Source: Burkholderiaceae bacterium
GTDB taxonomy: Bacteria; Pseudomonadota; Gammaproteobacteria; Burkholderiales; Burkholderiaceae_C
Direction: 5' to 3'
DNA length: 64,000 nucleotides
Assembly: GCA_023150375.1 (NCBI GenBank)
Contig: JAKLLA010000021.1
Coordinates: 1 to 64,000 of the forward strand
Within the stretch, counting starts at the first letter, position 1, and the number at the start of each line of letters is the position of its first letter. The notes beneath the pieces were generated by a model. That model was not told the origin of the DNA and ran no database searches. It saw only the letters and a list, made by a program, of their open reading frames with translations. Shown piece by piece: positions 1 through 64,000 of this stretch. The translations under genes were made by a program, and so were the position numbers.

Positions 1-139
1 CAAGGACGGCGCCGATCAGCTCGTGATCAACGCGCAGAACTGCGTGCACTGCAAGACCTGCGACATCAAGGACCCGACGCAGAACATCGTCTGGGTCACC
101 CCCGAGGGCGGCGGCGGGCCGAACTACGCGGGGATGTGA
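1..139 (+). CDS. Electron transfer flavoprotein-ubiquinone oxidoreductase, C-terminal end (partial)
   Basis: Only the last 45 codons are present; the gene begins before the window. The residues [13 protein letters not shown] form the cysteine-rich loop that binds the [4Fe-4S] cluster of ETF-QO, and the ending resembles the family C-terminus. The enzyme passes electrons from reduced ETF (fatty-acid and amino-acid oxidation) to membrane ubiquinone. Its position just before an acyl-CoA synthetase fits a fatty-acid oxidation neighbourhood. The reading frame is position 2 and the stop is at 137-139. Confidence 0.88.
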
Positions 140-216
140 GCGCTGGCACCGGTGTGCCGGCGTCCGATACCGCGGCGCGGCACGTCCGACCGCCATCCAA
201 CGAAGGAGAGATTCCC

Positions 217-1845
217 ATGCAAGGCCAGATGATGAGCATGCCCCTGCTCACCTCCTCGCTGCTGGTGCACGCCGAACGCCACCACGGCGACCGCGAGATC
301 GTCTCGCGCCGGGTGGAGGGCGACATCCACCGCATGACCTACCGCGACCTGGCGGCACGCTCGCGCCGGCTGGCCAAGGCACTGCGCCGGCTGGGCATCC
401 AGGACGGCGAGCGGGTGGCCACGCTGGCCTGGAACGGCCACCGCCACATGGAGCTGTACTACGCGGTGTCGGGCATGGGCGCGGTGCTGCACACCCTGAA
501 CCCGCGCCTGCACGCCGACCAGGTGGTCTACATCGCCGACCACGCCGAAGACCAGGTGCTGTTCTTCGACCTGACCTTCCTGCCGCTGGTCGAAGCCGTG
601 GCCCACCGCGTGAAGACGGTGCGCGCCTTCGTGGCCCTGACCGACCGCGCCCACCTGCCGGCCTCGGCGAAGATCCCAGGCCTGCTCTGCTACGAGGACC
701 TGCTCGACGCCGAGGACGACCGCTTCGACTGGCCGAGTTTCCCGGAGGAGAACGCGGCGACGCTGTGCTACACCTCCGGCACCACCGGCAACCCCAAGGG
801 GGTGCTCTACAGCCACCGTTCCACGCTGCTGCACACCTTTGCCGCCGCGCTGCCGGATGCGCTGAACTGCGCCGCGGCCGACACCATCCTGCCGGTGGTG
901 CCGATGTTCCACGTCAACGCCTGGGGCCTGCCCTATGTGGCGTGCATGGTCGGCGCCAAGCTGGTCTTCCCCGGCCCCGGGCTGGATGGCGCCTCGCTGT
1001 ACGAGCTGTTCGAGACCGAGGGCGTGACCCTGTCGGCCGGCGTGCCCACCGTCTGGCAGGGCCTGCTCGGTCACGTGAACGCCAAGGGGCTGAAGTTCTC
1101 CACCATGCGCCGCACCGTGATCGGCGGCTCGGCCTGCCCGCCGGCGATGATCCGCGCCTTCGAGGTCGAGCACGGCGTGCACGTGATCCACGCCTGGGGC
1201 ATGACCGAACTCAGCCCGCTGGGCACGGTGTGCAGCTTCAAGGCCCAGCACGCGCAGTGGTCGCAGAGCAACCGCCTGGCGCTGCAATCCAAACAGGGCC
1301 GCGCGATCTTCGGCGTCGACATGAAGGTGGTCGACGGCGAGGGCCGCGAGCTGCCGCCCGACAGCCCGGTCAGCGGCGACCTGCTGGTGCGCGGCCACTG
1401 GGTGGTGTCGCGCTACTTCCGCGAGGAGGGCCACGGCCCGCTGGTGGATGGCTGGTTCCCCACCGGCGACGTGGCGCGCATCGACCCCGACGGCTACATG
1501 CAGATCACCGACCGCAGCAAGGACGTCATCAAGTCCGGCGGCGAATGGATCGGCTCGATCGACCTGGAGAACGTCGCGATGGCCCACCCGGCGGTGGCCA
1601 TGGCCGCCTGCATTGCCGCCAGGCACCCGAAGTGGGACGAACGCCCGCTGCTGGTGGTGTCGCTGAAGCCCGGCGCCACGCTGACCCGCGAGGAGATGCT
1701 GGCCTTCTACGAGGGCAAGATCGCCAAGTGGTGGACGCCCGACGACGTGGTCTTCGTCGACGACATCCCCCTGGGTGCCACCGGCAAGATGCTCAAGCAC
1801 AAGCTGCGCGAGCGCTTCCGCGACCACGTCCTGCCCGGGCTCTGA
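217..1845 (+). CDS. Medium/long-chain acyl-CoA synthetase (AMP-forming, AlkK-like)
   Basis: A 542-residue adenylate-forming ligase that should activate a fatty acid to its CoA thioester with ATP. The phosphate-binding signature YTSGTTGNPKGV starts near residue 185. The adenylate core motif GWFPTGDVARID is near residue 412, and the C-terminal hinge and catalytic lysine segment GATGKMLKHKLRE is near 520-530. The length is typical of the family. An in-frame ATG at 136 exists, but the ATG at 217 is preceded by GAAGGAGAG at a good distance and gives the family N-terminus. Sequence style is closest to AlkK/3-methylthiopropionyl-CoA ligase proteins; the exact chain length used cannot be read from sequence. 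The ETF-QO gene upstream supports a role in beta-oxidation. Confidence 0.88.
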   Translation: MQGQMMSMPLLTSSLLVHAERHHGDREIVSRRVEGDIHRMTYRDLAARSRRLAKALRRLGIQDGERVATLAWNGHRHMELYYAVSGMGAVLHTLNPRLHADQVVYIADHAEDQVLFFDLTFLPLVEAVAHRVKTVRAFVALTDRAHLPASAKIPGLLCYEDLLDAEDDRFDWPSFPEENAATLCYTSGTTGNPKGVLYSHRSTLLHTFAAALPDALNCAAADTILPVVPMFHVNAWGLPYVACMVGAKLVFPGPGLDGASLYELFETEGVTLSAGVPTVWQGLLGHVNAKGLKFSTMRRTVIGGSACPPAMIRAFEVEHGVHVIHAWGMTELSPLGTVCSFKAQHAQWSQSNRLALQSKQGRAIFGVDMKVVDGEGRELPPDSPVSGDLLVRGHWVVSRYFREEGHGPLVDGWFPTGDVARIDPDGYMQITDRSKDVIKSGGEWIGSIDLENVAMAHPAVAMAACIAARHPKWDERPLLVVSLKPGATLTREEMLAFYEGKIAKWWTPDDVVFVDDIPLGATGKMLKHKLRERFRDHVLPGL

Positions 1846-1867
1846 GGCCGCACACCGGGGTCGGGCC

Positions 1868-2698
1868 GTGCAGGTGCAGCTGATCGCCGACGACCCGCAG
1901 CGCGCCGCCGCGCTGCGCGCCCGCCTGGAGCGCCTGGGCATCGCCGTGGCTCCCCCGCCGGGCCGCGACGGCACCGGCCCGGGCGCGCCGCTGGTGCTGC
2001 TCGACCTGGGCGGCGAGCACCGCTGCGCGCTGGAGCGCCTGCAGGCGCTGCGCCAGGGCCAGGACCCGCGCCCGGTGCTGGCGCTGGCCGGCGGCGACTC
2101 GCCCGAGGAGCGCATCCTGGCGCTGGACCACGGCGCGGACGACTGCGTCGGCGCCGACGTTCACGACGCCGAACTCGCCGCCCGCCTGCGCGCGCAGGCG
2201 CGCCGCCGCAGCGTCGAAGCCGGCCGCCGCGTCCACTGCGGCCCGCTGACCTACGACCTGCACGAACGCAGCGCCTTCCTCGACGGCCAGCCGCTGCGCC
2301 TGTCGCAGCAGGAGCTGGCCCTGTTCGAGGCCCTGATCCGCCGCCCCGGCCGCCTGGTCACCGCCCAGGCCCTGCACGACCGCCTGCTCAGCCGCCGCGA
2401 CGACCTCAGCCTGAACGCCGTGCAGGTGCAGGTCTGCCGCCTGCGCCGCAAGCTGCGCCACAGCACGGTGCGCATCGCGACGGTGCGGGGGGTGGGGTAT
2501 TGCCTCGAGACCGGTGGAGCCCCGGACGCAGCGGCAGCGCGACCGTCCGCCGGGGCGCCGTCTGCGGCGCCGGCGCCCCCTCAGCCGCCCGCCCGCTGCG
2601 GCACCGCCAGCAACGCCTTGGCCGCCTCGATGCGCAGCGTCAACGGCACCGCGGCGTCGTTCATCACCGCCAGCAGGAAGGCGCGCGGATCGTCCTGA
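1868..2698 (+). CDS. OmpR-type response regulator with degenerate receiver domain
   Basis: A DNA-binding regulator of about 276 residues. The N-terminal half resembles a CheY-like receiver: an acidic pair in LIADD, a possible phospho-acceptor in VLLDLG and a GADDCVG segment. The Lys of the usual xKPF motif is replaced (GADV), and the switch Thr is Ala (LALAG). Phosphorylation may therefore be altered or absent. Residues about 120-215 form a winged-helix domain ending in ATVRGVGYCLE, normally the end of the protein. A further roughly 60-residue Ala/Pro-rich tail runs 118 bases into the opposing gene. GTG at 1868 is chosen because it starts the receiver strand; GTG at 1874 is possible. No histidine kinase is adjacent. 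Confidence 0.72.
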   Translation: MQVQLIADDPQRAAALRARLERLGIAVAPPPGRDGTGPGAPLVLLDLGGEHRCALERLQALRQGQDPRPVLALAGGDSPEERILALDHGADDCVGADVHDAELAARLRAQARRRSVEAGRRVHCGPLTYDLHERSAFLDGQPLRLSQQELALFEALIRRPGRLVTAQALHDRLLSRRDDLSLNAVQVQVCRLRRKLRHSTVRIATVRGVGYCLETGGAPDAAAARPSAGAPSAAPAPPQPPARCGTASNALAASMRSVNGTAASFITASRKARGSS

Positions 2699-3414
2699 GG
2701 CGCCCGACCCGGGGCCAGGCGCGTGTCGGGCGTGTCGGACAGCGGCGCGGCGGCGCCGCCGGCTTCGCGGCAGACCGCTGCGGCGGGGTCCGCAACGGCA
2801 GCGCCGGGCGCTGCGCAGCCCGGCGGCGCGGCCGGCGTCGCCTCGGGCGGGCTCAGCGCCGTCAGCGCGGCCGCGAAGGCGGCCGGGCCGATCGGCTGCA
2901 GCGCCGCGAGCAGCCGGGCCTGCGCCTCGTCGCCGGGCGGAATCTCGAGCCAGGGCGTCTCGGCAAAGACCGGGGCCAGGTCGGCCGAGACGAAGGCCGA
3001 CCAGCGTCCCCCCGGCGGCTGCTCGGCCGGCACCGGCGGCGGCACGGCGCCGTCGGATGCGCCGCTCGGCCAGCACCGCAGTCGATTCGGCCTCAGCCCG
3101 GCCAGCCAGCGCCGGCACAGCCCCTCGAGGAAGGCCGTGCCTTGTGCGGACGCCACCGGCTCGGCCAGCGCGAACCAGAGCTGGAAGCCTTCTTGACCCG
3201 ACACCGCGATCGCCGGGGCCGGCAGCTCGAGTTCCACCTGCACGCCACGCCACACCTGCGCCAGCGGCTCCCACTCGGCGGGGCGGGCGAGTTCGAGGAC
3301 CAGGGCGCGGCAGGCTGCCGGAGCCGGCGCAGGCGCGTGCCCGGGCGAAGCGGGATCACGCGGGCCCGGGAGGCCGAACAGGCGGTGAAGTTCTTGGTGC
3401 AGGCGATGGGTCAT
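2581..3414 (-). CDS. Conserved hypothetical protein, Ala/Pro-rich
   Basis: A 277-residue protein without a recognised catalytic motif. The N-terminal part (about 1-110) looks folded, with aromatic and acidic residues (VWRGVQVELELP, GFQLWFALAEPV). A low-complexity Ala/Pro/Gly region follows, then a C-terminal helix DDPRAFLLAVMNDAAVPLTLRIEAAKALL. That helix recalls short conserved helices seen in phage terminase-like and other unknown proteins. The GGAGACG sequence upstream of the ATG supports the start. Its 3' end overlaps the tail of the response regulator on the other strand by 118 bases. Function unknown. Confidence 0.6.
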   Translation of the reverse strand: MTHRLHQELHRLFGLPGPRDPASPGHAPAPAPAACRALVLELARPAEWEPLAQVWRGVQVELELPAPAIAVSGQEGFQLWFALAEPVASAQGTAFLEGLCRRWLAGLRPNRLRCWPSGASDGAVPPPVPAEQPPGGRWSAFVSADLAPVFAETPWLEIPPGDEAQARLLAALQPIGPAAFAAALTALSPPEATPAAPPGCAAPGAAVADPAAAVCREAGGAAAPLSDTPDTRLAPGRAPQDDPRAFLLAVMNDAAVPLTLRIEAAKALLAVPQRAGG

Positions 3415-3561
3415 GGCGATGCGTCTCCGACCGGGACGCAGCGTGGCGCGCGCCCGGCATGTCGGACCGACACTCTAGCGGCCCCTGGAAGGATCGGGCC
3501 GCGCCGACTGCGCGCCCGGCGGCCCGCCCGACGGGGCCGACCCGGGCCCCCTGCGGCCGGA

Positions 3562-5595
3562 TCAGGCCACGCCGCGGCCCGCCCCGGCCCGCTGGCGCCA
3601 GAACGCGCTGTCGCAGAGCCGCTCGGCGCCGCTGCGTTCGTCGACCAGCCAGAACTGGCGGCCGTCGGCGCTGCTGCGGCTGACCTCGCCACGCAGCCGG
3701 CCGGCGGCCACGCGGCGGCCCACCGCGTTGGCGGGAAAGTCGGGCGCGCCGGCCAGGCGTTCCAGCGGCACCGCCTCGCGCGCATCGCCGGCCAGGCGCA
3801 GGCGCTGCAGCACGCGGGCCAGCAGCGGGTTGTCCGCGTCGGACGGCGACATCCAGATCAGCAGCTTGGCCTGGGCACGGCTGAAGGCGACATTGAAGAG
3901 CCGCTCGGCCGCCTCGCCCTGCAGGAAGGGCTGGCGGCCGTCGACCGGGTCGAACAGCAGCACCGGCGCCTCGCTGCCCTGCGCACGGTGCACCGTGCTG
4001 ACCTTGACGCCGCCGATGCCGCGTGCCTGCAGGCACTGGCGGATCAGCGTGCGCTGGGCCCGGAAGGGGGTGAGCACCACCAGCTCGTCGGCCTGCCAGT
4101 CGCCGCAGGCCAGCGCCTGCGCCACCCGCTCGGCGATGGCCTCGGCGGACTCGCGCCGCTGCGGCCCGCGCTCACGGGCCGACCAGGCGCCGTCCTGCCC
4201 CACCGGGCAGATCTGCAGGTGGGTGTGGGCGTCGAGGTCGCCCAGCGCACGCCGGCGCTGCGCCGACCAGGCGGGCGAGGCGCGGGCGTCGTCGGCCACG
4301 CGCAGCTCGCCCTCGTAGAAGAGCTCGCTGACCAGGTCGCCGATCGGCGCGGCCATGCGCGACTGCTCGTCCAGCCGCTGCACCGCCGCGGTCGCGCCGC
4401 GCGGCATCAGGGAAAAGGCGCTGCGGCCCAGCCAGCGCGCGGCCTGCCGGTCGGGGCTGCGCTGCACCGGGCCGAGCTGGCCGGGATCACCCGCGAACAG
4501 CCAGGCGCGGCCCAGCGGCATCAGGGCCAGCGCCTGGGCCAGGCCGACCTGGCTGGCCTCGTCGAAGACCACGAGGTCGAAGGGCGGCGCATCGGCGGGC
4601 GCAAGGTCGCGCAGGGTCTTCAGCGTGAAGGTGGCGCGGCTGGTGGTCATCGCCGCCAGGCGGCAGTGCCGCAGCACCTGCAGCGAGGCGGCGCGCAGCG
4701 CCTCGCGCAGCGCCGCCACCTGCGCGGACCAGTCCGCCAGCGCCGCCAGGTCCCGGGTGCCGGGGCGGGCCGCCTCGGCGCGGGCCAGGCGGGCGATGGC
4801 GGCCGGGTCCTGGCGGGGCAGCAGGTGCTCGCGCCCGACGTAGGCGGCGGCCTGCACGCGGCTGCCCAGGCGCTGCACGGCGGGGCGCCAGCGCTCGCGC
4901 CGGCCGCGCTGCAGGGCCTTGTCCACCGCCAGCGTGGCCAGGTCGACCGCGGCGTTGGTGGTCGACAGCAGCAGCACCCGCGCCTGCGGGCGCCGGTCGA
5001 GGTACTCGGCCAGCAGCACGCCCAGGGTGGTGGTCTTGCCGGTGCCGGGCGGGCCCCAGAGGAAGCCGCAGCGCTGCCGCGCCAGCGCCAGCGCGCGGCG
5101 CTGCGCCGGGCGCAGCCAGCGAAACGGGTCGCCGCCGAGGTCGACCCCGCCGGCCGCGTCGTCCAGCCGTTCGGCCTGCGACAGCGCCGGCAGCGCGGCC
5201 AGGGCGCGCGCCGACCAGTCGGCGTCCCACCAGGCCTCGGCCAGTGGCGCGAGGAAACGCGGCGGGTACAGGCGGATCAGCTGGTCGGGCCCGGGCGGCG
5301 GGCTGCTGGCCTGCTGCAGCACCAGGCGGTCTTCCTCGACGTCCACCGCCAGCACGCTGGCGCCGCCCTTCTGCGGTGCCCCCCACCAGGCCGAGGCGCC
5401 GTCCAGGCTGTCGTCCAGCAGCGCCTGCGAGGCCGCCGCGCCCGGGCGCTGGCCCTCGGCATAGACATAGCCGGGCTGCAGCGTGACGCGCCAGAGCGCG
5501 CCCTCGCGCTCGCGGCGCAGGACCTTGAAGTCGTAGTACTCGGGGGTGGCCTGCAGCTCGGCGTCGAGGGCGGCACGGATCTCGGCCAGGCTCAT
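3562..5595 (-). CDS. UPF1-like superfamily 1 helicase / AAA domain protein
   Basis: A 677-residue nucleic-acid helicase-like ATPase. Walker A GPPGTGKTTT is at about residues 181-190. The Walker B/DEAD-like box VVFDEAS is near 343-348. A Q/R-rich segment follows, and a C-terminal helicase lobe carries the motif VI region LFNVAFSRAQAKLLIW. The roughly 150-residue N-terminal region has no familiar fold and may bind nucleic acid or a partner. The layout resembles DNA2/UPF1-type bacterial AAA_11/AAA_12 proteins, some of which serve in defence or repair and others of which stand alone. It lies downstream of a chemoreceptor on the same strand, 76 bases apart, with no obvious functional link. Confidence 0.8.
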   Translation of the reverse strand: MSLAEIRAALDAELQATPEYYDFKVLRREREGALWRVTLQPGYVYAEGQRPGAAASQALLDDSLDGASAWWGAPQKGGASVLAVDVEEDRLVLQQASSPPPGPDQLIRLYPPRFLAPLAEAWWDADWSARALAALPALSQAERLDDAAGGVDLGGDPFRWLRPAQRRALALARQRCGFLWGPPGTGKTTTLGVLLAEYLDRRPQARVLLLSTTNAAVDLATLAVDKALQRGRRERWRPAVQRLGSRVQAAAYVGREHLLPRQDPAAIARLARAEAARPGTRDLAALADWSAQVAALREALRAASLQVLRHCRLAAMTTSRATFTLKTLRDLAPADAPPFDLVVFDEASQVGLAQALALMPLGRAWLFAGDPGQLGPVQRSPDRQAARWLGRSAFSLMPRGATAAVQRLDEQSRMAAPIGDLVSELFYEGELRVADDARASPAWSAQRRRALGDLDAHTHLQICPVGQDGAWSARERGPQRRESAEAIAERVAQALACGDWQADELVVLTPFRAQRTLIRQCLQARGIGGVKVSTVHRAQGSEAPVLLFDPVDGRQPFLQGEAAERLFNVAFSRAQAKLLIWMSPSDADNPLLARVLQRLRLAGDAREAVPLERLAGAPDFPANAVGRRVAAGRLRGEVSRSSADGRQFWLVDERSGAERLCDSAFWRQRAGAGRGVA

Positions 5596-5671
5596 GCCGG
5601 CCGCAACGTCGGGAAGATCACGATGCGGCCGATTCTAGGCAGCCGCTCCAGGCCGCCGCCAGCGGAGCGGC

Positions 5672-7225
5672 TCAGGCCGTGCGGAACACCGCCAGCGAGC
5701 TGCGCAGCGCGTGCGCCTGCTGGCGCAGCGACTCGGTGGCCGCGGCGGCCTGTTCGACCAGCGCGGCGTTCTGCTGGGTGTTGCCGTCCATGCGGCCCAC
5801 CGCCTCGCTGACCGAGGAGACACCGCGCGCCTGCTCCTCGCTGGCCTGCGCGATGGTGGTGATCAGCCCGCTGGCCGACTCGATGGCCTGCACCACCTCG
5901 CCCATGATCTGGCCGGCGGCCTGGGCCTTGTCCGAGCCGCTGCCCACCTGCTCGACCGAGTCGCCGATCAGGCTGCGGATCTCCTTGGACGAGGCGGCGC
6001 TGCGCGCGGCCAGGGCGCGCACCTCCTCGGCCACCACCGCGAAGCCGCGGCCGTGCTCGCCGGCGCGCGCGGCTTCCACCGCGGCGTTGAGGGCGAGGAT
6101 GTTGGTCTGGAAGGCCAGCGAGTCGATCACGCCGATGATGTCGCGGATGCGCAGCGCCTGCGTGGCGATCTGCTCCATCGAACTGACCGCCTGCTGCACC
6201 GCGTCACCGCCCTGGCGGGCGATCTCGGCGGCCCGCGCGGCCAGCTGCTGCGCATCGGCCGCGCTGCGGCTGCTGCCGTGCATGCGACCGCAGAGCTGCT
6301 CCATCGTCGAGGCGGCGTGCTGCAGCTCGGAAGCGGTCTGCTCGGTGCGCGTCGAGAGATTCTGGTTGCCCTGCGCGATCTCGGCGCTGGCGCCCTCGAT
6401 CTGCTGCGCCGCGCCCTGGATCTGCCCGAGCAGGCCGCGCAGCCGCTCGGCCACCTCCTGCATCGAGGCCAGCACCTGGCCGGTCTCGTCGCGCCCGGCC
6501 ACGCGCGCCACCTGGGTGAGCTGGCCGGCGGCGATCTCGCGGGCCATCTCGACGGCGCCCTGCAGCGGGCGGCGGATCATGCCCACGCACAGCCAGGTCG
6601 TCAGCGCGGTCAACAGCAGGGCCGCGGCCAGCGTGCCCAGGGCGACCAGGTCGGCGCGCCGCGCCGCCGCGGTGGCGCCCTCGACCTCGGCCAGGCTGCG
6701 CCGGTCGACCTGCTCGGCCAGCCGGTCCACGGCCTGGGCCAGGCGGGCATGTTCCTCCTCGGCCGGCGTCATCATCATCGCCGCCTGCGACACCCCGGCG
6801 GACTTCATGTCCAGCGCGTCGCGGGCGGATTGGGAAAAGCGTTCCAGCGACTGGCGGATCTGCGCGTACAGCGCCCGGTCGTCCGGGTGCGCCTGCGCGG
6901 CCAGCGTCTCGACGTGGCTGCGCAGCGCGGTGAGTTCGGCCTGGATGGCCCGGTCGACCGCCTCGGTGCGCTCGGCCTTCATGCCCGAGCCCTCGTAGGC
7001 CAGGCTGCGCATGACCATCCCGTCCAGGCGCACCACCCGGGTTTCCAGGTCGGCAGCGGCCTCGATGGCCGGCAGCTGGGCCTCCTGCAGCGAGCGCAGG
7101 GAGGCCAGACTGGTCTGGCCGGACAGGCGACCGACCGCGGCCACGATCAGCAGGCAGACGATCGCCAGCAGCGGCGCGATCGCGACCTTGGCTGCGATGG
7201 GCAGGTCTCGAAGGAATGTGGACAT
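5672..7225 (-). CDS. Methyl-accepting chemotaxis protein (membrane type)
   Basis: A 517-residue chemoreceptor. One transmembrane segment lies near residues 12-34, a periplasmic helical region of about 155 residues follows, and a second transmembrane segment is near 188-210. A HAMP domain comes next, then a cytoplasmic signalling hairpin with the conserved tip [20 protein letters not shown] and [15 protein letters not shown]. The periplasmic part is predicted all-helical, as in four-helix-bundle receptors. It should control CheA through CheW. The gene directly upstream encodes a secreted Cache-domain protein on the same strand (73-base gap), a plausible ligand-binding partner. No C-terminal CheR-tethering pentapeptide is seen; the end is SSLAVFRTA. 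Confidence 0.9.
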
Positions 7226-7298
7226 GGCAGTGCGGACGGCCCCGGGGGCCGCCTCGGGAAGAGGAGGGGTTGCGGCGGGCTCGGACCCGCGGCGGCGC

Positions 7299-7772
7299 TC
7301 AGCGGTACACGCCGACGCCGACGAACATGTCGCTGCCGGCCACCCGCTGGATGTAGGCAGACTTGTCCTCGACCTTCCGGGTCACCGGGTGCGCCCATTC
7401 GTAGTCCACCCAGGTCGGCTTGCCGCTGCGCGCGACCTCGACCATCTGCTTGGCGAACTCCTTGCCCGAGGCGTCCTTGACGCCCAGGGTGTTCTTGCCG
7501 ATCAGCTTGTCGTTGATGTGGAAGCGCATCGTGCCGGCGAACTCCTGCACGAAGGGGAACAGGTCCTTGGGCATCCAGCGCGCGCGGTCGGTGGCGAAGT
7601 CCTTGGCAGCCTGCTCGATGCCGACCTTCTTGACATGGGCGGCGGCGGCCTCGCACAGGGCCTTGGCCTCCTCGCGGCTGCCCTGCTCGCCGGCCGCGAA
7701 GGCGACACCGGAGAACAGCGCGCCGGCGGCGAGCACACACAGGGCGGACAGGGAGGAACGACGGTGCATCAT
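7299..7772 (-). CDS. Secreted single-Cache-domain protein
   Basis: About 157 residues with a clear signal peptide (basic MMHRRSS, hydrophobic core, AFA-A cleavage site). The mature part is a Cache-like sensory fold: a long N-terminal helix ([16 protein letters not shown]), then [49 protein letters not shown] and a final FVGVGVYR strand. Such free Cache proteins can sense small ligands in the periplasm. The start at 7772 (or the next ATG at 7769) follows AGGAG; the upstream ATG at 7802 has no ribosome site. The protein is probably co-transcribed with the chemoreceptor that follows. Confidence 0.75.
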
Positions 7773-8061
7773 GAAGGGATCTCCTGAACGGGTGAACGTC
7801 ACACGGGGTTATCGGCAGACAGGCGGCAGCGCTGGATCCGGGGTCCCCCGCAAGGGCGCAGCGCCGCCGTGAGATCCGGCACGCACGGCCACCCCCGCGA
7901 TGCGGCCGGCAGCCCGGGCCACCCGCTCGATGCCCGGGACCGTATCTGCATCACCTGCCATTGGAGGCCGATCCGCGCGCGGTCGATCGATGGAAAAGCG
8001 GGGTCGGCCCCTACACTGGCGGCCGGCGGGCCCGGGGCCCGCACCACCGCGCGAGGCAGCC

Positions 8062-9990
8062 ATGGCCGATCCCGAACCGCTGGAGATGCTGCAGGCCGGC
8101 CCTGCGGCCTGGGCCGCGTGGCGCCGCCAGCACCCCGGGGCCGGCCCGGACCTGCGCGGCCTGCGCCGCAGCGGCGGCACGCTGACCGGCCACGACCTGA
8201 GCGGCTGCCGGCTGGGCGGTGCGGACCTGGGTGGCCAGCCCCTGTTCGGCCAGGCCCAGCCGCTGCGCTGGGCCCGCTTCGAACGCGCCGACCTGCGCGG
8301 CGCCCGCCTCACCGCGCTGAGCCTGCAGGGCTGCGGCTTCGTCGGCGCGGACCTGCGCGACACGGTCTGGACCGGCAGCCTGATCGTGCACGGCGACTTC
8401 CGCGATGCCGACCTGCGCGGCGCCGACCTGCGCGGCTGCCTGATCGTCGGCGCGCGCTTCGAAGGGGCCGCCACCGACGGTGCGCTGACCGCCGGCACGC
8501 GCTGGGTGCGTCCGCAGGGCTGGCCGGGCGTTGCAGGCGAAGCGATGCCGCGGCTGGCGCGACCGCTGCGCGCGGCCTTCGCCGGCGCAGGCCCGGGCGC
8601 CGGGGAGACCGCTGCGGAGGCCGCCGGGCCGGACCCCGCCACGCAGCAGCACTGGCTGCGCCACGACCGCGCCGCCTGGAACGCCTGGCGCGACCGCGCG
8701 CCCCGGCAGGCGCCGGACCTGCGCGGGGCCGACCTGGCGGGTGCGGACCTGCGCGGCGCGCGTCTGGCCGATGCGGACCTGGCCGGCGCCGACCTGGCCG
8801 GTGCCGACCTGCGCGAGGCCGACCTGAGCGGCGCCTTCCTGCGCTTTGCCGATCTGGCCGCCGCGAACCTGGAGGGCGCACAGCTGGCCGAGTGCCAGCT
8901 TGGCGAGGCCCGCCTGGCCGGCGCCCGCCTGCGGCGTGCGCAGGGCTGGCGACTCGATGCGCAGGGCGCCGACCTGGCCGGGGTGCAGGCGCAGGACCTC
9001 GCTGCCCCCGAGGCCGGCCTGGTGGCCGCCCGCCTGGACGGGGCCGACCTCGGCGGTGCCGACCTGCAGCACGCCCGCCTCGGGCAGGCCTGGGCGGTGG
9101 GCACACGCTTTGCCGGCCAGACCCGCCTGATGAACGCACAGCTGGCCGGCCTGTTCGCGCCGGGAGCCGACTTCGAGGGCGCCGGGCTGTCGCAGGCCGA
9201 CCTGAGCGGCGCGAACCTGCAGGGTGCGCGGCTGCGCCGCGCCAGCCTGTTCCGCGCCGAGCTGCCGGGGGCCGACCTGCGCGGCGCCGACCTGCGCGAG
9301 GCCGACCTGGTGCGCTGCGACCTGATCCGCGCCCGGCTGGAGGGCGCGCGCCTGAGCGGCGCACGCATCTACGGCGTGGCGGCCTGGGACCTGCACACCG
9401 ATGCGCACACCGAGCAGGAGGGCCTGCGCATCACCCCGGCCGACGAGCCGGCGGTGCAGGTGGATTCGCTCGAGATGGCGCAGTTCGTGCACCTGCTGCT
9501 GCGCCACGACCGCCTGCGCGGCGTGATCCACTCGGTGGCGCGGCGCGGCGTGCTGCTGCTGGGGCGCTTCGGCGGCGGCGGGCTGGCGCTGCTGCACGCG
9601 CTGGCGGGCGGCCTGCGCCAGGCCGGCTACCTGCCGATGATCTTCGACTTCGAGCGCCCCGCCGGGCGCAACTACACCGAGACGGTCAAGACCCTGGCCG
9701 GGCTGGCGCGCTTCGTCGTGGTCGACCTCTCCGGCCCCTCGGTGCCGCAGGAGCTGATGGCCACGGTGCCGCACTTCAAGATCCCCTTCATCCCGATCCT
9801 GGAGGCCGGCCGCGCGCCGCATGCGATGTTCGCCGACCTGGCCGAGTACCCCTGGGTGCACCGCCCGCTGCTGCGCTTCCACGACGCGCAGGAGCTGCTG
9901 CGCGCCCTGCCCACGCAGATCGTCGCGCCGGCCGAGGCCCTGCTGGCGCGCCGCCAGGCGCTGCTCGACGACCTGTTCGGCACGGCCTGA
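8062..9990 (+). CDS. Pentapeptide-repeat protein with C-terminal nucleotide-binding-like/TIR-like domain
   Basis: A 642-residue protein. Two blocks of A(D/N)LxG-type pentapeptide repeats (about residues 35-140 and 215-435) should form right-handed quadrilateral beta-helices. They are separated by a linker with a repeated short motif (WLRHDRAAWNAWR resembles the N-terminal AWAAWRRQH). The last 170 residues are not repeats. They contain GVLLLGRFGGGGLALLHAL, YLPMIFDFERP, TETVKTLAGLARFVVVDLS and FKIPFIPILEAG, an alternating alpha/beta pattern. The same tail is familiar from cyanobacterial pentapeptide proteins and looks TIR-like or nucleoside-binding. The start at 8062 is preceded by GCGAGG; upstream in-frame codons read as non-coding. 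Cellular role unknown. Confidence 0.78.
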   Translation: MADPEPLEMLQAGPAAWAAWRRQHPGAGPDLRGLRRSGGTLTGHDLSGCRLGGADLGGQPLFGQAQPLRWARFERADLRGARLTALSLQGCGFVGADLRDTVWTGSLIVHGDFRDADLRGADLRGCLIVGARFEGAATDGALTAGTRWVRPQGWPGVAGEAMPRLARPLRAAFAGAGPGAGETAAEAAGPDPATQQHWLRHDRAAWNAWRDRAPRQAPDLRGADLAGADLRGARLADADLAGADLAGADLREADLSGAFLRFADLAAANLEGAQLAECQLGEARLAGARLRRAQGWRLDAQGADLAGVQAQDLAAPEAGLVAARLDGADLGGADLQHARLGQAWAVGTRFAGQTRLMNAQLAGLFAPGADFEGAGLSQADLSGANLQGARLRRASLFRAELPGADLRGADLREADLVRCDLIRARLEGARLSGARIYGVAAWDLHTDAHTEQEGLRITPADEPAVQVDSLEMAQFVHLLLRHDRLRGVIHSVARRGVLLLGRFGGGGLALLHALAGGLRQAGYLPMIFDFERPAGRNYTETVKTLAGLARFVVVDLSGPSVPQELMATVPHFKIPFIPILEAGRAPHAMFADLAEYPWVHRPLLRFHDAQELLRALPTQIVAPAEALLARRQALLDDLFGTA

Positions 9991-10098
9991 GCCCGGGCGG
10001 ATCCCGCGGTGCGTCCGGCGCGGCCCCGGGCAGCACCCGATGCGCCGGCCGGGCCGGCGCGGCGAAGATGCAGGCCTTCCCTGCTTTCCGCACCGCCG

Positions 10099-10614
10099 AT
10101 GAATGCCGACGAACTGCGCCAGCTGCAAGCGCCCCTGAAGGCCCGCTACCGGGACGACCCGGCCGCGGCCCGCCACACCTTCCGCGCCGAGGGTCACCTG
10201 ACGCCGCAGCGGCCGGCCTGCCGCATCGAGAACCGCTTCGCCCGCTTCGACGCCGGCCTGCATCCGGCCGCCGGCGGCGACGGCAGCGAGGCCTGCTCGG
10301 GCGACATGCTGCTCGAGGCGCTGGTGGCCTGCGCGGGCGTCACCTTCAACGTGGTGGCCACTGCGATGGCCGTGCCCTGGCGCTCGGTGCGGGTGGTGGT
10401 GGAAGGCGAAGGCGACTTCCGCGGCACGCTGGGCCTGGCGCGCGACGTGCCGGTGGGGCTGACCGACATCCGCATGCGCTTCGAGGTGGACTCGCCGGCC
10501 AGCGACGAGCAGCTGGCCACCCTGCTGCGCCTGACCGAGCGCTACTGCGTGATCGCCCAGACCCTGCGCCACCCGCCCCCGCTGCAGACCACGCTGGAGC
10601 GGGTCGGCCGCTGA
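10099..10614 (+). CDS. OsmC family protein
   Basis: A 171-residue OsmC/Ohr-superfamily protein. The segment EACSGDMLLEALVACAGVTFNVVA carries a Cys and the second, core Cys (VACAG) on the central helix, as in thiol-dependent peroxidases of this fold. The C-terminal part LTERYCVIAQTL holds another Cys typical of OsmC-like proteins. The likely role is reduction of organic or other peroxides, or binding of small thiol-reactive compounds, in the cytoplasm. The start at 10099 is chosen because the family N-terminus begins there; an in-frame ATG at 10009 gives only low-complexity residues. It is convergent with cheR. Confidence 0.8.
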   Translation: MNADELRQLQAPLKARYRDDPAAARHTFRAEGHLTPQRPACRIENRFARFDAGLHPAAGGDGSEACSGDMLLEALVACAGVTFNVVATAMAVPWRSVRVVVEGEGDFRGTLGLARDVPVGLTDIRMRFEVDSPASDEQLATLLRLTERYCVIAQTLRHPPPLQTTLERVGR

Positions 10615-10648
10615 GCCACCGAGGCCGGGTCGACCGCCGCGCGTCCTC

Positions 10649-11461
10649 TCATCCCAGCTTTCGAAAGGCCCCGGGACCGAGCACCTGCAGCCGGCAGCCG
10701 GTCTGGACGCGGCCTTCGGCCATGCCGATGAAGAACAGCCCGCCGGGGCGCAGCCGTGCGAGCACGCGGTCGACCACCTGGCGGCGCGTCGCGGCGTCGA
10801 AGTAGATCAGCACGTTGCGCAGGAAGATCACGTCGAAGGGGCCGAGCGGCTCGATCGGCTCGCAGAGGTTGAGCCAGCCGAAGCGCACCTGCGCGGCCAG
10901 CCGCGGATGCACCTGTATCAGGCCTTCGCAGTCCCCTTCGCCGCGCAGGCAGTGGCGCTTCAGGCGCGGCTGCGTCACCTCGCGCAGGCGGTCGGCCGGG
11001 AAGATGCCCTCGCGCGCGGCGCGCAGCACGCGGTCGCTGATGTCGGTGCCCAGCACCGACCAGTCGCGCCCGATGCGGCCCTGGGCCTGCAGGTCGGCCA
11101 GCACCATCGCGATGCTGTAGGCCTCGTCGCCGAAGGAGGCCGCCGCGCTCCAGGCCGCCACCGGGTGCGCCGGCGCCTGCTGCGCCAGGGTCTGCTCGAG
11201 CAGCTCGAAGTGGCGCTTCTCGCGGAAGAAGTAGGTCTCGTTGGTGGTCAGCAGGTCGATCGCGACCTGGAACTCGGCATGGTCCTGGCCATCGCCGATG
11301 CGCGCCAGATAGTCGTCGTAGCCGGCCAGGCCGAGGCGCTCGATGCGCGGCGCCAGCCGGGAGGCCACCAGATCCTTCTTCGCCGGTCCCAGCGACAGGC
11401 CGATGGCCGCGTGCATCAACGCCGCGATGTCGGTGAAGGTGCGGTCCGTCAGGGGAGCCAT
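10649..11461 (-). CDS. cheR: Chemoreceptor glutamate methyltransferase CheR
   Basis: A 270-residue SAM-dependent methyltransferase that methylates glutamates on chemoreceptors during adaptation. It has an N-terminal helical domain (TFTDIAALMHAAIGLSL) and the SAM-binding core with WSAAASFGDEAYSIAMVLAD, where the usual CSTGEEPYS is partly changed (A and F for C/T/G). FDVIFLRNVLIYFD and LRPGGLFFIGMAE follow. It is the last gene of the chemosensory operon, 37 bases after cheW. No cheB or cheD accompanies it, so demethylation must be encoded elsewhere. Confidence 0.92.
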   Translation of the reverse strand: MAPLTDRTFTDIAALMHAAIGLSLGPAKKDLVASRLAPRIERLGLAGYDDYLARIGDGQDHAEFQVAIDLLTTNETYFFREKRHFELLEQTLAQQAPAHPVAAWSAAASFGDEAYSIAMVLADLQAQGRIGRDWSVLGTDISDRVLRAAREGIFPADRLREVTQPRLKRHCLRGEGDCEGLIQVHPRLAAQVRFGWLNLCEPIEPLGPFDVIFLRNVLIYFDAATRRQVVDRVLARLRPGGLFFIGMAEGRVQTGCRLQVLGPGAFRKLG

Positions 11462-11498
11462 GGCAGCCTGGGTGTGAGACGCTCGGCCACTCGGACGC

Positions 11499-12008
11499 TC
11501 AGGCCGGCTGGCCGTCCTGGGCGCGTTCGCACAGCTCGGCCATCTCGCGCAGGTCGAGCGCGCGGTCGGGTTCGAGCAGCACGACGAAGCGTGCGCCCAC
11601 CTTGCCGATGCCGCGGATGAAGTCGCGCCGCAGCGTGCCGCCGAAGTCCGGCGGCGGCTCGATGTCGGCCGGCGCGATGCGGATCACCTCGCTGACCGCA
11701 TCGACCAGCAGGCCCAGCTCGACACGCTCGCCGTCGCGCAGGCTGTCGAACACCACCACGCAGCTCTTCTTGCCCAGCGTGGAGGGTGGCCGGCCGAAAC
11801 GGGCATTGAGGTCGACCACCGGCACGACCGAGCCGCGCAGGTTGATGACGCCGCGCACGAAGGCCGGCATCAGCGGCAGCGCGGTGGTGGGGCCGGCCTG
11901 GATGATCTCGCGCACGGTGCGGATGTCCATGCCGAAGACTTCCTCGCCGAGCCAGAAGGTGAGGTACTGCAGGGGCCGTTCGCCCGCTTCGCCTGCCACG
12001 GAGGTCAT
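11499..12008 (-). CDS. cheW: Chemotaxis coupling protein CheW
   Basis: A 169-residue CheW-fold adaptor linking receptors to CheA. Typical segments are YLTFWLGEEVFGMDIRTVREII, MPAFVRGVINLRGSVVPVVDL and FIRGIGKVGARFVVLLEPDRAL. The start at 12008 is favoured by GGGAG eight bases upstream; an in-frame ATG at 12026 has no such site. It lies 122 bases after the PAS receptor gene in the same operon. Confidence 0.92.
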   Translation of the reverse strand: MTSVAGEAGERPLQYLTFWLGEEVFGMDIRTVREIIQAGPTTALPLMPAFVRGVINLRGSVVPVVDLNARFGRPPSTLGKKSCVVVFDSLRDGERVELGLLVDAVSEVIRIAPADIEPPPDFGGTLRRDFIRGIGKVGARFVVLLEPDRALDLREMAELCERAQDGQPA

Positions 12009-12130
12009 GGGTGCTGCTCCCGCCATCGGGGTTGCGTGTGAGGCGTCGCACGCCGCAGGGGCGCGTGACGCTTCGGGGGTAGTCGGCCCGCGCGGGGCCA
12101 GGGCGGGCATCGCCCGTCCCGGGTGGGTGC

Positions 12131-14614
12131 TCAGTACGGCCGGAAGTTGCCGCGCCCGGCGTTGGCCAGCATGCGCGGGGCCGGCGCTGCGGCCGCCACC
12201 GCCGCCCGGCTGTGGCCGCGCATCGGCGAGTGCGGTGCCCGGCGCTCCACCGGCACGTCGGCCGGCAGCGCGCCTGCGCCTGCGTAGGCCGACTCGGCGC
12301 CGCCCTGCGCGAAGAAGGCGATGGAGCGCTGCAGCGACTCGGCCTGGCCGGTCAGCTCCTCGGCGGTGGCGGCCAGCTCCTCGGAGGCCGAGGCGTTCTG
12401 CTGCGTGGCCTTGCTGAGCTGGCCCATCGCCCCGCCGATCTGCACGACCGCCTGGCTCTGCTCCTCCGAGGAGGCGGCGATTTCCTGCACCAGCTCCGAG
12501 GTCTTGCGGATCGAGGGCACGATCTCGTCGAGCAGCCGGCCGGCGCGCTCGGCGGTGGAGACGCTCGAGGACGCCAGGTCGCCGATCTCCTTGGCCGCCT
12601 CCTGGCTGCGCTCGGCAAGCTTGCGCACCTCGTCGGCCACCACGGCGAAGCCGCGACCGTGCTCGCCGGCACGCGCGGCCTCGATCGCGGCGTTCAGCGC
12701 CAGCAGGTTGGTCTGGTAGGCGATGTCGTCGACGATGCTGATCTTGGTGGCGATCTGCTTCATCGCCGCGACGGTGCGGGTGACCGCGTCGCCGCCTTCG
12801 CCAGCCTCCTGGCTGGCCTTGGTGGCCATGCCGTCGGTCATGCGGGCGCTGTCGCTGTTCTGCTTGATCGAGGCGGACATCTGCTCGATCGAGGCGGAGG
12901 TCTCCTCCACCGAACTGGCCTGCTCGGTGGCCGCCTGCGAGATGGCCTGTGCGGTGGCATTGACCTGATTGGCCGCGCTGTTCAGGGCATCGCCGGCGCT
13001 GCGCACCTCGTCGATGACGGCAGCCAGCTTCTCGCAGCTGCTGTTGGCGTCTTCCTTGACGCGCTGGAAGGTGCCGGCGTAGTCGCGCTCGATGCGCTGG
13101 CTGAGGTCGCCGTTGGACAGCGCGGCCAGCACCCTGCCGACGTCGCCGAAGATCACCCGGGTGGTCTCGAGCAGCGCGTTGATGCCCTCGCAGAGGGCAC
13201 GCGGCGCGCCCTCCTTGCCCTCCAGGGGGATGAGCTGCCCGAGGTCGCCCTCGCGGGCCGCGGCGGTGACGGCCTGCGCCTGCTCCACGGTCAGCGCCAG
13301 CATGCGCTCGGCCAGGACCTGCGCGGTGACATCGGTGGCGTACTTGACCACCTTGCAGGGCCGGCCGTCGAGGTCGAGGATGGGGTTGTAGGACGCCTGG
13401 ATCCACACCTCGCGTCCGCCCTTGCCGATGCGGCGGTAGCGTCCGGCGTCGTATTCGCCGCGGCCCAGGCGCTCCCAGAACTGGCGGTACTCGGGCGCGG
13501 CGCGTTCGGCGGGGTCGACGAACATGCCGTGGTGCTGCCCCTGGATCTCGCCCAGCGAGTAGCCCAGCGTGTTCAGGAAGTTGTCGTTGGCGGTCAGCAC
13601 CTTGCCGTCCAGGCTGAACTCGATGACCGCCTGCGAGCGCCCGATGGCCGCGATCTGGCCACTGAAGTCGGCCGCCTGCAGCCGCGCCGTGGTGATGTCG
13701 GTGCCGATCATGACCACCTTGACCACCCGCCCCATCTCGTCGAGCACCGGGGCGTAGACCGCCTGGATCCAGGCTTCCTTGCCCGCCTTGGTGATGCGCC
13801 TGAACACCTCCTTCTGCGCGCGGCCGGCGCGCAGCTCGGCCCAGTGGCGCTCGTAGCCGGGCGACCCGGCCTCGACCGGGTCGACGAACATGCGGTGATG
13901 CCGGCCGATCACCTCCTCGGCGCGGTAGCCCAGCAGCTCGAGGAACAGGCCGTTGGCCTTCAGGACCTGCGCGGCCAGGTCGAACTCGGCGCAGACGCTG
14001 GAGGCATCGATCGCGCCGAGCAGGCCGCGTGCGTTCTGGCGCTCCAGCTCGGCCTCGGTGATGTCGTAGCGCACCCCCAGGTACCGCTCGGGCTTGCCGT
14101 TGGCCCCCAGGATCGGGGCGATCACGGCGTCGACGTAGTAGGGGGTGCCATCCTTGGCGCGGTTCTTGATGACGCCGCGGAACAGCTCGCCCCGACCGAT
14201 GGTCTGCCAGAGCTTGCGGAAGGTCTCCTTCGGCATGTCCGGATGCCGGGTGGTGCTGTGCGGCTGGCCGATCAGTTCATCGCGGGCGTACTTGGACACC
14301 TCGACGAACTTCTCGTTGATCTGGACGATGTCGCCCTTCTTGTCCGCTTCCGAGACGATGCTCGTGACGTTCATGATCCGGGTGCGCACGTCCAGCTCGG
14401 CCTCGGCCTGCGACAGGCGCGCCTGCAGCTGCGCCAGCTCGCTGCGAGCCTGCACGCTGTCCTGGCGTTGCCGCTCGGCCTGCTCCTGCAGTTCCTGCAG
14501 CGCCTGCCGGCTGCGCTCGGCCTCGGCGCGCAGTGCGTCGGCGTGCTGGCGGAACTGTTCGAGCTCGGCGCCCGCGAAGATTCGCGCCAGACGGCTCGGG
14601 GGGGTGGGGGTCAT
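12131..14614 (-). CDS. Soluble chemoreceptor with three PAS domains
   Basis: An 827-residue methyl-accepting protein without transmembrane segments. Residues about 15-75 form a charged coiled coil. Three PAS domains follow at roughly 80-190, 200-315 and 325-440; each ends in a (V/R)YDIT, GTDIT or YATDVT motif. A HAMP-like linker and then the signalling hairpin with [18 protein letters not shown] and [21 protein letters not shown] come next. PAS1 has the RHPDMP motif of Aer-like redox-sensing PAS domains, which often bind FAD. Oxygen, redox or a cytoplasmic metabolite is thus the likely stimulus. Its start overlaps the cheA stop by four bases (ATGA). Confidence 0.9.
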
Positions 14615-16779
14615 CGGGCAACTCCTTCGACAGGCAGGGCAGGGGCCGTGGCGCAGGCGGTATCGTCCTGCCGGGCCGGGTGGAAACGGGAGGGCATCGG
14701 GGCGGCCGCACCGCCGCCCGGCGAACCCGCCGAGGTGAAGGGCAGAGCCGCACTGCGCTCGGCGACGGCGGGCATGGCAACGGGGGGCGTGGCGACGCTG
14801 CTGCGCTGCGAGGCCGCCAGCGCCGCGAGGGCCTCGACGTCGACGATCAGCGCGACCTCGCCCGAGCCCAGGATCGACGAGCCGGCCACGCCGCGCAGGC
14901 TGCGCAGCAGCCGGCCCAGCGGCTTGATGACGGTCTGCTGCTGGCCCAGCAGCTGGTCGACCAGCACGCCGAAGCGGCGCGTGCCGGCGCGCAGCACGAC
15001 GATGCTGCCGCGCTCCGGCTCGGCACTGCCGATGGCGTAGAGCCGGCGCAGGTCGACCACCGGCAGCAGCCGGCCGCGCAGGTCGACGCAGCCGCGCCCG
15101 CGCTCGTCCACGCCCGGCGGGCCGGGCCGGCGCGCGATCACCTCGACCACCGACTCGAGCGGAAAGATGAAGCGCGAGCCGCCCACGCCGACCAGGAAGC
15201 CGTCGATGATCGCCAGCGTCAGCGGCAGGCGGATCTCCATCGTGCTGCCCTGGCCGGGCTCGCTGGCGATGTGGATCGAGCCGCGCAGCGCCTCGATGTT
15301 GCTGCGCACCACGTCCATGCCGACGCCGCGCCCGCTCAGGTTGGTGACCGTCTCCGCGGTCGAGAAGCCGGGTTCGAAGATCAGCCGCAGCACCTCGTCC
15401 TCGCTGGGCACCACGCCCTCGGGCAGCAGGCCGCGCTGCCAGGCGCGCTGCAGCACCTTGTCACGCTGGATGCCGCGGCCGTCGTCGACGATGCGGATGA
15501 GCACGCTGCCCGCCTCGTGACAGGCCGACAGTGTCAGCCGCCCCTGCGCCGGCTTGCCGGCGGCCTGGCGCTGCGCGGGCGTCTCGAGCCCGTGGTCGAG
15601 GGCGTTGCGCACCAGATGCGTCAGCGGGTCGGCGATGCGCTCGACCACCGCCTTGTCCAGCTCGGTGTCGGCGCCGACGATCTCGAGGGCCACTTCCTTG
15701 CCGAGCTCGGCGGCGGTGTCGCGCACGACGCGGCGAAAGCGCGAGAAGGTGTCGCCGATGGGCACCATGCGCAGCTTCAGCGTGCTGTTGCGAATGCCCT
15801 CGATCAACCGGGTGATGCGCTGGTGGGCCTCGATCAGGCTGCGCTGCCGGGTCTGCTGTGCCAGCTGCGCCGCACCCGCCCCGGCGATGACCAGTTCGCC
15901 CAGCAGGTCGATCACCTCGTCGAGCCGGTGCGCATGCACGCGGATGAAGCCGCCGTCGTCATGGGCCGCTTCCCGCACGCGCGGCGGTGCGGGCGGGCGC
16001 AAGGGCGTCGGCGCCGGCGGGGGCGCGTGCACCTCGGCCGGCAGGGGCTCGATCTGCAGCGCGCAGTCCTCCTGCACGAACTCGAAGGCATGCGCGATGG
16101 CTTCGCGCCCGAAGGCGCCGCGCAGCACCACCTGCAGCGCCAGGTGGCAGGCATGCGGGTCGAGCTGCTCGAGTGGCGGCACCGCGGCGAGCTCGCAGCG
16201 GCAGGACTCCAGCTCGCCGAGCTCGGCCAGGTAGGACAGCACCGCCAGCGGGTCCATGCCGTGGCGGAAGGTGTCGGCATGGAAACGGGCCGACAGCTGC
16301 CAGCGCTGCAATGGCTGCGACGCGGGGGGGGCCGTGGCGGGGGCGCGCGAGCCCGGTTCGACCGCCCCCGGCGCGCCCGCCTGCTGCAGTTGCTGCACCA
16401 GGGCATCGCGGGCCTGGCGGCTGGGCTCATCGTCCTCGGGCCGATGGGCGCTTGCCACCAGGGTGCGGATCATGTCGTTGCACTGCAGCAGCAGCGTGCT
16501 CAGCGCCGGCGTCAGCGCCAGGCGGCCCTCGCGCAGGCGATCGAGCAGGCTCTCGACATGGTGGGTGAAAGCCACCACCCGGTCCAGCCCGAACAGGCCG
16601 GCCGAGCCCTTCACCGTGTGGGCGCAGCGAAACAGTGCGTCCAGCAGGTCGTGGTCGTCGGGGGCATCCTCGAGCTGCAGCAGCAGCTGCTCGAAGCCGG
16701 CCAGCTGCTCGTCGGCCTCCTGCAGGAAGGCAGGCAGCAGCTCGGCGACCAGCTCGTCGTCGCTGGCGGCCGCGCTCAT
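14611..16779 (-). CDS. cheA: Chemotaxis histidine kinase CheA
   Basis: A 722-residue hybrid-free CheA. The HPt domain has the phospho-accepting His in [14 protein letters not shown] (about residue 54). A second helical region and a Pro-rich linker follow. The dimerisation helices contain [15 protein letters not shown], and the ATPase domain has [12 protein letters not shown] (N box), DDGRGI and [10 protein letters not shown] CheW-like regulatory domain ends the protein. No receiver is fused. ATG at 16779 overlaps the stop of the STAS gene (ATGA); the longer upstream frame is low-complexity antisense. The cluster encodes no cheY, so its phosphoryl target is outside the window. Confidence 0.93.
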
Positions 16780-17111
16780 CGGATCGCCTCGCCCTCGGCG
16801 GCCGGCGCCAGCAGCGCCTGCGCCCCCAGCCGGGCGAGCGCCTGGCGCAGCAGCGGCGTCGGCCCCTGCAGATCGAGCCGGCGGCCGCGCTCGGCCAGAC
16901 TGTTCGACAGCGCGATCAGCAGCTGCACGCCGGCGCCGTCCACCTGCGCCACCGCGCCGGCCTGCAGGATCAGGTCGGCCGGGGGCGCCGCGGCCGCATC
17001 GTCCTGGTCCAGCCAGGCGCGGCACTGCGAGGCCAGATCGCCCACGGCGTAGATGGTCAGCTCCTCGGGCAGGCAGCGTGCAATGGGATCGACGGAGGGG
17101 GACGGCGGCAT
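16776..17111 (-). CDS. STAS-domain protein
   Basis: A 111-residue protein with an anti-sigma-antagonist fold: CLPEELTIYAVGDLASQCRAWL, then DLILQAGAVAQVDGAGVQLLIALSNSLAERGR and LQGPTPLLRQALARLG. The usual phosphorylatable Ser in the DSSG loop is replaced here by QVDGAG, with Asp-Gly. It is more like the MlaB/CheX-neighbour STAS proteins than a partner-switching SpoIIAA. It is the first gene of the chemosensory operon and translationally coupled to cheA (4-base overlap). AGGAG lies just before the ATG. Confidence 0.82.
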   Translation of the reverse strand: MPPSPSVDPIARCLPEELTIYAVGDLASQCRAWLDQDDAAAAPPADLILQAGAVAQVDGAGVQLLIALSNSLAERGRRLDLQGPTPLLRQALARLGAQALLAPAAEGEAIR

Positions 17112-17303
17112 GGCTCCTGCCCGGTGGAGGAAACGAGGGATCCGCACGACGACGGGGCTCGTTGCGGTTGTCGGCCGTCCGGCCCGCGACTTGAGGGAGC
17201 GTCGCACCCCTCCGGGAAACCCCGGCCGCAGCGCGGGTCCCGGCACGACCGCGCCGAACCGGACGAACGGCGCCGCGCGAGCGACGAGCGGCGGGCGCAC
17301 CGG

Positions 17304-17332
17304 CTGACGCCGAGGGCCCGCCCGCCTACGAT
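17304..17332 (+). promoter_or_regulatory. Putative sigma-70 promoter of the minor pilin operon
   Basis: CTGACG and TACGAT are separated by 17 bases. The predicted start lies about 25-30 bases before the pilE ATG. It sits in the 253-base divergent gap between the STAS/chemosensory operon and pilE. Confidence 0.4.
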
Positions 17333-17364
17333 CGCCACAGGCCCGAAATGAAAAGATCTCCCCG

Positions 17365-17841
17365 ATGAACGCCCTGCCCTTTCCTGCCGTCGGCGCACGC
17401 GCACGCGGCTTCACGATCCTCGAGCTCATGGTGGCCGTGGCGATCGTCGGCATCCTGGCGGCGGTGGCGCTGCCCTCCTACACCGACTATCTGCGGCGTG
17501 GCCGGCTGCCCGAGGCCTTCACCTTCCTGAGCAACTACCAGGTGCGCATGGAGCAGCACTACCAGGACTTCCGCGCCTACGGCAGCGGCAGCACCTGCGC
17601 GCCCGACAGCGCGGGCAACAGCAAGATCGTCGCCGCGCCCACCGGGGTGAAGTACTTCACCTTCTCCTGCAGCCTGACCGACGGCGGCCAGGGCTATCTG
17701 CTCACGGCCACCGGCACCACCGCGCTGGGCAGCGCCCATGTCTACACCCTGACCCACGCGAACGTGAAGGCCACCACCCGGTTCAAGGGCGAAGACATGA
17801 CCGGCAAGGCCTGCTGGCTGGTCAGGGGCGGCGAATGCTGA
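17365..17841 (+). CDS. pilE: Type IV pilin-like protein PilE
   Basis: A 158-residue prepilin-like protein. The short basic leader ends in G, followed by FTILELMVAVAIVGILAAVALPSY, the type III signal with Glu at +5. This is cleaved by PilD and forms the hydrophobic N-terminal helix of the pilus. Two Cys near the C-terminus (SC..., KACWLVRGGEC) fit the D-loop of minor pilins. It is first in a run of minor pilin genes and overlaps fimT by seven bases. It is a minor pilin rather than a main PilA, judging by context. Confidence 0.88.
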   Translation: MNALPFPAVGARARGFTILELMVAVAIVGILAAVALPSYTDYLRRGRLPEAFTFLSNYQVRMEQHYQDFRAYGSGSTCAPDSAGNSKIVAAPTGVKYFTFSCSLTDGGQGYLLTATGTTALGSAHVYTLTHANVKATTRFKGEDMTGKACWLVRGGEC

Positions 17842-18482
17842 GCGGCACCGCAGCGTCCGACGCGCGCATGGCCGCGCGCCAGCGCGGCCTGACCCTGATC
17901 GAGATGCTGGTCACCGTGACCCTGCTGGGCCTGCTGCTGCTGGCCGTGGCGCCCAGCGCGGCCGAGTGGATGCGCAGCACCGAGGTGCGCAACGCCGCCG
18001 AGTCGATCGCTGCCGGCCTGCAGAAGGCCCGCGCCGAGGCGGTGCGGCGCAACCAGCCGGTGCTGTTCTCGCTGGTCAGCCATGCCAGCGGCAACCCGGG
18101 GCTGCTGGACGCGACCTGCGCGCTCTCGAGCAGCTCGGCCTCCTGGGTGGTCAGCCTGGACAGTCCGCAGGGCAGCTGCCACCAGGCACCGAGCGAGACC
18201 GTGGCGCCGCGCATCCTGGAGAAGCACGCCCAGGGCGAAGGGGCGCCGCGCGCGCAGGTCGCGGTGCGCAGCGCCGACTGCGCGAGTACGGCCAGCACCC
18301 GGCAGGTCAAGTTCGACGCCCTGGGCCGCCCGGCCGCCGATGTGGCCGCGCTGCGCTGCCTGGAGATCACCCATGCCGGCGGCACGGCCACGCGCATGCG
18401 CCTGCGCATCGACGGCGGCGGCGGGGTGCGCAGCTGCCTGCCCGACCTGCCCGCCGGCAGCGACGACCCGCGCGCCTGCTGA
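17835..18482 (+). CDS. fimT: Minor pseudopilin FimT/FimU (GspH family)
   Basis: A 215-residue GspH/FimT-type pseudopilin. The basic leader is followed by GLTLIEMLVTVTLLGLLLLAVAPS, with the prepilin-peptidase site before L and Glu at +5. A segment with NAAESIAAGLQKARAEAVRRN is typical of FimT. Family members prime pilus assembly, and some bind DNA for natural transformation through basic C-terminal residues. Its ATG lies inside the last codons of pilE, so the two are translationally coupled. Confidence 0.87.
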   Translation: MLSGTAASDARMAARQRGLTLIEMLVTVTLLGLLLLAVAPSAAEWMRSTEVRNAAESIAAGLQKARAEAVRRNQPVLFSLVSHASGNPGLLDATCALSSSSASWVVSLDSPQGSCHQAPSETVAPRILEKHAQGEGAPRAQVAVRSADCASTASTRQVKFDALGRPAADVAALRCLEITHAGGTATRMRLRIDGGGGVRSCLPDLPAGSDDPRAC

Positions 18483-18514
18483 GCCGCCGACCGCACCCGC
18501 TCCGGAGCGACCTC

Positions 18515-18988
18515 ATGAACCGCCCCTGCCCCCGCCCGCCCGGCGCCGCCCGAGCGGGCCTGTCCGGCCGATCGGCCCGTCGCGCGGCGCTGCGCCCGCG
18601 CGGTTTCGCCCTGATCGAGGCGCTGATCGCGCTGCTGATCTTCACGCTGGGCACGCTGGGCCTGGTGGGCCTGCAGGTCTCGATGACCCGGGCCAACAGC
18701 AGCGCCAAGTTCCGCGCCGATGCCGCGGCGCTGGCGCAGGACCTGGTCGGCACGATGTGGACCGACGCGGCCCACCTGAGCGCCTACGCCACCGCCAGCT
18801 GCCCCGGCCATGCCCGCTGCGCCGCCTGGCAGGGCCGCCTGCAGGAGCGCCTGCCCGGCGCGACGTACCAGATCACCCCCGACGGCAGCAGCGGGGCGGT
18901 GACGATCTCGATCCGCTGGACCGTGCCCGAGGAGGGCAGCCATGTCTTCGACACCTCCACCGCGATCAACCTGAACCCGGACACCTGA
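18515..18988 (+). CDS. pilV: Minor pilin PilV
   Basis: A 157-residue protein with a long basic leader and then GFALIEALIALLIFTLGTLGLVGLQ, the prepilin signal with Glu at +5. The motif LVGLQ and the following Asn/Ser-rich helix are typical of PilV. It should join the PilV-W-X-FimU-PilY1 tip complex that starts type IV pilus assembly. The start at 18515 follows GGAGCG at a suitable distance. Confidence 0.86.
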   Translation: MNRPCPRPPGAARAGLSGRSARRAALRPRGFALIEALIALLIFTLGTLGLVGLQVSMTRANSSAKFRADAAALAQDLVGTMWTDAAHLSAYATASCPGHARCAAWQGRLQERLPGATYQITPDGSSGAVTISIRWTVPEEGSHVFDTSTAINLNPDT

Positions 18989-18990
18989 CC

Positions 18991-20184
18991 ATGCGCCGTG
19001 TTCCGCACGCCCTGCTGCGCCGCCCTGCACTGGCCGGCGTCAGCCTGATCGAGCTGATGGTCGGGCTGGCCATCGGCCTGCTGGCCACGCTGGTGATCAC
19101 CCAGGTGCTGCGCCTGTACGAAAGCCAGAAGCGCAACACCACCGCCGGTGCCGACGCCCAGATCAACGGCGCGGTGGCCCTGCATACCCTGCAGCGCGAA
19201 CTGCAGCAGGGCGGCTGGGGCCTGAGCAGCGGCGCTGCGGCGGGCTGCCCGATGCGCTACAAGCTGCGCGCCGAACCGGTGGCCGAGCAGGTCACCGCAG
19301 CCGTGCAGATCACCGACGGCACCGATGGGGCGCCCGACGAGCTGCTGGTGCAGCGCGCCGGCGGCAAGGGCTTCGCGGTGCCGCTGAAGATCAAGGGCCA
19401 TTTCCGCAACGCGGTGGCCTTCGACCTGGACGGGGCGACCAACCTCGACATCCGCCAGGGTGACCTGATGCTGGCCGTGCCGCGGACCCTGACCCCCGGC
19501 AGCAACTGGTGCGTGCTGTTCAACATCAGCGCGCCGCCCGACCCGGCCAACATGGAAGTGCTGGCCCACGCCAGCGACGCGAACGGCCCCTGGAACCACG
19601 ACGGCAACGTCAACCCCGACCTGGGCAGCGGCCTGGCGCTGTACCCCGGCCTGACGGCCAGCACGGTGGCCTTCGAGGCGGGGAGCCACATCGTCGACAT
19701 CGGCCAGCTGGTGATGACGCGCTATCGCCTGCAGGGCCAGCAGCTGCAGACCCAGCAGCGCCGCTTCGCCGCCACCAGCACCAGCACCGCCTGGCCGGCC
19801 GACTGGACCGAGCTGCAGCCGCACATCGTCGACCTGCAGGCGGTCTACGGCAAGGACGACTCGACCCCGCGCGACCAGATCGCCGACCGCTGGGACGCCG
19901 TCGCGCCGGCCAGTGCCGACGCCTGGGCCCGCGTGGTGGCCGTGCGCGTGGCCCTGGTGGCGCGCAGCACCCACTACGAGAAGGAGCCGGTCACGCGCGA
20001 CCGGCCCGATGCCGAGGCCTGTGCCCAGGGCCCCTCGGCGGCCGGCAACTACCCGGTCTGGAGCCCTGCCGGCGACGGCCGCTGGGCCTGCCTGACGGTG
20101 GACGGCCTGACCGACTGGCAGCACTACCGCTACAAGGTCTTCGAAACCGTGGTGCCGCTGCGCAACATGCTCTGGCAATCCTGA
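18991..20184 (+). CDS. pilW: Minor pilin PilW
   Basis: A 397-residue protein with VSLIELMVGLAIGLLATLVITQVL after a basic leader and the PilW hallmark TLQRELQQGGWGLSS. It is long compared with FimU/PilV, as expected for PilW. A large C-terminal domain holds pairs of Cys. The ATG starts two bases after the pilV stop. Confidence 0.87.
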   Translation: MRRVPHALLRRPALAGVSLIELMVGLAIGLLATLVITQVLRLYESQKRNTTAGADAQINGAVALHTLQRELQQGGWGLSSGAAAGCPMRYKLRAEPVAEQVTAAVQITDGTDGAPDELLVQRAGGKGFAVPLKIKGHFRNAVAFDLDGATNLDIRQGDLMLAVPRTLTPGSNWCVLFNISAPPDPANMEVLAHASDANGPWNHDGNVNPDLGSGLALYPGLTASTVAFEAGSHIVDIGQLVMTRYRLQGQQLQTQQRRFAATSTSTAWPADWTELQPHIVDLQAVYGKDDSTPRDQIADRWDAVAPASADAWARVVAVRVALVARSTHYEKEPVTRDRPDAEACAQGPSAAGNYPVWSPAGDGRWACLTVDGLTDWQHYRYKVFETVVPLRNMLWQS

Positions 20185-20192
20185 GGTCCGCG

Positions 20193-20852
20193 ATGATGCG
20201 CCCCCTTCCGCCTTCTTGCGCACCCGCCCGCCGGGACGCCCGCGGCGTCTCGCTGATCTTCTCGCTGCTCGCCCTGGTGGCGCTGTCGCTGGCTGCGGTG
20301 GCGCTGATCCGTGCGGTCAACACCGGCAGCGGCATCCTCGGCAACCTGGGTTTCAAGCAGGACAGCCTGCTGGCCGCCGACGACGCCACCCGGCGCGCGA
20401 TCGACTGGCTGTCGCCGCGCATCGGCCAGACCCTGCTGCACCAGCACCTGAGCGGGGGCGGCTACTACGCCGCCAGCGTCGCCGACCTCGACCCCACCGG
20501 CAGTGGCAGCGGCGCGCGCACGCTGATCGACTGGGACGACAACGACTGCCAGGGACACAGCCCCTGCCTGGAGCCCTTCCCCGTGGTCACGCTGGCCAAC
20601 GGGGTGAAGGCCAGGGCGCTGATCCTGCGGCTGTGCAGCGGCACCGGCGACCCGTCGGCGGCGGGCAGCACCTTGCAGTGTGCCCGGCCGATGACCGCCA
20701 GCCTGGCACGCAGCGGCGACAGCGGCGCGCTGGACTACAGCAACCCGCGTCACCTCAGTGCGCCGGTGCAGACCCAGTACTACCGCATCCTCGTGCGCGC
20801 CAAGGGCGCACGCAACACCCTGAGCTACACCGACACGGTGGTGCACTACTGA
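20193..20852 (+). CDS. pilX: Minor pilin assembly protein PilX
   Basis: A 219-residue protein whose N-terminus RDARGVSLIFSLLALVALSLAAVALIRAV is the PilX-type signal. The usual Glu at +5 is absent, as is common in PilX. NTGSGILGNLGFKQDSLLAADDA is a conserved PilX segment. It belongs to the tip-priming complex. Two adjacent ATGs (20193, 20196) can serve as the start. Confidence 0.85.
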   Translation: MMRPLPPSCAPARRDARGVSLIFSLLALVALSLAAVALIRAVNTGSGILGNLGFKQDSLLAADDATRRAIDWLSPRIGQTLLHQHLSGGGYYAASVADLDPTGSGSGARTLIDWDDNDCQGHSPCLEPFPVVTLANGVKARALILRLCSGTGDPSAAGSTLQCARPMTASLARSGDSGALDYSNPRHLSAPVQTQYYRILVRAKGARNTLSYTDTVVHY

Positions 20853-20865
20853 ACCGGATCGCGCC

Positions 20866-23800
20866 ATGTCCCGCTGCGACCTGAACCTTCGCCCCCGCGG
20901 CCGCGCCGCCGGGGCGCTTCCCCGGCCCCCGGCGGCCTGGCTGCTGGCCCTGCTCTGCGCGGCCCTGCCGGCCGGGCCGGCGGTCGGTGCCGCCGTCGAG
21001 GTGGCCCAGTCGCCGCTCGGCCAGGCGGTGCTGCCCAAACCGAACGTGATGTTCGTGCTGGACGACTCGAACTCGATGCTCAGCGAGTTCATGCCCGACG
21101 AGATGTCCTCCAGCAACGCGGTGGGCTACTACTCGGCGCAGTGCAACGGGGTGGCCTTCGATCCCGCCGTGACCTACGCCCCGCCGGTGGCCGCCGACGG
21201 CAGCAGCTTTCCCAACGCCTCGTTCAACGCTGCCTGGGACAACGGCTACCTGCCCGGCGGCGGGACCACCAACCTCGAGAACCGCTTCTACTTCACCTAC
21301 TCGGGCAGCCAGCCGCGCATGAACTGGACCTACGCGTCCTGGGGCTCGGTGATCGTCAACACCTTCTACAACGAGTGCATCGCGGCGCTGAACGCGGCGC
21401 CGGCCACCTTCACCCGCGTGACGCTGACGGCCGCCTCGGACGCCGCGCTGAAGCAGAACTACGCCAACTGGTATTCGTACTACCGCACCCGCCAGCTGAC
21501 CATGCGCACCGCCGCCGGCCTGGCGATGAAGCCCGTCGGCGACGCCTTCCGGGTCGGCTTCACGGTGATCAGCGACACCGGCGTGGCCGGCAGCAAGTTC
21601 CTCGACGTGGCCGACTTCACCGGCGGGGTGGGCGCCAACCAGCGCACCCGCTTCTACGACCTGCTCTACGGCGTGCCGACGGTGGGCTACACGCCGCTGC
21701 GCGACACGCTCTCGCGCGTGGGGCGCTACTACGCCAGGCGCATGCCGGGTCAGACCTACGACCCCATGCAGTACTCCTGCCAGCGCAACTACACGCTGCT
21801 GTCCACCGACGGCTACTGGAACAGCGACGTCAGCGTGGTCAAGCTCGACGGCTCGGCCATCGGCAACGAGGACGGCGCCGAGGCGCCGCCCATGCGCGAC
21901 GCCCTCGGCGCGGTGGCCTCGCTGGCCGACGTGGCGCAGTACTACTGGGCCACCGACCTGCGCCCGGACCTGGCGAACGACGTGCCCGTCACCGCCAAGG
22001 ACGGCGCCACGCACCAGCACATGAATCTCTTCACGCTCGGCCTGGGCGTGAAGGGCACGCTGGCCTACCCGGGCTCCTGGGCGGCGCTGCAGGCAGGCAC
22101 GCTGGACTGGCCGGTGCCCAGCGGCACCCTGCCGCCCAACGGCCCCGGCTACAGCACCTGGGGCAATGCCACCCACGTCGACGACCTCTGGCACGCCGCG
22201 GTGAACGGCCGGGGCGACTACTTCTCGGCCGGCAATCCGGCCTCGCTGGCCGCGGCGATCACCGAGACCTTCCGCTCGATCAGCGAGGACACCAGCAGCG
22301 GCGCCGGTTCGGCCTCGTCGAGCCAGACCCCGGTGTCCGGCGACGACTGGTTCTTCGTGCCCAGCTTCACCAGCGTGCAGTGGAGCGGCGACGTGCGCGC
22401 CTACCGCTACACGATCCGCTCCGACGGCACGCTGGCGCTGCCCGACACCCGCGCCACGCCGCTGTGGAGCGCGGCCGACCGGCTGACCGCCCAGACCTCG
22501 CGCACGATCTATTTCAACGGCAACGGCAGCCTGGCCGCCTTCACCTACACGAACCTCGCCAACGCACAGCTGGCGGCCCACTTCGACAACCGCTGCACGA
22601 CCGCCAGCCAGCTGCTGACCCAGTGCATCGGCACCGGCGGGCTGAGCGCGGCGGCTGCGGCGCAGGCCACCGGGGCCAACCTGGTGGCCTACCTGGCCGG
22701 CAGCCGCACGCTGGAGATGTCGGCGGCACTGCCGGACAACCGGGTGTTCCGCAGCCGCAGCAGGCTGCTGGGCGACCTGGTCAACGCCGCGCCGGTGTAC
22801 GCCGGCCGGCCGCCCTTCGGCTACGGCGATGCCGGCTACGCCAGCTACGCCGCGGAGAAGGCCAATCGCACCAAGGTGCTCTACGTGGCCGCCAACGACG
22901 GCATGCTGCACGCCTTCAAGGTGGACACCGCGGCCAACGGCGGCGGCACCGAGCTCTGGGCCTTCGTGCCCACCGCGGTGATGCCCGAACTCTGGCGCCT
23001 GGCCGATGCCGGCTACGCCGCCAACCATCGCTACTTCGTCGACGCCACCCCGGTGGTGGCCGACGTGTACGACAGCCGCCCCGAATTCCTGCGCTGGCGC
23101 ACCATCCTGGTGGGCGGCCTGGGCGCTGGCGGGCGCAGCTACTACGCGCTGGACGTCACCGACCCCGCCGCCCCGCAGCTGCTGTGGGAGTTCGGCCAGA
23201 CCGGCGCGGTGGGATCGACCTTCGGACGCTTCGTCGCCGAATCGAACCAGGGCCTGGCGCTGGGCAACCCGGTGATCACCAAGAACGCCGCCGGCCGCTG
23301 GGTGGTGGCCTTCAGCTCCGGGGTGAACAACGTGTCGCCGGGCGACGGCGTGGGGCGGCTGTTCATGCTGGATGCGATGACCGGGGCCAAGCTGACCGAG
23401 CTGTCGACCGGCGTGGGCGATGCGAGCACGCCGAGCAACCTGATGCGCCTGAACGCCTGGATCGCCAGCGACAGCGACAACACGGCGCTGCGCCTGTACG
23501 GCGGCGATCTGCTGGGCCACCTCTGGCGCTTCGACCCGGACGACCGCGTCGCCCCCACCGGCGCCGAGGCCCGTCTGATCGGCCTGGCCCGGGCGGCCGA
23601 CGGCACGACGCCGCAGCCCATCACCACCCGCCCCCTGCTCACCGAAGTGCGCAGCGGCAGCACGCGCGTGCCGGTGGTGGCCTTCGGCACCGGCCGTTTC
23701 CTGGGCAGCGGCGACCTGGGCGACAGCACGCTGCAGACGGTCTACGCGGTCAAGGACAGCCTGGCCGATCTGGGCAGCGCAGGGCTGGGCGTGCTGCGCG

Positions 23801-24231
23801 CGGCCGGGGCCAACCTGGTCGAACAGACCCTGGGCGCGGACCGGCTGATCGCCAATCCGGCCGCCGTGGACTGGAGTTCGCGCAACGGCTGGTTCGTCGA
23901 CCTGGATCGCGCGGCCGGCGAGCGCATCGTGATCGACGGTGTGGTGCTGTCCAACGGCAAGATCGCCTTCGGCTCCACCCTGCCGGGCAGCAACATGTGC
24001 AGCGCCGGCGGCAGCTCGTATCTCTACACCTTCGACCTGGGCAACGGCGGCGTGCTCGACGTGCGCAGCTACGGCTCGCTGATCGTCGGCCTGGGACGGG
24101 TCTCCGACAGCGCCGGCGTCTCGGCACTGGTGACCCTGCAGCGCGGCCAGGACCTGCCGCCACCGCCGGCCGGCGGCATCAGCAGCGACCTGGTGGCCAA
24201 GCGCAGCTCGTGGCGCGAGCTGGTCGACTGA
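20866..24231 (+). CDS. pilY1: Type IV pilus tip adhesin/assembly protein PilY1
   Basis: An 1121-residue secreted protein. Residues 1-40 form a signal peptide (hydrophobic LLALLCAALPAGPAVG). An N-terminal von Willebrand A-like region begins with MFVLDDSNSM, a MIDAS-type DxSxS motif. The C-terminal half is the PilY1 beta-propeller, including VLYVAANDGMLHAFKVD, ALDVTDPAAPQLLWEF and DSDNTALRLYGGDLLGHLWRFD. The last of these holds the calcium-binding loop that controls pilus extension and retraction. The protein sits at the pilus tip and is stabilised by the minor pilins encoded upstream. It is the largest gene of the operon. Confidence 0.9.
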   Translation: MSRCDLNLRPRGRAAGALPRPPAAWLLALLCAALPAGPAVGAAVEVAQSPLGQAVLPKPNVMFVLDDSNSMLSEFMPDEMSSSNAVGYYSAQCNGVAFDPAVTYAPPVAADGSSFPNASFNAAWDNGYLPGGGTTNLENRFYFTYSGSQPRMNWTYASWGSVIVNTFYNECIAALNAAPATFTRVTLTAASDAALKQNYANWYSYYRTRQLTMRTAAGLAMKPVGDAFRVGFTVISDTGVAGSKFLDVADFTGGVGANQRTRFYDLLYGVPTVGYTPLRDTLSRVGRYYARRMPGQTYDPMQYSCQRNYTLLSTDGYWNSDVSVVKLDGSAIGNEDGAEAPPMRDALGAVASLADVAQYYWATDLRPDLANDVPVTAKDGATHQHMNLFTLGLGVKGTLAYPGSWAALQAGTLDWPVPSGTLPPNGPGYSTWGNATHVDDLWHAAVNGRGDYFSAGNPASLAAAITETFRSISEDTSSGAGSASSSQTPVSGDDWFFVPSFTSVQWSGDVRAYRYTIRSDGTLALPDTRATPLWSAADRLTAQTSRTIYFNGNGSLAAFTYTNLANAQLAAHFDNRCTTASQLLTQCIGTGGLSAAAAAQATGANLVAYLAGSRTLEMSAALPDNRVFRSRSRLLGDLVNAAPVYAGRPPFGYGDAGYASYAAEKANRTKVLYVAANDGMLHAFKVDTAANGGGTELWAFVPTAVMPELWRLADAGYAANHRYFVDATPVVADVYDSRPEFLRWRTILVGGLGAGGRSYYALDVTDPAAPQLLWEFGQTGAVGSTFGRFVAESNQGLALGNPVITKNAAGRWVVAFSSGVNNVSPGDGVGRLFMLDAMTGAKLTELSTGVGDASTPSNLMRLNAWIASDSDNTALRLYGGDLLGHLWRFDPDDRVAPTGAEARLIGLARAADGTTPQPITTRPLLTEVRSGSTRVPVVAFGTGRFLGSGDLGDSTLQTVYAVKDSLADLGSAGLGVLRAAGANLVEQTLGADRLIANPAAVDWSSRNGWFVDLDRAAGERIVIDGVVLSNGKIAFGSTLPGSNMCSAGGSSYLYTFDLGNGGVLDVRSYGSLIVGLGRVSDSAGVSALVTLQRGQDLPPPPAGGISSDLVAKRSSWRELVD

Positions 24232-25019
24232 AGCCGTCGCCCGCCCGGCTGGTGGCCCTGGGGAGCGCGGTGCTGCTGGCGCACCTGGGCCTGCTGGCGG
24301 GCCTGACCGGGCCGTCCGCCGGCGGCCGCCCGAGCGCAGCGGACCGGCTGACGGCGCAGGCCGACGGCGCGGCGCAGGCAGGGCGGGTGACGGTCGTGCG
24401 GTCGGTCGAGCGGTCGGTGGTGCGGCTGCAGCCGCTGGCCGAGGCCGCGCCGGCCGATCGCGCGCCCGCCCCCGACGGATCCACAACGGCCGCAGCGCAG
24501 CGCGCCGCCGCGCCGGGCGCTTCGGAGCCCGCACGGGCTTTGCCGGACACCAGCGCGACGTCCGGGCCGGGGGGGCCCGATGTCGCGATCGAAGCCGCGG
24601 TCGACGCACGGGCCGACGCCGCGGTCGATCCCGCAACCGAGGCGCCGCGGTCGCTCCCGGGCGGCGTCGACGAGGAGTACCTGCCGCGCAGTGCCCTGAG
24701 CCTGGCGCCCGAGGCGCTCGACGAGGTGCTGCTGGCCTATCCGCCCGAGGCGCCGCCAGGCCGCTACCGCGGCGTGCTGACCCTGTTCATCGACGCCGAG
24801 GGCCGCGTGCGCCGGGTGCGCAGCGAGCCGGCGGCCGGCGCGGGCGACTCCGAAGCCCTGCCGCCGATCTTCGAGGACGCCGCGCGGCAGGCCTTCCTGG
24901 CCGCACGCTTCCGGCCCGGCGAGCGCGACGGCCGGCCGGTGAAATCACGCATCCGCATCGCGGTGGAGTTCGAGGCCCAGGCCGCGCCGCCGTCGGTCGA
25001 GGAGCGCGGGGTGCGCTGA
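24210..25019 (+). CDS. TonB-family energy-transducer-like protein
   Basis: About 269 residues. A single transmembrane segment near the N-terminus (VALGSAVLLAHLGLLAGL) is followed by a long Ala/Pro/Asp-rich spacer. A C-terminal TonB-like domain of about 90 residues follows: LLAYPPEAPPGRYRGVLTLFID, GRVRRVR, AFLAARFRPGERDGRPVKSRIRIAV. This is the layout of proteins that span the periplasm and contact an outer-membrane partner. The start is uncertain: GTG at 24210 overlaps pilY1 by 22 bases, and GTG at 24252 would cut into the membrane helix. No exbB/exbD or outer-membrane receptor is adjacent. A link to pilus secretion is only a guess from position. Confidence 0.68.
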   Translation: MARAGRLKPSPARLVALGSAVLLAHLGLLAGLTGPSAGGRPSAADRLTAQADGAAQAGRVTVVRSVERSVVRLQPLAEAAPADRAPAPDGSTTAAAQRAAAPGASEPARALPDTSATSGPGGPDVAIEAAVDARADAAVDPATEAPRSLPGGVDEEYLPRSALSLAPEALDEVLLAYPPEAPPGRYRGVLTLFIDAEGRVRRVRSEPAAGAGDSEALPPIFEDAARQAFLAARFRPGERDGRPVKSRIRIAVEFEAQAAPPSVEERGVR

Positions 25020-25051
25020 GTCCCCCGCGCTGCGGCCGGCACGCTGCCGGG

Positions 25052-25987
25052 TCAGACGCCCGCGAGCACGCGCAGGTGCGCGGCCACGCTGCGCGCCAGC
25101 GAGCTGAGCACGTAGCCGCCTTCCAGGCAGGACACGATGCGGCCCTTGCAGTGGCGCTCGGCCAGGTCCACCAGGCGCTGGGTGATCCAGGCGTAGTCGG
25201 CCTCCACCAGGCCGAGCTGGCCCAGGTCGTCCTCGCGGTGGGCATCGAAGCCGGCGGAGATGAAGATCATCTCGGGCTTGAAGCGCTCCAGGGCCGGCAT
25301 CCAGTTGGCATCGATCAGCTCGCGCACCTCCATGCCGCGGGTGTAGGCCGGCACCGCCACGTTGACCATGTTGTCGCCCAGCGGCACGCCGCCGCTGTAG
25401 GGATAAAGCTGGTCCTGGAAGAAGCTGACCATCAGGATGCGGTCGTCGCCGGCCACGATGTCCTCGGTGCCGTTGCCGTGGTGCACGTCGAAGTCGACGA
25501 TGGCCACGCGCTGCAGCCCGCGCACGTCCAGCGCATGCCGCGCGGCGATCGCGACGTTGTTGTAGAAGCAGAAGCCCATCGCCTGCGAGCGGGTGGCGTG
25601 GTGGCCGGGCGGGCGGATCGCGCAGAAGGCATTGATCGCCCTGCCGTCGATCACCGCGTCGGTGGCTGCCACGGCCGCACCGGCCGAGCGCAGCATGGCC
25701 TGACGGGTGCCGGGGCAGACGGTGGTGTCCGGGTCCAGCGCCTTGTGCTCGCCGGTCTCCACCGCCTGGCGCAGGAACTCGTCGAGCTCGAGCAGGTAGC
25801 CCTCGCTGTGCGCGAGCATCAGGTCTTCGTGGCGCGCCAGCGGCGGGTCCATGCGGGTGAGCGCGATGTCCAGGCCGGTGGCCAGCAGGTGATCCTCGAT
25901 CGCGTCCAGGCGCTGCGGACATTCGGGGTGCCCGGGGCCCATGTCGTGGCCGCGGCAGTCGTCGTGCGTGAAAAAGGCAGTCGTCAT
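25052..25987 (-). CDS. Histone-deacetylase-like (HDAC class II type) zinc amidohydrolase
   Basis: A 311-residue protein of the arginase/deacetylase superfamily. Its motifs are HPECPQR, RPPGHHA (catalytic His pair), DFDVHHGNGT (zinc-binding Asp/His), FISAGFDAHREDD (second Asp ligand) and EGGY. Bacterial members remove acetyl groups from polyamines or small amides, and some act on acetylated proteins. The substrate cannot be named from sequence. It is divergent from the MoxR gene, with 56 bases between the starts. The start at 25987 is chosen because the family begins MTTAFFTHDDC; an upstream ATG at 26122 adds unrelated residues. Confidence 0.87.
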   Translation of the reverse strand: MTTAFFTHDDCRGHDMGPGHPECPQRLDAIEDHLLATGLDIALTRMDPPLARHEDLMLAHSEGYLLELDEFLRQAVETGEHKALDPDTTVCPGTRQAMLRSAGAAVAATDAVIDGRAINAFCAIRPPGHHATRSQAMGFCFYNNVAIAARHALDVRGLQRVAIVDFDVHHGNGTEDIVAGDDRILMVSFFQDQLYPYSGGVPLGDNMVNVAVPAYTRGMEVRELIDANWMPALERFKPEMIFISAGFDAHREDDLGQLGLVEADYAWITQRLVDLAERHCKGRIVSCLEGGYVLSSLARSVAAHLRVLAGV

Positions 25988-26043
25988 CGCGATCGCGGCT
26001 GCGGTGCAGGGGCCACCGCCGGCCGGCTCCTCGTTGTTCGGGT

Positions 26044-27006
26044 ATGGTCGACAGGATGCAGGATCAAGATCACAAGCACCTGACACGGCAGATCCGCCAC
26101 CGGCTCGGGCACCTGCGTGCACAACTGGACAGCGTCCTGGTCGGCAAGCCGACCCAGACCCTGCACGGCGTGGCCTGCCTGCTCGCCGGGGGACATCTTC
26201 TCATCGAAGACCTGCCCGGCGTGGGCAAGACCACGCTCGCGCACGCGCTGGCCCAGTCGCTCGGACTGGCCTTCGCCCGCGTCCAGTTCACCGCGGACCT
26301 GATGCCCAGTGACTTGATCGGCGTCAGTATTTACGAGCGGCAGAGCGAAGGCTTTGTCTTTCATCAGGGTCCGGTGTTCACGCAGGTGCTCCTGGCCGAC
26401 GAAATCAACCGCGCCGGCCCGCGCACCCAGAGCGCCCTGCTCGAGGCGATGGAAGAGCAGCAGGTCAGCTGCGACGGTCAGACCCGCGCGCTGCCGCAGC
26501 CCTTCTTCGTGATCGCCACGCAGAACCCGGTGGAGCAGCTGGGCACCTACCCGCTGCCCGAGAGCCAGCTCGACCGCTTCCTGATGTGCATCCACCTGGG
26601 CTACCCCGATCCCCAGGCCGAGCGCCAGTTGCTGGCCGGCGAGGACCGGCGCGAGCTGCTCGCCCGGCTCGGGCCGGTGATGCAGCCGGCCGAGCTGCTG
26701 CAGGCGCAGGCGGCCGTGCGCGCGGTGCATGTGGCGCCCGCGCTGCTGGACTACCTGCAGGCCCTGATCGCCGAAACGCGCTCGGGCCGGTGGTTTCGCC
26801 AGGGCCTGTCGCCGCGTGCCGGGCTGGGCCTGCTGCGCGCCGCGCGCGCCCACGCGCTGCTGCAGGGGCAGGACCATGTCAGCCCCGACGACGTCCAGGC
26901 CGTCGCCGCACCGGTGCTGGCGCACCGCCTGCAGCCGGTGGCCGGTGCCGGGCGCGGCAGTGCCGAGCAGGTCGGCGCGATGCTCGGGGCGCTGGGGCTG
27001 CTGTGA
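26044..27006 (+). CDS. MoxR-type AAA ATPase
   Basis: A 320-residue AAA+ chaperone-like ATPase. Walker A DLPGVGKTTLA is near residue 57, the MoxR signature RVQFTADLMPSDLIG follows, Walker B is LLADEINRA, the sensor is ATQNPVEQLGTYPLPESQLDRF, and an Arg finger completes the set. MoxR proteins usually act with DUF58/von Willebrand proteins in folding or assembly of membrane or periplasmic complexes. It precedes a DUF58 gene (stop/start overlap) and a transglutaminase, a well-known trio. ATG at 26056 is an alternative start. Confidence 0.92.
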   Translation: MVDRMQDQDHKHLTRQIRHRLGHLRAQLDSVLVGKPTQTLHGVACLLAGGHLLIEDLPGVGKTTLAHALAQSLGLAFARVQFTADLMPSDLIGVSIYERQSEGFVFHQGPVFTQVLLADEINRAGPRTQSALLEAMEEQQVSCDGQTRALPQPFFVIATQNPVEQLGTYPLPESQLDRFLMCIHLGYPDPQAERQLLAGEDRRELLARLGPVMQPAELLQAQAAVRAVHVAPALLDYLQALIAETRSGRWFRQGLSPRAGLGLLRAARAHALLQGQDHVSPDDVQAVAAPVLAHRLQPVAGAGRGSAEQVGAMLGALGLL

Positions 27007-28121
27007 GCGGACGCCGGCGCCGCCTGGGCTGGCCGCGCCCCTGGCGGCGGCGCTGGCAGCGCTGGTGGGAGGCCCGCCACCCGCGCAGCGCCCACTGCAC
27101 GCTCACGCAGCGCAACGTCTACATCCTGCCCACCGCGGCCGGCTGGCTCTTCCTGGGGCTGCTGGCGGTGCTGCTGCTGGCCTCGATCAACTACCAGCTC
27201 AACCTGGGCTACCTGCTCACCTTCGTGCTGGGCGGCATCGGCCTGGCCTCGATGTACGCCACCCACGCCACCCTGCGCGGCCTGCAGCTGCAGGCCCGGC
27301 CCGGCGAGGCGGTCTTCGCCGGCGAGGTCGCCCAGCTGCAGATCCGCCTGGCCGATCCCGGGCCGCCCGGCCGGCGCGGCCGGGCCCGCCACGGCATCGG
27401 CCTGCGCCTGACCGCGCCGCATCCTCCCGAGGCGGTCGACGACGGCAGCGCGCCGCCACCGGCCCCCTCGACCCCGCCGGGCGACGACGGCTGGACCTGG
27501 CTGGACCTGGCGGCCGGCGGCGAACAATCGCTGGCGCTGACCCAGCCACTGCCGCGGCGCGGCTGGCATGCCGCCGGCACCGTCACGCTGCAGACGCGCT
27601 ACCCCTTCGGCCTGTTCCGCGCCTGGTCGCCCTGGCGGCCGGCGGTGCACTGGCTGGCCTGGCCCGCGCCGGAACCGGCGCCGCCGCCGCTGCCCCTCGG
27701 CAGCGCCGCGACGCCGACCTCCCGCCCGCCCGCCGCCCGGCCGGCACACCCCGGCGACGAGGACCCCAGCGGCCTGCGCCCCTGGCGGCGCGGCGACAGC
27801 CTGGCCGTCCTGCACTGGCGCCGCAGCGCCCAGTCGCTGGCTGCGGGCGGCCCGCTGCTCAGCCGCGAGCACGCCCATGCGCCGCCCGGGCCGCTGCAGC
27901 TCGACTGGGCCGGCGCCGGCGCCGCCGACGACGAGCAGCGCATCGCCCGCCTGACCGCCTGGGTGCTGGCCGCCGAGCGCGCCGGCCGGCCCTACGCCTT
28001 GCGCCTGCCCGACGCCACCCTGCCCAGCGGCCTGGGGCCCGCGCAGCAGCAGGCGGCGCTGCTGCGGCTGGCCTGCTGGGGCCTGGCGCCGCCGGCGTCG
28101 CTGCAGGAGCCGTCGCCATGA
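27003..28121 (+). CDS. DUF58 domain membrane protein
   Basis: About 372 residues. Two adjacent transmembrane segments (AGWLFLGLLAVLLLASINYQ and LGYLLTFVLGGIGLASMY) near residues 40-85 are followed by a soluble region. That region contains the DUF58 signature RPWRRGDSLAVLHWRRSAQSL near 265-285. The GTG start at 27003 overlaps the moxR stop, so translation is coupled. It works with MoxR in complexes of uncertain function. The run lacks the usual separate von Willebrand (BatA/BatB) genes. Confidence 0.83.
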   Translation: MSGRRRRLGWPRPWRRRWQRWWEARHPRSAHCTLTQRNVYILPTAAGWLFLGLLAVLLLASINYQLNLGYLLTFVLGGIGLASMYATHATLRGLQLQARPGEAVFAGEVAQLQIRLADPGPPGRRGRARHGIGLRLTAPHPPEAVDDGSAPPPAPSTPPGDDGWTWLDLAAGGEQSLALTQPLPRRGWHAAGTVTLQTRYPFGLFRAWSPWRPAVHWLAWPAPEPAPPPLPLGSAATPTSRPPAARPAHPGDEDPSGLRPWRRGDSLAVLHWRRSAQSLAAGGPLLSREHAHAPPGPLQLDWAGAGAADDEQRIARLTAWVLAAERAGRPYALRLPDATLPSGLGPAQQQAALLRLACWGLAPPASLQEPSP

Positions 28122-30166
28122 GCCCGACCGGCGCAGCCACGCAGCGCGCAAGGCGCGACACCCTCTTCCTGCTGGCGGTCATCGCCTGGACGCTGCTGCC
28201 GCAGCTGCCCCACCTGCCCGCCTGGTGCATCGCCTTCACGGCGGCCGCGCTGCTCTGGCGCGGCCTGCTGGCCTGGCGCGGCGCACCGCTGCCGGGCCGC
28301 GCCCTGCTGCTGGCAGCGCTGGCCGTCGCGGCCGCCGGCACGCTCTGGAGCCACCAGAGCCTGCTCGGCCGCGACGCCGGCATCACCCTGCTGGTGCTGC
28401 TGACGGCCTTGAAGACCCTCGAGCTGCGCGCCCGGCGCGATGCGGTGGTGGTGTTCTTCCTGGGCTTCCTGCTGGTGCTGGCGGCCTTCCTGCGCTCGCA
28501 GTCGCTGGCCGTCGCGCTGGCGATGGCGCTGTCGGTGCTGGGCCTGCTGATGGCGCTGCTGCTGGCGCACCGGCCGGCCGGCCAGCCCCGCCTGGCCGAG
28601 GTGGCCGGCCAGGTGCTGCGCCAGGCCCTCTGGGGCACCCCGCTGGTGCTGCTGCTCTTCCTGTTCTTCCCGCGCCTGCCGCCGCTGTGGGGCCTGCCCG
28701 GCGATGCGCTGGCACGCAGCGGCCTGAGCGACGAGATGCAGCTCGGCCAGGTGGCCGAGCTCATTGCCGACGAGCGGCTGGCGATGCGGGTGGATTTCCT
28801 CGGCGCGCCGCTGCCGCCGCCCGAGCGCCTGTACTTCCGTGGCCCGGTGCTGCGCCGCTACGACGGCCAGCGCTGGCGCGCCGACGACGGCGGGCTCGGC
28901 CCGCTGGCCCTGGCGTGGCCCGGCGCCCCGGCCCGCGCCCCGGCACCGTCACTGCCCTACCTGGCCACCCTCGAGCCCAGCCGGCTGGCCAGCCTGCCGC
29001 TGCTGGAGGACACCCTGGCCCTGCCGCAGGTCGACGGCCTGGACAGCCCGCCCCTGCGGCGCGACGACCTGCACTGGGTGACCCGCCAGCCGCTCGCGGA
29101 GCGGGTGCGGGTGCGCGCCGAGGCCAGCCTGGCCCCCCGCCGCCCCGACACCCTGGGCCCGGCCGACCGCCAGGTCAAGGCCGACGACCGGGCCCTGCCG
29201 CCCGGCGCACACCCCCGCCTGCGCGCCTGGGCCGCCGCGCTGCGCGCCGAGGCCCCCCTGGCGCAGGCGCCCGAGCAGGACTTCGCCGCGCGCGCCAGCG
29301 ACCGCCTGCTCGCCCATGTCCGCAGCGCCGGCTTCACCTACAGCCTCGCGCCGGGGCGCAGCGCCGATGCGGACCTGCTCGACGGCTTCTGGCTGGACCA
29401 CCGCGAAGGCTTCTGCGAGCACTTCGCCGCCGCCTACGTGGTGGCGATGCGCGCCCTCGGCGTGCCGGCACGCATCGTCACCGGCTATCAGGGCGGCAGC
29501 TTCAATCCGGTGGCCGGCGTGCTCGAGCTGCGCCACAGCGACGCCCACGCCTGGGCCGAGATCTGGCTCCCGGGTCGGGGCTGGCAGCGCGTGGACCCCA
29601 CCGCGGCGGTGGCACCCGAGCGCATCCGTGCCGGCCAGCGCCTGCGGCCACCGCCCGGCCTGGTCGCCGGCACGCTGGCCCAGGTGGACCCGGCGCTGTT
29701 CGAGCGGCTGCGCAGCCTCTGGGGCGCCGTCGACCACCGCTGGAACGAATGGGTGCTGCAGTACGGCCGCCAGCGCCAGCAGGACCTGCTGCAGCGCCTG
29801 GGCTGGACCGGTGCCGACGCCCTGGGCGCCGCCCAGCTGCTGCTCGGCGGACTGGGCCTGCTGGGCCTGGGCGGTGCCCTCTGGGCCGCCTGGGACGGCT
29901 GGCGGCAGCGCCAGCGCGACCCCTGGCTGCGTCGGCTGCAGCAGATCCAGCAGGAACTGCAGCGGCGCGGTCTGCCCGACGCAGCCCGCCTGCCCGCACG
30001 CAGCCTGGCCGGGCAGGTGCTGCGCCACTGGGGCCCCGCGGCGGCCCCACTGGCCGATCTGCTGCGCCAGCTCGACGCCCAGCGCTACGGCCCGGCAGGG
30101 GCCGCCGGCCCGGCCCAGCGTGCGCTGCGCCGCGCGCTGCGCGCCCTGCCGGCGCCGCGGCGCTGA
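28118..30166 (+). CDS. Transglutaminase-like membrane protein (DUF3488/TgpA family)
   Basis: A 682-residue protein. The N-terminal region holds about six transmembrane segments within residues 1-185. A transglutaminase-like core near residues 390-510 follows, with the Cys-His-Asp arrangement visible in HREGFCEHFAAAYVVAMRALG (Cys), GYQGG, HSDAHAWAEIWLPGRGW (His) and RVDPTAAV (Asp). One more transmembrane helix and a cytoplasmic tail end it. TgpA-type enzymes act in the periplasm. The ATG overlaps the DUF58 stop (ATGA). It completes the conserved MoxR-DUF58-transglutaminase operon. Confidence 0.88.
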   Translation: MSPTGAATQRARRDTLFLLAVIAWTLLPQLPHLPAWCIAFTAAALLWRGLLAWRGAPLPGRALLLAALAVAAAGTLWSHQSLLGRDAGITLLVLLTALKTLELRARRDAVVVFFLGFLLVLAAFLRSQSLAVALAMALSVLGLLMALLLAHRPAGQPRLAEVAGQVLRQALWGTPLVLLLFLFFPRLPPLWGLPGDALARSGLSDEMQLGQVAELIADERLAMRVDFLGAPLPPPERLYFRGPVLRRYDGQRWRADDGGLGPLALAWPGAPARAPAPSLPYLATLEPSRLASLPLLEDTLALPQVDGLDSPPLRRDDLHWVTRQPLAERVRVRAEASLAPRRPDTLGPADRQVKADDRALPPGAHPRLRAWAAALRAEAPLAQAPEQDFAARASDRLLAHVRSAGFTYSLAPGRSADADLLDGFWLDHREGFCEHFAAAYVVAMRALGVPARIVTGYQGGSFNPVAGVLELRHSDAHAWAEIWLPGRGWQRVDPTAAVAPERIRAGQRLRPPPGLVAGTLAQVDPALFERLRSLWGAVDHRWNEWVLQYGRQRQQDLLQRLGWTGADALGAAQLLLGGLGLLGLGGALWAAWDGWRQRQRDPWLRRLQQIQQELQRRGLPDAARLPARSLAGQVLRHWGPAAAPLADLLRQLDAQRYGPAGAAGPAQRALRRALRALPAPRR

Positions 30167-30218
30167 TCCACGCCTGCACCGGACAGGCGGGCGCGGGCAG
30201 CGTGCACAATCGCGCCCC

Positions 30219-31004
30219 ATGAGCGACCCTGCCCGCCCCGCCCCGCCCGACTCCCTGGTGCACCTGCCGCACCAGCCGCTGCCCGAGTACTACCGCACCG
30301 GCGACGCCGAGGGCCGTGAACGCTTCCTGCGTGCCACCTTCGACAGCACGGCGGTGGACTACAACCGGCTGGAAGCCATCCTCGGCCTGGGCACCGGCCC
30401 CTGGTACCGCCGCCAGGCGCTGCTGCGCGCCGGGCTGAAGCCGGGCATGGACGTGGTGGACGTGGGCATGGGCACCGGACTGGTGTCGCGCGAGATCCTG
30501 AAGGTCACCGGCGAGCCGGACCGGGTGATCGGCGTGGACCCCAGCCCCGGCATGATGGCCCAGGCCCGCGCTCAGACCGGCCTGCCAGCCGAGGTGGCCT
30601 GCCGGGTCGGCCGCGCCGAGGACATCCCGGTGCCCGACGCCAGCGCGGACTTCGTCGTGATGGGCTATGCGCTGCGCCACATCGCCGACTTCGCCGCGGC
30701 GGCCGCCGAGTTCCGCCGCGTGCTGCGCCCGGGCGGGCGGCTGCTGATCCTGGAGATCACCCGCGCCGAGGGCCGCATCGGCAATGCGCTGCTGAAGGCC
30801 TACATGCGCGGCGTGGTGCCGCTGCTGGCCCGGATGGTGTCACGCGCCGAGGCCAGCCCGATGCTGTGGCGCTACTACTGGGACACCATCGAGGCCTGCG
30901 TGCCGCCGGCCCAGGTGATGGCCACGCTCGCCGGCCAGGGCCTGCTCGAGGTGGACCGGCACGTCGAACTGGGCATCTTCTCGGAGTATCGGGCGCGCGG
31001 CTGA
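30219..31004 (+). CDS. Class I SAM-dependent methyltransferase, UbiE-like
   Basis: A 261-residue methyltransferase. Motif I is VVDVGMGTGLVSREIL, motif II VIGVDPSPGMM, and later ALRHIADF and RVLRPGGRLLILEITRAEG. The C-terminal half is shorter than true UbiE and ends YWDTIEACVPPAQVMATL and FSEYRARG. Proteins of this type methylate quinones or other small molecules; the acceptor is not identifiable. It starts 53 bases after the transglutaminase stop and may be co-transcribed or separate. Confidence 0.8.
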   Translation: MSDPARPAPPDSLVHLPHQPLPEYYRTGDAEGRERFLRATFDSTAVDYNRLEAILGLGTGPWYRRQALLRAGLKPGMDVVDVGMGTGLVSREILKVTGEPDRVIGVDPSPGMMAQARAQTGLPAEVACRVGRAEDIPVPDASADFVVMGYALRHIADFAAAAAEFRRVLRPGGRLLILEITRAEGRIGNALLKAYMRGVVPLLARMVSRAEASPMLWRYYWDTIEACVPPAQVMATLAGQGLLEVDRHVELGIFSEYRARG

Positions 31005-31014
31005 GCCGCGCCCT

Positions 31015-31033
31015 GCCGGGCCGACAGCCCGGC
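31015..31033 (-). terminator. Hairpin downstream of duplicated argF tail
   Basis: Perfect 7-bp inverted repeat (GCCGGGC / GCCCGGC) with a 5-base loop, no clear T run. It lies in the first copy of the argF 3'-end duplication and pairs with the similar hairpin at 31128-31142. Confidence 0.4.
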
Positions 31034-31089
31034 CTTCAGCCGATCCGGCCGAGCAGAAGGTACTCCATGAGTGCCTTCTGCACGTGCAT
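31021..31089 (-). repeat. Direct repeat copy A: displaced duplicate of the argF 3' end (pseudogene fragment)
   Basis: These 69 bases match 31132-31200 with two mismatches, at an offset of 111 bases. Read on the minus strand the copy encodes a second argF ending (RMHVQKALMEYLLLGRIG, stop), with no upstream coding part. It therefore looks like a leftover of a small tandem duplication rather than a gene. The bases between the copies show no recognisable gene. Confidence 0.85.
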
Positions 31090-31131
31090 TCGCTTTTGGC
31101 TGCGCCGAAACAGGATGCCGGCCCCGTCGGG

Positions 31132-31200
31132 CCGACGGCCCGGCCTTCAGCCGATCCGTCCGAGCAGAAGGTACTCCATGAGTGCCTTCTGCACGTGCAT
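31132..31200 (-). repeat. Direct repeat copy B: true argF 3' end
   Basis: Partner of 31021-31089; includes the last 18 codons of argF, its stop and the hairpin just after it. The near identity (67 of 69) points to a fairly recent duplication. Confidence 0.85.
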
Positions 31201-32088
31201 CCTGTTTTCCGCCTCGTCCCAGACGACGCTCTGGGGGCCATCGATCACCTCGGCGGTGACCTCCTCGCCGCGGTGCGCCGGCAGGCAGTGCATGAACAGG
31301 GCATCGGGCTGGGCCACGGCCATCATCTCGGCGTCGACACACCAGTCGGCGAAGGCTGCGCGGCGGGCCTCGTTCTCGGCCTCGTAGCCCATGCTGGTCC
31401 ACACGTCGGTGGTGACCAGGTGCGCGCCGCGGCAGGCCTCCAGCGGGTCGGCGAAGACCTGGTAGCAGCTGCGGTCCTCGATGCCCGCCAGCTGCGGGTC
31501 CACCTCGTAGCCGCTGGGCGTGCTGACGTGCACCTTGAAGCCCAGGATCTCGGCGGCCTGCAGCCAGGTGTTGGCCATGTTGTTGCCATCGCCCACCCAG
31601 GCCACCACCTTGCCCTGCAGCACCGACAGGTCCACGCCGTCCGGGCCGATCCGGCCGCGGTGCTCCAGGTAGGTGAACAGGTCGGCCAGGATCTGGCAGG
31701 GGTGGAACTCGTTGGTCAGGCCGTTGATCACCGGCACGCGCGAATGGGCGGCGAAGCGGCGCAGCTTGTCCTGCCCGAAGGTGCGGATCATCACCAGGTC
31801 GACCATCCGGCTGATGACGCGGGCGCTGTCCTCGATGGGCTCGCTGCGGCCGAGCTGGCTGTCGCCGGTGGTCAGGTGCACCACCGAGCCGCCCATCTGG
31901 TACATGCCGGCCTCGAAGCTCACGCGGGTGCGCGTGCTGGCCTTCTCGAAGATCATCGCCAGCGTGCGGTCGGCCAGCGGCTGGTACTTCTCGTAGTTCT
32001 TGAAGCGGGTCTTGATCAGGCGGGCCCGCTCGAACAGGTAGGCGTATTCCTCGGCCCGGAAGTCCTTGAACTGCAGATAGTGTTTCAT
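31147..32088 (-). CDS. argF: Ornithine carbamoyltransferase
   Basis: A 313-residue enzyme making citrulline from ornithine and carbamoyl phosphate in arginine synthesis. The carbamoyl-phosphate loop is EKASTRTRVSFE. HPCQILADL binds phosphate and the carbamoyl group, WVGDGNNMANTW lines the ornithine site, and MHCLPAHRGEEV holds the catalytic Cys. ATG at 32088 gives the family N-terminus MKHYLQFKDF. In-frame ATGs at 32097 and 32109 exist; the last overlaps the argD stop, suggesting coupling. Its 3' end is duplicated downstream. Confidence 0.94.
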   Translation of the reverse strand: MKHYLQFKDFRAEEYAYLFERARLIKTRFKNYEKYQPLADRTLAMIFEKASTRTRVSFEAGMYQMGGSVVHLTTGDSQLGRSEPIEDSARVISRMVDLVMIRTFGQDKLRRFAAHSRVPVINGLTNEFHPCQILADLFTYLEHRGRIGPDGVDLSVLQGKVVAWVGDGNNMANTWLQAAEILGFKVHVSTPSGYEVDPQLAGIEDRSCYQVFADPLEACRGAHLVTTDVWTSMGYEAENEARRAAFADWCVDAEMMAVAQPDALFMHCLPAHRGEEVTAEVIDGPQSVVWDEAENRMHVQKALMEYLLLGRIG

Positions 32089-32105
32089 CAGCGTCATCCC
32101 CGGTT

Positions 32106-33320
32106 TCATGCCGCCTGGCTCTCCGTCGCACCCAGGAAGGACCGGATCAGCGGCAGCAGGATGGCGACGATCCGGTCGGCCTCGGCCTCGGTCAGGATCA
32201 GCGGCGGCACCAGGCGCACCACCGTATCGGCGGTGACGCTCAGCAGCAGGCCGGCCTGCATCGCGCGGGTGAGGATCTCGCCGCAGGGCCGGTCGAGCTC
32301 GATGCCCAGCATCAGCCCCTCGCCGCGCACCTCGACGACGCCCGGCGTGCCCGCCAGACCACGCTGCAACGCCCCCTTCAGGTGCGCCCCGACCTTCGCG
32401 GCGTTGGCCAGCAGGCCCTCCTCTTCCATGATGCGCAGCGTCTCGATGCCCGCGCGCATCGACAGCGGGTTGCCGCCGAAGGTGGTGCCGTGGTTGCCCG
32501 GGCCGAAGACGTGGGCCGCGCGCGGACCGCAGACGATGGCGCCGATGGGCACGCCCGAGCCCAGCCCCTTGGCCAGCGGCATCACGTCCGGCACGATGCC
32601 GGCCCACTGGTGCGCGAACCACTTGCCGGTGCGGCCGATCCCGCACTGCACCTCGTCGAGCATCAGCAGCAGGTCGCGCTCGTCGCACAGCGCGCGCACC
32701 TCGCGCAGGTAGTCCCAGCGCGCCGGGTGGATGCCGCCCTCGCCCTGGATGGTCTCCAGGAACACCGCCACCACGTTCGGGCGGGCCGCCACCACCTCGC
32801 GCAGCGCGGCGATGTCGTTCAGCGGCACGCGCACGAAGCCCTCCACCAGCGGGCCGAAGCCGGCCTGCACCTTCGGGTTACCGGTGGCCGACAGCGTGGC
32901 GATCGAGCGGCCATGGAAGGCCTTCTCGTAGACCACGATCTCCGGGCGCTCGATGCCCTTGTCGTGGCCGAACTTGCGCGCGATCTTCAGCGCCGCCTCG
33001 TTGGCCTCCAGGCCGGTGCTGCAGAAGAAGGCGTTGGTCAGGCCCGACAGCTCGACCAGCTTCGCCGCCAGCGTCTCCTGCCCGGGGATGTGGTAGTAGT
33101 TGGAGCAGTGGATCAGTCGGCCGACCTGCTCCTGCAGCGCGGCCACGAACTTCGGATGCGCATGGCCCAGCGTGTTCACCGCGATGCCGCCCAGGCCGTC
33201 GAGGTACTCGCGCCCCTCGGTGTCCCACACGCGGCAGCCTCGGCCATGCGACATCGCGATCGGCAGGCGGCCGTAGGTCTTCATCACATGGGGTTGCTCG
33301 AGGGGTGCACCAGCAGTCAT
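32106..33320 (-). CDS. argD: Acetylornithine aminotransferase
   Basis: A 404-residue PLP-dependent aminotransferase converting N-acetylglutamate semialdehyde to N-acetylornithine. FFCSTGLEANEAALKIAR is the PLP phosphate site, LLMLDEVQCGIGRTGKWFAHQ holds the Asp contacting the PLP ring, and MPLAKGLGSGVPIGA carries the Schiff-base Lys. It is upstream of argF in the same operon. A long upstream ATG (33533) extends through the leader terminator and is rejected. Its leader contains a strong intrinsic terminator, so expression may be attenuated. Confidence 0.94.
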   Translation of the reverse strand: MTAGAPLEQPHVMKTYGRLPIAMSHGRGCRVWDTEGREYLDGLGGIAVNTLGHAHPKFVAALQEQVGRLIHCSNYYHIPGQETLAAKLVELSGLTNAFFCSTGLEANEAALKIARKFGHDKGIERPEIVVYEKAFHGRSIATLSATGNPKVQAGFGPLVEGFVRVPLNDIAALREVVAARPNVVAVFLETIQGEGGIHPARWDYLREVRALCDERDLLLMLDEVQCGIGRTGKWFAHQWAGIVPDVMPLAKGLGSGVPIGAIVCGPRAAHVFGPGNHGTTFGGNPLSMRAGIETLRIMEEEGLLANAAKVGAHLKGALQRGLAGTPGVVEVRGEGLMLGIELDRPCGEILTRAMQAGLLLSVTADTVVRLVPPLILTEAEADRIVAILLPLIRSFLGATESQAA

Positions 33321-33345
33321 CGCAGGGTCTCCGGTCAGGCGCAGG

Positions 33346-33377
33346 AAAAAAAACGCGCCCCGGCCTGGACGGGGCGC
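33346..33377 (-). terminator. Intrinsic terminator in the argD leader
   Basis: On the minus strand GCGCCCCG and CGGGGCGC form an 8-bp perfect stem with a 7-base loop, then G and a run of eight T. It lies about 25 bases before the argD start and downstream of any argD promoter. The opposite gene reads away from it. It can only act on the argD leader transcript or a small RNA. Confidence 0.8.
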
Positions 33378-33403
33378 AGTGTCACTTCGCGTGAGTGGCC
33401 ACC

Positions 33404-33409
33404 ATTGTA
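33404..33409 (-). promoter_or_regulatory. Possible -10 element for argDF
   Basis: TACAAT on the minus strand about 25 bases before the leader terminator stem. No good -35 is visible at 16-18 bases. A transcript from here would have a leader of about 50 bases before the T run. Confidence 0.3.
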
Positions 33410-33586
33410 AGGACAGGAGTGACAGCAAGGCGACAGCCTCGACGTGCAGACTACGGGTTCGGCTGCGCTGTCCACGCGGGTGCGTGGCGCAGATCTGTCC
33501 TGCCACGGCACAGCCCTTGCTGCGGTGCCGCACAATACGGGCTTACGTGCAGAGCCACCTGCGGCTGCACGACGAGGCAGCTGCAA

Positions 33587-33919
33587 GTGACCAAGCACCA
33601 TCCGCCACGCGAGATCATCATTCAGGGCATCACCCGGGACGGGCGCACCTTCCGTCCCAGCGACTGGGCCGAGCGCCTGGCCGGAGCGATGTCCTCCTTC
33701 CGTCCCCGCGGCAGCGGGCCCGGCGGCATCGGCTCGGCCATCGGCTACTCGCCCTACTGCATCCCGAAGGTGTTCGGCAACGTCAAGTGCGTGGTGGTCA
33801 ACGAGGCGCTGCGCGATCTCGAACCGATGGCCTGGGACTTCGTCATGAACTTCGCCCGCGACAACGAGTTGCAGTTCGCCGAGGTCTGCATGCTGCCGGA
33901 AGGGCAGCCGCGGCGCTGA
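33587..33919 (+). CDS. DUF3579 family protein
   Basis: A 110-residue conserved protein of betaproteobacteria: REIIIQGITRDGRTFRPSDWAERLAGAMSSF, then GYSPYCIPKVFGNVKCVVVNEALRDLEPMAWDFVMNFARDNELQFAE. No catalytic motif is evident. It usually neighbours argD, as here, where it is divergent from argD with a 266-base gap. The GTG start at 33587 begins the conserved part; the upstream ATG at 33395 lies in the argD control region. Confidence 0.78.
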   Translation: MTKHHPPREIIIQGITRDGRTFRPSDWAERLAGAMSSFRPRGSGPGGIGSAIGYSPYCIPKVFGNVKCVVVNEALRDLEPMAWDFVMNFARDNELQFAEVCMLPEGQPRR

Positions 33920-33977
33920 GCAGAAACGCGGTGGGGCCCGACCGGGCGATGCGCGATCGACTCACACGGAGAACCCG

Positions 33978-34235
33978 ATGATTGCATTCGAAGTGAAGGA
34001 CATGACCTGCGGCCACTGCGTCGGCGTGATCCGGCAGGCCCTGGAGGCCGCCGACCCCGGCGCCCGGTTGAGCATCGACCTGGCCGGACAGCGGGTGACG
34101 ATCGAGCCCGCGCAGGCCGACGCGAACGCCCTGAGCGCGGCGATCGCCGAAGCCGGCTACACGCCGCGGCCGGTCGAGACAGCAGCGACGATGCGAGCCC
34201 CCAGCGCCGCAACCTGCTGCGGCCAGTGCCACTGA
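33978..34235 (+). CDS. Heavy-metal-associated (HMA) metallochaperone
   Basis: An 85-residue protein with the HMA signature DMTCGHC near residues 8-14 and the typical betaalphabetabetaalphabeta pattern of CopZ/Atx1 copper chaperones. A short tail adds TCCGQCH, extra Cys/His residues that could bind a second metal ion. No P-type ATPase is adjacent, so the metal partner is unknown; Cu(I) is the usual ligand of such motifs. A tandem 11-base repeat (CGGACCTGATC twice) follows the stop. Confidence 0.84.
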   Translation: MIAFEVKDMTCGHCVGVIRQALEAADPGARLSIDLAGQRVTIEPAQADANALSAAIAEAGYTPRPVETAATMRAPSAATCCGQCH

Positions 34236-34388
34236 GGCGGACCTGATCCGGACCTGATCCGGCCCTCCCGCCGGTCGCACCGGCTGCGGCCACGCCAGGG
34301 CCCGCAGTGCCGGCCCCATGCACTGGCGCCGACACTCGCTCGCTGGCCGGAAGCTACACTGCCCGCCCTTCCACTGCGCCGTCTTCCC

Positions 34389-34961
34389 ATGCTCGAAGCC
34401 CTGGCGATCTCCACCGGCGTGGTCGCGCTGGGCGAGGTCGGCGACAAGACCCAATTGCTGGCCCTGCTGCTGGCCGCGCGCTACCGCCAGCCGCGGCCGA
34501 TCATCCTGGGCATCCTCGTGGCCACGCTGGCCAACCACGCCGGGGCCGCCGCCCTGGGGGAGTGGCTGACCCGCCTGCTCGACCCGACCTGGCTGCGCTG
34601 GATGCTCGGCCTGTCCTTCCTGGCCGTGGCCGCCTGGATGCTCGTGCCCGACGAGGTCGACGACGTGCAGGCCGATTCGCACAGTCGCTGGGGCGTCTTC
34701 GGGGTCACGGTGGTGGCCTTCTTCCTCGCCGAGATGGGCGACAAGACCCAGATCGCCACCGTCATGCTGGCCGCCAAGTACCAGCACCTGCTGGTCGTCA
34801 CCGCCGGCACCACCGCCGGCATGATGATCGCCAACGTACCCGCGGTGCTGCTCGGCGAGCGCGCCACCCGGGCCCTGCCGATGCAGTGGGTGCACCGCAT
34901 CGCCGCTGCGGTGTTCGCGGTGCTCGGCCTGCTGGTGCTGGCGGGTGTCGGGAGCGGCTGA
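34389..34961 (+). CDS. GDT1/TMEM165 (UPF0016) family cation transporter
   Basis: A 190-residue inner-membrane protein with six hydrophobic segments and the family double motif E-x-G-D-K-T: LGEVGDKTQ near residue 15 and AEMGDKTQ near residue 115. Relatives export Mn2+ or exchange Ca2+/H+, so Mn efflux is the best guess. No yybP-ykoY-like manganese riboswitch was recognised upstream. Confidence 0.86.
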   Translation: MLEALAISTGVVALGEVGDKTQLLALLLAARYRQPRPIILGILVATLANHAGAAALGEWLTRLLDPTWLRWMLGLSFLAVAAWMLVPDEVDDVQADSHSRWGVFGVTVVAFFLAEMGDKTQIATVMLAAKYQHLLVVTAGTTAGMMIANVPAVLLGERATRALPMQWVHRIAAAVFAVLGLLVLAGVGSG

Positions 34962-34967
34962 AGCCGA

Positions 34968-35019
34968 CCGCCGCCGGGCGCTGCACATTCCTTTGAGGCA
35001 GCGCAAAGCCCGGCGGCGG
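34968..35019 (+). terminator. Long GC-rich hairpin after the UPF0016 gene
   Basis: Arms of 12 perfect base pairs (CCGCCGCCGGGC / GCCCGGCGGCGG), with an inner GCTGC/GCAGC pairing and a five-base bulge. It starts seven bases after the stop codon. There is no T run, so it may act as a transcript-end stabiliser or Rho-assisted terminator. Its loop carries an FNR-like box. Confidence 0.4.
34993..35006. promoter_or_regulatory. FNR/Anr-like box
   Basis: TTGAGGCAGCGCAA matches 7 of 10 fixed positions of the FNR consensus TTGAT-N4-ATCAA. It is about 170 bases before the thioesterase and RnfB genes, which could be induced under low oxygen. The match is imperfect. Confidence 0.3.
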
Positions 35020-35169
35020 CGCGCCAGCAGGGCATGGCCGACCTAACGTGTTCAGGGGATTCCCGACATGCGCGCAGGGGCGTAGCCTGACGCGGCCCGG
35101 CAGATCGACTGCATGCTGACGATTCGCCGGGCTCCATCGAACCGATGCCGCCCCGACCGAGTCCCCGCC

Positions 35170-35733
35170 ATGAGCCTCCTCCACCGCGACCCCGAGCCCA
35201 CCCGTGCCGACCGAGACGCCACCCTGCAGCGCTGGCGCAACCGGGAGGCCGACCTGCGTTCCCGCATGCGCCCGATGGGCGTCGGCTCGCCCGAGCAGTT
35301 CCTCTCGCGCAGCGGTCTGGAGACCTTCGAGGCCATGTTCGCCGGCACGATCCCCTACCCGCCGATCTCGCACACGCTGAAGTTCCTGCTGGTCGAAGCC
35401 AGCCATGGGCGGGCCGTCTTCCAGGGCCGCCCCCTGTACGACCACTACAACCCGCTGGGCAGCGTGCATGGCGGCTGGATCGCCACCCTGCTGGACTCCG
35501 CCGTCGCCTGTGCCGTGCACACCACCCTGCCGCAGGGCAAGTGCTACCGGACCGTGGAGCTCAAGGTCAACTTCGTGCGACCGGTCACCGAGGCCGAGCA
35601 GCTCCTGCGCGCGGTCGGCGAGATCATCCACGTCGGCAGCCGCATCGCCAGCGCGGACGGATCGCTGATCGGACCCGACGGCAGCCTGTACGCTCACGCC
35701 TGCGCCACCTGCATCATCTACGACCCGGACTGA
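35170..35733 (+). CDS. PaaI-family hotdog thioesterase
   Basis: A 187-residue protein of the hotdog fold. The PaaI signature [24 protein letters not shown] contains the active-site HGG and the Asp-bearing helix. The strand [11 protein letters not shown] and ending [24 protein letters not shown] follow. Such enzymes hydrolyse acyl- or phenylacyl-CoA thioesters. The start at 35170 precedes the first conserved residues; the upstream ATG (35113) lacks a ribosome site. Confidence 0.82.
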
Positions 35734-35762
35734 CCTGCCCGGGCCCCGTCCGCCCAGCGTCC

Positions 35763-36512
35763 ATGCCGCCCGCCTCGAACCCCGATCTGCCCTCCTGCGT
35801 CCCGCCTACGCCGACCCCCAGCCCGACCGCAGGCCCCCGCCCCGCGGGCGAACGACTCGCCGCCCTGGTCGAACGCATCGACGCCCTGCTCCCGCAGACC
35901 CAGTGCACCCGCTGCGGCTACGACGACTGCCACGCCTATGCGACAGCCCTGGCGCAGGGCGACGCGAGCCTGGACCGCTGTCCGCCCGGAGGCGCCGAGG
36001 GCATCCGCCGGCTGGCCGCGCTGACCGGACAGGCCGAGCGGCCGCTCGATCCGACCTGCGGCGCCGAGGGCCCGCGCAGCGTGGTCTGGATCGACGAGGC
36101 CTGGTGCATCGGCTGCACCCTGTGCATCCAGGCCTGCCCGGTGGACTGCATCGTCGGTGCGCACAAACGCATGCACAGCGTCATCGAGTCCGAATGCACC
36201 GGCTGCGAGCTCTGCCTGCCGGCCTGCCCGGTGGACTGCATCGAGGTCGAAGCGGTCACCCCCGGGCGCAGTGGCTGGGACGCCTGGTCGGCCGAACAGG
36301 CGCAAGCCGCCCGCGATCGCTACCGCGCCCGCCAGGCCCGCCAGCCCCGCCTGGCCGCCGACCACAGCGCCCGCCTGGAAGCCAAGGCGCAGCACAAGCT
36401 GGCCCACCTGGACGCGCTGACCAAGGCCAACAGCCCCAGCGAACTCGAGCGCAAGCGCGCCGTCGTCGAAGCCGCCCTGGCCCGCGCCCGAGCCCGGCGG
36501 CAGACCGGCTGA
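35763..36512 (+). CDS. RnfB-like ferredoxin-type electron transport protein
   Basis: A 249-residue iron-sulfur protein. A Cys motif of the RnfB 4Fe-4S domain ([19 protein letters not shown]...CPPGG) is followed by two 4Fe-4S ferredoxin motifs, [15 protein letters not shown] and [16 protein letters not shown] charged helical tail follows. It lacks the N-terminal membrane helix usual in RnfB and has no RnfACDGE neighbours, as is frequent in Burkholderiales. It may serve a Fe-S repair (SoxR-reducing) or redox role. Confidence 0.83.
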
Positions 36513-36515
36513 CCG

Positions 36516-36540
36516 TTGACCATTTTTTCGACATGGTCAA
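36516..36540. promoter_or_regulatory. Perfect inverted repeat overlapping a promoter upstream of tRNA-Ala
   Basis: TTGACCAT, nine bases, ATGGTCAA: two 8-base arms in an AT-rich patch four bases after the rnfB stop. TTGACC (36516-36521) and ATATAT (36540-36545) also read as a -35/-10 pair with an 18-base spacer. A repressor could bind here. Confidence 0.5.
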
Positions 36541-36567
36541 TATATGCACGCTCCGATCCTGAGCCGA

Positions 36568-36573
36568 TATACT
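36568..36573 (+). promoter_or_regulatory. -10 element for tRNA-Ala
   Basis: TATACT, 15 bases before the tRNA. No convincing -35 is seen at 16-18 bases. The start would be about 9 bases before the tRNA 5' end. Confidence 0.4.
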
Positions 36574-36588
36574 CGCGTTCTCTTCTGT

Positions 36589-36664
<76 letters not shown>

Positions 36665-36696
36665 CACCAGACACCGCCAAGCGCCGCTTGGCACCG

Positions 36697-36730
36697 AAAG
36701 CCCTGGGGATTCAACGCTCCAGGGCTTTTT
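36697..36730 (+). terminator. Intrinsic terminator of the tRNA-Ala transcript
   Basis: AAAGCCCTGG and CCAGGGCTTT form a 10-bp stem followed by T run TTTTT. A smaller 7-bp hairpin (36676-36692, GCCAAGC/GCTTGGC) precedes it. Confidence 0.85.
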
Positions 36731-37007
36731 CTTTGCCTGCATGGCAACGCTTGAATCCGGGTAACCCTGCGAGTCCCTTCCGGATCGATCCAAGGACCAG
36801 CCGGTCCCCGGCGCCAGCCCGGCGGCGGCGACAGGCCCCGAGGCCCTGAGGAGAAGGCAGGAGCCCACGGCCGCAGCGAAGCCCGCTCGGTGCGGCGCTT
36901 CGCCCGAGCAGGCAACCCGGGTTAACCCGGGCGCGAGGGCATAATCCAGTCCGCTGACATCCCGCTTTCGGCGGCTGCGGCATGTTCATTCATCGAAGAG
37001 CCCTTCC
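36731..37007 (+). other. Gene-free stretch upstream of a binding-protein gene
   Basis: With the terminator before it, this forms a gap of 343 bases between tRNA-Ala and the next gene. It holds no plausible coding frame. It has a perfect 16-base palindrome, listed separately, and CATAAT (36940-36945), a possible -10 for the downstream gene. Confidence 0.6.
36916..36931. promoter_or_regulatory. Perfect palindrome CCCGGGTTAACCCGGG
   Basis: A 16-base perfect palindrome eight bases before CATAAT, so it would cover the -35 region. It could be an operator for the binding-protein gene. The related half-site GGGTTAAC also occurs in the acnB leader (47528-47535), and CGGGCTAACCCG occurs at 47473-47484. 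Confidence 0.4.
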
Positions 37008-38153
37008 ATGTCCCCCATCCGATCTGCTGTTCTGCTTACGCTGGGTGTCGCCAGCGCCGGCCTGGTCCAGGCCCAGTCCTCTCCCCTCGTGGTGCGCATC
37101 GGTCACGTCGCGGCACTCAGCGGCGGCGCCGCCCACCTCGGCCGTGACAACGAGAACGGCACGCGCATGGCCATCGACGAGCTCAACGCCAAGGGCCTGA
37201 GCATCGGCGGCCAGAAGCTGCGCTTCGAACTGCTGGCCGAGGACGATGCCGGCGATCCCAAGCAGGGCACCGCCGCTGCGCAGAAGCTGGTCGACTCCAA
37301 GGTGCACGGGGTGGTCGGCCACCTGAACTCCGGTACCGCGATCCCGGCCGCCAAGATCTACGCCGATGCTGGCATCCCGCAGATCGCGCCGTCGGTGACC
37401 AACCCCAAGTACACCCGTCAGGGCTTCAAGACCACCTTCCGCATGGTGGCCGACGACGCCCAGCTCGGCGGCACGCTGGGCCGCTACGCAGTGCAGCAGC
37501 TGAAGGCGAAGAAGGTCGCGGTGATCGACGACCGCACTGCCTACGGCCAGGGCGTGGCCGACGAGTTCGAGAAGGCCGCCAAGGCGGCCGGCGCGACCAT
37601 CGTCAAGCGCGAGTTCACCACCGACAAGGCCACCGACTTCACCGGCATCCTCACCTCGATCAAGGGCGCCCGCCCGGATGTGCTGTTCTACGGCGGCATG
37701 GACGCGGTGGCCGGCCCGATGATCCGCCAGATGAAGCAGCTGGGCATCCGCACCAAGTTCATGGGCGGCGACGGTGTGTGCACCGGCGAACTGCCCAAGC
37801 TGGCCAGCGGTGCCGTGACCGACGGCGAGGTGATCTGCGCGATCGCCGGCGGCGTGGAAGCCGCCCAGAAGCCGGCCTTCGACAAGTTCAAGGCCGACTT
37901 CAAGAAGAAGTTCGGTGCCGAGGTGCAGATCTACTCGCCCTACACCTACGACGCGACGATGGCGATGGCCGCCGCGATGGTGAAGGCCGGCTCCATCGAG
38001 CCGGCGAAGTACCTGCCCGTGCTGGCCAAGAACAGCCACCCCGGCGTGACCGGCACGATCGCCTTCGACGAGAAGGGCGACATCCGCAACGGCGCGCTGA
38101 CGCTGTACACCTACAAGGCCAACCAGCGCGCCGAACTGGCCGTGGTGCGCTGA
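37008..38153 (+). CDS. Branched-chain-amino-acid-type ABC transporter substrate-binding protein
   Basis: A 381-residue periplasmic protein of the LivJ/LivK type. The signal peptide is MSPIRSAVLLTLGVASAGLVQAQ. VVRIGHVAALSGGAAHLG, then GDPKQGTAAAQKLV, HLNSGTAIPAAKIYADAGIPQIAPS and KKVAVIDDRTAYGQGVADEF follow the two-lobed fold. Leu/Ile/Val or a related amino acid is the likely ligand. No permease or ATPase genes are alongside, so the transporter partners lie elsewhere. It is convergent with gltA, across a shared terminator. Confidence 0.9.
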   Translation: MSPIRSAVLLTLGVASAGLVQAQSSPLVVRIGHVAALSGGAAHLGRDNENGTRMAIDELNAKGLSIGGQKLRFELLAEDDAGDPKQGTAAAQKLVDSKVHGVVGHLNSGTAIPAAKIYADAGIPQIAPSVTNPKYTRQGFKTTFRMVADDAQLGGTLGRYAVQQLKAKKVAVIDDRTAYGQGVADEFEKAAKAAGATIVKREFTTDKATDFTGILTSIKGARPDVLFYGGMDAVAGPMIRQMKQLGIRTKFMGGDGVCTGELPKLASGAVTDGEVICAIAGGVEAAQKPAFDKFKADFKKKFGAEVQIYSPYTYDATMAMAAAMVKAGSIEPAKYLPVLAKNSHPGVTGTIAFDEKGDIRNGALTLYTYKANQRAELAVVR

Positions 38154-38254
38154 TCGACGCGCGGGGCGCAACCCGCGCTGCCGCCCGGGCCCGGGCGGTG
38201 GCCGCGGCCGGGGAACAGCCGGCCACGGCTCTACCCGCCGTGTCGGGCCAAGAA

Positions 38255-38288
38255 AAAGCCCCCCGAGGACGTCGTCCCGGGGGGCTTT
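38255..38288. terminator. Bidirectional intrinsic terminator
   Basis: AAAGCCCCCC and GGGGGGCTTT give a 10-bp stem around a 14-base loop. A and T runs on each side allow it to serve the plus-strand binding-protein gene and the minus-strand gltA operon. Confidence 0.85.
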
Positions 38289-38367
38289 GTTCCATGCAGG
38301 AATCCGGGCAGGACGGCGTCCCACCCCGATGGCCGGCCGGACCGCAGGGCCGTCCGGCCTCGATCGA

Positions 38368-39681
38368 TCAGCGCTCGGCCAGCGGCTTGACGTTGCGCGT
38401 GGCCGCGCCGACGAAGAGCTGACGCGGACGGCCGATCTTGTACTCGGGGTCGGCGATCATCTCGTTGAGCTGGGCGATCCAGCCGACCGTGCGGGCCAGC
38501 GCGAAGATCGCGGTGAACAGCTGCACCGGGATGCCGATGGCGCGCTGCACGATGCCGGAGTAGAAGTCGACGTTCGGGTAGAGCTTGCGGGCGACGAAGT
38601 AGTCGTCTTCCAGCGCGATCTTCTCGAGGGCCATCGCCAGCTTGAACAGCGGATCGTCGTGCAGGCCCAGCTCGTTCAGGACCTCATGGCAGGTCTCGCG
38701 CATCAGCTTGGCACGCGGGTCGTAGTTCTTGTAGACGCGGTGACCGAAGCCCATCAGGCGCACGCCCGAGTTCTTGTCCTTCACCTGCTCCATGAACTCG
38801 CCGACCTTGGCCACGCCACCCATCTTCTGGATGTCTTCCAGCATGTTCAGGCAGGCCTCGTTGGCGCCGCCGTGGGCCGGACCCCACAGGCAGGCCACGC
38901 CCGCGGCGATGGCCGCGAACGGGTTGGTGCCCGACGAGCCGCACAGGCGCACGGTCGAGGTGGAGGCGTTCTGCTCGTGGTCGGCGTGCAGGATGAAGAT
39001 GCGGTCCAGGGCGCGTTCGATGACCGGGTTGACCTTGTAGTCCTCGCAGGGGGTCGCGAACATCATGCGCAGGAAGTTGCCTGCGTACGACAGATCGTTG
39101 CGCGGATACATGTACGGCTGGCCGATGCCGTACTTGTAGGACATGGCCACGAGCGTGGGCATCTTGGCGATCAGGCGGATCGCCGCGATCTCGCGGTGCT
39201 CGGGGTTGTTGATGTCGGTGCTGTCGTGATAGAAGGCCGACAGGGCGCCCACCAGACCGGTCATGACCGCCATCGGGTGCGCGTCACGGCGGAAGCCGCG
39301 CAGGAAGAACTGCATCTGCTCGTTCACCATCGTGTGGTTGAGCACACGCTTGTGGAACGTGCCGCGCTCGTCGGCGTTGGGCAGATCGCCGTACAGCAGC
39401 AGGTAGCAGGTGTCGAGGTAGTCGCACTGCTCGGCCAGCTGCTCGATGGGGTAGCCACGGTACAGCAGCTCACCCTTGTCGCCGTCGATGTAGGTGATCG
39501 TGGAGTTGCACGAGGCGGTGGACAGGAAACCGGGGTCGTAGGTGAACTTGCCGGTCTGGCCGTAGAGCTTGCGGATGTCGATGACATCCGGGCCCACCGT
39601 GCCCTTGTAGATCGGCAGCTCCATCGACGCCGAGCCGTCGGAGAACGAGAGGGTGGCCTTCACGTCGGAGGGGGTCATCAT
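38368..39681 (-). CDS. gltA: Citrate synthase (hexameric type)
   Basis: A 437-residue enzyme condensing acetyl-CoA and oxaloacetate. Landmarks are [13 protein letters not shown] (catalytic His), [17 protein letters not shown] and [16 protein letters not shown] (Asp-region). The length is typical of the large NADH-sensitive citrate synthases of gram-negatives. It ends the operon sdhCDAB-sdhE-gltA. Confidence 0.95.
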
Positions 39682-39753
39682 GCGTGTTTCCTCGTGGTCA
39701 AATCAGCGAAACGGCTTCTAGCCGAAGGTGGGGACACCCGGCGCGCAGCACCT

Positions 39754-40020
39754 CTAGGGGCGCTGTCGCAACTGAGCCAGGACTTCCAGCACGTCTGCCC
39801 GCGCAAGTTCCCCTTCGGGTTCACGGCGCGCGAGCAGCAGGTCGAGCAGGTCGTTGTCCGCAAGCTCCATCAGGGCTTCCAGCCCGGCGGCCTGACGCAC
39901 GGTCAGACCCTGCTCGTACCGCGCGAAGAAGCGCTCGATGAACAGATCGTTCTCGAGCAGACCGCGGCGGCAGCGCCACTTCAGCTTGCTCAGGGAACCG
40001 GCGTCGAGCAGAGTGTCCAT
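39754..40020 (-). CDS. sdhE: Succinate dehydrogenase FAD assembly factor SdhE
   Basis: An 88-residue protein with the family motif RGLLENDLF (RGxxE) near residue 20, which binds SdhA and promotes covalent FAD attachment. It lies 54 bases after sdhB and 72 before gltA. Confidence 0.9.
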   Translation of the reverse strand: MDTLLDAGSLSKLKWRCRRGLLENDLFIERFFARYEQGLTVRQAAGLEALMELADNDLLDLLLARREPEGELARADVLEVLAQLRQRP

Positions 40021-40074
40021 GCGGGGTCTTGCGGGGGGCTGACCGGAGCGGCGGCTTGGGGTCTCGGGCGACGG

Positions 40075-40782
40075 TCAGACCGCGCGGCGGACCATCAGCT
40101 CCTTGATCTTGCCGATCGCCTTCGTGGGGTTGAGGCCCTTCGGGCACACGTCCACGCAGTTCATGATCGTGTGGCAGCGGAACAGACGGTAAGGGTCCTC
40201 GAGGTTGTCGAGGCGGCCCGCAGTGTCATGGTCGCGGCTGTCGGCGATGAAGCGATAGGCCTGCAGCAGACCGGCGGGACCGACGAACTTGTCGGGGTTC
40301 CACCAGAAGCTCGGGCAGGAGGTCGAGCAGCTCGCGCAGAGGATGCACTCGTACAGGCCGTTGAGCTCCTCGCGCTCCTCGGGCGACTGCAGGCGCTCCT
40401 TCTCGGGCGGCGGCGTGTCGTTGACGAGGTAGGGCTTGATCGAGTGGTACTGCTTGAAGAACTGCGTCATGTCCACGATCAGGTCGCGGATCACCGGCAG
40501 GCCCGGCAGCGGCTTGAGCACCACCGTCCCCTGCAGGTCACGCATGTTGGTCAGGCAGGCCAGACCGTTCTTGCCGTTGATGTTCATCGCGTCCGACCCG
40601 CACACGCCTTCGCGGCAGGAACGGCGGAACGACAGCGTCGGATCGACCTTCTTCAGCTTGACCAGGGCATCCAGCAGCATGCGCTCGTTGCCGTCGAGCT
40701 CGACCTCGAGGGTCTGCATGTAGGGCTTGGCGTCCTTGTCCGGGTCGTAGCGGTAGATCTGAAAAGTGCGCTTCTGTGCCAT
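40075..40782 (-). CDS. sdhB: Succinate dehydrogenase iron-sulfur subunit
   Basis: A 235-residue subunit. [2Fe-2S] ligands lie in SCREGVCGSDAMNINGKNG and nearby, and [4Fe-4S]/[3Fe-4S] ligands in CILCASCSTSCP and CHTIMNCVDVCPKGLNP. It carries electrons from SdhA to the membrane anchor. The gene starts 22 bases downstream of the sdhA stop. Confidence 0.96.
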   Translation of the reverse strand: MAQKRTFQIYRYDPDKDAKPYMQTLEVELDGNERMLLDALVKLKKVDPTLSFRRSCREGVCGSDAMNINGKNGLACLTNMRDLQGTVVLKPLPGLPVIRDLIVDMTQFFKQYHSIKPYLVNDTPPPEKERLQSPEEREELNGLYECILCASCSTSCPSFWWNPDKFVGPAGLLQAYRFIADSRDHDTAGRLDNLEDPYRLFRCHTIMNCVDVCPKGLNPTKAIGKIKELMVRRAV

Positions 40783-40804
40783 GTGTGTGACTCCTGCGGG
40801 GCGC

Positions 40805-42634
40805 TCAGAACGTACGAACCTTGGGCGGCACGGACTCGACGGTCAGCGGCTGCAGGTTCACGGGCTTGTACGACAGTCCGTTGGTGGCACTGTCCCAGAG
40901 GGTGTGCTTCATCCACTCCTTGTCGTTGCGGCCCAGCGGGAACTCGGCGTCGTCGGCACCACGCTCGTAGTCCTTGACGGTATGCGCGCCACGGCACTCC
41001 TTGCGGGCGGCTGCCGAGGTCATGGTGGCCTGGGCGGCCTCGATCAGGTTCTCCACCTCCAGCGCCTCGATGCGGGCGGTGTTGAAGACCTTGGACTTGT
41101 CCTTCAGCGCGATGGCCTGCACCCGCTCGCGGATGGCGTTGATCTTCACCACGCCCTCATCCATGATCTTCTGGGTGCGGAACACGCTGGCGTGCTGCTG
41201 CATGGCCGAACGGATGTCGTTGGCGACGTCCTGCGCGTACTCGCCCGAGTTGCTGCTGTCCAGGCGCGCCAGGCGGGCCAGCGAGCGGTCGGCCGCGTCC
41301 TTGGGCAGGTCCTTGTGCGCCTTGGGCGAGGACTTGAGCGACTCGACGATGTGGTTGCCCGCGGCCTTGCCGAACACCAGCAGGTCGAGCAGCGAGTTGG
41401 TGCCCAGGCGGTTGGCGCCGTGCACCGACACGCAGGAGCACTCGCCCACCGCGTACAGGCCGCCCACCACGCTCTTGTAGTCGCCGCCCTTGGGCACGAC
41501 CACCTGGCCGGTGATGCCCGTGGGGATGCCGCCCATCTGGTAGTGGATGGTCGGCACCACGGGGATCGGCTCCTTGGTGATGTCGACGTTGGCGAAGTTG
41601 TGGCCGATCTCGTAGACCGAGGGCAGGCGCTTGAGGATGGTGTCGCCGCCCAGGTGGGTCATGTCGAGCACCACGTAGTCCTTGTTCGGACCGCAGCCTC
41701 GCCCTTCCTTGATCTCCTGGTCCATGCAGCGCGAGACGAAGTCACGCGGGGCCAGGTCCTTCAGCGTCGGGGCATAGCGCTCCATGAAGCGCTCGCCCTT
41801 GTCGTTGCGCAGGATGGCGCCCTCGCCACGGCAGCCCTCGGTCAGCAGCACGCCCGCGCCGGCCACGCCGGTGGGGTGGAACTGCCAGAACTCCATGTCC
41901 TGCAGCGGGATGCCCGCGCGGGCGGCCATGCCCAGGCCGTCACCGGTGTTGATGAAGGCGTTGGTGGACGCGGCGAAGATCCGGCCGGCACCGCCGGTGG
42001 CCAGCAGCACCGCCTTGGCCTCCAGGATGTACAGGTCGCCGGTCTCCATCTCCAGCGCGGTCACGCCGACCACGTCGCCGTCGGCGTCGCGGATCAGGTC
42101 CAGCGCCATCCACTCGACGAAGAACTGGGTGCGCGAGGCCACGTTGCGCTGGTACAGCGTGTGCAGCATCGCATGGCCGGTACGGTCGGCCGCGGCGCAG
42201 GCGCGCTGCACCGGCTTCTCGCCGTAGTTCGCCGTGTGGCCGCCGAAGGGGCGCTGGTAGATGGTGCCGTCCGGGTTGCGGTCGAACGGCATGCCGAAGT
42301 GCTCGAGCTCGTAGACCACCTTCGGCGCCTCGCGGCACATGAACTCGATGGCGTCCTGGTCACCCAGCCAGTCCGAGCCCTTGACGGTGTCGTAGAAGTG
42401 ATAGTGCCAGTTGTCTTCCGACATGTTGCCCAGCGAGGCACCGATGCCACCCTGCGCCGCCACGGTGTGCGAGCGGGTCGGGAAGACCTTGGTCAGCACG
42501 GCCACGTTCAGGCCGGCCTGCGCCAGTTGCAGCGAGGCACGCATGCCCGAGCCGCCCGCGCCGACGATGACCACGTCGAAGCGGCGACGCGGCAGGGAGC
42601 CAGAGTAGCTGGCAGAAGTAGCGATGGACGCCAT
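40805..42634 (-). CDS. sdhA: Succinate dehydrogenase flavoprotein subunit
   Basis: A 609-residue FAD subunit. The FAD-binding Gly motif is IVGAGGSGMRASL, and the covalent FAD His lies in RSHTVAAQGG. The active-site motifs HPTGVAGAGVL, TEGCRGEGAIL and GLYAVGECSCVSVHGANRLGTNS are present. It oxidises succinate to fumarate. Its start overlaps the sdhD stop. Confidence 0.97.
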   Translation of the reverse strand: MASIATSASYSGSLPRRRFDVVIVGAGGSGMRASLQLAQAGLNVAVLTKVFPTRSHTVAAQGGIGASLGNMSEDNWHYHFYDTVKGSDWLGDQDAIEFMCREAPKVVYELEHFGMPFDRNPDGTIYQRPFGGHTANYGEKPVQRACAAADRTGHAMLHTLYQRNVASRTQFFVEWMALDLIRDADGDVVGVTALEMETGDLYILEAKAVLLATGGAGRIFAASTNAFINTGDGLGMAARAGIPLQDMEFWQFHPTGVAGAGVLLTEGCRGEGAILRNDKGERFMERYAPTLKDLAPRDFVSRCMDQEIKEGRGCGPNKDYVVLDMTHLGGDTILKRLPSVYEIGHNFANVDITKEPIPVVPTIHYQMGGIPTGITGQVVVPKGGDYKSVVGGLYAVGECSCVSVHGANRLGTNSLLDLLVFGKAAGNHIVESLKSSPKAHKDLPKDAADRSLARLARLDSSNSGEYAQDVANDIRSAMQQHASVFRTQKIMDEGVVKINAIRERVQAIALKDKSKVFNTARIEALEVENLIEAAQATMTSAAARKECRGAHTVKDYERGADDAEFPLGRNDKEWMKHTLWDSATNGLSYKPVNLQPLTVESVPPKVRTF

Positions 42635-42999
42635 CAGAGTCTCCAGAGAACTTGCACTGCCCAGCCGGCACAGCCGACGAGCCAGACGATCGTGGCCACC
42701 TGCAGCGTCAGGCGCAGCCCGACGGACTGGGTGACGTAGTCCATGAAGATGTCACGCATGCCGATCCAGGCATGCCAGGCCATCGCGAGGATCACGCCGA
42801 AGGTCAGCGTCTTCATCCACTGCGAGGCGAAGATGGCCGCCCAGCGGTCGTAGCCCAGCGGACCGCCGAACAGCACCTGAGCCAGCAGCACGAGGGTGAA
42901 CAGCGCCATCAGCACCGCAGTGATGCGCTGCACGAGCCAGTCGCGCAGACCGTAATGCGCACCGACGACGATGCGCTTCGATCCATAGTTCTTGGACAT
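42634..42999 (-). CDS. sdhD: Succinate dehydrogenase membrane anchor subunit D
   Basis: A 121-residue hydrophobic subunit with three transmembrane segments. WLVQRITAVLMALFTLVLLAQV starts the first, and AMAWHAWIGMRDIFMDYV carries the heme/quinone-site His and Asp-Tyr. It lies directly after sdhC and overlaps the sdhA start. Confidence 0.9.
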   Translation of the reverse strand: MSKNYGSKRIVVGAHYGLRDWLVQRITAVLMALFTLVLLAQVLFGGPLGYDRWAAIFASQWMKTLTFGVILAMAWHAWIGMRDIFMDYVTQSVGLRLTLQVATIVWLVGCAGWAVQVLWRL

Positions 43000-43026
43000 G
43001 AGAAACCCGTCTTGTCGTGGTTGGTA

Positions 43027-43428
43027 TCAGAACAGGCCGAACAGCTTGGCGCCCAGCGCCACCGTCAGCAGCAGGCTCAGCGCGAAGCTCACCACCGCCG
43101 AGGAATGGCCCTGCTGCTTGGTCACGCTGTGGGTGGCGTCCATCCAGAGGTGACGCACGCCGGCGCAGAAGTGATGCAGGTAGGCCCAGATCAGCGCCAG
43201 CGCGACGAGCTTGGCCAACGGGCTGGACAGCACCGAGGTGAAGGCCTCGAAAGAGACCTCCGAGCTGACGCTGGTGTCGAACATCCAGACGATGAAGGGC
43301 AGCAGCACGAACATCAGCAGACCGCTGGCGCGGTGCAGGATGGACAGCTTGGCTGCGAGGGGAAGCCGGTACTGGGTGGCGTCGATCAGCCGCATCGGGC
43401 CCGGCCGCTGCTTGAGGGTATCTGCCAT
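43027..43428 (-). CDS. sdhC: Succinate dehydrogenase cytochrome b subunit C
   Basis: A 133-residue anchor subunit with three helices. The heme ligand His is in YLHHFCAGVRHLWMDATH; LSILHRASGLLMFVLLPF carries the quinone-site residues. It is first in the sdh operon, about 107 bases after gntR on the same strand. Confidence 0.92.
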   Translation of the reverse strand: MADTLKQRPGPMRLIDATQYRLPLAAKLSILHRASGLLMFVLLPFIVWMFDTSVSSEVSFEAFTSVLSSPLAKLVALALIWAYLHHFCAGVRHLWMDATHSVTKQQGHSSAVVSFALSLLLTVALGAKLFGLF

Positions 43429-43494
43429 GACGTGCCTTGTGACAAAGTGAACCGGTGGATTTTATTGCAACGCAACACTCGGGAAACTGACAAC

Positions 43495-43518
43495 CCTGCC
43501 CGGCTTGTCCCGGGCAGG
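43495..43518 (-). terminator. Hairpin between gntR and sdhC
   Basis: Perfect 9-bp stem CCTGCCCGG/CCGGGCAGG, 6-base loop, without a long T run. It may partly end gntR transcription before sdhC. Confidence 0.4.
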
Positions 43519-43535
43519 CCGCAACGGGACCTCGC

Positions 43536-44324
43536 TCAGCTCAGTTCGTTGCGGTAATGGTGCGCGGCGGTCTGGTACAGCCCGCGCCGCCACTCGACCG
43601 GCTTATCGCCGTAGGTGCGCGACAGCCGCTCCACGCTCAGCAACGGCGCACCGACCGGCACGCCGAGCACGGCAGCCACCGCAGCGTCCGCCGCGACGGC
43701 CCGGATCTTCTCTTCGGCGCGGATCATCTTCACGCCGAACTCGGATTCGAACAGGCTGTACAACGGCCCGCGGTACTCGCCCAGCCGCTCGGCCGTCAGC
43801 CCCTTGAAGAGCGCACCGGGCAGCCAGATGTCGTCCAGCACCACCGGTCGCCCCTGGCTCGACAGGGTGCGCCGCAGCTGCACCGCGATGTCGCCCGCGC
43901 GCAGGTCCAGTGCGCGGGCCACGTCGGCCGGCGCGCGCGCACGCCGGCAGTCGAGAAAGTGCCGCTGCATCGGCTGCGCCGGACCGCCCTCGTCGGCCTG
44001 CAGGCGCAGGAAGCGGTACTGCACCTGTTCCTCGCTGTGGGTGGCCACGAAGGTGCCCTTGCCCTGGCGGCGCACCAGCAGGTTCTCGGCCGCCAGCTCG
44101 TCGATGGCCTTGCGCACCGTGCCCTGGCTGACACGGAAGCGCGCTGCAAGGTCCAGCTCGCTCGGAATGGCCTCACCGGGACGCCACTCGCCACCCTGCA
44201 GCCCGCGCATGATCAGCGCCTTGATCTGCTGGTAAAGCGGGCTGAAGGCCGGCGCCGCATCGGTCGCGCCGGCACTGGCCGGCGTCGACACGGCGTTCTG
44301 GGCGGACGGCGCGGACAGGGACAT
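43536..44324 (-). CDS. GntR/HutC-family transcription regulator of the TCA-cycle block
   Basis: A 262-residue regulator. The winged helix spans about 28-95, with FSPLYQQIKALIMRGLQGGEWRPGEAIPSELDLAARFRVSQGTVRKAIDELAAENLLVRRQGKGTFV. A UTRA ligand-binding domain follows, as in HutC relatives, which sense small metabolites. It lies between the sdh operon and divergent mdh. A palindrome next to its start also occurs in the acnB promoter, so it probably controls these TCA genes. The start at 44324 fits the family; an upstream ATG at 44360 is less likely. Confidence 0.85.
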   Translation of the reverse strand: MSLSAPSAQNAVSTPASAGATDAAPAFSPLYQQIKALIMRGLQGGEWRPGEAIPSELDLAARFRVSQGTVRKAIDELAAENLLVRRQGKGTFVATHSEEQVQYRFLRLQADEGGPAQPMQRHFLDCRRARAPADVARALDLRAGDIAVQLRRTLSSQGRPVVLDDIWLPGALFKGLTAERLGEYRGPLYSLFESEFGVKMIRAEEKIRAVAADAAVAAVLGVPVGAPLLSVERLSRTYGDKPVEWRRGLYQTAAHHYRNELS

Positions 44325-44373
44325 GCCCTGGATTGCAGCACAACCGGTCCGCCGTCGCAACGACAGGCAACTG

Positions 44374-44391
44374 ATGTCTTATATAAGACAT
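44374..44391. promoter_or_regulatory. Perfect 18-base palindromic operator ATGTCTTATATAAGACAT
   Basis: Located between gntR (minus) and mdh (plus), seven bases upstream of the mdh -35. Its inner 14 bases, GTCTTATATAAGAC, occur identically upstream of acnB. This fits a dimeric GntR-type regulator. Confidence 0.8.
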
Positions 44392-44398
44392 AAGATCA

Positions 44399-44427
44399 TT
44401 GACACCCCCAGGGTCAACCCCTAGACT
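44399..44427 (+). promoter_or_regulatory. mdh promoter
   Basis: TTGACA and TAGACT with a 17-base spacer, near consensus. The palindromic operator at 44374-44391 lies directly upstream. Confidence 0.75.
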
Positions 44428-44559
44428 GCGCGATACTTGCGATCCGACGCCCGCAACCGTACAGGGAATTCCCCTCCGCTGTACCCGATCTGCCTGCCAG
44501 ACGGCCGCCGCGCTGCGCTCGACTCGACGATTTCCCACCCACTCCCAGGAGCCTCGCCC

Positions 44560-45546
<987 letters not shown>

Positions 45547-45623
45547 TGCGCTGAGCGCGGGTGTGCGCGGCCCCGTGCCGCGCAGCGCCGCACGGACCTG
45601 CCGACCCCGGTCGGTCCACAATG

Positions 45624-45653
45624 AAAGGCCGGCCGCCTTGCGCGCCGGCCTTT
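45624..45653 (+). terminator. Intrinsic-type hairpin after mdh
   Basis: AAAGGCCGGC and GCCGGCCTTT form a 10-bp stem with a 10-base loop, followed by TTT then CG. It separates mdh from the next gene, at least partly. Confidence 0.65.
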
Positions 45654-45699
45654 CGTCCTTTCCGCCCGGACTCCGACTCCACCACCTCCGACCCCGACC

Positions 45700-46755
45700 A
45701 TGAGCACCCCGTCCTCCGCCCCGCACCCCGTCCATCCACGCGACGCGCTGTTCGATGCCGGCGAGTTCCGGCCGGCCGATCTGCCGGTCTGCGACCACTA
45801 CTGCGGGGTCGAGCTGCGCATGCGCAAGAGCCTGGCCCTGCAGGCGGAGATGGGCCCGGTGTTCGATGTCACGCTCGACGGCGAGGACGGCGCCCCGGTG
45901 GGTGGCGAGATCGAGCATGCCCAGCTGATCGCCGAGCTGATCGACTCGGCCGACAACCGCTTCGACCGGGTCGGCGCGCGCGTGCAGGCGGTCGATCACC
46001 CCGCCTTCGAGCAGATGGTGGACATCATCGTCGGCCGTGCCGGCGAGCGCGTGGCCTATCTCACCGTGCCCAAGCCGCGCGACCTGGCCGAGCTGCAGCG
46101 TGCCATCGCCGCCATCGATGCCGCCATCGCCCGCCACGGCCTGCAACGGGCGATCCCGGTGCATGCGCTGGTCGAGACGCACGGCGCGCTGCGCGACGTG
46201 CAGGCGATGGCGGCGCTGCCGCGCATCGAGTCGCTGTCCTTCGGGCTGATGGACTTCGTCTCCGCGCACCGCGGCGCGATCCCGCACAGTGCGATGGGCG
46301 TGAAGGGCCAGTTCGAACACCCGCTGGTGCTGCGCGCCAAGCTGGAGATCGCCGCGGCCTGCCATGCCAGCGGCAAGACGCCCTCGCACTGCGTGGTCAC
46401 CGAGTTCAAGCACCTCTCGGCGCTGGAGGAGGCCGCCACCATGGCCTGCCGCCAGCTCGGCTACACGCGCATGTGGAGCATCCACCCCGACCAGATCCGG
46501 CCGATCGTCGACGCCTTCTCGCCCACCACCGCCGAGGTGGACCTGGCCGCCGAGATCCTGCTGGCCGCCCAGGCCGCCCAGTGGGCGCCGATCCGCCACC
46601 GCCACCGCGGCCAGGACCAGTTGCACGACCGCGCCAGCTATCGCTACTTCTGGCAGATCCTGGAGCGCGCGCACCGCACCTCCTTTGCCCACCACACCCA
46701 GCTGCCGGCCGAGGTACGCGCGGCCTTCTTCCCGGAGGACGGGCCGGGCCGCTGA
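45700..46755 (+). CDS. HpcH/HpaI aldolase / citrate lyase beta-like protein
   Basis: A 351-residue protein of the CitE-like family: CGVELRMRKSLALQAEMGPVFDVTLDGEDGAP (metal-binding region with Arg and Asp), IPVHALVETHGALRDVQAMA (Glu), and FGLMDFVSAHRG. The catalytic fold acts on CoA-ester or keto-acid C-C bonds. It is a typical companion of TCA genes in betaproteobacteria. The substrate is not known. Confidence 0.8.
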   Translation: MSTPSSAPHPVHPRDALFDAGEFRPADLPVCDHYCGVELRMRKSLALQAEMGPVFDVTLDGEDGAPVGGEIEHAQLIAELIDSADNRFDRVGARVQAVDHPAFEQMVDIIVGRAGERVAYLTVPKPRDLAELQRAIAAIDAAIARHGLQRAIPVHALVETHGALRDVQAMAALPRIESLSFGLMDFVSAHRGAIPHSAMGVKGQFEHPLVLRAKLEIAAACHASGKTPSHCVVTEFKHLSALEEAATMACRQLGYTRMWSIHPDQIRPIVDAFSPTTAEVDLAAEILLAAQAAQWAPIRHRHRGQDQLHDRASYRYFWQILERAHRTSFAHHTQLPAEVRAAFFPEDGPGR

Positions 46756-46909
46756 GGACCTGCGGCGGCAGGCGATCCGCCGCAGAGCGCCGGCTCAATT
46801 GTGTCAAGGTACCGCCGCGCCGCCGCAGCCGGATGCAACTTGCAACGCGCCGGCCCGCAGCGCTGGCCACAATCGCGCCCGGTTATCACCACTGCTCCCG
46901 AGGATATTC

Positions 46910-47308
46910 ATGACCCGTCTGCCCCTGTCCGCCCTGTTCGCCGCCGCCCTGACCGCCGCGACGCTGGCCGGACCGGCCCTGGCCGCCAAGCCGAAGGCCG
47001 CCCCCCTGCCCGATCTGAGCGCCGAGCAGATCGCCACCGCCGAGCGCGTGCTGACCGGGCCCATCGCCTGCGAGATGAACCAGTCGGTGGAGCTGCAGCC
47101 CGGCGACAAGCCCGGCTACTTCAAGCTCGTGCACAAGAAGAAGACCTACGTGCTGGCCCCGGAGGCCACCCAGTCCGGCGCAGTGCGCCTGGAGAACAAG
47201 AAGCTCGGCATCGTCTGGATCCAGATCGCCAACAAGTCGATGCTGATGAACTCCAAGGCCGGCCAGCGCATGGTCGACGGCTGCGTGCACGACAAGCAGA
47301 AGATCTGA
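46910..47308 (+). CDS. Exported conserved hypothetical protein
   Basis: A 132-residue protein with a signal peptide (SALFAAALTAATLAGPALA). The mature part has LTGPIACEMNQSVELQPGDKPGYFKLVHKKKTYVLAPEATQSGAVRLENKKLGIVWIQIANKSMLMNSKAGQRMVDGC, with two Cys that may form a disulfide. Likely periplasmic; no known domain. It sits between the citrate-lyase-like gene and acnB. Confidence 0.75.
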   Translation: MTRLPLSALFAAALTAATLAGPALAAKPKAAPLPDLSAEQIATAERVLTGPIACEMNQSVELQPGDKPGYFKLVHKKKTYVLAPEATQSGAVRLENKKLGIVWIQIANKSMLMNSKAGQRMVDGCVHDKQKI

Positions 47309-47372
47309 CGCGCCCGACCTCACCGGCCCGTGCGGCACACCGCCGCGCAGCATCGCCGGCTGACACCGGGCC

Positions 47373-47409
47373 GACAGGGCCGCCCCACCGGGCGGCCCTG
47401 TCTCTTTTT
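47373..47409 (+). terminator. Strong intrinsic terminator
   Basis: A perfect 13-bp stem (GACAGGGCCGCCC / GGGCGGCCCTGTC), 4-base loop, then TCTTTTT. It insulates the acnB promoter from the gene before it. Confidence 0.9.
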
Positions 47410-47442
47410 GGGACCGCCCCGGGTGGCCCGTGACTGGGCCTC

Positions 47443-47470
47443 TTGGCAAGTCTTATATAAGACATACAAT
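47443..47470 (+). promoter_or_regulatory. acnB promoter with operator in its spacer
   Basis: TTGGCA (47443-47448) and TACAAT (47465-47470) have a 16-base spacer. The spacer holds GTCTTATATAAGAC at 47450-47463. A repressor bound there would block RNA polymerase. Confidence 0.78.
47450..47463. promoter_or_regulatory. Palindromic operator, second copy of the GTCTTATATAAGAC site
   Basis: A perfect 14-base palindrome identical to the core of the operator at 44374-44391. It lies within the acnB promoter. Confidence 0.82.
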
Positions 47471-47567
47471 TGCGGGCTAACCCGAGTGTGGCATGCTGCG
47501 CAGTCGCAGGGCGCAGGCCCTGGCCCCGGGTTAACGGTTTCCTCCTCCACCCCGCACGGAGCTCCCC

Positions 47568-50159
47568 ATGCTGCAAGCCTATCGCCAACACGCTGCCGAG
47601 CGCGCCGCCCTCGGCATCCCGCCCCTCGCGCTGGACGCCAAGCAGGTCGCCGAGCTGATCGAGCTGATCAAGAACCCGCCGGCCGGCGAGGAAGCCTTCC
47701 TGCTCGACCTGCTGACCCATCGCGTGCCCCCGGGCGTGGACGATGCGGCGAAGGTCAAGGCCAGCTTCCTGGCCGCCGTCGCGCACGGTGACATCGCCGT
47801 CGGCCTGATCTCCAAGGCCAAGGCCACCGAGCTGCTGGGCACCATGGTGGGCGGCTACAACGTCCACCCGCTGATCGAACTGCTGGACGACGCCGAAGTG
47901 GCGGGCGTCGCCGCCGAAGGTCTGAAGAAGACCCTGCTGATGTTCGACTTCTTCAACGACGTCGCTGCCAAGGCCAAGGCCGGCAACGCCAAGGCCAAGG
48001 AAGTCATGCAGTCCTGGGCCGACGCCGAGTGGTTCACCTCGCGCCCCGAAGTGCCGAAGTCGATCACCGTCACCGTCTTCAAGGTGCCCGGCGAGACCAA
48101 CACCGACGACCTGTCGCCCGCACCCGATGCCTGGAGCCGCCCGGACATCCCGCTGCACTATCTGGCGATGCTGAAGAACACCCGTCCCGACGCGGCCTTC
48201 AAGCCCGAGGAAGACGGCAAGCGCGGCCCGATGGCCTTCATCGACGAGCTGAAGAAAAAGGGCCACCTGGTCGCCTACGTCGGCGACGTGGTGGGCACCG
48301 GCTCGTCGCGCAAGTCGGCCACCAACTCCGTGATCTGGGCCACCGGCCAGGACATCCCGTTCGTGCCGAACAAGCGCTTCGGCGGCGTCACGCTGGGCGG
48401 CAAGATCGCCCCGATCTTCTTCAACACGCAGGAAGACTCCGGCGCGCTGCCGATCGAAGTGGACGTGTCGAAGCTGGAGATGGGCGATGTCATCGACGTC
48501 ATGCCCTACGACGGCAAGATCGTGAAGAACGGCGAGACCGTCGCCGAGTTCAAGCTGCGCAGCGATGTGCTGTTCGACGAAGTGCGCGCCGGCGGCCGCA
48601 TCAACCTGATCATCGGCCGTTCGCTGACCGCCAAGGCTCGGGAGTTCCTGGGCCTGCCCGCCTCGACCCAGTTCCGCCTGCCGCAGGCCCCCGCCGCTTC
48701 CAAGGCCGGCTTCACCCTGGCGCAGAAGATGGTCGGCCGCGCCGTCGGCCTGCCCGAAGGCCAGGGCGTGCGCCCGGGCACCTACTGCGAGCCGAAGATG
48801 ACCACCGTGGGTTCGCAGGACACCACCGGCCCGATGACCCGCGACGAGCTGAAGGACCTGGCCTGCCTGGGCTTCTCGGCCGACCTGGTGATGCAGTCCT
48901 TCTGCCACACCGCGGCCTATCCGAAGCCGGTCGACGTCAAGACCCACCGCGAACTGCCGGCCTTCATCAGCAGCCGCGGCGGCGTGTCCCTGCGCCCGGG
49001 CGACGGCGTGATCCACAGCTGGCTCAACCGCCTGCTGCTGCCCGACACCGTGGGCACCGGCGGCGACTCGCACACCCGCTTCCCGATCGGCATTTCCTTC
49101 CCGGCCGGCTCCGGTCTGGTGGCCTTCGGCGCCGCCACCGGCGTGATGCCGCTGGACATGCCCGAGTCGGTGCTGGTGCGCTTCAAGGGCCAGATGCAGC
49201 CCGGCGTCACCCTGCGTGACCTGGTGCATGCCATCCCGCTGTACGCCATCAAGGCCGGTCTGCTGACCGTGGCCAAGGCCGGCAAGAAGAACATCTTCTC
49301 GGGCCGCATCCTGGAAATCGAAGGTCTGCCCGACCTGAAGGTGGAACAGGCCTTCGAGCTGTCCGACGCCTCCGCCGAGCGCTCGGCCGCCGGCTGCACG
49401 ATCAAGCTCAACAAGGAGCCGGTGCAGGAGTACCTGCGGTCGAACATCGTTCTGATGAAGAACATGATCGCCGACGGTTACCAGGACGCGAAGACCCTGG
49501 CGCGCCGCATCGAGAAGGTCGAGGCCTGGCTGGCCAACCCGCAGCTGCTCGAGGCCGACAAGGACGCCGAGTACGCCGCCGTGATCGAGATCGACCTGGC
49601 CGAGATCACCGAGCCGATCGTCTGCTGCCCGAACGACCCGGACGACGCCAAGTTCCTGTCCGAAGTCGCCGGCACCAAGATCGACGAGGCCTTCATCGGT
49701 TCGTGCATGACCAACATCGGCCACTTCCGCGCGGCAGCGACCGTGCTGGGCGGCGCGCGCGACATCCCGGTCAAGCTGTGGGTGGCCCCGCCGACCAAGA
49801 TGGACGCGGCCGAGCTGACCAAGGAAGGCCATTACGCCAACTTCGGCGCCGCCGGTGCCCGCACCGAAATGCCCGGCTGCTCGCTGTGCATGGGCAACCA
49901 GGCGCAGGTGCGCGAAGGCGCGACGGTGATCTCCACCTCCACCCGCAACTTCCCGAACCGCCTGGGCAAGAACACCAACGTGTTCCTGGGCTCGGCCGAG
50001 CTGGCCGCCGTGGCCTCCAAGCTGGGCAAGCTGCCGACCAAGGAGGAGTACCTCGCCGCCACCGGCGTGGTCACCGCCAAGGCCGACCAGATCTACAAGT
50101 ACATGAACTTCGACCAGATCGAGGAGTACGTCGAGACCGCCAAGACCGTGGCCGCCTGA
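47568..50159 (+). CDS. acnB: Aconitate hydratase B (bifunctional aconitase/2-methylisocitrate dehydratase)
   Basis: An 863-residue AcnB. The N-terminal HEAT-like domain ([38 protein letters not shown]) leads to a swivelling domain. The [4Fe-4S] aconitase core has [45 protein letters not shown] and cluster Cys in [18 protein letters not shown] and [14 protein letters not shown]. It isomerises citrate and isocitrate. Its promoter carries the GntR-type operator. Confidence 0.96.
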
Positions 50160-50179
50160 GGCGACGCCCGACGGCACCG

Positions 50180-50204
50180 AAGGCCCGCCCTGGCGGGCCT
50201 TTTT
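50180..50204 (+). terminator. Intrinsic terminator of acnB
   Basis: AAGGCCCGC and GCGGGCCTT form a 9-bp stem with a 4-base loop, followed by T run TTTTT. Confidence 0.9.
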
Positions 50205-50220
50205 CATGGGCGCGGCACGG

Positions 50221-51522
50221 ATGTTGCGAACGCCGCGGCTCATGAAGTCGGCCCTGAGTTTCCTGATCGCCGCCAAGCGCAGCGAGATCGCCGCACTGCG
50301 CAGGCTGGTGCTCACGGGCGCCCTGGTCAATGCCATCGGCCGGCTGGTGCATGCGCTGCAGCGCGAGCGGGGTCTGTCCAACCTCTACCTGGGTTCCCAG
50401 GGGCAGCGCTGGGCCGACGAGCGCCTGCAGCAGGTGGGAAGCTGCGAGGTTCTGCAGGAGGAGGTGCTCTACGCCTTCCAGCAGTTCGACACCGACGCTG
50501 CGCCCAACGGCCACCGGGCCCGCCTGTTCGCCTGCATTGCCTATGCGATGCAGGGTCTGGCCGCGCTGCCGCAGCTGCGCGAACGGGTGCAGACCCAGGC
50601 CTGGTCGGCCCCGCGCGCCAGCGCAGCCTTCGTGCAGGTGATCCAGGCCCTGCTGGCCGTGGTCTTCGAGGCGGCCGACAGCGCCTGGGACCCGGACATT
50701 TCGCGCCATCTGGTGGCCTTCTTCCACTTCCTGCAGGGCAAGGAGTTCGCCGGACAGGAACGGGCCGCCGGCTCGGCCCTGTTCGCCAGCGGACGCGCCG
50801 ATGCCGACGGCCAGCAGCGCCTGCTGAATCTGGTCGAGTCCCAGGAGCGCTGCCTGCAGGTCTTCGGGGAAGGGGCCGGCGCGGCGCTGCAGGAGGTCTG
50901 GCGCCAGGCCCAGCGGCCCGACCACCTGGCGGCACTGGAGCGGCTGCGCCGCATCCTCTGCACCACACCGGCCGGCGCGCCGCTGGACCGGGCGTTGAGT
51001 CAGCCCTGGTTCGACGCCTGTACCGCCCGGCTGGAGGCGATGAAGCACCTCGAGGACGCGCTGGCCGCCGAACTGCAGGCGCTGTGCGGACAGCGCCTGC
51101 GCGCTGCCGAACGCGAGCTGGACGAACTCGGGCAGGTCGGCCGACAGCTGGCCCCCGAGCCGGCGAAGGGCAGTCCGGACTTCTTCGAGGAAGCGCCCGA
51201 GGCGGCGGCGCTGCCCGCCGGGCTGGGCCCCGCAGGCGTGCCCTTCGGCTCGCCGGTGGGGCAGTCGATCCTCGAGCTGGTGCGTGACCAGGCGCGCCGG
51301 CTGCAGGCGATGAGCGACGAACTCGACACCGTGCGCGCCAGCCTCACCGAGCGCAAGACCATCGAGCGCGCCAAGGGCCTGCTGATGGCGCATCGCCAGC
51401 TCAGCGAGGACCAGGCGCACAAGACGATGCGGCAGATGGCGATGAACCAGAACCGCCGGCTGGTCGAGGTGGCCGATGCGGTGCTGGCCATGGCCGCAGT
51501 ACTGCCCGCACCGGGCCGCTGA
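50221..51522 (+). CDS. nasR: Nitrate-sensing antitermination regulator (NIT-ANTAR), NasR-like
   Basis: About 433 residues. The N-terminal NIT domain spans roughly residues 25-280 and contains VHALQRERGLSNLYLGS, the motif used for nitrate/nitrite binding. The C-terminal ANTAR domain reads LTERKTIERAKGLLMAHRQLSEDQAHKTMRQMAMNQ, which binds two-hexaloop RNA. The gene lies directly upstream of the nitrate assimilation genes, whose leader has exactly such an RNA plus a terminator. Nitrate binding would allow transcription through it. The start is uncertain: ATG at 50206 is next to the acnB terminator T run, and 50221 or 50242 fits better. Confidence 0.87.
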   Translation: MLRTPRLMKSALSFLIAAKRSEIAALRRLVLTGALVNAIGRLVHALQRERGLSNLYLGSQGQRWADERLQQVGSCEVLQEEVLYAFQQFDTDAAPNGHRARLFACIAYAMQGLAALPQLRERVQTQAWSAPRASAAFVQVIQALLAVVFEAADSAWDPDISRHLVAFFHFLQGKEFAGQERAAGSALFASGRADADGQQRLLNLVESQERCLQVFGEGAGAALQEVWRQAQRPDHLAALERLRRILCTTPAGAPLDRALSQPWFDACTARLEAMKHLEDALAAELQALCGQRLRAAERELDELGQVGRQLAPEPAKGSPDFFEEAPEAAALPAGLGPAGVPFGSPVGQSILELVRDQARRLQAMSDELDTVRASLTERKTIERAKGLLMAHRQLSEDQAHKTMRQMAMNQNRRLVEVADAVLAMAAVLPAPGR

Positions 51523-51715
51523 GTGGCCGGGCCGCCGCCGGCCTGCGGCGCGCCGGGCATGCACTGACGCAGTGCCACCGGCGCCGCCCAGTCCCCAGCC
51601 CGGGCCGGCACGCACCGGCATCGGGCACCACGCCGGGCGAGTCGCCGGTCCCGGACGCCTGGTCGCCCGGGTGCGCTCCCCGGCCGGGCCCTGGTCTCCT
51701 GGTAAACCCCTGGTC
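51523..51715 (+). other. Gene-free control region upstream of the nitrate operon promoter
   Basis: No coding frame of note. It holds the NtrC-like site listed separately, and with the leader it forms the 369-base gap between nasR and nrtA. Confidence 0.6.
51561..51575. promoter_or_regulatory. Possible NtrC-binding site
   Basis: GCACT-N5-AGTGC, a perfect inverted repeat close to the NtrC consensus GCACC-N5-GGTGC. It is about 150 bases upstream of the sigma-54-like promoter, a usual distance for an enhancer. Confidence 0.45.
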
Positions 51716-51731
51716 TGGCACAGCTCCTGCT
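51716..51731 (+). promoter_or_regulatory. Sigma-54-like promoter of the nitrate operon
   Basis: TGGCACAGCTCCTGCT keeps the essential GG at -24 and GC at -12, with correct spacing. Transcription would start near 51742, just before the hexaloop leader. Confidence 0.65.
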
Positions 51732-51745
51732 AGACACTTCGCAAG

Positions 51746-51814
51746 GCATCGGGGCCAAAGGCGGTTCCGGTGCACACAGTCTTCCCGGACAAGGACAACG
51801 GCGTCCATTGCCGG
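51746..51814 (+). promoter_or_regulatory. Two-hexaloop ANTAR RNA target in the nrtA leader
   Basis: Hairpin P1 is 51746-51773: 11-bp stem with three G-U pairs and hexaloop AAAGGC (51757-51762). Hairpin P2 is 51785-51814: 11-bp stem with two one-base bulges and hexaloop AACGGC (51797-51802). Both loops have A at position 1 and G at position 4, the ANTAR signature. The linker is 11 bases. P2 overlaps the left arm of the terminator, so the two structures exclude each other. Confidence 0.82.
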
Positions 51815-51856
51815 CCTGCCACGCGCAGGTCAGGCGATGGGCGCCGTTTTCGTTTT
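51797..51856 (+). terminator. Leader terminator controlled by NasR antitermination
   Basis: AACGGCGTCCATTGCC (51797-51812) pairs with GGCGATGGGCGCCGTT (51833-51848) over 16 positions, two of them G-U. TTTTCGTTTT-type T tracts follow. An inner hairpin lies at 51813-51832 (CCTGC/GCAGG). It would stop transcription before nrtA unless P2 of the ANTAR target forms. Confidence 0.85.
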
Positions 51857-51891
51857 CGGGCCACGTCTTCGCCTCACGCCAGGAGTTGTCC

Positions 51892-53154
51892 ATGACCGCA
51901 CCGACCCGTTCTCCCGAACCCGGCAACGCCACGCGCCGCGGCCTGCTCAAGCAGGGCGCCGCCGTCGGCGCTGCCACCTTCTTCTCCACCCTGGGCCACA
52001 GCGGCGTCTGGGCCGCGGGTTCGGACAAGCCGGAGAAGACCGAAGTGAAGATCGGCTTCATCCCGCTGACCGACTGCGCCAGCGTGGTGATGGCCAGCGT
52101 GCTGGGCCTCGACAAGAAGTACGGCGTGACCATCGTGCCCAGCAAGGAGGCGAGCTGGGCCGGCGTGCGCGACAAGCTGGTCAGCGGCGAGCTGGACATG
52201 GCCCATGTGCTCTACGGCCTGGTCTACGGCGTGCACCTGGGCACGGCCGGCCCGAAGAAGGACATGGCCGTGCTGATGAACCTGAACCACAACGGCCAGG
52301 CCTTCACGCTGTCCAGGGCGCTGGCCGACAAGGGCGCGGTCGACGGCCCGTCGCTGGCCAGGTACATGGCCGCCAACAAGCGCGAGTACACCTTTGCCGG
52401 CACCTTCCCCACCGGCACCCACGCGATGTGGATGCACTACTGGCTGGCCAGCTTCGGCATCGACCCGCTGCGCGGCGCCAAGCTGATCACCGTGCCGCCG
52501 CCGCAGATGGTGGCCAACATGCGCGTGGGCAACATGGACGGCTTCTGCGTCGGCGAGCCCTGGAACCACCGCGCCATCATGGACGGCATCGGCATCACCG
52601 CCAACACCACGCAGGACCTCTGGAAGGACCATCCGGAGAAGGTGCTGGGCACCAGCGCCGAGTTCGTCAGGAAGTACCCGAACACGACGCGCGCCGTGAT
52701 GATGGCCGTGCTGGAAGCCGGCAAGTGGATCGACGCGGGCCTGCAGAACAAGCTGAAGATGGCCGAGACGGTGGCGCAGAAGGCCTACATCAACACCAGC
52801 GTCGACGCGATCAACCAGCGCATCCTGGGCCGCTACCAGAACGGCCTGGGCAAGACCTGGGACGACCCGAACCACATGAAGTTCTTCGACGACGGCCGGG
52901 TCAACTTCCCGTACCTGTCCGACGGCATGTGGTTCCTGACCCAGCACAAGCGCTGGGGCCTGCTGAAGAGCCATCCCGACTACCTGGCGGTGGCCAGGCA
53001 GGTCAACCAGGTCGATCTGTACAAGTCGGTCGCCAGCGCGATGGGCATCGGCCTGCCCAAGGAGGTGATGCGCAGCAGCAAGCTGATCGACGGCAAGGTC
53101 TGGGACGGCAAGGACCCGGCCCGGTACGCCGACTCGTTCGCCATCAAGGCCTGA
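51892..53154 (+). CDS. nrtA: Nitrate ABC transporter substrate-binding protein (NrtA/CmpA family)
   Basis: A 420-residue periplasmic or membrane-anchored protein. A twin-arginine-type signal region, NATRRGLLKQGAAVGAATFFSTLG, precedes the mature domain. The mature domain contains VKIGFIPLTDCASVVMASVLGLDKKYG, ASWAGVRDKLVSGELDMAHVLYGL and FPTGTHAMWMHYWLASFGIDPL, typical of the NrtA family. It should bind nitrate (or bicarbonate in CmpA relatives; operon context favours nitrate). AGGAG lies before the ATG at 51892. Confidence 0.92.
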   Translation: MTAPTRSPEPGNATRRGLLKQGAAVGAATFFSTLGHSGVWAAGSDKPEKTEVKIGFIPLTDCASVVMASVLGLDKKYGVTIVPSKEASWAGVRDKLVSGELDMAHVLYGLVYGVHLGTAGPKKDMAVLMNLNHNGQAFTLSRALADKGAVDGPSLARYMAANKREYTFAGTFPTGTHAMWMHYWLASFGIDPLRGAKLITVPPPQMVANMRVGNMDGFCVGEPWNHRAIMDGIGITANTTQDLWKDHPEKVLGTSAEFVRKYPNTTRAVMMAVLEAGKWIDAGLQNKLKMAETVAQKAYINTSVDAINQRILGRYQNGLGKTWDDPNHMKFFDDGRVNFPYLSDGMWFLTQHKRWGLLKSHPDYLAVARQVNQVDLYKSVASAMGIGLPKEVMRSSKLIDGKVWDGKDPARYADSFAIKA

Positions 53155-53169
53155 GGAAAGGACGCCACC

Positions 53170-54084
53170 ATGGTTGCCGCCATCTTCCATTCGCCGATCG
53201 AGGCCGCCGCGGCCCCGGTTCCGCCGGCCGCCGCACCGGCCCCCGCCCAGCCTGCCCCGTTGGAGAGTACGCCCGCACCCGCACCGCGCCGTCCGCCGCG
53301 CGACTGGCGCGGCCTGTGGATGGCGATGCTGCCGCCCCTCTTCGGCCTGGCGCTGCTGGTGCTGGTCTGGCAGGCCATCGCCTCCACCAGCGGCAGCGGC
53401 ATTCCGAAGCCCGCCGAGACCTGGGCGCAGGCGGTGGCGGTCTTCTCCGACCCCTTCTACCGCAACGGCCCGAACGACCAGGGCATCGGCTGGAACGTGC
53501 TTTCGTCGCTGCAGCGCGTGGGCATCGGCTTCGGGCTGGCCGCGCTGGTGGGCATTCCGGCCGGCTTCGCGATCGGCCGCTCGGTGTTCCTCTCGCGCAT
53601 GTTCGACCCGCTGATCAGCCTGCTGCGCCCGGTCTCGCCGCTGGCCTGGCTGCCCATCGGCCTGCTGGTCTTCAAGGGCGCCAACCCGGCGGCGATCTGG
53701 ACGATCTTCATCTGCTCGATCTGGCCGATGATCATCAACACCGCGGTGGGCGTGCAACGCGTGCCGCAGGACTACCTGAACGTCGCACGCGTGCTCCAGC
53801 TGAGCGAGTGGAAGGTCTTCACCAGGATCCTCTTCCCCGCGGTGCTGCCCTACCTGCTGACCGGCGTGCGCCTGGCGGTGGGCACGGCCTGGCTGGTGAT
53901 CGTGGCCGCCGAGATGCTGACCGGCGGCGTGGGCATCGGCTTCTGGGTCTGGGACGAGTGGAACAACCTGAACGTCTCGTCGATCATCATCGCGATCTTC
54001 GTGATCGGAGGTGTCGGTCTGCTGCTGGAGGCCGCGCTGATCCGCCTGGCCTCGCTGTTCACCTACGAGGAGGTCAAGGCATGA
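53170..54084 (+). CDS. nrtB: Nitrate ABC transporter permease
   Basis: A 304-residue inner-membrane permease of the NrtB/SsuC type with about six transmembrane segments. The EAA-like loop is VARVLQLSEWKVFTRILFPAVLPYLLTGVRLAVG. A Pro/Ala-rich N-terminal extension precedes the first segment. Its end overlaps the ATPase start (ATGA). Confidence 0.93.
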   Translation: MVAAIFHSPIEAAAAPVPPAAAPAPAQPAPLESTPAPAPRRPPRDWRGLWMAMLPPLFGLALLVLVWQAIASTSGSGIPKPAETWAQAVAVFSDPFYRNGPNDQGIGWNVLSSLQRVGIGFGLAALVGIPAGFAIGRSVFLSRMFDPLISLLRPVSPLAWLPIGLLVFKGANPAAIWTIFICSIWPMIINTAVGVQRVPQDYLNVARVLQLSEWKVFTRILFPAVLPYLLTGVRLAVGTAWLVIVAAEMLTGGVGIGFWVWDEWNNLNVSSIIIAIFVIGGVGLLLEAALIRLASLFTYEEVKA

Positions 54085-54884
54085 GCCCCGCCAAGTACAT
54101 CGAGATCCAGGGCGTCGCCCAGACCTTCAAGACCCGGCAGGGCCTCTTTCCCGCGCTGCGCGACATTCACCTCCAGGTGGCCCAGGGCGAGTTCGTGGCG
54201 CTGATCGGCCACTCGGGCTGCGGCAAGTCCACGCTGCTGAACCTGATCGCCGGCCTGACCACGCCCACCGAGGGCGTGCTGCTGTGCGCCGACAAGGAGA
54301 TCCGGGGCCCCGGCCCCGAACGCGCGGTGGTGTTCCAGAACCACTCGCTGCTGCCCTGGCTGACCTGCTTCGAGAACATCCACCTGGCCGTCGAGCGGGT
54401 GTTCGGCGCCCGCGAAACCCGGGCGCAGCTGAAGGCACGCACCCAGGCCGCGCTGGATCTGGTCGGCCTGGGCCACGCCGCCGGCAAGCGGCCCGGCGAG
54501 ATCTCCGGCGGCATGAAGCAGCGCGTGGGCATCGCCCGGGCGCTGTCGATGCAGCCCCAGGTGCTGCTGATGGACGAGCCCTTCGGCGCCCTGGACGCGC
54601 TCACCCGCGCCAGGCTGCAGGACGAGCTGCTGGAGATCGTCGCGCAGACGAAGGCGACGGTGGTCATGGTCACGCACGACGTCGACGAGGCGGTGCTGCT
54701 GTCGGACAGGATCGTGATGATGACCAACGGCCCGGCCGCCACCATCGGCGAGGTGCTGCCGGTGGACCTGCCGCGCCCGCGCAGCCGCGTCGCGCTGGCC
54801 GACGATCCGCGCTACCAGGCCTGCCGCAAGGCGGTGATCGACTTCCTCTACACGCGGCAGCGCCACGTGGAAAAGGCCGCCTGA
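54081..54884 (+). CDS. nrtC: Nitrate ABC transporter ATP-binding protein
   Basis: A 267-residue ATPase. Walker A is GHSGCGKSTLLNLI, the signature EISGGMKQRVGIARAL, Walker B VLLMDEPFGALDALTR, and H-loop VTHDVDEAV. It powers nitrate uptake. It lacks the C-terminal NrtA-like domain of cyanobacterial NrtC, so it corresponds to NrtD in length. Confidence 0.92.
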   Translation: MSPAKYIEIQGVAQTFKTRQGLFPALRDIHLQVAQGEFVALIGHSGCGKSTLLNLIAGLTTPTEGVLLCADKEIRGPGPERAVVFQNHSLLPWLTCFENIHLAVERVFGARETRAQLKARTQAALDLVGLGHAAGKRPGEISGGMKQRVGIARALSMQPQVLLMDEPFGALDALTRARLQDELLEIVAQTKATVVMVTHDVDEAVLLSDRIVMMTNGPAATIGEVLPVDLPRPRSRVALADDPRYQACRKAVIDFLYTRQRHVEKAA

Positions 54885-54894
54885 GGAGCCGGCG

Positions 54895-57498
54895 ATGACG
54901 CAACCCACCCGTCTGGTCGTGGTCGGCAACGGCATGGTCGGCCACCGCTTCGTCGAGGAACTGCTGCAGCGCCTGCCGGACCTGCCGGCCGCAGGCCTGC
55001 AGGTCACCGTGCTCGGCGAGGAGCCGCGTGCCGCCTACGACCGTGTGCACCTGTCCGACTTCTTCGCCGGCCGCAGCGCCGAGGACCTCAGCCTGGTGCC
55101 GCCCGGCTTCTACGACCGGCCCGGCCTGAGCCTGCGGCTGGGCGCGCGCGTGCAGTCGATCGAGCGGCGCGACCGCACCCTGCGGCTGGCCGACGGCACG
55201 GCGCTGCCCTACGACCGCCTGGTGCTGGCCACCGGCTCGCTGCCCTTCGTGCCGGCCGTGCCCGGGCGTGACCGGCCGCACTGCCATGTCTACCGCACGA
55301 TCGAGGACCTGCAGGCCATGCAGGCCTCGGGCGAGGTCTCGCGCAGCGGCGTGGTGATCGGCGGTGGACTGCTCGGCCTGGAATGTGCCAAGGCACTGCG
55401 CGACATGGCGCTGACCACCCACGTGGTCGAGTTCGCGCCCCGCCTGATGGCCGTGCAGATCGACGAGGCCGGCGGCGCCCTGCTGCGCCGGCGCATCGAG
55501 GATCTGGGCGTGCAGGTGCACACCAGCCGCCAGACCCTGGAGATCACCGACGGTGCCACCGCGCGCCACCGCCTGGTCTTCAGCGACGGCAGCCACCTGG
55601 AGGCCGACCTGCTGGTCTTCTCGGCCGGCATTCGCCCGCGCGACGAGCTGGGCCGCCAGGGCCTGCTGGCGATCGGCCCGCGCGGAGGCATCGCGGTGGA
55701 CGACCACTGCCGCAGCAGCGACGCGGCCATCTACGCCATCGGCGAATGCGCGTCCTGGCGCGAGCAGCTCTTCGGCCTGGTCGCACCGGGCTACGACATG
55801 GCCCGGGTCGCCGCCGCGCAGATCGCCGGCGATGCGGCGGCCGCCTTCCAGGGCGCCGACCTGTCGACCCGGCTCAAGCTAATGGGCGTGGATGTGGCCA
55901 GCATCGGTGATGCGCAAGGCCGCACGCCGGGCTGCCGCAGCATCGCCTTCAGCGACGAGCCCAGGCAGATCTACAAGCGGCTGGTGCTCAGCGCCGACGG
56001 CAAGACCCTGCTGGGTGCGGTGCTGGTGGGCGACGCCAGCGAGTACGGCACGCTGCTGCAGTACGTGCTCAACCGCCTGGCCCTGCCGGCCGCGCCCGAG
56101 CAGCTGATCCTGCCGACGGGCGATGGGGCGCCGGCCGCGCTGGGTGTCGATGCCCTGCCCGACAGCGCCCAGATCTGCTCCTGCAACAACGTCAGCAAGG
56201 GCCAGCTGTGCGGCGCCATCGCCGACGGCGTGCACGAACTGGGGGCCCTCGAGGCCTGCACCCGCGCCGGCACCTCGTGCGGCGGCTGCGTGCCGCTGGT
56301 GCAGCAGGTGCTGAAGGCCGAGCTGAAGCGCCAGGGCGTGGCTGTCAGCAACCACCTGTGCGAGCACTTCCCGCATTCGCGCCAGGAACTGCACCACCTG
56401 GTGCGCGTGGGCGGCATCCGCAGCTTCGGCGAGCTGATCGCCCGGCATGGCCGCGGCCACGGCTGCGACATCTGCAAGCCGGCGGTCGCCAGCATCCTGG
56501 CCAGCTGCTGGAACGACTTCGTGCTGGCCCCGAAGCACCTGCCGCTGCAGGACACCAACGACCGCTTCCTGGCCAACATCCAGAAGGACGGCAGCTACTC
56601 GGTGGTGCCGCGCGTGCCGGCCGGCGAGATCACGCCGGTGCAGCTGATCACCCTCGGCCAGATCGCGCAGCGCCACCGCCTGTACACCAAGATCACCGGC
56701 GGCCAGCGCATCGACCTCTTCGGCGCGCAGGCGCACCAGCTGCCGCAGATCTGGCGCGAACTGGTCGACGCCGGCTTCGAGTCGGGCCATGCCTACGGCA
56801 AGGCGCTGCGCACGGTCAAAAGCTGCGTGGGCTCGACCTGGTGCCGCTACGGCGTGCAGGACTCGGTGGGCATGGCGCTGCGGCTGGAGCACCGCTACAA
56901 GGGCCTGCGCGCACCGCACAAGATCAAGTTCGGCGTCTCGGGCTGCACGCGCGAATGCGCCGAGGCCCAGGGCAAGGACGTCGGCGTGATCGCCACCGAG
57001 CGCGGCTGGAACCTGTACGTCTGCGGCAACGGCGGCATGAAGCCGCGCCACGCCGAACTGCTGGCCAGCGACCTCGACGAGGCCGGCCTGATCCGCGCGA
57101 TCGACCGCTTCCTGATGTTCTACATCCGCACCGCCGACCGGCTGCAGCGCACCAGCACCTGGCGCGACCAGCTGGAGGGCGGCCTGGACTACCTGAAGGA
57201 CGTGGTGATGCAGGACTCGCTGGGCATCGGCGCCGAGCTGGAGGCCGCGATGGCCCAGGTCGTCGGCACCTACGCCTGCGAGTGGAAGGTGGCCCTCGAG
57301 ACACCGGCCACGCTGCAGCAGCTGCGTACCTTCGTCAACAGCGCGGAGGGCGACCCGAACGTGGTCTTCGTCGAGGAGCGCGGCCAGCCCCGGCCGGCCA
57401 CGCCCGAGGAGAAGCGTGCCCGCCGGGCGGCCGCGGCAGCGGCGGCCCCCTCGACGTCGACCGCGACCGCACCCGCCGACCTGCCCACCCCGGCCTGA
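54895..57498 (+). CDS. nirB: Nitrite reductase (NADH) large subunit
   Basis: An 867-residue assimilatory nitrite reductase. The FAD/NAD part begins VVVGNGMVGHRFVEELL and has VVIGGGLLGLECAKAL. A BFD-like [2Fe-2S] segment, CSCNNVSKGQLCGAI...CTRAGTSCGGC, follows. The siroheme/[4Fe-4S] ligands are in SCVGSTWCRYG and KFGVSGCTRECAEAQGKDVGVIA. It reduces nitrite to ammonium with six electrons. Confidence 0.95.
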   Translation: MTQPTRLVVVGNGMVGHRFVEELLQRLPDLPAAGLQVTVLGEEPRAAYDRVHLSDFFAGRSAEDLSLVPPGFYDRPGLSLRLGARVQSIERRDRTLRLADGTALPYDRLVLATGSLPFVPAVPGRDRPHCHVYRTIEDLQAMQASGEVSRSGVVIGGGLLGLECAKALRDMALTTHVVEFAPRLMAVQIDEAGGALLRRRIEDLGVQVHTSRQTLEITDGATARHRLVFSDGSHLEADLLVFSAGIRPRDELGRQGLLAIGPRGGIAVDDHCRSSDAAIYAIGECASWREQLFGLVAPGYDMARVAAAQIAGDAAAAFQGADLSTRLKLMGVDVASIGDAQGRTPGCRSIAFSDEPRQIYKRLVLSADGKTLLGAVLVGDASEYGTLLQYVLNRLALPAAPEQLILPTGDGAPAALGVDALPDSAQICSCNNVSKGQLCGAIADGVHELGALEACTRAGTSCGGCVPLVQQVLKAELKRQGVAVSNHLCEHFPHSRQELHHLVRVGGIRSFGELIARHGRGHGCDICKPAVASILASCWNDFVLAPKHLPLQDTNDRFLANIQKDGSYSVVPRVPAGEITPVQLITLGQIAQRHRLYTKITGGQRIDLFGAQAHQLPQIWRELVDAGFESGHAYGKALRTVKSCVGSTWCRYGVQDSVGMALRLEHRYKGLRAPHKIKFGVSGCTRECAEAQGKDVGVIATERGWNLYVCGNGGMKPRHAELLASDLDEAGLIRAIDRFLMFYIRTADRLQRTSTWRDQLEGGLDYLKDVVMQDSLGIGAELEAAMAQVVGTYACEWKVALETPATLQQLRTFVNSAEGDPNVVFVEERGQPRPATPEEKRARRAAAAAAAPSTSTATAPADLPTPA

Positions 57499-57509
57499 GG
57501 AGAGACGCG

Positions 57510-57845
57510 ATGGATCACACCCTGCCCGCCTGGCAGCGCCTCTGCGCGCTCGACGACATCCTGCCGGAGACGGGGGTCTGCGCGCTGCTGGGCACGCGTC
57601 AGATCGCCGTGTTCAGGCTTGCCGACGACCGGCTGTTCGCGCTCGACAACCACGACCCGTTCAGCGGCGCCAACGTGCTCTCGCGCGGCATCGTCGGCGA
57701 CCTCGGCGGCGAACCCGTGGTGGCCTCGCCGATCTACAAGCAGCACTTCGCGCTGCGCAGCGGCGCCTGCCTGGAGCAGGCCGACATCCGGCTGCAGACC
57801 TACGAGGTGCAGGCCCGCGACGGCGCGGTCTGGCTGCTGGCATGA
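57510..57845 (+). CDS. nirD: Nitrite reductase small subunit NirD
   Basis: A 111-residue Rieske-fold protein lacking the Cys/His cluster ligands, as expected for NirD. FRLADDRLFALDNHDPFSGANVLSRGIVGDLGGEPVVASPIYKQHFAL is conserved. It partners NirB. It overlaps the nasA start (ATGA). Confidence 0.9.
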   Translation: MDHTLPAWQRLCALDDILPETGVCALLGTRQIAVFRLADDRLFALDNHDPFSGANVLSRGIVGDLGGEPVVASPIYKQHFALRSGACLEQADIRLQTYEVQARDGAVWLLA

Positions 57846-60800
57846 GCACGCCCCCCATCCGCAGCGTCTGCCCCTACTGCGGCGTGGGCTGCGGCATCGT
57901 GCTCGAGCGCGATGCCGATCGCCGCATCGTGCGCGTGCAGGGCGACCCGCAGCACCCGGCCAACCGAGGCCGCCTGTGCACCAAGGGGCAGACCTGCGCC
58001 GTGCCGCTGACTGCGCCGGGGCGCATGGACAGCGCCTGGCTGCGTCACGAGCGCAGCCGCGAACCGGTGCGCGTGCCGATGGAGGCCGCGCTGCGCGAGA
58101 CCGGCGCGCGCCTGCGCGATCTCGTCGACCGCCACGGGCCCGACGCGGTGGCGCTGTACGTCTCCGGCCAGATGTCGATCGAGGCGCAGTACCTGGCCGG
58201 CAAGCTGGCGCGGGGCTTCATCGGCACCAACCAGATCGAGTCGAACTCGCGCCTGTGCATGGCCAGCGCCGCCGCCGGCTACCAGGCCGCGCTGGGTGCC
58301 GATGCGCCGCCGGGCGCCTACGACGACTTCGACCAGGCCGACCTGTTCCTGGTGATCGGCTCCAACATGGCCGACACCCATCCGATCCTCTTCCTGCGCA
58401 TGATGGAGCGGGTGCAGGCCGGCGCGCGCCTGATCGTGGTCGACCCGCGCCGCAGCGCCACCGCCGACAAGGCCCACCTGCACCTGGCCGTTCGCCCCGG
58501 CAGCGACCTGGCGCTGCTGGCCGGCCTGCTGCGCTGGCTGCATGTGCAGGGTCACACCGATGCCGCCTTCATCGACGCGCACACCGAGGGCTGGGCGTCG
58601 ATGCCCGAGGCGCTGCAGCCTTACACGCTGGCGCACGTGGCCGCGCTGACCGGTCTGGCGGTGGCCGACCTCGAGCGCGCTGCTCGGTGGATCGCCCAGG
58701 CTGGCCGGCGCTGGGTCAGCTGCTGGGCCATGGGCCTGAACCAGAGCAGCCACGGCACGGCCAGCACCCAGGCGCTGTGCAACCTGCACCTGGCCACCGG
58801 CGCGATCGGCCACCCCGGCGCCGGCCCCTTCTCGCTGACCGGCCAGCCCAACGCGATGGGCGGGCGCGAGATGGGCTACCTGGGCGCAGGCCTGCCCGGC
58901 CAGCGCAGCGTCCGGGTCGAGGCGGACCGCCGCTTCACCGAAGAGGTCTGGGGGCGCCCGCCCGGCACGCTGCACACCCGCGGCCTGGACGGCACGGTGG
59001 CGATGTTCGAGCGCCTCGCCGCGGGCGAGATCCGCGCCTGCTGGATCATCTGCACCAACCCGGTGGCCAGCATGGCCAACCGCCGCCGGGTGCTGGAGGC
59101 GCTGGCGCGCGCCGAACTGGTGATCTGCCAGGACGCCTTCCTGGACACCGAGACCAGCCGCCACGCCGACATCCTGCTGCCCGCCGCGCTCTGGGCCGAG
59201 GCCGACGGCGTGCTGGTCAACTCCGAGCGTGGCCTGACGCTGGCCCCGCAGGCCACCGACGCCCCCGGCGAGGCCCTGCCCGACTGGCAGATCCTCTGCC
59301 GCGTGGCCGAGGCGATGGGCTACGGCGAGGCCTTCGCCTACGCCAGCGCGGCCGAGGTATTCGAAGAACTCAAGCGCTTCCACAACCCGGCCACCGGCTA
59401 CGACCTGCGCGGCGCCAGCCACCTGCGGCTGCGCGAGGGCCCGCTGCAATGGCCTTGCCCGCCCGGGCGCAGCGAGCGCCGCCATCCGGTGCGCGACCGG
59501 CGGGGTGACCAGCTGCGCTTTCCCACGCCCAGCGGTCGGGCCCGCTTCCAGCCCTGCCCGCACCGCGAGCCGGCCGAGGCCGCCGACGGCGAGTTCGCAT
59601 GGCTGCTCAACACCGGCCGGGTGCAGCACCAGTGGCACACCCTGACCCGCACCGGCCGCGTGCCGATGCTCAACCGGCTCGACCCCGGGCCCTTCGTCGA
59701 GATCCACCCCGAGGACGCCGCGCAGCTGGACATCGGCCCGAACGACCGCGTCGAGCTGCGCTCGCGCCGCGGCCGCGCCGTGCTGCCGGCCCGACTCACG
59801 CAGCGCGTGCAGCGCGGCCAGTGCTTCGCGCCTTTCCACTGGGCCGACCTGCAGGGCGAGGACCTGGCCGTCAATGCGCTGACCAGCGATGCGGTGGATC
59901 CGCGATCGCTGCAACCCGAGTTCAAGCAGAGCGCGGTGGCGCTGCGCCTGTTCGAGCGCGCGACCGACAGCCCGGGCAAGACTGGCCTGCCCGACCATGA
60001 GGGCGAGGGCCCGCCGCTGACCGTGCTGTGGGCCTCGCAGACCGGCCGGACCGAGGGCGTGGCCGCCCAGGTGGCGCGGCGCCTGCGCGCCGCCGGCTGG
60101 CGGGTGCGGCTGTGCGGCATGGACGCCTGCGGCCCCGCCGATCTGCCCGCCGGCGAGCCGCTGCTGCTGCTGGCCAGCACCTTCGGCGATGGCGATCCGC
60201 CGGACGCGGCACGCGGCTTCTGGCAGGCGCTGCAGGGCCCGTCGGCCACCCACCTGGCCGGCAGCCCGTTCGCCGTGCTGGCCTTCGGCGACCCGAGCTA
60301 CGCGCAGTTCTGCGCCTTCGGTCGGCAACTCGAGACAAGGCTGCTGGCGCTGGGCGCCCCCCGCCTGCTGCCGCGCGTGGACTGCCCGCCCGGGCAGGAG
60401 GTCCCACGCGCCTGGCTGGCCGGCGTGGCCCAGGCGCTGCTGGCTCACCGCCCGGTCGGCGCGCATCGGCCGGCGCTGGCCCTGCTGGACGCCGACGACG
60501 ACGAGGCGCCGGTGGAGGCCCTGCCCCTGCCCGGCAGCCGTGCCCGGCCCCAGCCCGCCGCGCTGACGCTCAACCGCCTGCTCAGCGGCCCGGGCGCGGG
60601 CAAGGAGGTGCGGCAGTTCGTCTTCGACCTGCGCGACACCGGTTTGCACTACGAAGCCGGCGACGCGCTGGGCGTGTGGCCGACCAACTGCCCCGCGCTG
60701 GTGGCCGAGCTGCTGGCGGCGCTGCAGCTGCCGGCCTCGGCGCCGGTCACGCTGGCCGGCCTGGGCGAGCGGCCGCTGGCCGAGGCCATGCTGCGCCACC

Positions 60801-61648
60801 TCGAGATCACCCGCCTCACGCCGGCACTGCTGGCACGCGTGGCCGAGCGCAGCGGCAGCGTGGCCCTGCAGGCCCTGATCCAGCCGGCCCAGGCCGAGGC
60901 CCTGCAGCGCTGGCAGTGGGGTCGCCAGCCCGCCGACCTGCTGCGCGAGCACCCGGTGCGCCTGAGCGCGCAGGACTGGGTGGACGCGCTGCCGCCGCTG
61001 CAGCCGCGCCTGTACTCGATCGCCTCCAGCCCGCGCGCCCATCCCGGCGAAGTGCACCTCACCGTCTCGACCCTGCGCTATCGCCATGGCGAGCGCCGGC
61101 GCGGCGGTCTGTGCTCGACCTTCCTGGCCGACCGGGCAGCCGATGTCGCGGTACCGCTGTTCGTGCAGCCCAACCCGCGCTTCCGCCTGCCCGAGGACGA
61201 CGACCGACCGGTGGTGATGATCGGCCCGGGCACCGGCGTGGCGCCGTTCCGCGGCTTTCTGCACGAGCGCCGCGCGCGCGGCGCCCGGGGAGCCAACTGG
61301 CTGTTCTTCGGCGAACAGCACGCGGCCAGCGACTTCTACTACCGCGAGGAGCTCGAAGTCATGCAGCGCGAGGGCCTGCTGACCCGGCTGAGCCTGGCCT
61401 TCTCGCGCGACCAGGCCGACAAGGTCTACGTGCAGCACCGCCTGCGCGAGCAGGGTGCGGCGCTGTGGGCCTGGCTGGAGGACGGCGCCAGCGTGTACGT
61501 CTGCGGCGACGCGCGTCGCATGGCCCGCGACGTCGAGCAGGCGCTGCGCGAGGTGGCCCGCCAGCACGGCGGCCTGGACGAGGCCGCTGCCGCCGCCTGG
61601 CTGGAGCGGCTGGCCCGCCAGCGCCGCTACCAGCGCGACGTCTACTGA
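57842..61648 (+). CDS. nasA: Assimilatory nitrate reductase fused to a CysJ-like flavoprotein
   Basis: A 1268-residue fusion. The N-terminal molybdopterin oxidoreductase (about 1-700) begins with the [4Fe-4S] motif CPYCGVGCGIVLERDADRRIVRVQGDPQHPANRGRLC. It carries MGLNQSSHGT, NAMGGREMGYLG, NPVASMANRRRVL and DAFLDTETSRHADILLPAA. The C-terminal part (about 715-1268) is like the sulfite reductase flavoprotein. A flavodoxin domain (VLWASQTGRTEGVAAQVARRL, ASTFGDGDPPDAARGF) leads to the FAD site RLYSIASSPRAHPGEVHL and the NADPH site MIGPGTGVAPFRGFLHERR. NADPH could thus feed nitrate reduction directly, without a separate ferredoxin or NasC partner. The start is coupled to nirD. Confidence 0.93.
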   Translation: MSTPPIRSVCPYCGVGCGIVLERDADRRIVRVQGDPQHPANRGRLCTKGQTCAVPLTAPGRMDSAWLRHERSREPVRVPMEAALRETGARLRDLVDRHGPDAVALYVSGQMSIEAQYLAGKLARGFIGTNQIESNSRLCMASAAAGYQAALGADAPPGAYDDFDQADLFLVIGSNMADTHPILFLRMMERVQAGARLIVVDPRRSATADKAHLHLAVRPGSDLALLAGLLRWLHVQGHTDAAFIDAHTEGWASMPEALQPYTLAHVAALTGLAVADLERAARWIAQAGRRWVSCWAMGLNQSSHGTASTQALCNLHLATGAIGHPGAGPFSLTGQPNAMGGREMGYLGAGLPGQRSVRVEADRRFTEEVWGRPPGTLHTRGLDGTVAMFERLAAGEIRACWIICTNPVASMANRRRVLEALARAELVICQDAFLDTETSRHADILLPAALWAEADGVLVNSERGLTLAPQATDAPGEALPDWQILCRVAEAMGYGEAFAYASAAEVFEELKRFHNPATGYDLRGASHLRLREGPLQWPCPPGRSERRHPVRDRRGDQLRFPTPSGRARFQPCPHREPAEAADGEFAWLLNTGRVQHQWHTLTRTGRVPMLNRLDPGPFVEIHPEDAAQLDIGPNDRVELRSRRGRAVLPARLTQRVQRGQCFAPFHWADLQGEDLAVNALTSDAVDPRSLQPEFKQSAVALRLFERATDSPGKTGLPDHEGEGPPLTVLWASQTGRTEGVAAQVARRLRAAGWRVRLCGMDACGPADLPAGEPLLLLASTFGDGDPPDAARGFWQALQGPSATHLAGSPFAVLAFGDPSYAQFCAFGRQLETRLLALGAPRLLPRVDCPPGQEVPRAWLAGVAQALLAHRPVGAHRPALALLDADDDEAPVEALPLPGSRARPQPAALTLNRLLSGPGAGKEVRQFVFDLRDTGLHYEAGDALGVWPTNCPALVAELLAALQLPASAPVTLAGLGERPLAEAMLRHLEITRLTPALLARVAERSGSVALQALIQPAQAEALQRWQWGRQPADLLREHPVRLSAQDWVDALPPLQPRLYSIASSPRAHPGEVHLTVSTLRYRHGERRRGGLCSTFLADRAADVAVPLFVQPNPRFRLPEDDDRPVVMIGPGTGVAPFRGFLHERRARGARGANWLFFGEQHAASDFYYREELEVMQREGLLTRLSLAFSRDQADKVYVQHRLREQGAALWAWLEDGASVYVCGDARRMARDVEQALREVARQHGGLDEAAAAAWLERLARQRRYQRDVY

Positions 61649-61680
61649 ATGCCGCAGGCCGGCTGCATGCGGCGGCCACA

Positions 61681-61697
61681 GGGCCCCGGCGGGGCCC
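61681..61697. terminator. Hairpin between nasA and yegQ
   Basis: Perfect 7-bp stem GGGCCCC/GGGGCCC, 3-base loop. No T run; possible weak terminator between convergent genes. Confidence 0.35.
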
Positions 61698-61714
61698 GGC
61701 CGACGCGCGAGGGC

Positions 61715-63121
61715 TCACGCGCCCTCGATCACCCGCGCGATCATCGCGCCCTCGGCCGGCACGCCCAGCGGCAGCCAGACATGCAGCGGGTTGCCCGGCG
61801 CGACCTGCAGCGAGGCGCCGTCGGCGCCGCGCATCGCCGCGAGGCGCAGGCGGCGGTTGCCGGCGGGGTGGACAATCTCCAGCAGGTCGCCCACCGCGAA
61901 GCGGTTCTTGGTCTCGACCTCCACCCAGCCGTCCGCGGCCACGCCGCAGACCTCGGCCACCAGCTGGCTGCGCCAGGCCTGGGAGCTGCCGCTGGCGTAG
62001 TTCTGGTAGTCGGTGACAGGCCGGCGCTCCAGGAAGCCGGGGGTGTAGCCGCGGCTGGCGAGGTTCTCCAGCTCGAGCAGCAGTGCGGGGTCGAAGGGCC
62101 GGCCGGCCACCGCGTCGTCGATGGCGCGGCGGTAGACCTGCGCGGTGCGCGCCACGTAGTAGCGGCTCTTGGTGCGGCCCTCGATCTTCATCGAGTCCAC
62201 GCCGATGGCCACCAGGCGCTGCACATGCTCGACCGCGCGCAGGTCCTTGCTGTTGAGGATGTAGGTGCCGTGCTCGTCCTCCATCACCGGCATCAGCTCG
62301 CCACTGCGCCGCTCGGTTTCCTCGAGCAGCCAGACGCGATCGGCCAGCGGGTGGCGCGGCGCGCCGCCGCAGGCAGCAAAGGCCTCGTCCGCCCGGGCCT
62401 GCTCGGCACCGAAGTCGAAATCCGCCCCCAGGGTGGCCGCCGGCGACAGCGGCTGCACCTCGCCGGCGTCGTTGGCCTCGCTGCCGGCCTGGGTGCCGTA
62501 CTGCCAGCGGCAGGCGTTGGTGCAGGTGCCCTGGTTGGGGTCGCGCCGGTTGAAATAGCCCGACAGCAGGCAGCGGCCCGAGTAGGCGATGCACAGCGCA
62601 CCGTGCACGAAGACCTCCAGCTCCACGTCCGGGCATTCGTCGCGGATGACGGCGATCTCGTCCAGGCTGAGTTCGCGCGAGAGGATGACGCGCGAGACGC
62701 CCGCCCGCTGCCAGAAGCGCACCGCCGCGGCGTTGGTGGTATTGGCCTGCACCGACAGGTGGATGGGCACTTCGGGCCAGCGGCCGCGCTCCATCTCCTC
62801 GCGCACCCACATGATCAGGCCGGGGTCGGCCATGATGAGGGCGTCCGGGCGCAGTTCGACCACCGGGGCGAGGTCGCGCAGGTAGGTGCGCAGCTTGTCG
62901 TGGTGGGCGATCAGGTTGCTGGTGACGAAGAAGCGCTTGCCGCGCGCATGCGCCTCGGCGATGCCCTGGGCGAGCTGCTCCTGACGGAATTCGTTGTTGC
63001 GCGCGCGCAGCGAATAGCGCGGCTGGCCGGCGTAGACCGCATCGGCACCGAAGTCGTAGGCGGCGCGCATCTTGTCGAGCGAGCCGGCGGGCAGCAGAAG
63101 TTCTGGAGTGGACGTCTTCAC
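61715..63121 (-). CDS. yegQ: Peptidase U32-family protein YegQ/TrhP (tRNA hydroxylation)
   Basis: About 468 residues. STPELLLPAGSLDKMRAAYDFGADAVYAGQPRYSLRARN, VHGALCIAYSGRCLLSGYFNRRDPNQGTCTNACRW and the C-terminal IEGRTKSRYYVARTAQVYRRAIDDAV are typical. The Cys cluster (LCIAYSGRC, GTCTNAC) fits the U32 iron-sulfur or metal site. E. coli YegQ (TrhP) takes part in 5-hydroxyuridine formation in tRNA. GTG at 63121 is taken as start; no ATG gives the family N-terminus. Confidence 0.88.
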   Translation of the reverse strand: MKTSTPELLLPAGSLDKMRAAYDFGADAVYAGQPRYSLRARNNEFRQEQLAQGIAEAHARGKRFFVTSNLIAHHDKLRTYLRDLAPVVELRPDALIMADPGLIMWVREEMERGRWPEVPIHLSVQANTTNAAAVRFWQRAGVSRVILSRELSLDEIAVIRDECPDVELEVFVHGALCIAYSGRCLLSGYFNRRDPNQGTCTNACRWQYGTQAGSEANDAGEVQPLSPAATLGADFDFGAEQARADEAFAACGGAPRHPLADRVWLLEETERRSGELMPVMEDEHGTYILNSKDLRAVEHVQRLVAIGVDSMKIEGRTKSRYYVARTAQVYRRAIDDAVAGRPFDPALLLELENLASRGYTPGFLERRPVTDYQNYASGSSQAWRSQLVAEVCGVAADGWVEVETKNRFAVGDLLEIVHPAGNRRLRLAAMRGADGASLQVAPGNPLHVWLPLGVPAEGAMIARVIEGA

Positions 63122-63281
63122 GGGGCCGATTGTCGCGGGCCTGCTGCTCCCGCGCCCGGGGATGGGCCGGCCGGCTTCGGCAGAGATGGGGCCCAATGAC
63201 CGGTCTGCTTCGCCGCACGGCCGGCCCGGCAGGCCGGTAGAGTGGACGGTAAGCCCTTCCGTGGCCGTGAGGACAACGAAC

Positions 63282-64000
63282 ATGCAGGGAAGAATGCAGG
63301 CAACCGCGGCGCTGCCGGAACCTCCGGCGCCCACCGCGCCACGACCGCCCGATGCGCTGCTGCGTGACATGCTCGGCGTGCTGGCCGGCGTGGGCGCCAT
63401 CGCCGGCAGCGGTCTCGCGTTGCTGCGCCTGATCGAGGGCCGGCCGCAGGCCAGCGCGGTGCTCGTCGACCTGGCCTTCTGCGTCATCGGCCTGGCCGCC
63501 CTGGCCCTGGTCCGCCGGGGTCGGCTGCGCGCCGCGGCTGCCCTGCTGCTGTGGGGCGGCTGGATGCTGAACGCCCTCTTCCTGACCACGCACGGCGGCA
63601 TCGACGGACTGGACTGGCCGACCTTCACCGTCCTGATCGGGGCGGCCGGCTGGATGCTCGGCCAGCGGGCCACGCTGGCGATGACCGCGGCCAGCATGGC
63701 CCTGTACCTGCTTGCCGGCCTGGGCTCGCCGCTGGGCTGGTTCGGCACGGCGCCGCAGCGCAGCGTCCTGATCGGCACGGTCTACCATGCCGTGATCTTC
63801 GGCCTGGCGGCGGCAATGGCGGTGCTGGCCAGGCGCAGCTATCGCCAGCGCATCGACCATGAGCGTCGCCAGGCCGAGGTCCTGGGCGCCCGCGAAGCCA
63901 GGCTGCGCACCCTGTCACAGGTGATCGAGCAGAGCCCGGAGGGCGTCACCCTGACCGATCCGCAGGGCCGCATCGACTACCTGAACCCGGTTGCCGCGCA
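63282..64000 (+). CDS. Membrane sensor protein with PAS domain (partial)
   Basis: The first 239 codons of a gene cut by the window end. About six hydrophobic segments fill residues 28-185: AGVGAIAGSGLALLRLI, VLVDLAFCVIGLAALALV, AALLLWGGWMLNALFL, FTVLIGAAGWMLG, MTAASMALYLLAGLG, VYHAVIFGLAAAMAVLA. A coiled linker and the start of a PAS domain, VIEQSPEGVTLTDPQGRIDYLNPVAA, follow. The C-terminal output (histidine kinase or GGDEF/EAL) is outside the window. The ATG at 63282 is preceded by GTGAGGAC. Confidence 0.75.
   Translation, partial: MQGRMQATAALPEPPAPTAPRPPDALLRDMLGVLAGVGAIAGSGLALLRLIEGRPQASAVLVDLAFCVIGLAALALVRRGRLRAAAALLLWGGWMLNALFLTTHGGIDGLDWPTFTVLIGAAGWMLGQRATLAMTAASMALYLLAGLGSPLGWFGTAPQRSVLIGTVYHAVIFGLAAAMAVLARRSYRQRIDHERRQAEVLGAREARLRTLSQVIEQSPEGVTLTDPQGRIDYLNPVAA

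Follow-up and report, generated by a model that had tools for sequence, protein, structure and literature searches.

Genetic organization of the locus

The stretch analysed here, referred to as the window, comprises positions 1 to 64,000 of contig JAKLLA010000021.1 from the Burkholderiaceae bacterium assembly GCA_023150375.1, a genome of 4.63 Mb that is designated G000 in the genome comparisons, with the window locus listed as L003. The leader of interest precedes nrtA, the first gene of an operon that continues with nrtB, nrtC and nirB, and the gene directly upstream of it is nasR, itself located behind acnB (Pfam). The coordinates of all features are collected in Table 1.

The open frame of nasR begins at 50206, and its start at 50242 (M-K-S) was inferred from relatives in alignment A1, which holds 10 sequences. 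The product matches the Pfam domains NIT (165 bits) and ANTAR (69.3 bits; both on 50206-51519) and resembles the NasR crystal structure PDB 4akk with an E-value of 1.1e-44 across both domains. NIT is fused to a C-terminal ANTAR domain, the architecture that defines a NasR, which bears out the earlier note's view that a NIT-ANTAR protein is encoded upstream of the leader. The arginines of the ERG and QERA motifs align with those of 4akk and do not vary among the A1 sequences; they may be the nitrate-binding arginines of NasR.

Across G000, ANTAR matches occur in two proteins, NasR and a response regulator on contig C13 (L002), the latter combining Response_reg with a C-terminal ANTAR match of 33.3 bits. 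The gene for this response regulator adjoins histidine-kinase-like frames, and similar proteins are present in five other genomes of the genus.

Table 1. Features of the nrtA locus and of related loci outside the window
Feature	Position	Strand	Basis
nasR, NIT-ANTAR protein	50242..51522	+	Pfam; PDB 4akk match; start by alignment
NtrC-like site TGCACTGACGCAGTGCC, 9/12 positions	51560..51576	+	match to NtrC consensus
NtrC-like site CGCACCGGCATCGGGCA, 9/12 positions, 105 nt before promoter	51611..51627	+	match to consensus; position common among relatives
sigma-54-type promoter (-24/-12), TGGCACAGCTCCTGC	51716..51730	+	direct reading; GG-N10-GC
predicted transcription start	51742..51744	+	promoter position, about 12 nt past the -12 GC
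P1 hairpin: 11-bp stem 51746-51756/51763-51773, hexaloop AAAGGC 51757-51762	51746..51773	+	reading, folding, covariation
P1-P2 linker, 19 nt	51774..51792	+	reading
extended P2 form	51785-51814	+	folding
P2 hairpin: GGAC 51793-51796, hexaloop AACGGC 51797-51802, GTCC 51803-51806	51793..51806	+	reading, folding
intrinsic terminator: left arm 51797-51819, right arm 51825-51848 (one bulge), U-tract TTTTCGTTTT 51847-51856	51797..51856	+	folding
nrtA, nitrate-type ABC solute-binding protein, operon gene 1	51892..53154	+	Pfam NMT1_2, 322.4 bits
nrtB, ABC permease	53170-54084	+	Pfam
nrtC, ABC ATPase	54081-54884	+	Pfam
nirB, NirB-like protein	54895-57498	+	Pfam
orphan sigma-54-type leader, G000:C33 (L098; L206)	~126230-126377	minus	promoter word, P2 14-mer, terminator
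ANTAR-PilJ genes	L173/L211 (G356), L213/L225 (G606), L215/L224 (G462), L223 (G539)		Pfam (G356, G606, G462); 90% tblastn (G539)

Architecture of the leader

In sigma-54 promoters GG and GC are separated by ten bases within a sequence resembling TGGCAC-N5-TTGC. The sequence TGGCACAGCTCCTGC fits this consensus, with a single base of TTGC deviating (CTGC). Downstream of it, both hairpins P1 and P2 present hexaloops with A at the first and G at the fourth position (A1/G4), each closed by a C:G pair, C51756-G51763 in P1 and C51796-G51803 in P2. In the terminator stem, 51797-51812 pairs with 51833-51848 (16 bp), 7 further bp stand above a one-base bulge, and the U-tract TTTTCGTTTT is broken by CG. 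The left arm begins at the P2 loop, so that P2 and the terminator are mutually exclusive in folding. The whole leader reaches a minimum free energy of -74.6 kcal/mol (z -9.1), and none of 200 shuffled sequences is equally stable. The promoter, the two hexaloop hairpins and the 16-position terminator overlapping the loop and 3' half of P2 had been read from the sequence in the earlier note; with coordinates rechecked and the leader folded as that note had proposed, all of these elements hold.

The linker between the hairpins is less clear. It had been given as 11 bases, a value that applies when P2 is extended; the raw distance is 19 nt, against 5-12 nt in the eut leaders of Enterococcus faecalis. 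In the window alone the extension of P2 through CCGG/CCGG is the more stable form (-34.0 versus -27.6 kcal/mol unextended), but an extension of at least 4 pairs occurs in 8 of 41 long-linker leaders, the window among them. The P2 hexaloop is absent from the minimum-energy fold of linker, P2 and 9 further nt in 8 of the 41 long-linker leaders. Before P2 is complete, 51779-51790 can fold into a 4-bp hairpin, GTCT-TCCC-GGAC, and across the 41 folds the linker forms at least 3 pairs in 34-35, a frequency that hardly exceeds that of shuffled linkers.

A linker hairpin acting as a conserved spacer was considered and rejected. The Fisher test on 50 linkers, which are partly redundant, gave 7e-7; after removal of redundancy the signal among 36 linkers was weak (Wilcoxon p 0.029, Fisher p 0.65), and the exterior unpaired length of 51 linkers could not be distinguished from that of shuffles (p 0.29). 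For EutV, the available text of PMC3369931 describes natural eut linkers of E. faecalis of 5-12 nt and a drastic loss of induction at 14 nt, and that of PMC8934654 reports that adding 20 nt to the linker abolished antitermination. The raw linker of 19 nt exceeds 5-12 nt and would therefore have to be shortened, by the extension of P2 or by a hairpin within the linker, neither of which is firmly supported.

Conservation and covariation among relatives

When 300 genomes of the order were searched with NasR, 13 of them, G000 included, had a match with an E-value of 1e-30 or lower, and a scan of genome contigs with NasR retained the best 80 of at least 526 relatives. The 93 listed loci (L003, the window; L004-L095) were scanned for the promoter word, two A1/G4 hexaloops and a terminator. 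The canonical arrangement was found in 79 of the 93 listed NasR loci (70 by automatic filter and 9 by hand; 85 leaders; window counted), a figure that includes repeats between collections, L005/L045 and L006/L057 bearing identical leaders. Doubtful automatic matches are those with the promoter word 91 nt (L011) or 123 nt (L076) away, and in L095 a shifted one was picked. The promoter word and A1/G4 loops were conditions of the filter, so these counts show the spread of the arrangement, not a constraint on loops or promoter. The model and protein searches did not require the promoter word.

Covariation was assessed on 38 non-redundant leaders with a P1-P2 loop distance of 38-45, excluding L073 and any second L089 leader; with the window set aside, 37 were aligned. 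In P1, 7 of 9 pairs changed on both sides and 85.6% of cells pair, and the two loop-proximal pairs never vary. Covariation of the whole P1-P2 structure was 0.394 versus 0.142 for shuffled alignments (reached by 0 of 500) and at most 0.113 for slid alignments; a simpler tally, the 9 pairs that changed on both sides, was attained by 10 of 500 shuffles. P2 is nearly invariant: three of its five pairs are fixed, one shows a single compensatory case, and in 24 of the 37 leaders the outer pair does not form. The earlier note had named a lack of compensatory conservation in the two hairpins as a refutation; such conservation is present in P1, while P2 hardly varies and is uninformative either way.

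Model R1, the covariance model built from the 37 relatives with the window absent, scores the window's leader at 66.6 bits, with an E-value (search space the window) of 4.4e-15 that is rough and to be read with the near relative L016 being part of the model. Over the 4.63-Mb genome this leader ranks first among 21 matches with E-values of 10 or less, the runner-up reaching 21.2 bits; of the two lower-scoring matches inspected, L097 is without a promoter and without a clear U-run, and L098 is the orphan leader described below. The exact P2 14-mer has two copies in G000. With one mismatch allowed, the P2 pattern occurs at 7 places, against 20 for the backward-read control, so that a near-match to P2 alone carries no meaning. 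Order-wide, R1 matches at E up to 0.01 were present in 57 of 300 genomes. Among 25 such loci (L110-L134), 18 combine the promoter word with a P2-like hairpin and a U-run, and a nitrate-type gene was recognised by eye at 11 of them; the other seven comprise four chance-like matches and three lacking the promoter word.

Several leaders in the collection carry additional elements. Variovorax loci L031 and L033 (~6393-6500) have an extra hairpin with hexaloop AACGAA between the promoter word and P1, giving three hexaloop hairpins in tandem, and in L072 and L073 the extra hairpin carries other loops by eye. In Comamonas/Diaphorobacter, second leaders with P2 loop AAAGAC are found in the nasR locus (L089 at 9874, L092 at 9898, L093 at 9663), and their P1 loops are unusual: AAGGTG in L089 and AAAGTG in both L092 and L093.

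Two Rfam families align with the window below their gathering scores, the narK RNA RF03032 at 51717-51807 (27.8 bits versus 43.2) and Pseudomonas P11, RF00625, at 51704-51845 (27.1 bits versus 70). The consensus line of each contains a GGCACA..TGC-like promoter, and that of RF03032 has hexaloop hairpins as well, which suggests that the families may represent ANTAR leaders with promoter DNA within the model. Neither reaches gathering in 13 other loci, and the assignment of narK RNA and P11 as ANTAR families was set aside as a lead. The literature search found no publication linking ANTAR, Rfam and narK, and none on the narK motif was identified by title.

NtrC-like sites upstream of the promoter

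NtrC-like sites were scored with a 12-position consensus over the 200 nt before the promoter of 85 leaders, none dropped, and compared with random stretches of the same loci. The best score averages 9.07 of 12 upstream of the leaders versus 7.80 in random stretches, and scores of at least 10 occur in 24.7% of leaders (21/85) versus 1.8% of random stretches, controls that are mostly intragenic and may differ in composition from leader upstream regions. Places scoring at least 9 number 91 in the 64-kb window, which corresponds to about 0.25 expected in the upstream stretch, versus the two seen. The scores of the window's own sites are modest, and they are only suggestive of NtrC control of its promoter.

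An orphan leader on contig C33

The second exact copy of the P2 14-mer, GGACAACGGCGTCC, belongs to an orphan leader on C33, where it is preceded by the promoter word TGGCACGGCCTATGC and a hairpin and followed by a terminator. The P1 loop of this leader is not A1/G4, and the R1 match at G000:C33:126297-126376 (17.9 bits, E 0.35) is by itself not significant. On one side lies an icmF-like gene and on the other a 212-residue frame without a Pfam match, behind which comes a gene for pantothenate kinase. Within the 3-4 kb inspected around the leader, no gene was recognisable as a nitrate gene.

A 201-base DNA query of the orphan matched 4 of 120 family genomes including its own, with a true homologue in G356 of the same genus; the other two matches are, by eye, short stretches within other sequence. 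A variant pattern, defined as the promoter word, 25-55 nt and P2, was then applied to 399 family genomes and occurred in 48, with no control matches, among them all six genomes of the genus (G000, G356, G462, G539, G606 and G664). The window's canonical leader, with a gap of 62 bases, falls outside this count. The variant P1 stem pairs in 6 of 6 genus genomes, and whole-structure covariation among these six sequences is 0.317 versus 0.137 shuffled (reached by 2 of 500), with two pairs changed on both sides, a count that 170 of 500 shuffles reach. The P1 loop is unconserved, being A1/G4 in G462 only. Outside the genus, the P1 loop appears by eye to be non-A1/G4 in G386, G618, G521, G574 and one of two variants in G376.

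A 30-base block, CTAGGTGGGACATTTTGGACAACGGCGTCC, is identical in four of the six genus genomes; the copies in G606 and G462 contain a single additional T. In an order-wide sample of 399 genomes it was found only in G000, the sole genus member sampled. G000 and G664 differ at 23% of 206 four-fold sites and group together in an IcmF tree (0.999, five taxa, unrooted). Thirty identical bases between them would be expected with a probability of about 0.00035 if unconstrained, provided that the operon was lost before the split; the block was picked after its conservation was seen, and the inference of constraint no longer holds if G000 and G664 lost the operon independently and recently, or if the other genomes gained it. 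The orphan may be a relic, a free-standing small RNA or a decoy.

Possible exchange of the sensor domain within the genus

In G356, G539 and G606 the variant leader is followed by nrtABC at the icmF locus. The arrangement in G462 is the variant leader then nrtABC, with another nrtA-like gene on the opposite side and no icmF match within the stretch. In G000 and G664, which have no nrtABC at this place, the 212-residue frame and coaX come after the variant leader, and in G356 they come behind nrtABC. The variant thus precedes nrtA in four of five sister genomes, and those four are the carriers of ANTAR-PilJ proteins.

The ANTAR-PilJ gene lies about 4 kb or less from a nirB-like gene whose product is 38-44% identical to that of the window's nirB, and the proteins bear GxxR motifs, matched by eye; such motifs are termed nitrate-binding in NarQ/NarX and chemoreceptors in the available part of PMC8199190. 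The proteins also have an N-terminal receiver-like stretch that Pfam leaves uncalled. G000 and G664 carry NIT-ANTAR proteins, 37% identical to each other. No PilJ match was found by Pfam at any ANTAR match of G000, and of the two ANTAR proteins of G664 one carries NIT and the other is a response regulator. In the nas cluster of G664 no leader passed the filter upstream of nirB; a sigma-54-like site and hairpins are visible there by eye only.

Taken together, these observations suggest that the nitrate-sensing ANTAR regulator has been swapped naturally within the genus, NIT versus PilJ, along with a swap of leader type, and ANTAR-PilJ is a possible second class of soluble nitrate-sensing antiterminator. 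In the available text of papers on ANTAR, PilJ and nitrate (PMC8199190, PMC7074706) no ANTAR-PilJ protein was found, which is not a claim that it is unpublished. A joint reading, which we put forward tentatively and consider unlikely, would treat the C33 element as a free-standing sigma-54 RNA cut off from nrtABC, with a P1 cap without ANTAR hexaloop, the conserved CTAGGTGGGACATTTT block, an exact P2 hexaloop and a terminator, maintained as a small RNA or as a decoy that might act on NasR. The variant would then define a class of ANTAR leaders with a single hexaloop, associated with another type of soluble nitrate receptor in which PilJ domains (NarX/McpN-like) replace NIT, and the leader would have outlived its operon.

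Interpretation of the nrtA leader

The nrtA leader is very probably a transcription-attenuation leader of the NasR-type ANTAR class. Its elements, the exclusive folds of P2 and terminator, the covariation of P1, the adjacent NIT-ANTAR gene and the conservation of the arrangement beside other nasR genes are directly observed, and with the domain structure, the similarity to 4akk and the A1/G4 loops they agree with the NasR-family reading of the earlier note. The response to nitrogen and nitrate, the binding of NasR and the read-through of the leader are what we infer from these features.

Under nitrogen limitation, sigma-54 RNA polymerase, presumably with NtrC, would initiate near 51742. When nitrate is absent, the terminator would fold from the P2 loop onward and transcription would halt near 51850. 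When nitrate is present, NasR from the adjacent upstream gene would bind the P1 and P2 hexaloops and stabilise P2; with P2 held by NasR the terminator would be blocked and nrtABC-nirB transcribed. A nitrate-sensing protein thus probably flips the switch of the nrtA leader.

That the leader is read by the C13 response regulator instead of NasR is conceivable given that G000 encodes two ANTAR proteins and that in every one of the five other genus genomes a similar response regulator (by eye) gives a second, weaker ANTAR match (one below the Pfam cut-off). This is nevertheless highly improbable: the ANTAR match of the C13 protein is weak, no nitrate gene was recognised by eye within 3.1 kb around its gene, and sister G356 has a C13-like protein yet lacks a strong R1 match genome-wide (best E 0.038), with no strong R1 match in the stretches fetched from the other four sisters either. 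NasR, by comparison, co-occurs with the canonical leader in the 79 listed loci described above.

Even less probable is a plain sigma-54 leader whose terminator acts constitutively or whose hairpins serve RNA processing, the hexaloops being incidental. The terminator is strong when folding alone, but P1 covaries with its closing two pairs fixed, P2 and its loop are nearly invariant, and a NIT-ANTAR gene adjoins. Attenuation through a leader peptide or a different ligand would suit the attenuator-like layout, within which a 41-residue frame runs from GTG 51770, inside the P1 stem, to about the start of nrtA. This frame shows by eye no obvious run of regulatory codons, the other ATG, GTG or TTG starts in 51735-51849 are limited to TTG 51808, which shares the frame of nrtA, and ATG 51837, which lies in the terminator arm, and no Rfam family matches at gathering score, the two best sub-threshold families aligning with promoter and hairpins; such attenuation is the least credible of the explanations weighed. 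The NasR-type attenuation leader is thus the preferred reading.

Significance and comparison with known systems

The leader belongs to the known NasR/ANTAR antitermination leaders, and this instance is new. It contributes a NasR leader that has a sigma-54-type promoter and precedes nrtABC, together with many Burkholderiales relatives and model R1, and is ordinary as a member. Greater use lies in the apparent genus-level swap and in the leader kept without its operon. According to the available portion of PMC8934654, one hexaloop suffices for ANTAR binding, though leaders need two, and the swap and orphan set offers a direct test of why this is so, a question posed in that paper.

The comparisons that follow refer to the available portions of the cited papers. 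The closest counterpart is Klebsiella oxytoca NasR/nasF, which likewise combines a NIT-ANTAR protein, a two-hexaloop RNA, an overlap of P2 with the terminator and a nitrate assimilation operon; NasR binds the nasF two-hairpin motif there, and 52% of transcripts pass the terminator with nitrate versus 5% without (PMC7496416). Unlike nasF, the operon here opens with nrtABC and nirB, and nasR lies directly upstream behind acnB. The promoter here is of sigma-54 type. The C:G closing pairs of the hexaloops agree with those in the NasR selection (PMC7496416). The dual-hexaloop RNAs of EutV and AmiR share the A1/G4 hexaloops and a mutually exclusive terminator, and the dual hexaloops and the linker length are important for EutV (PMC3369931; PMC8934654); the raw linker is longer here than in E. 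faecalis eut (PMC3369931). Nitrate-controlled ANTAR binding of a leader RNA is also found in the NasS-NasT/nasA system of Paracoccus denitrificans (PMC3795266), where a two-protein complex senses nitrate, whereas here one protein would serve as both sensor and RNA binder.
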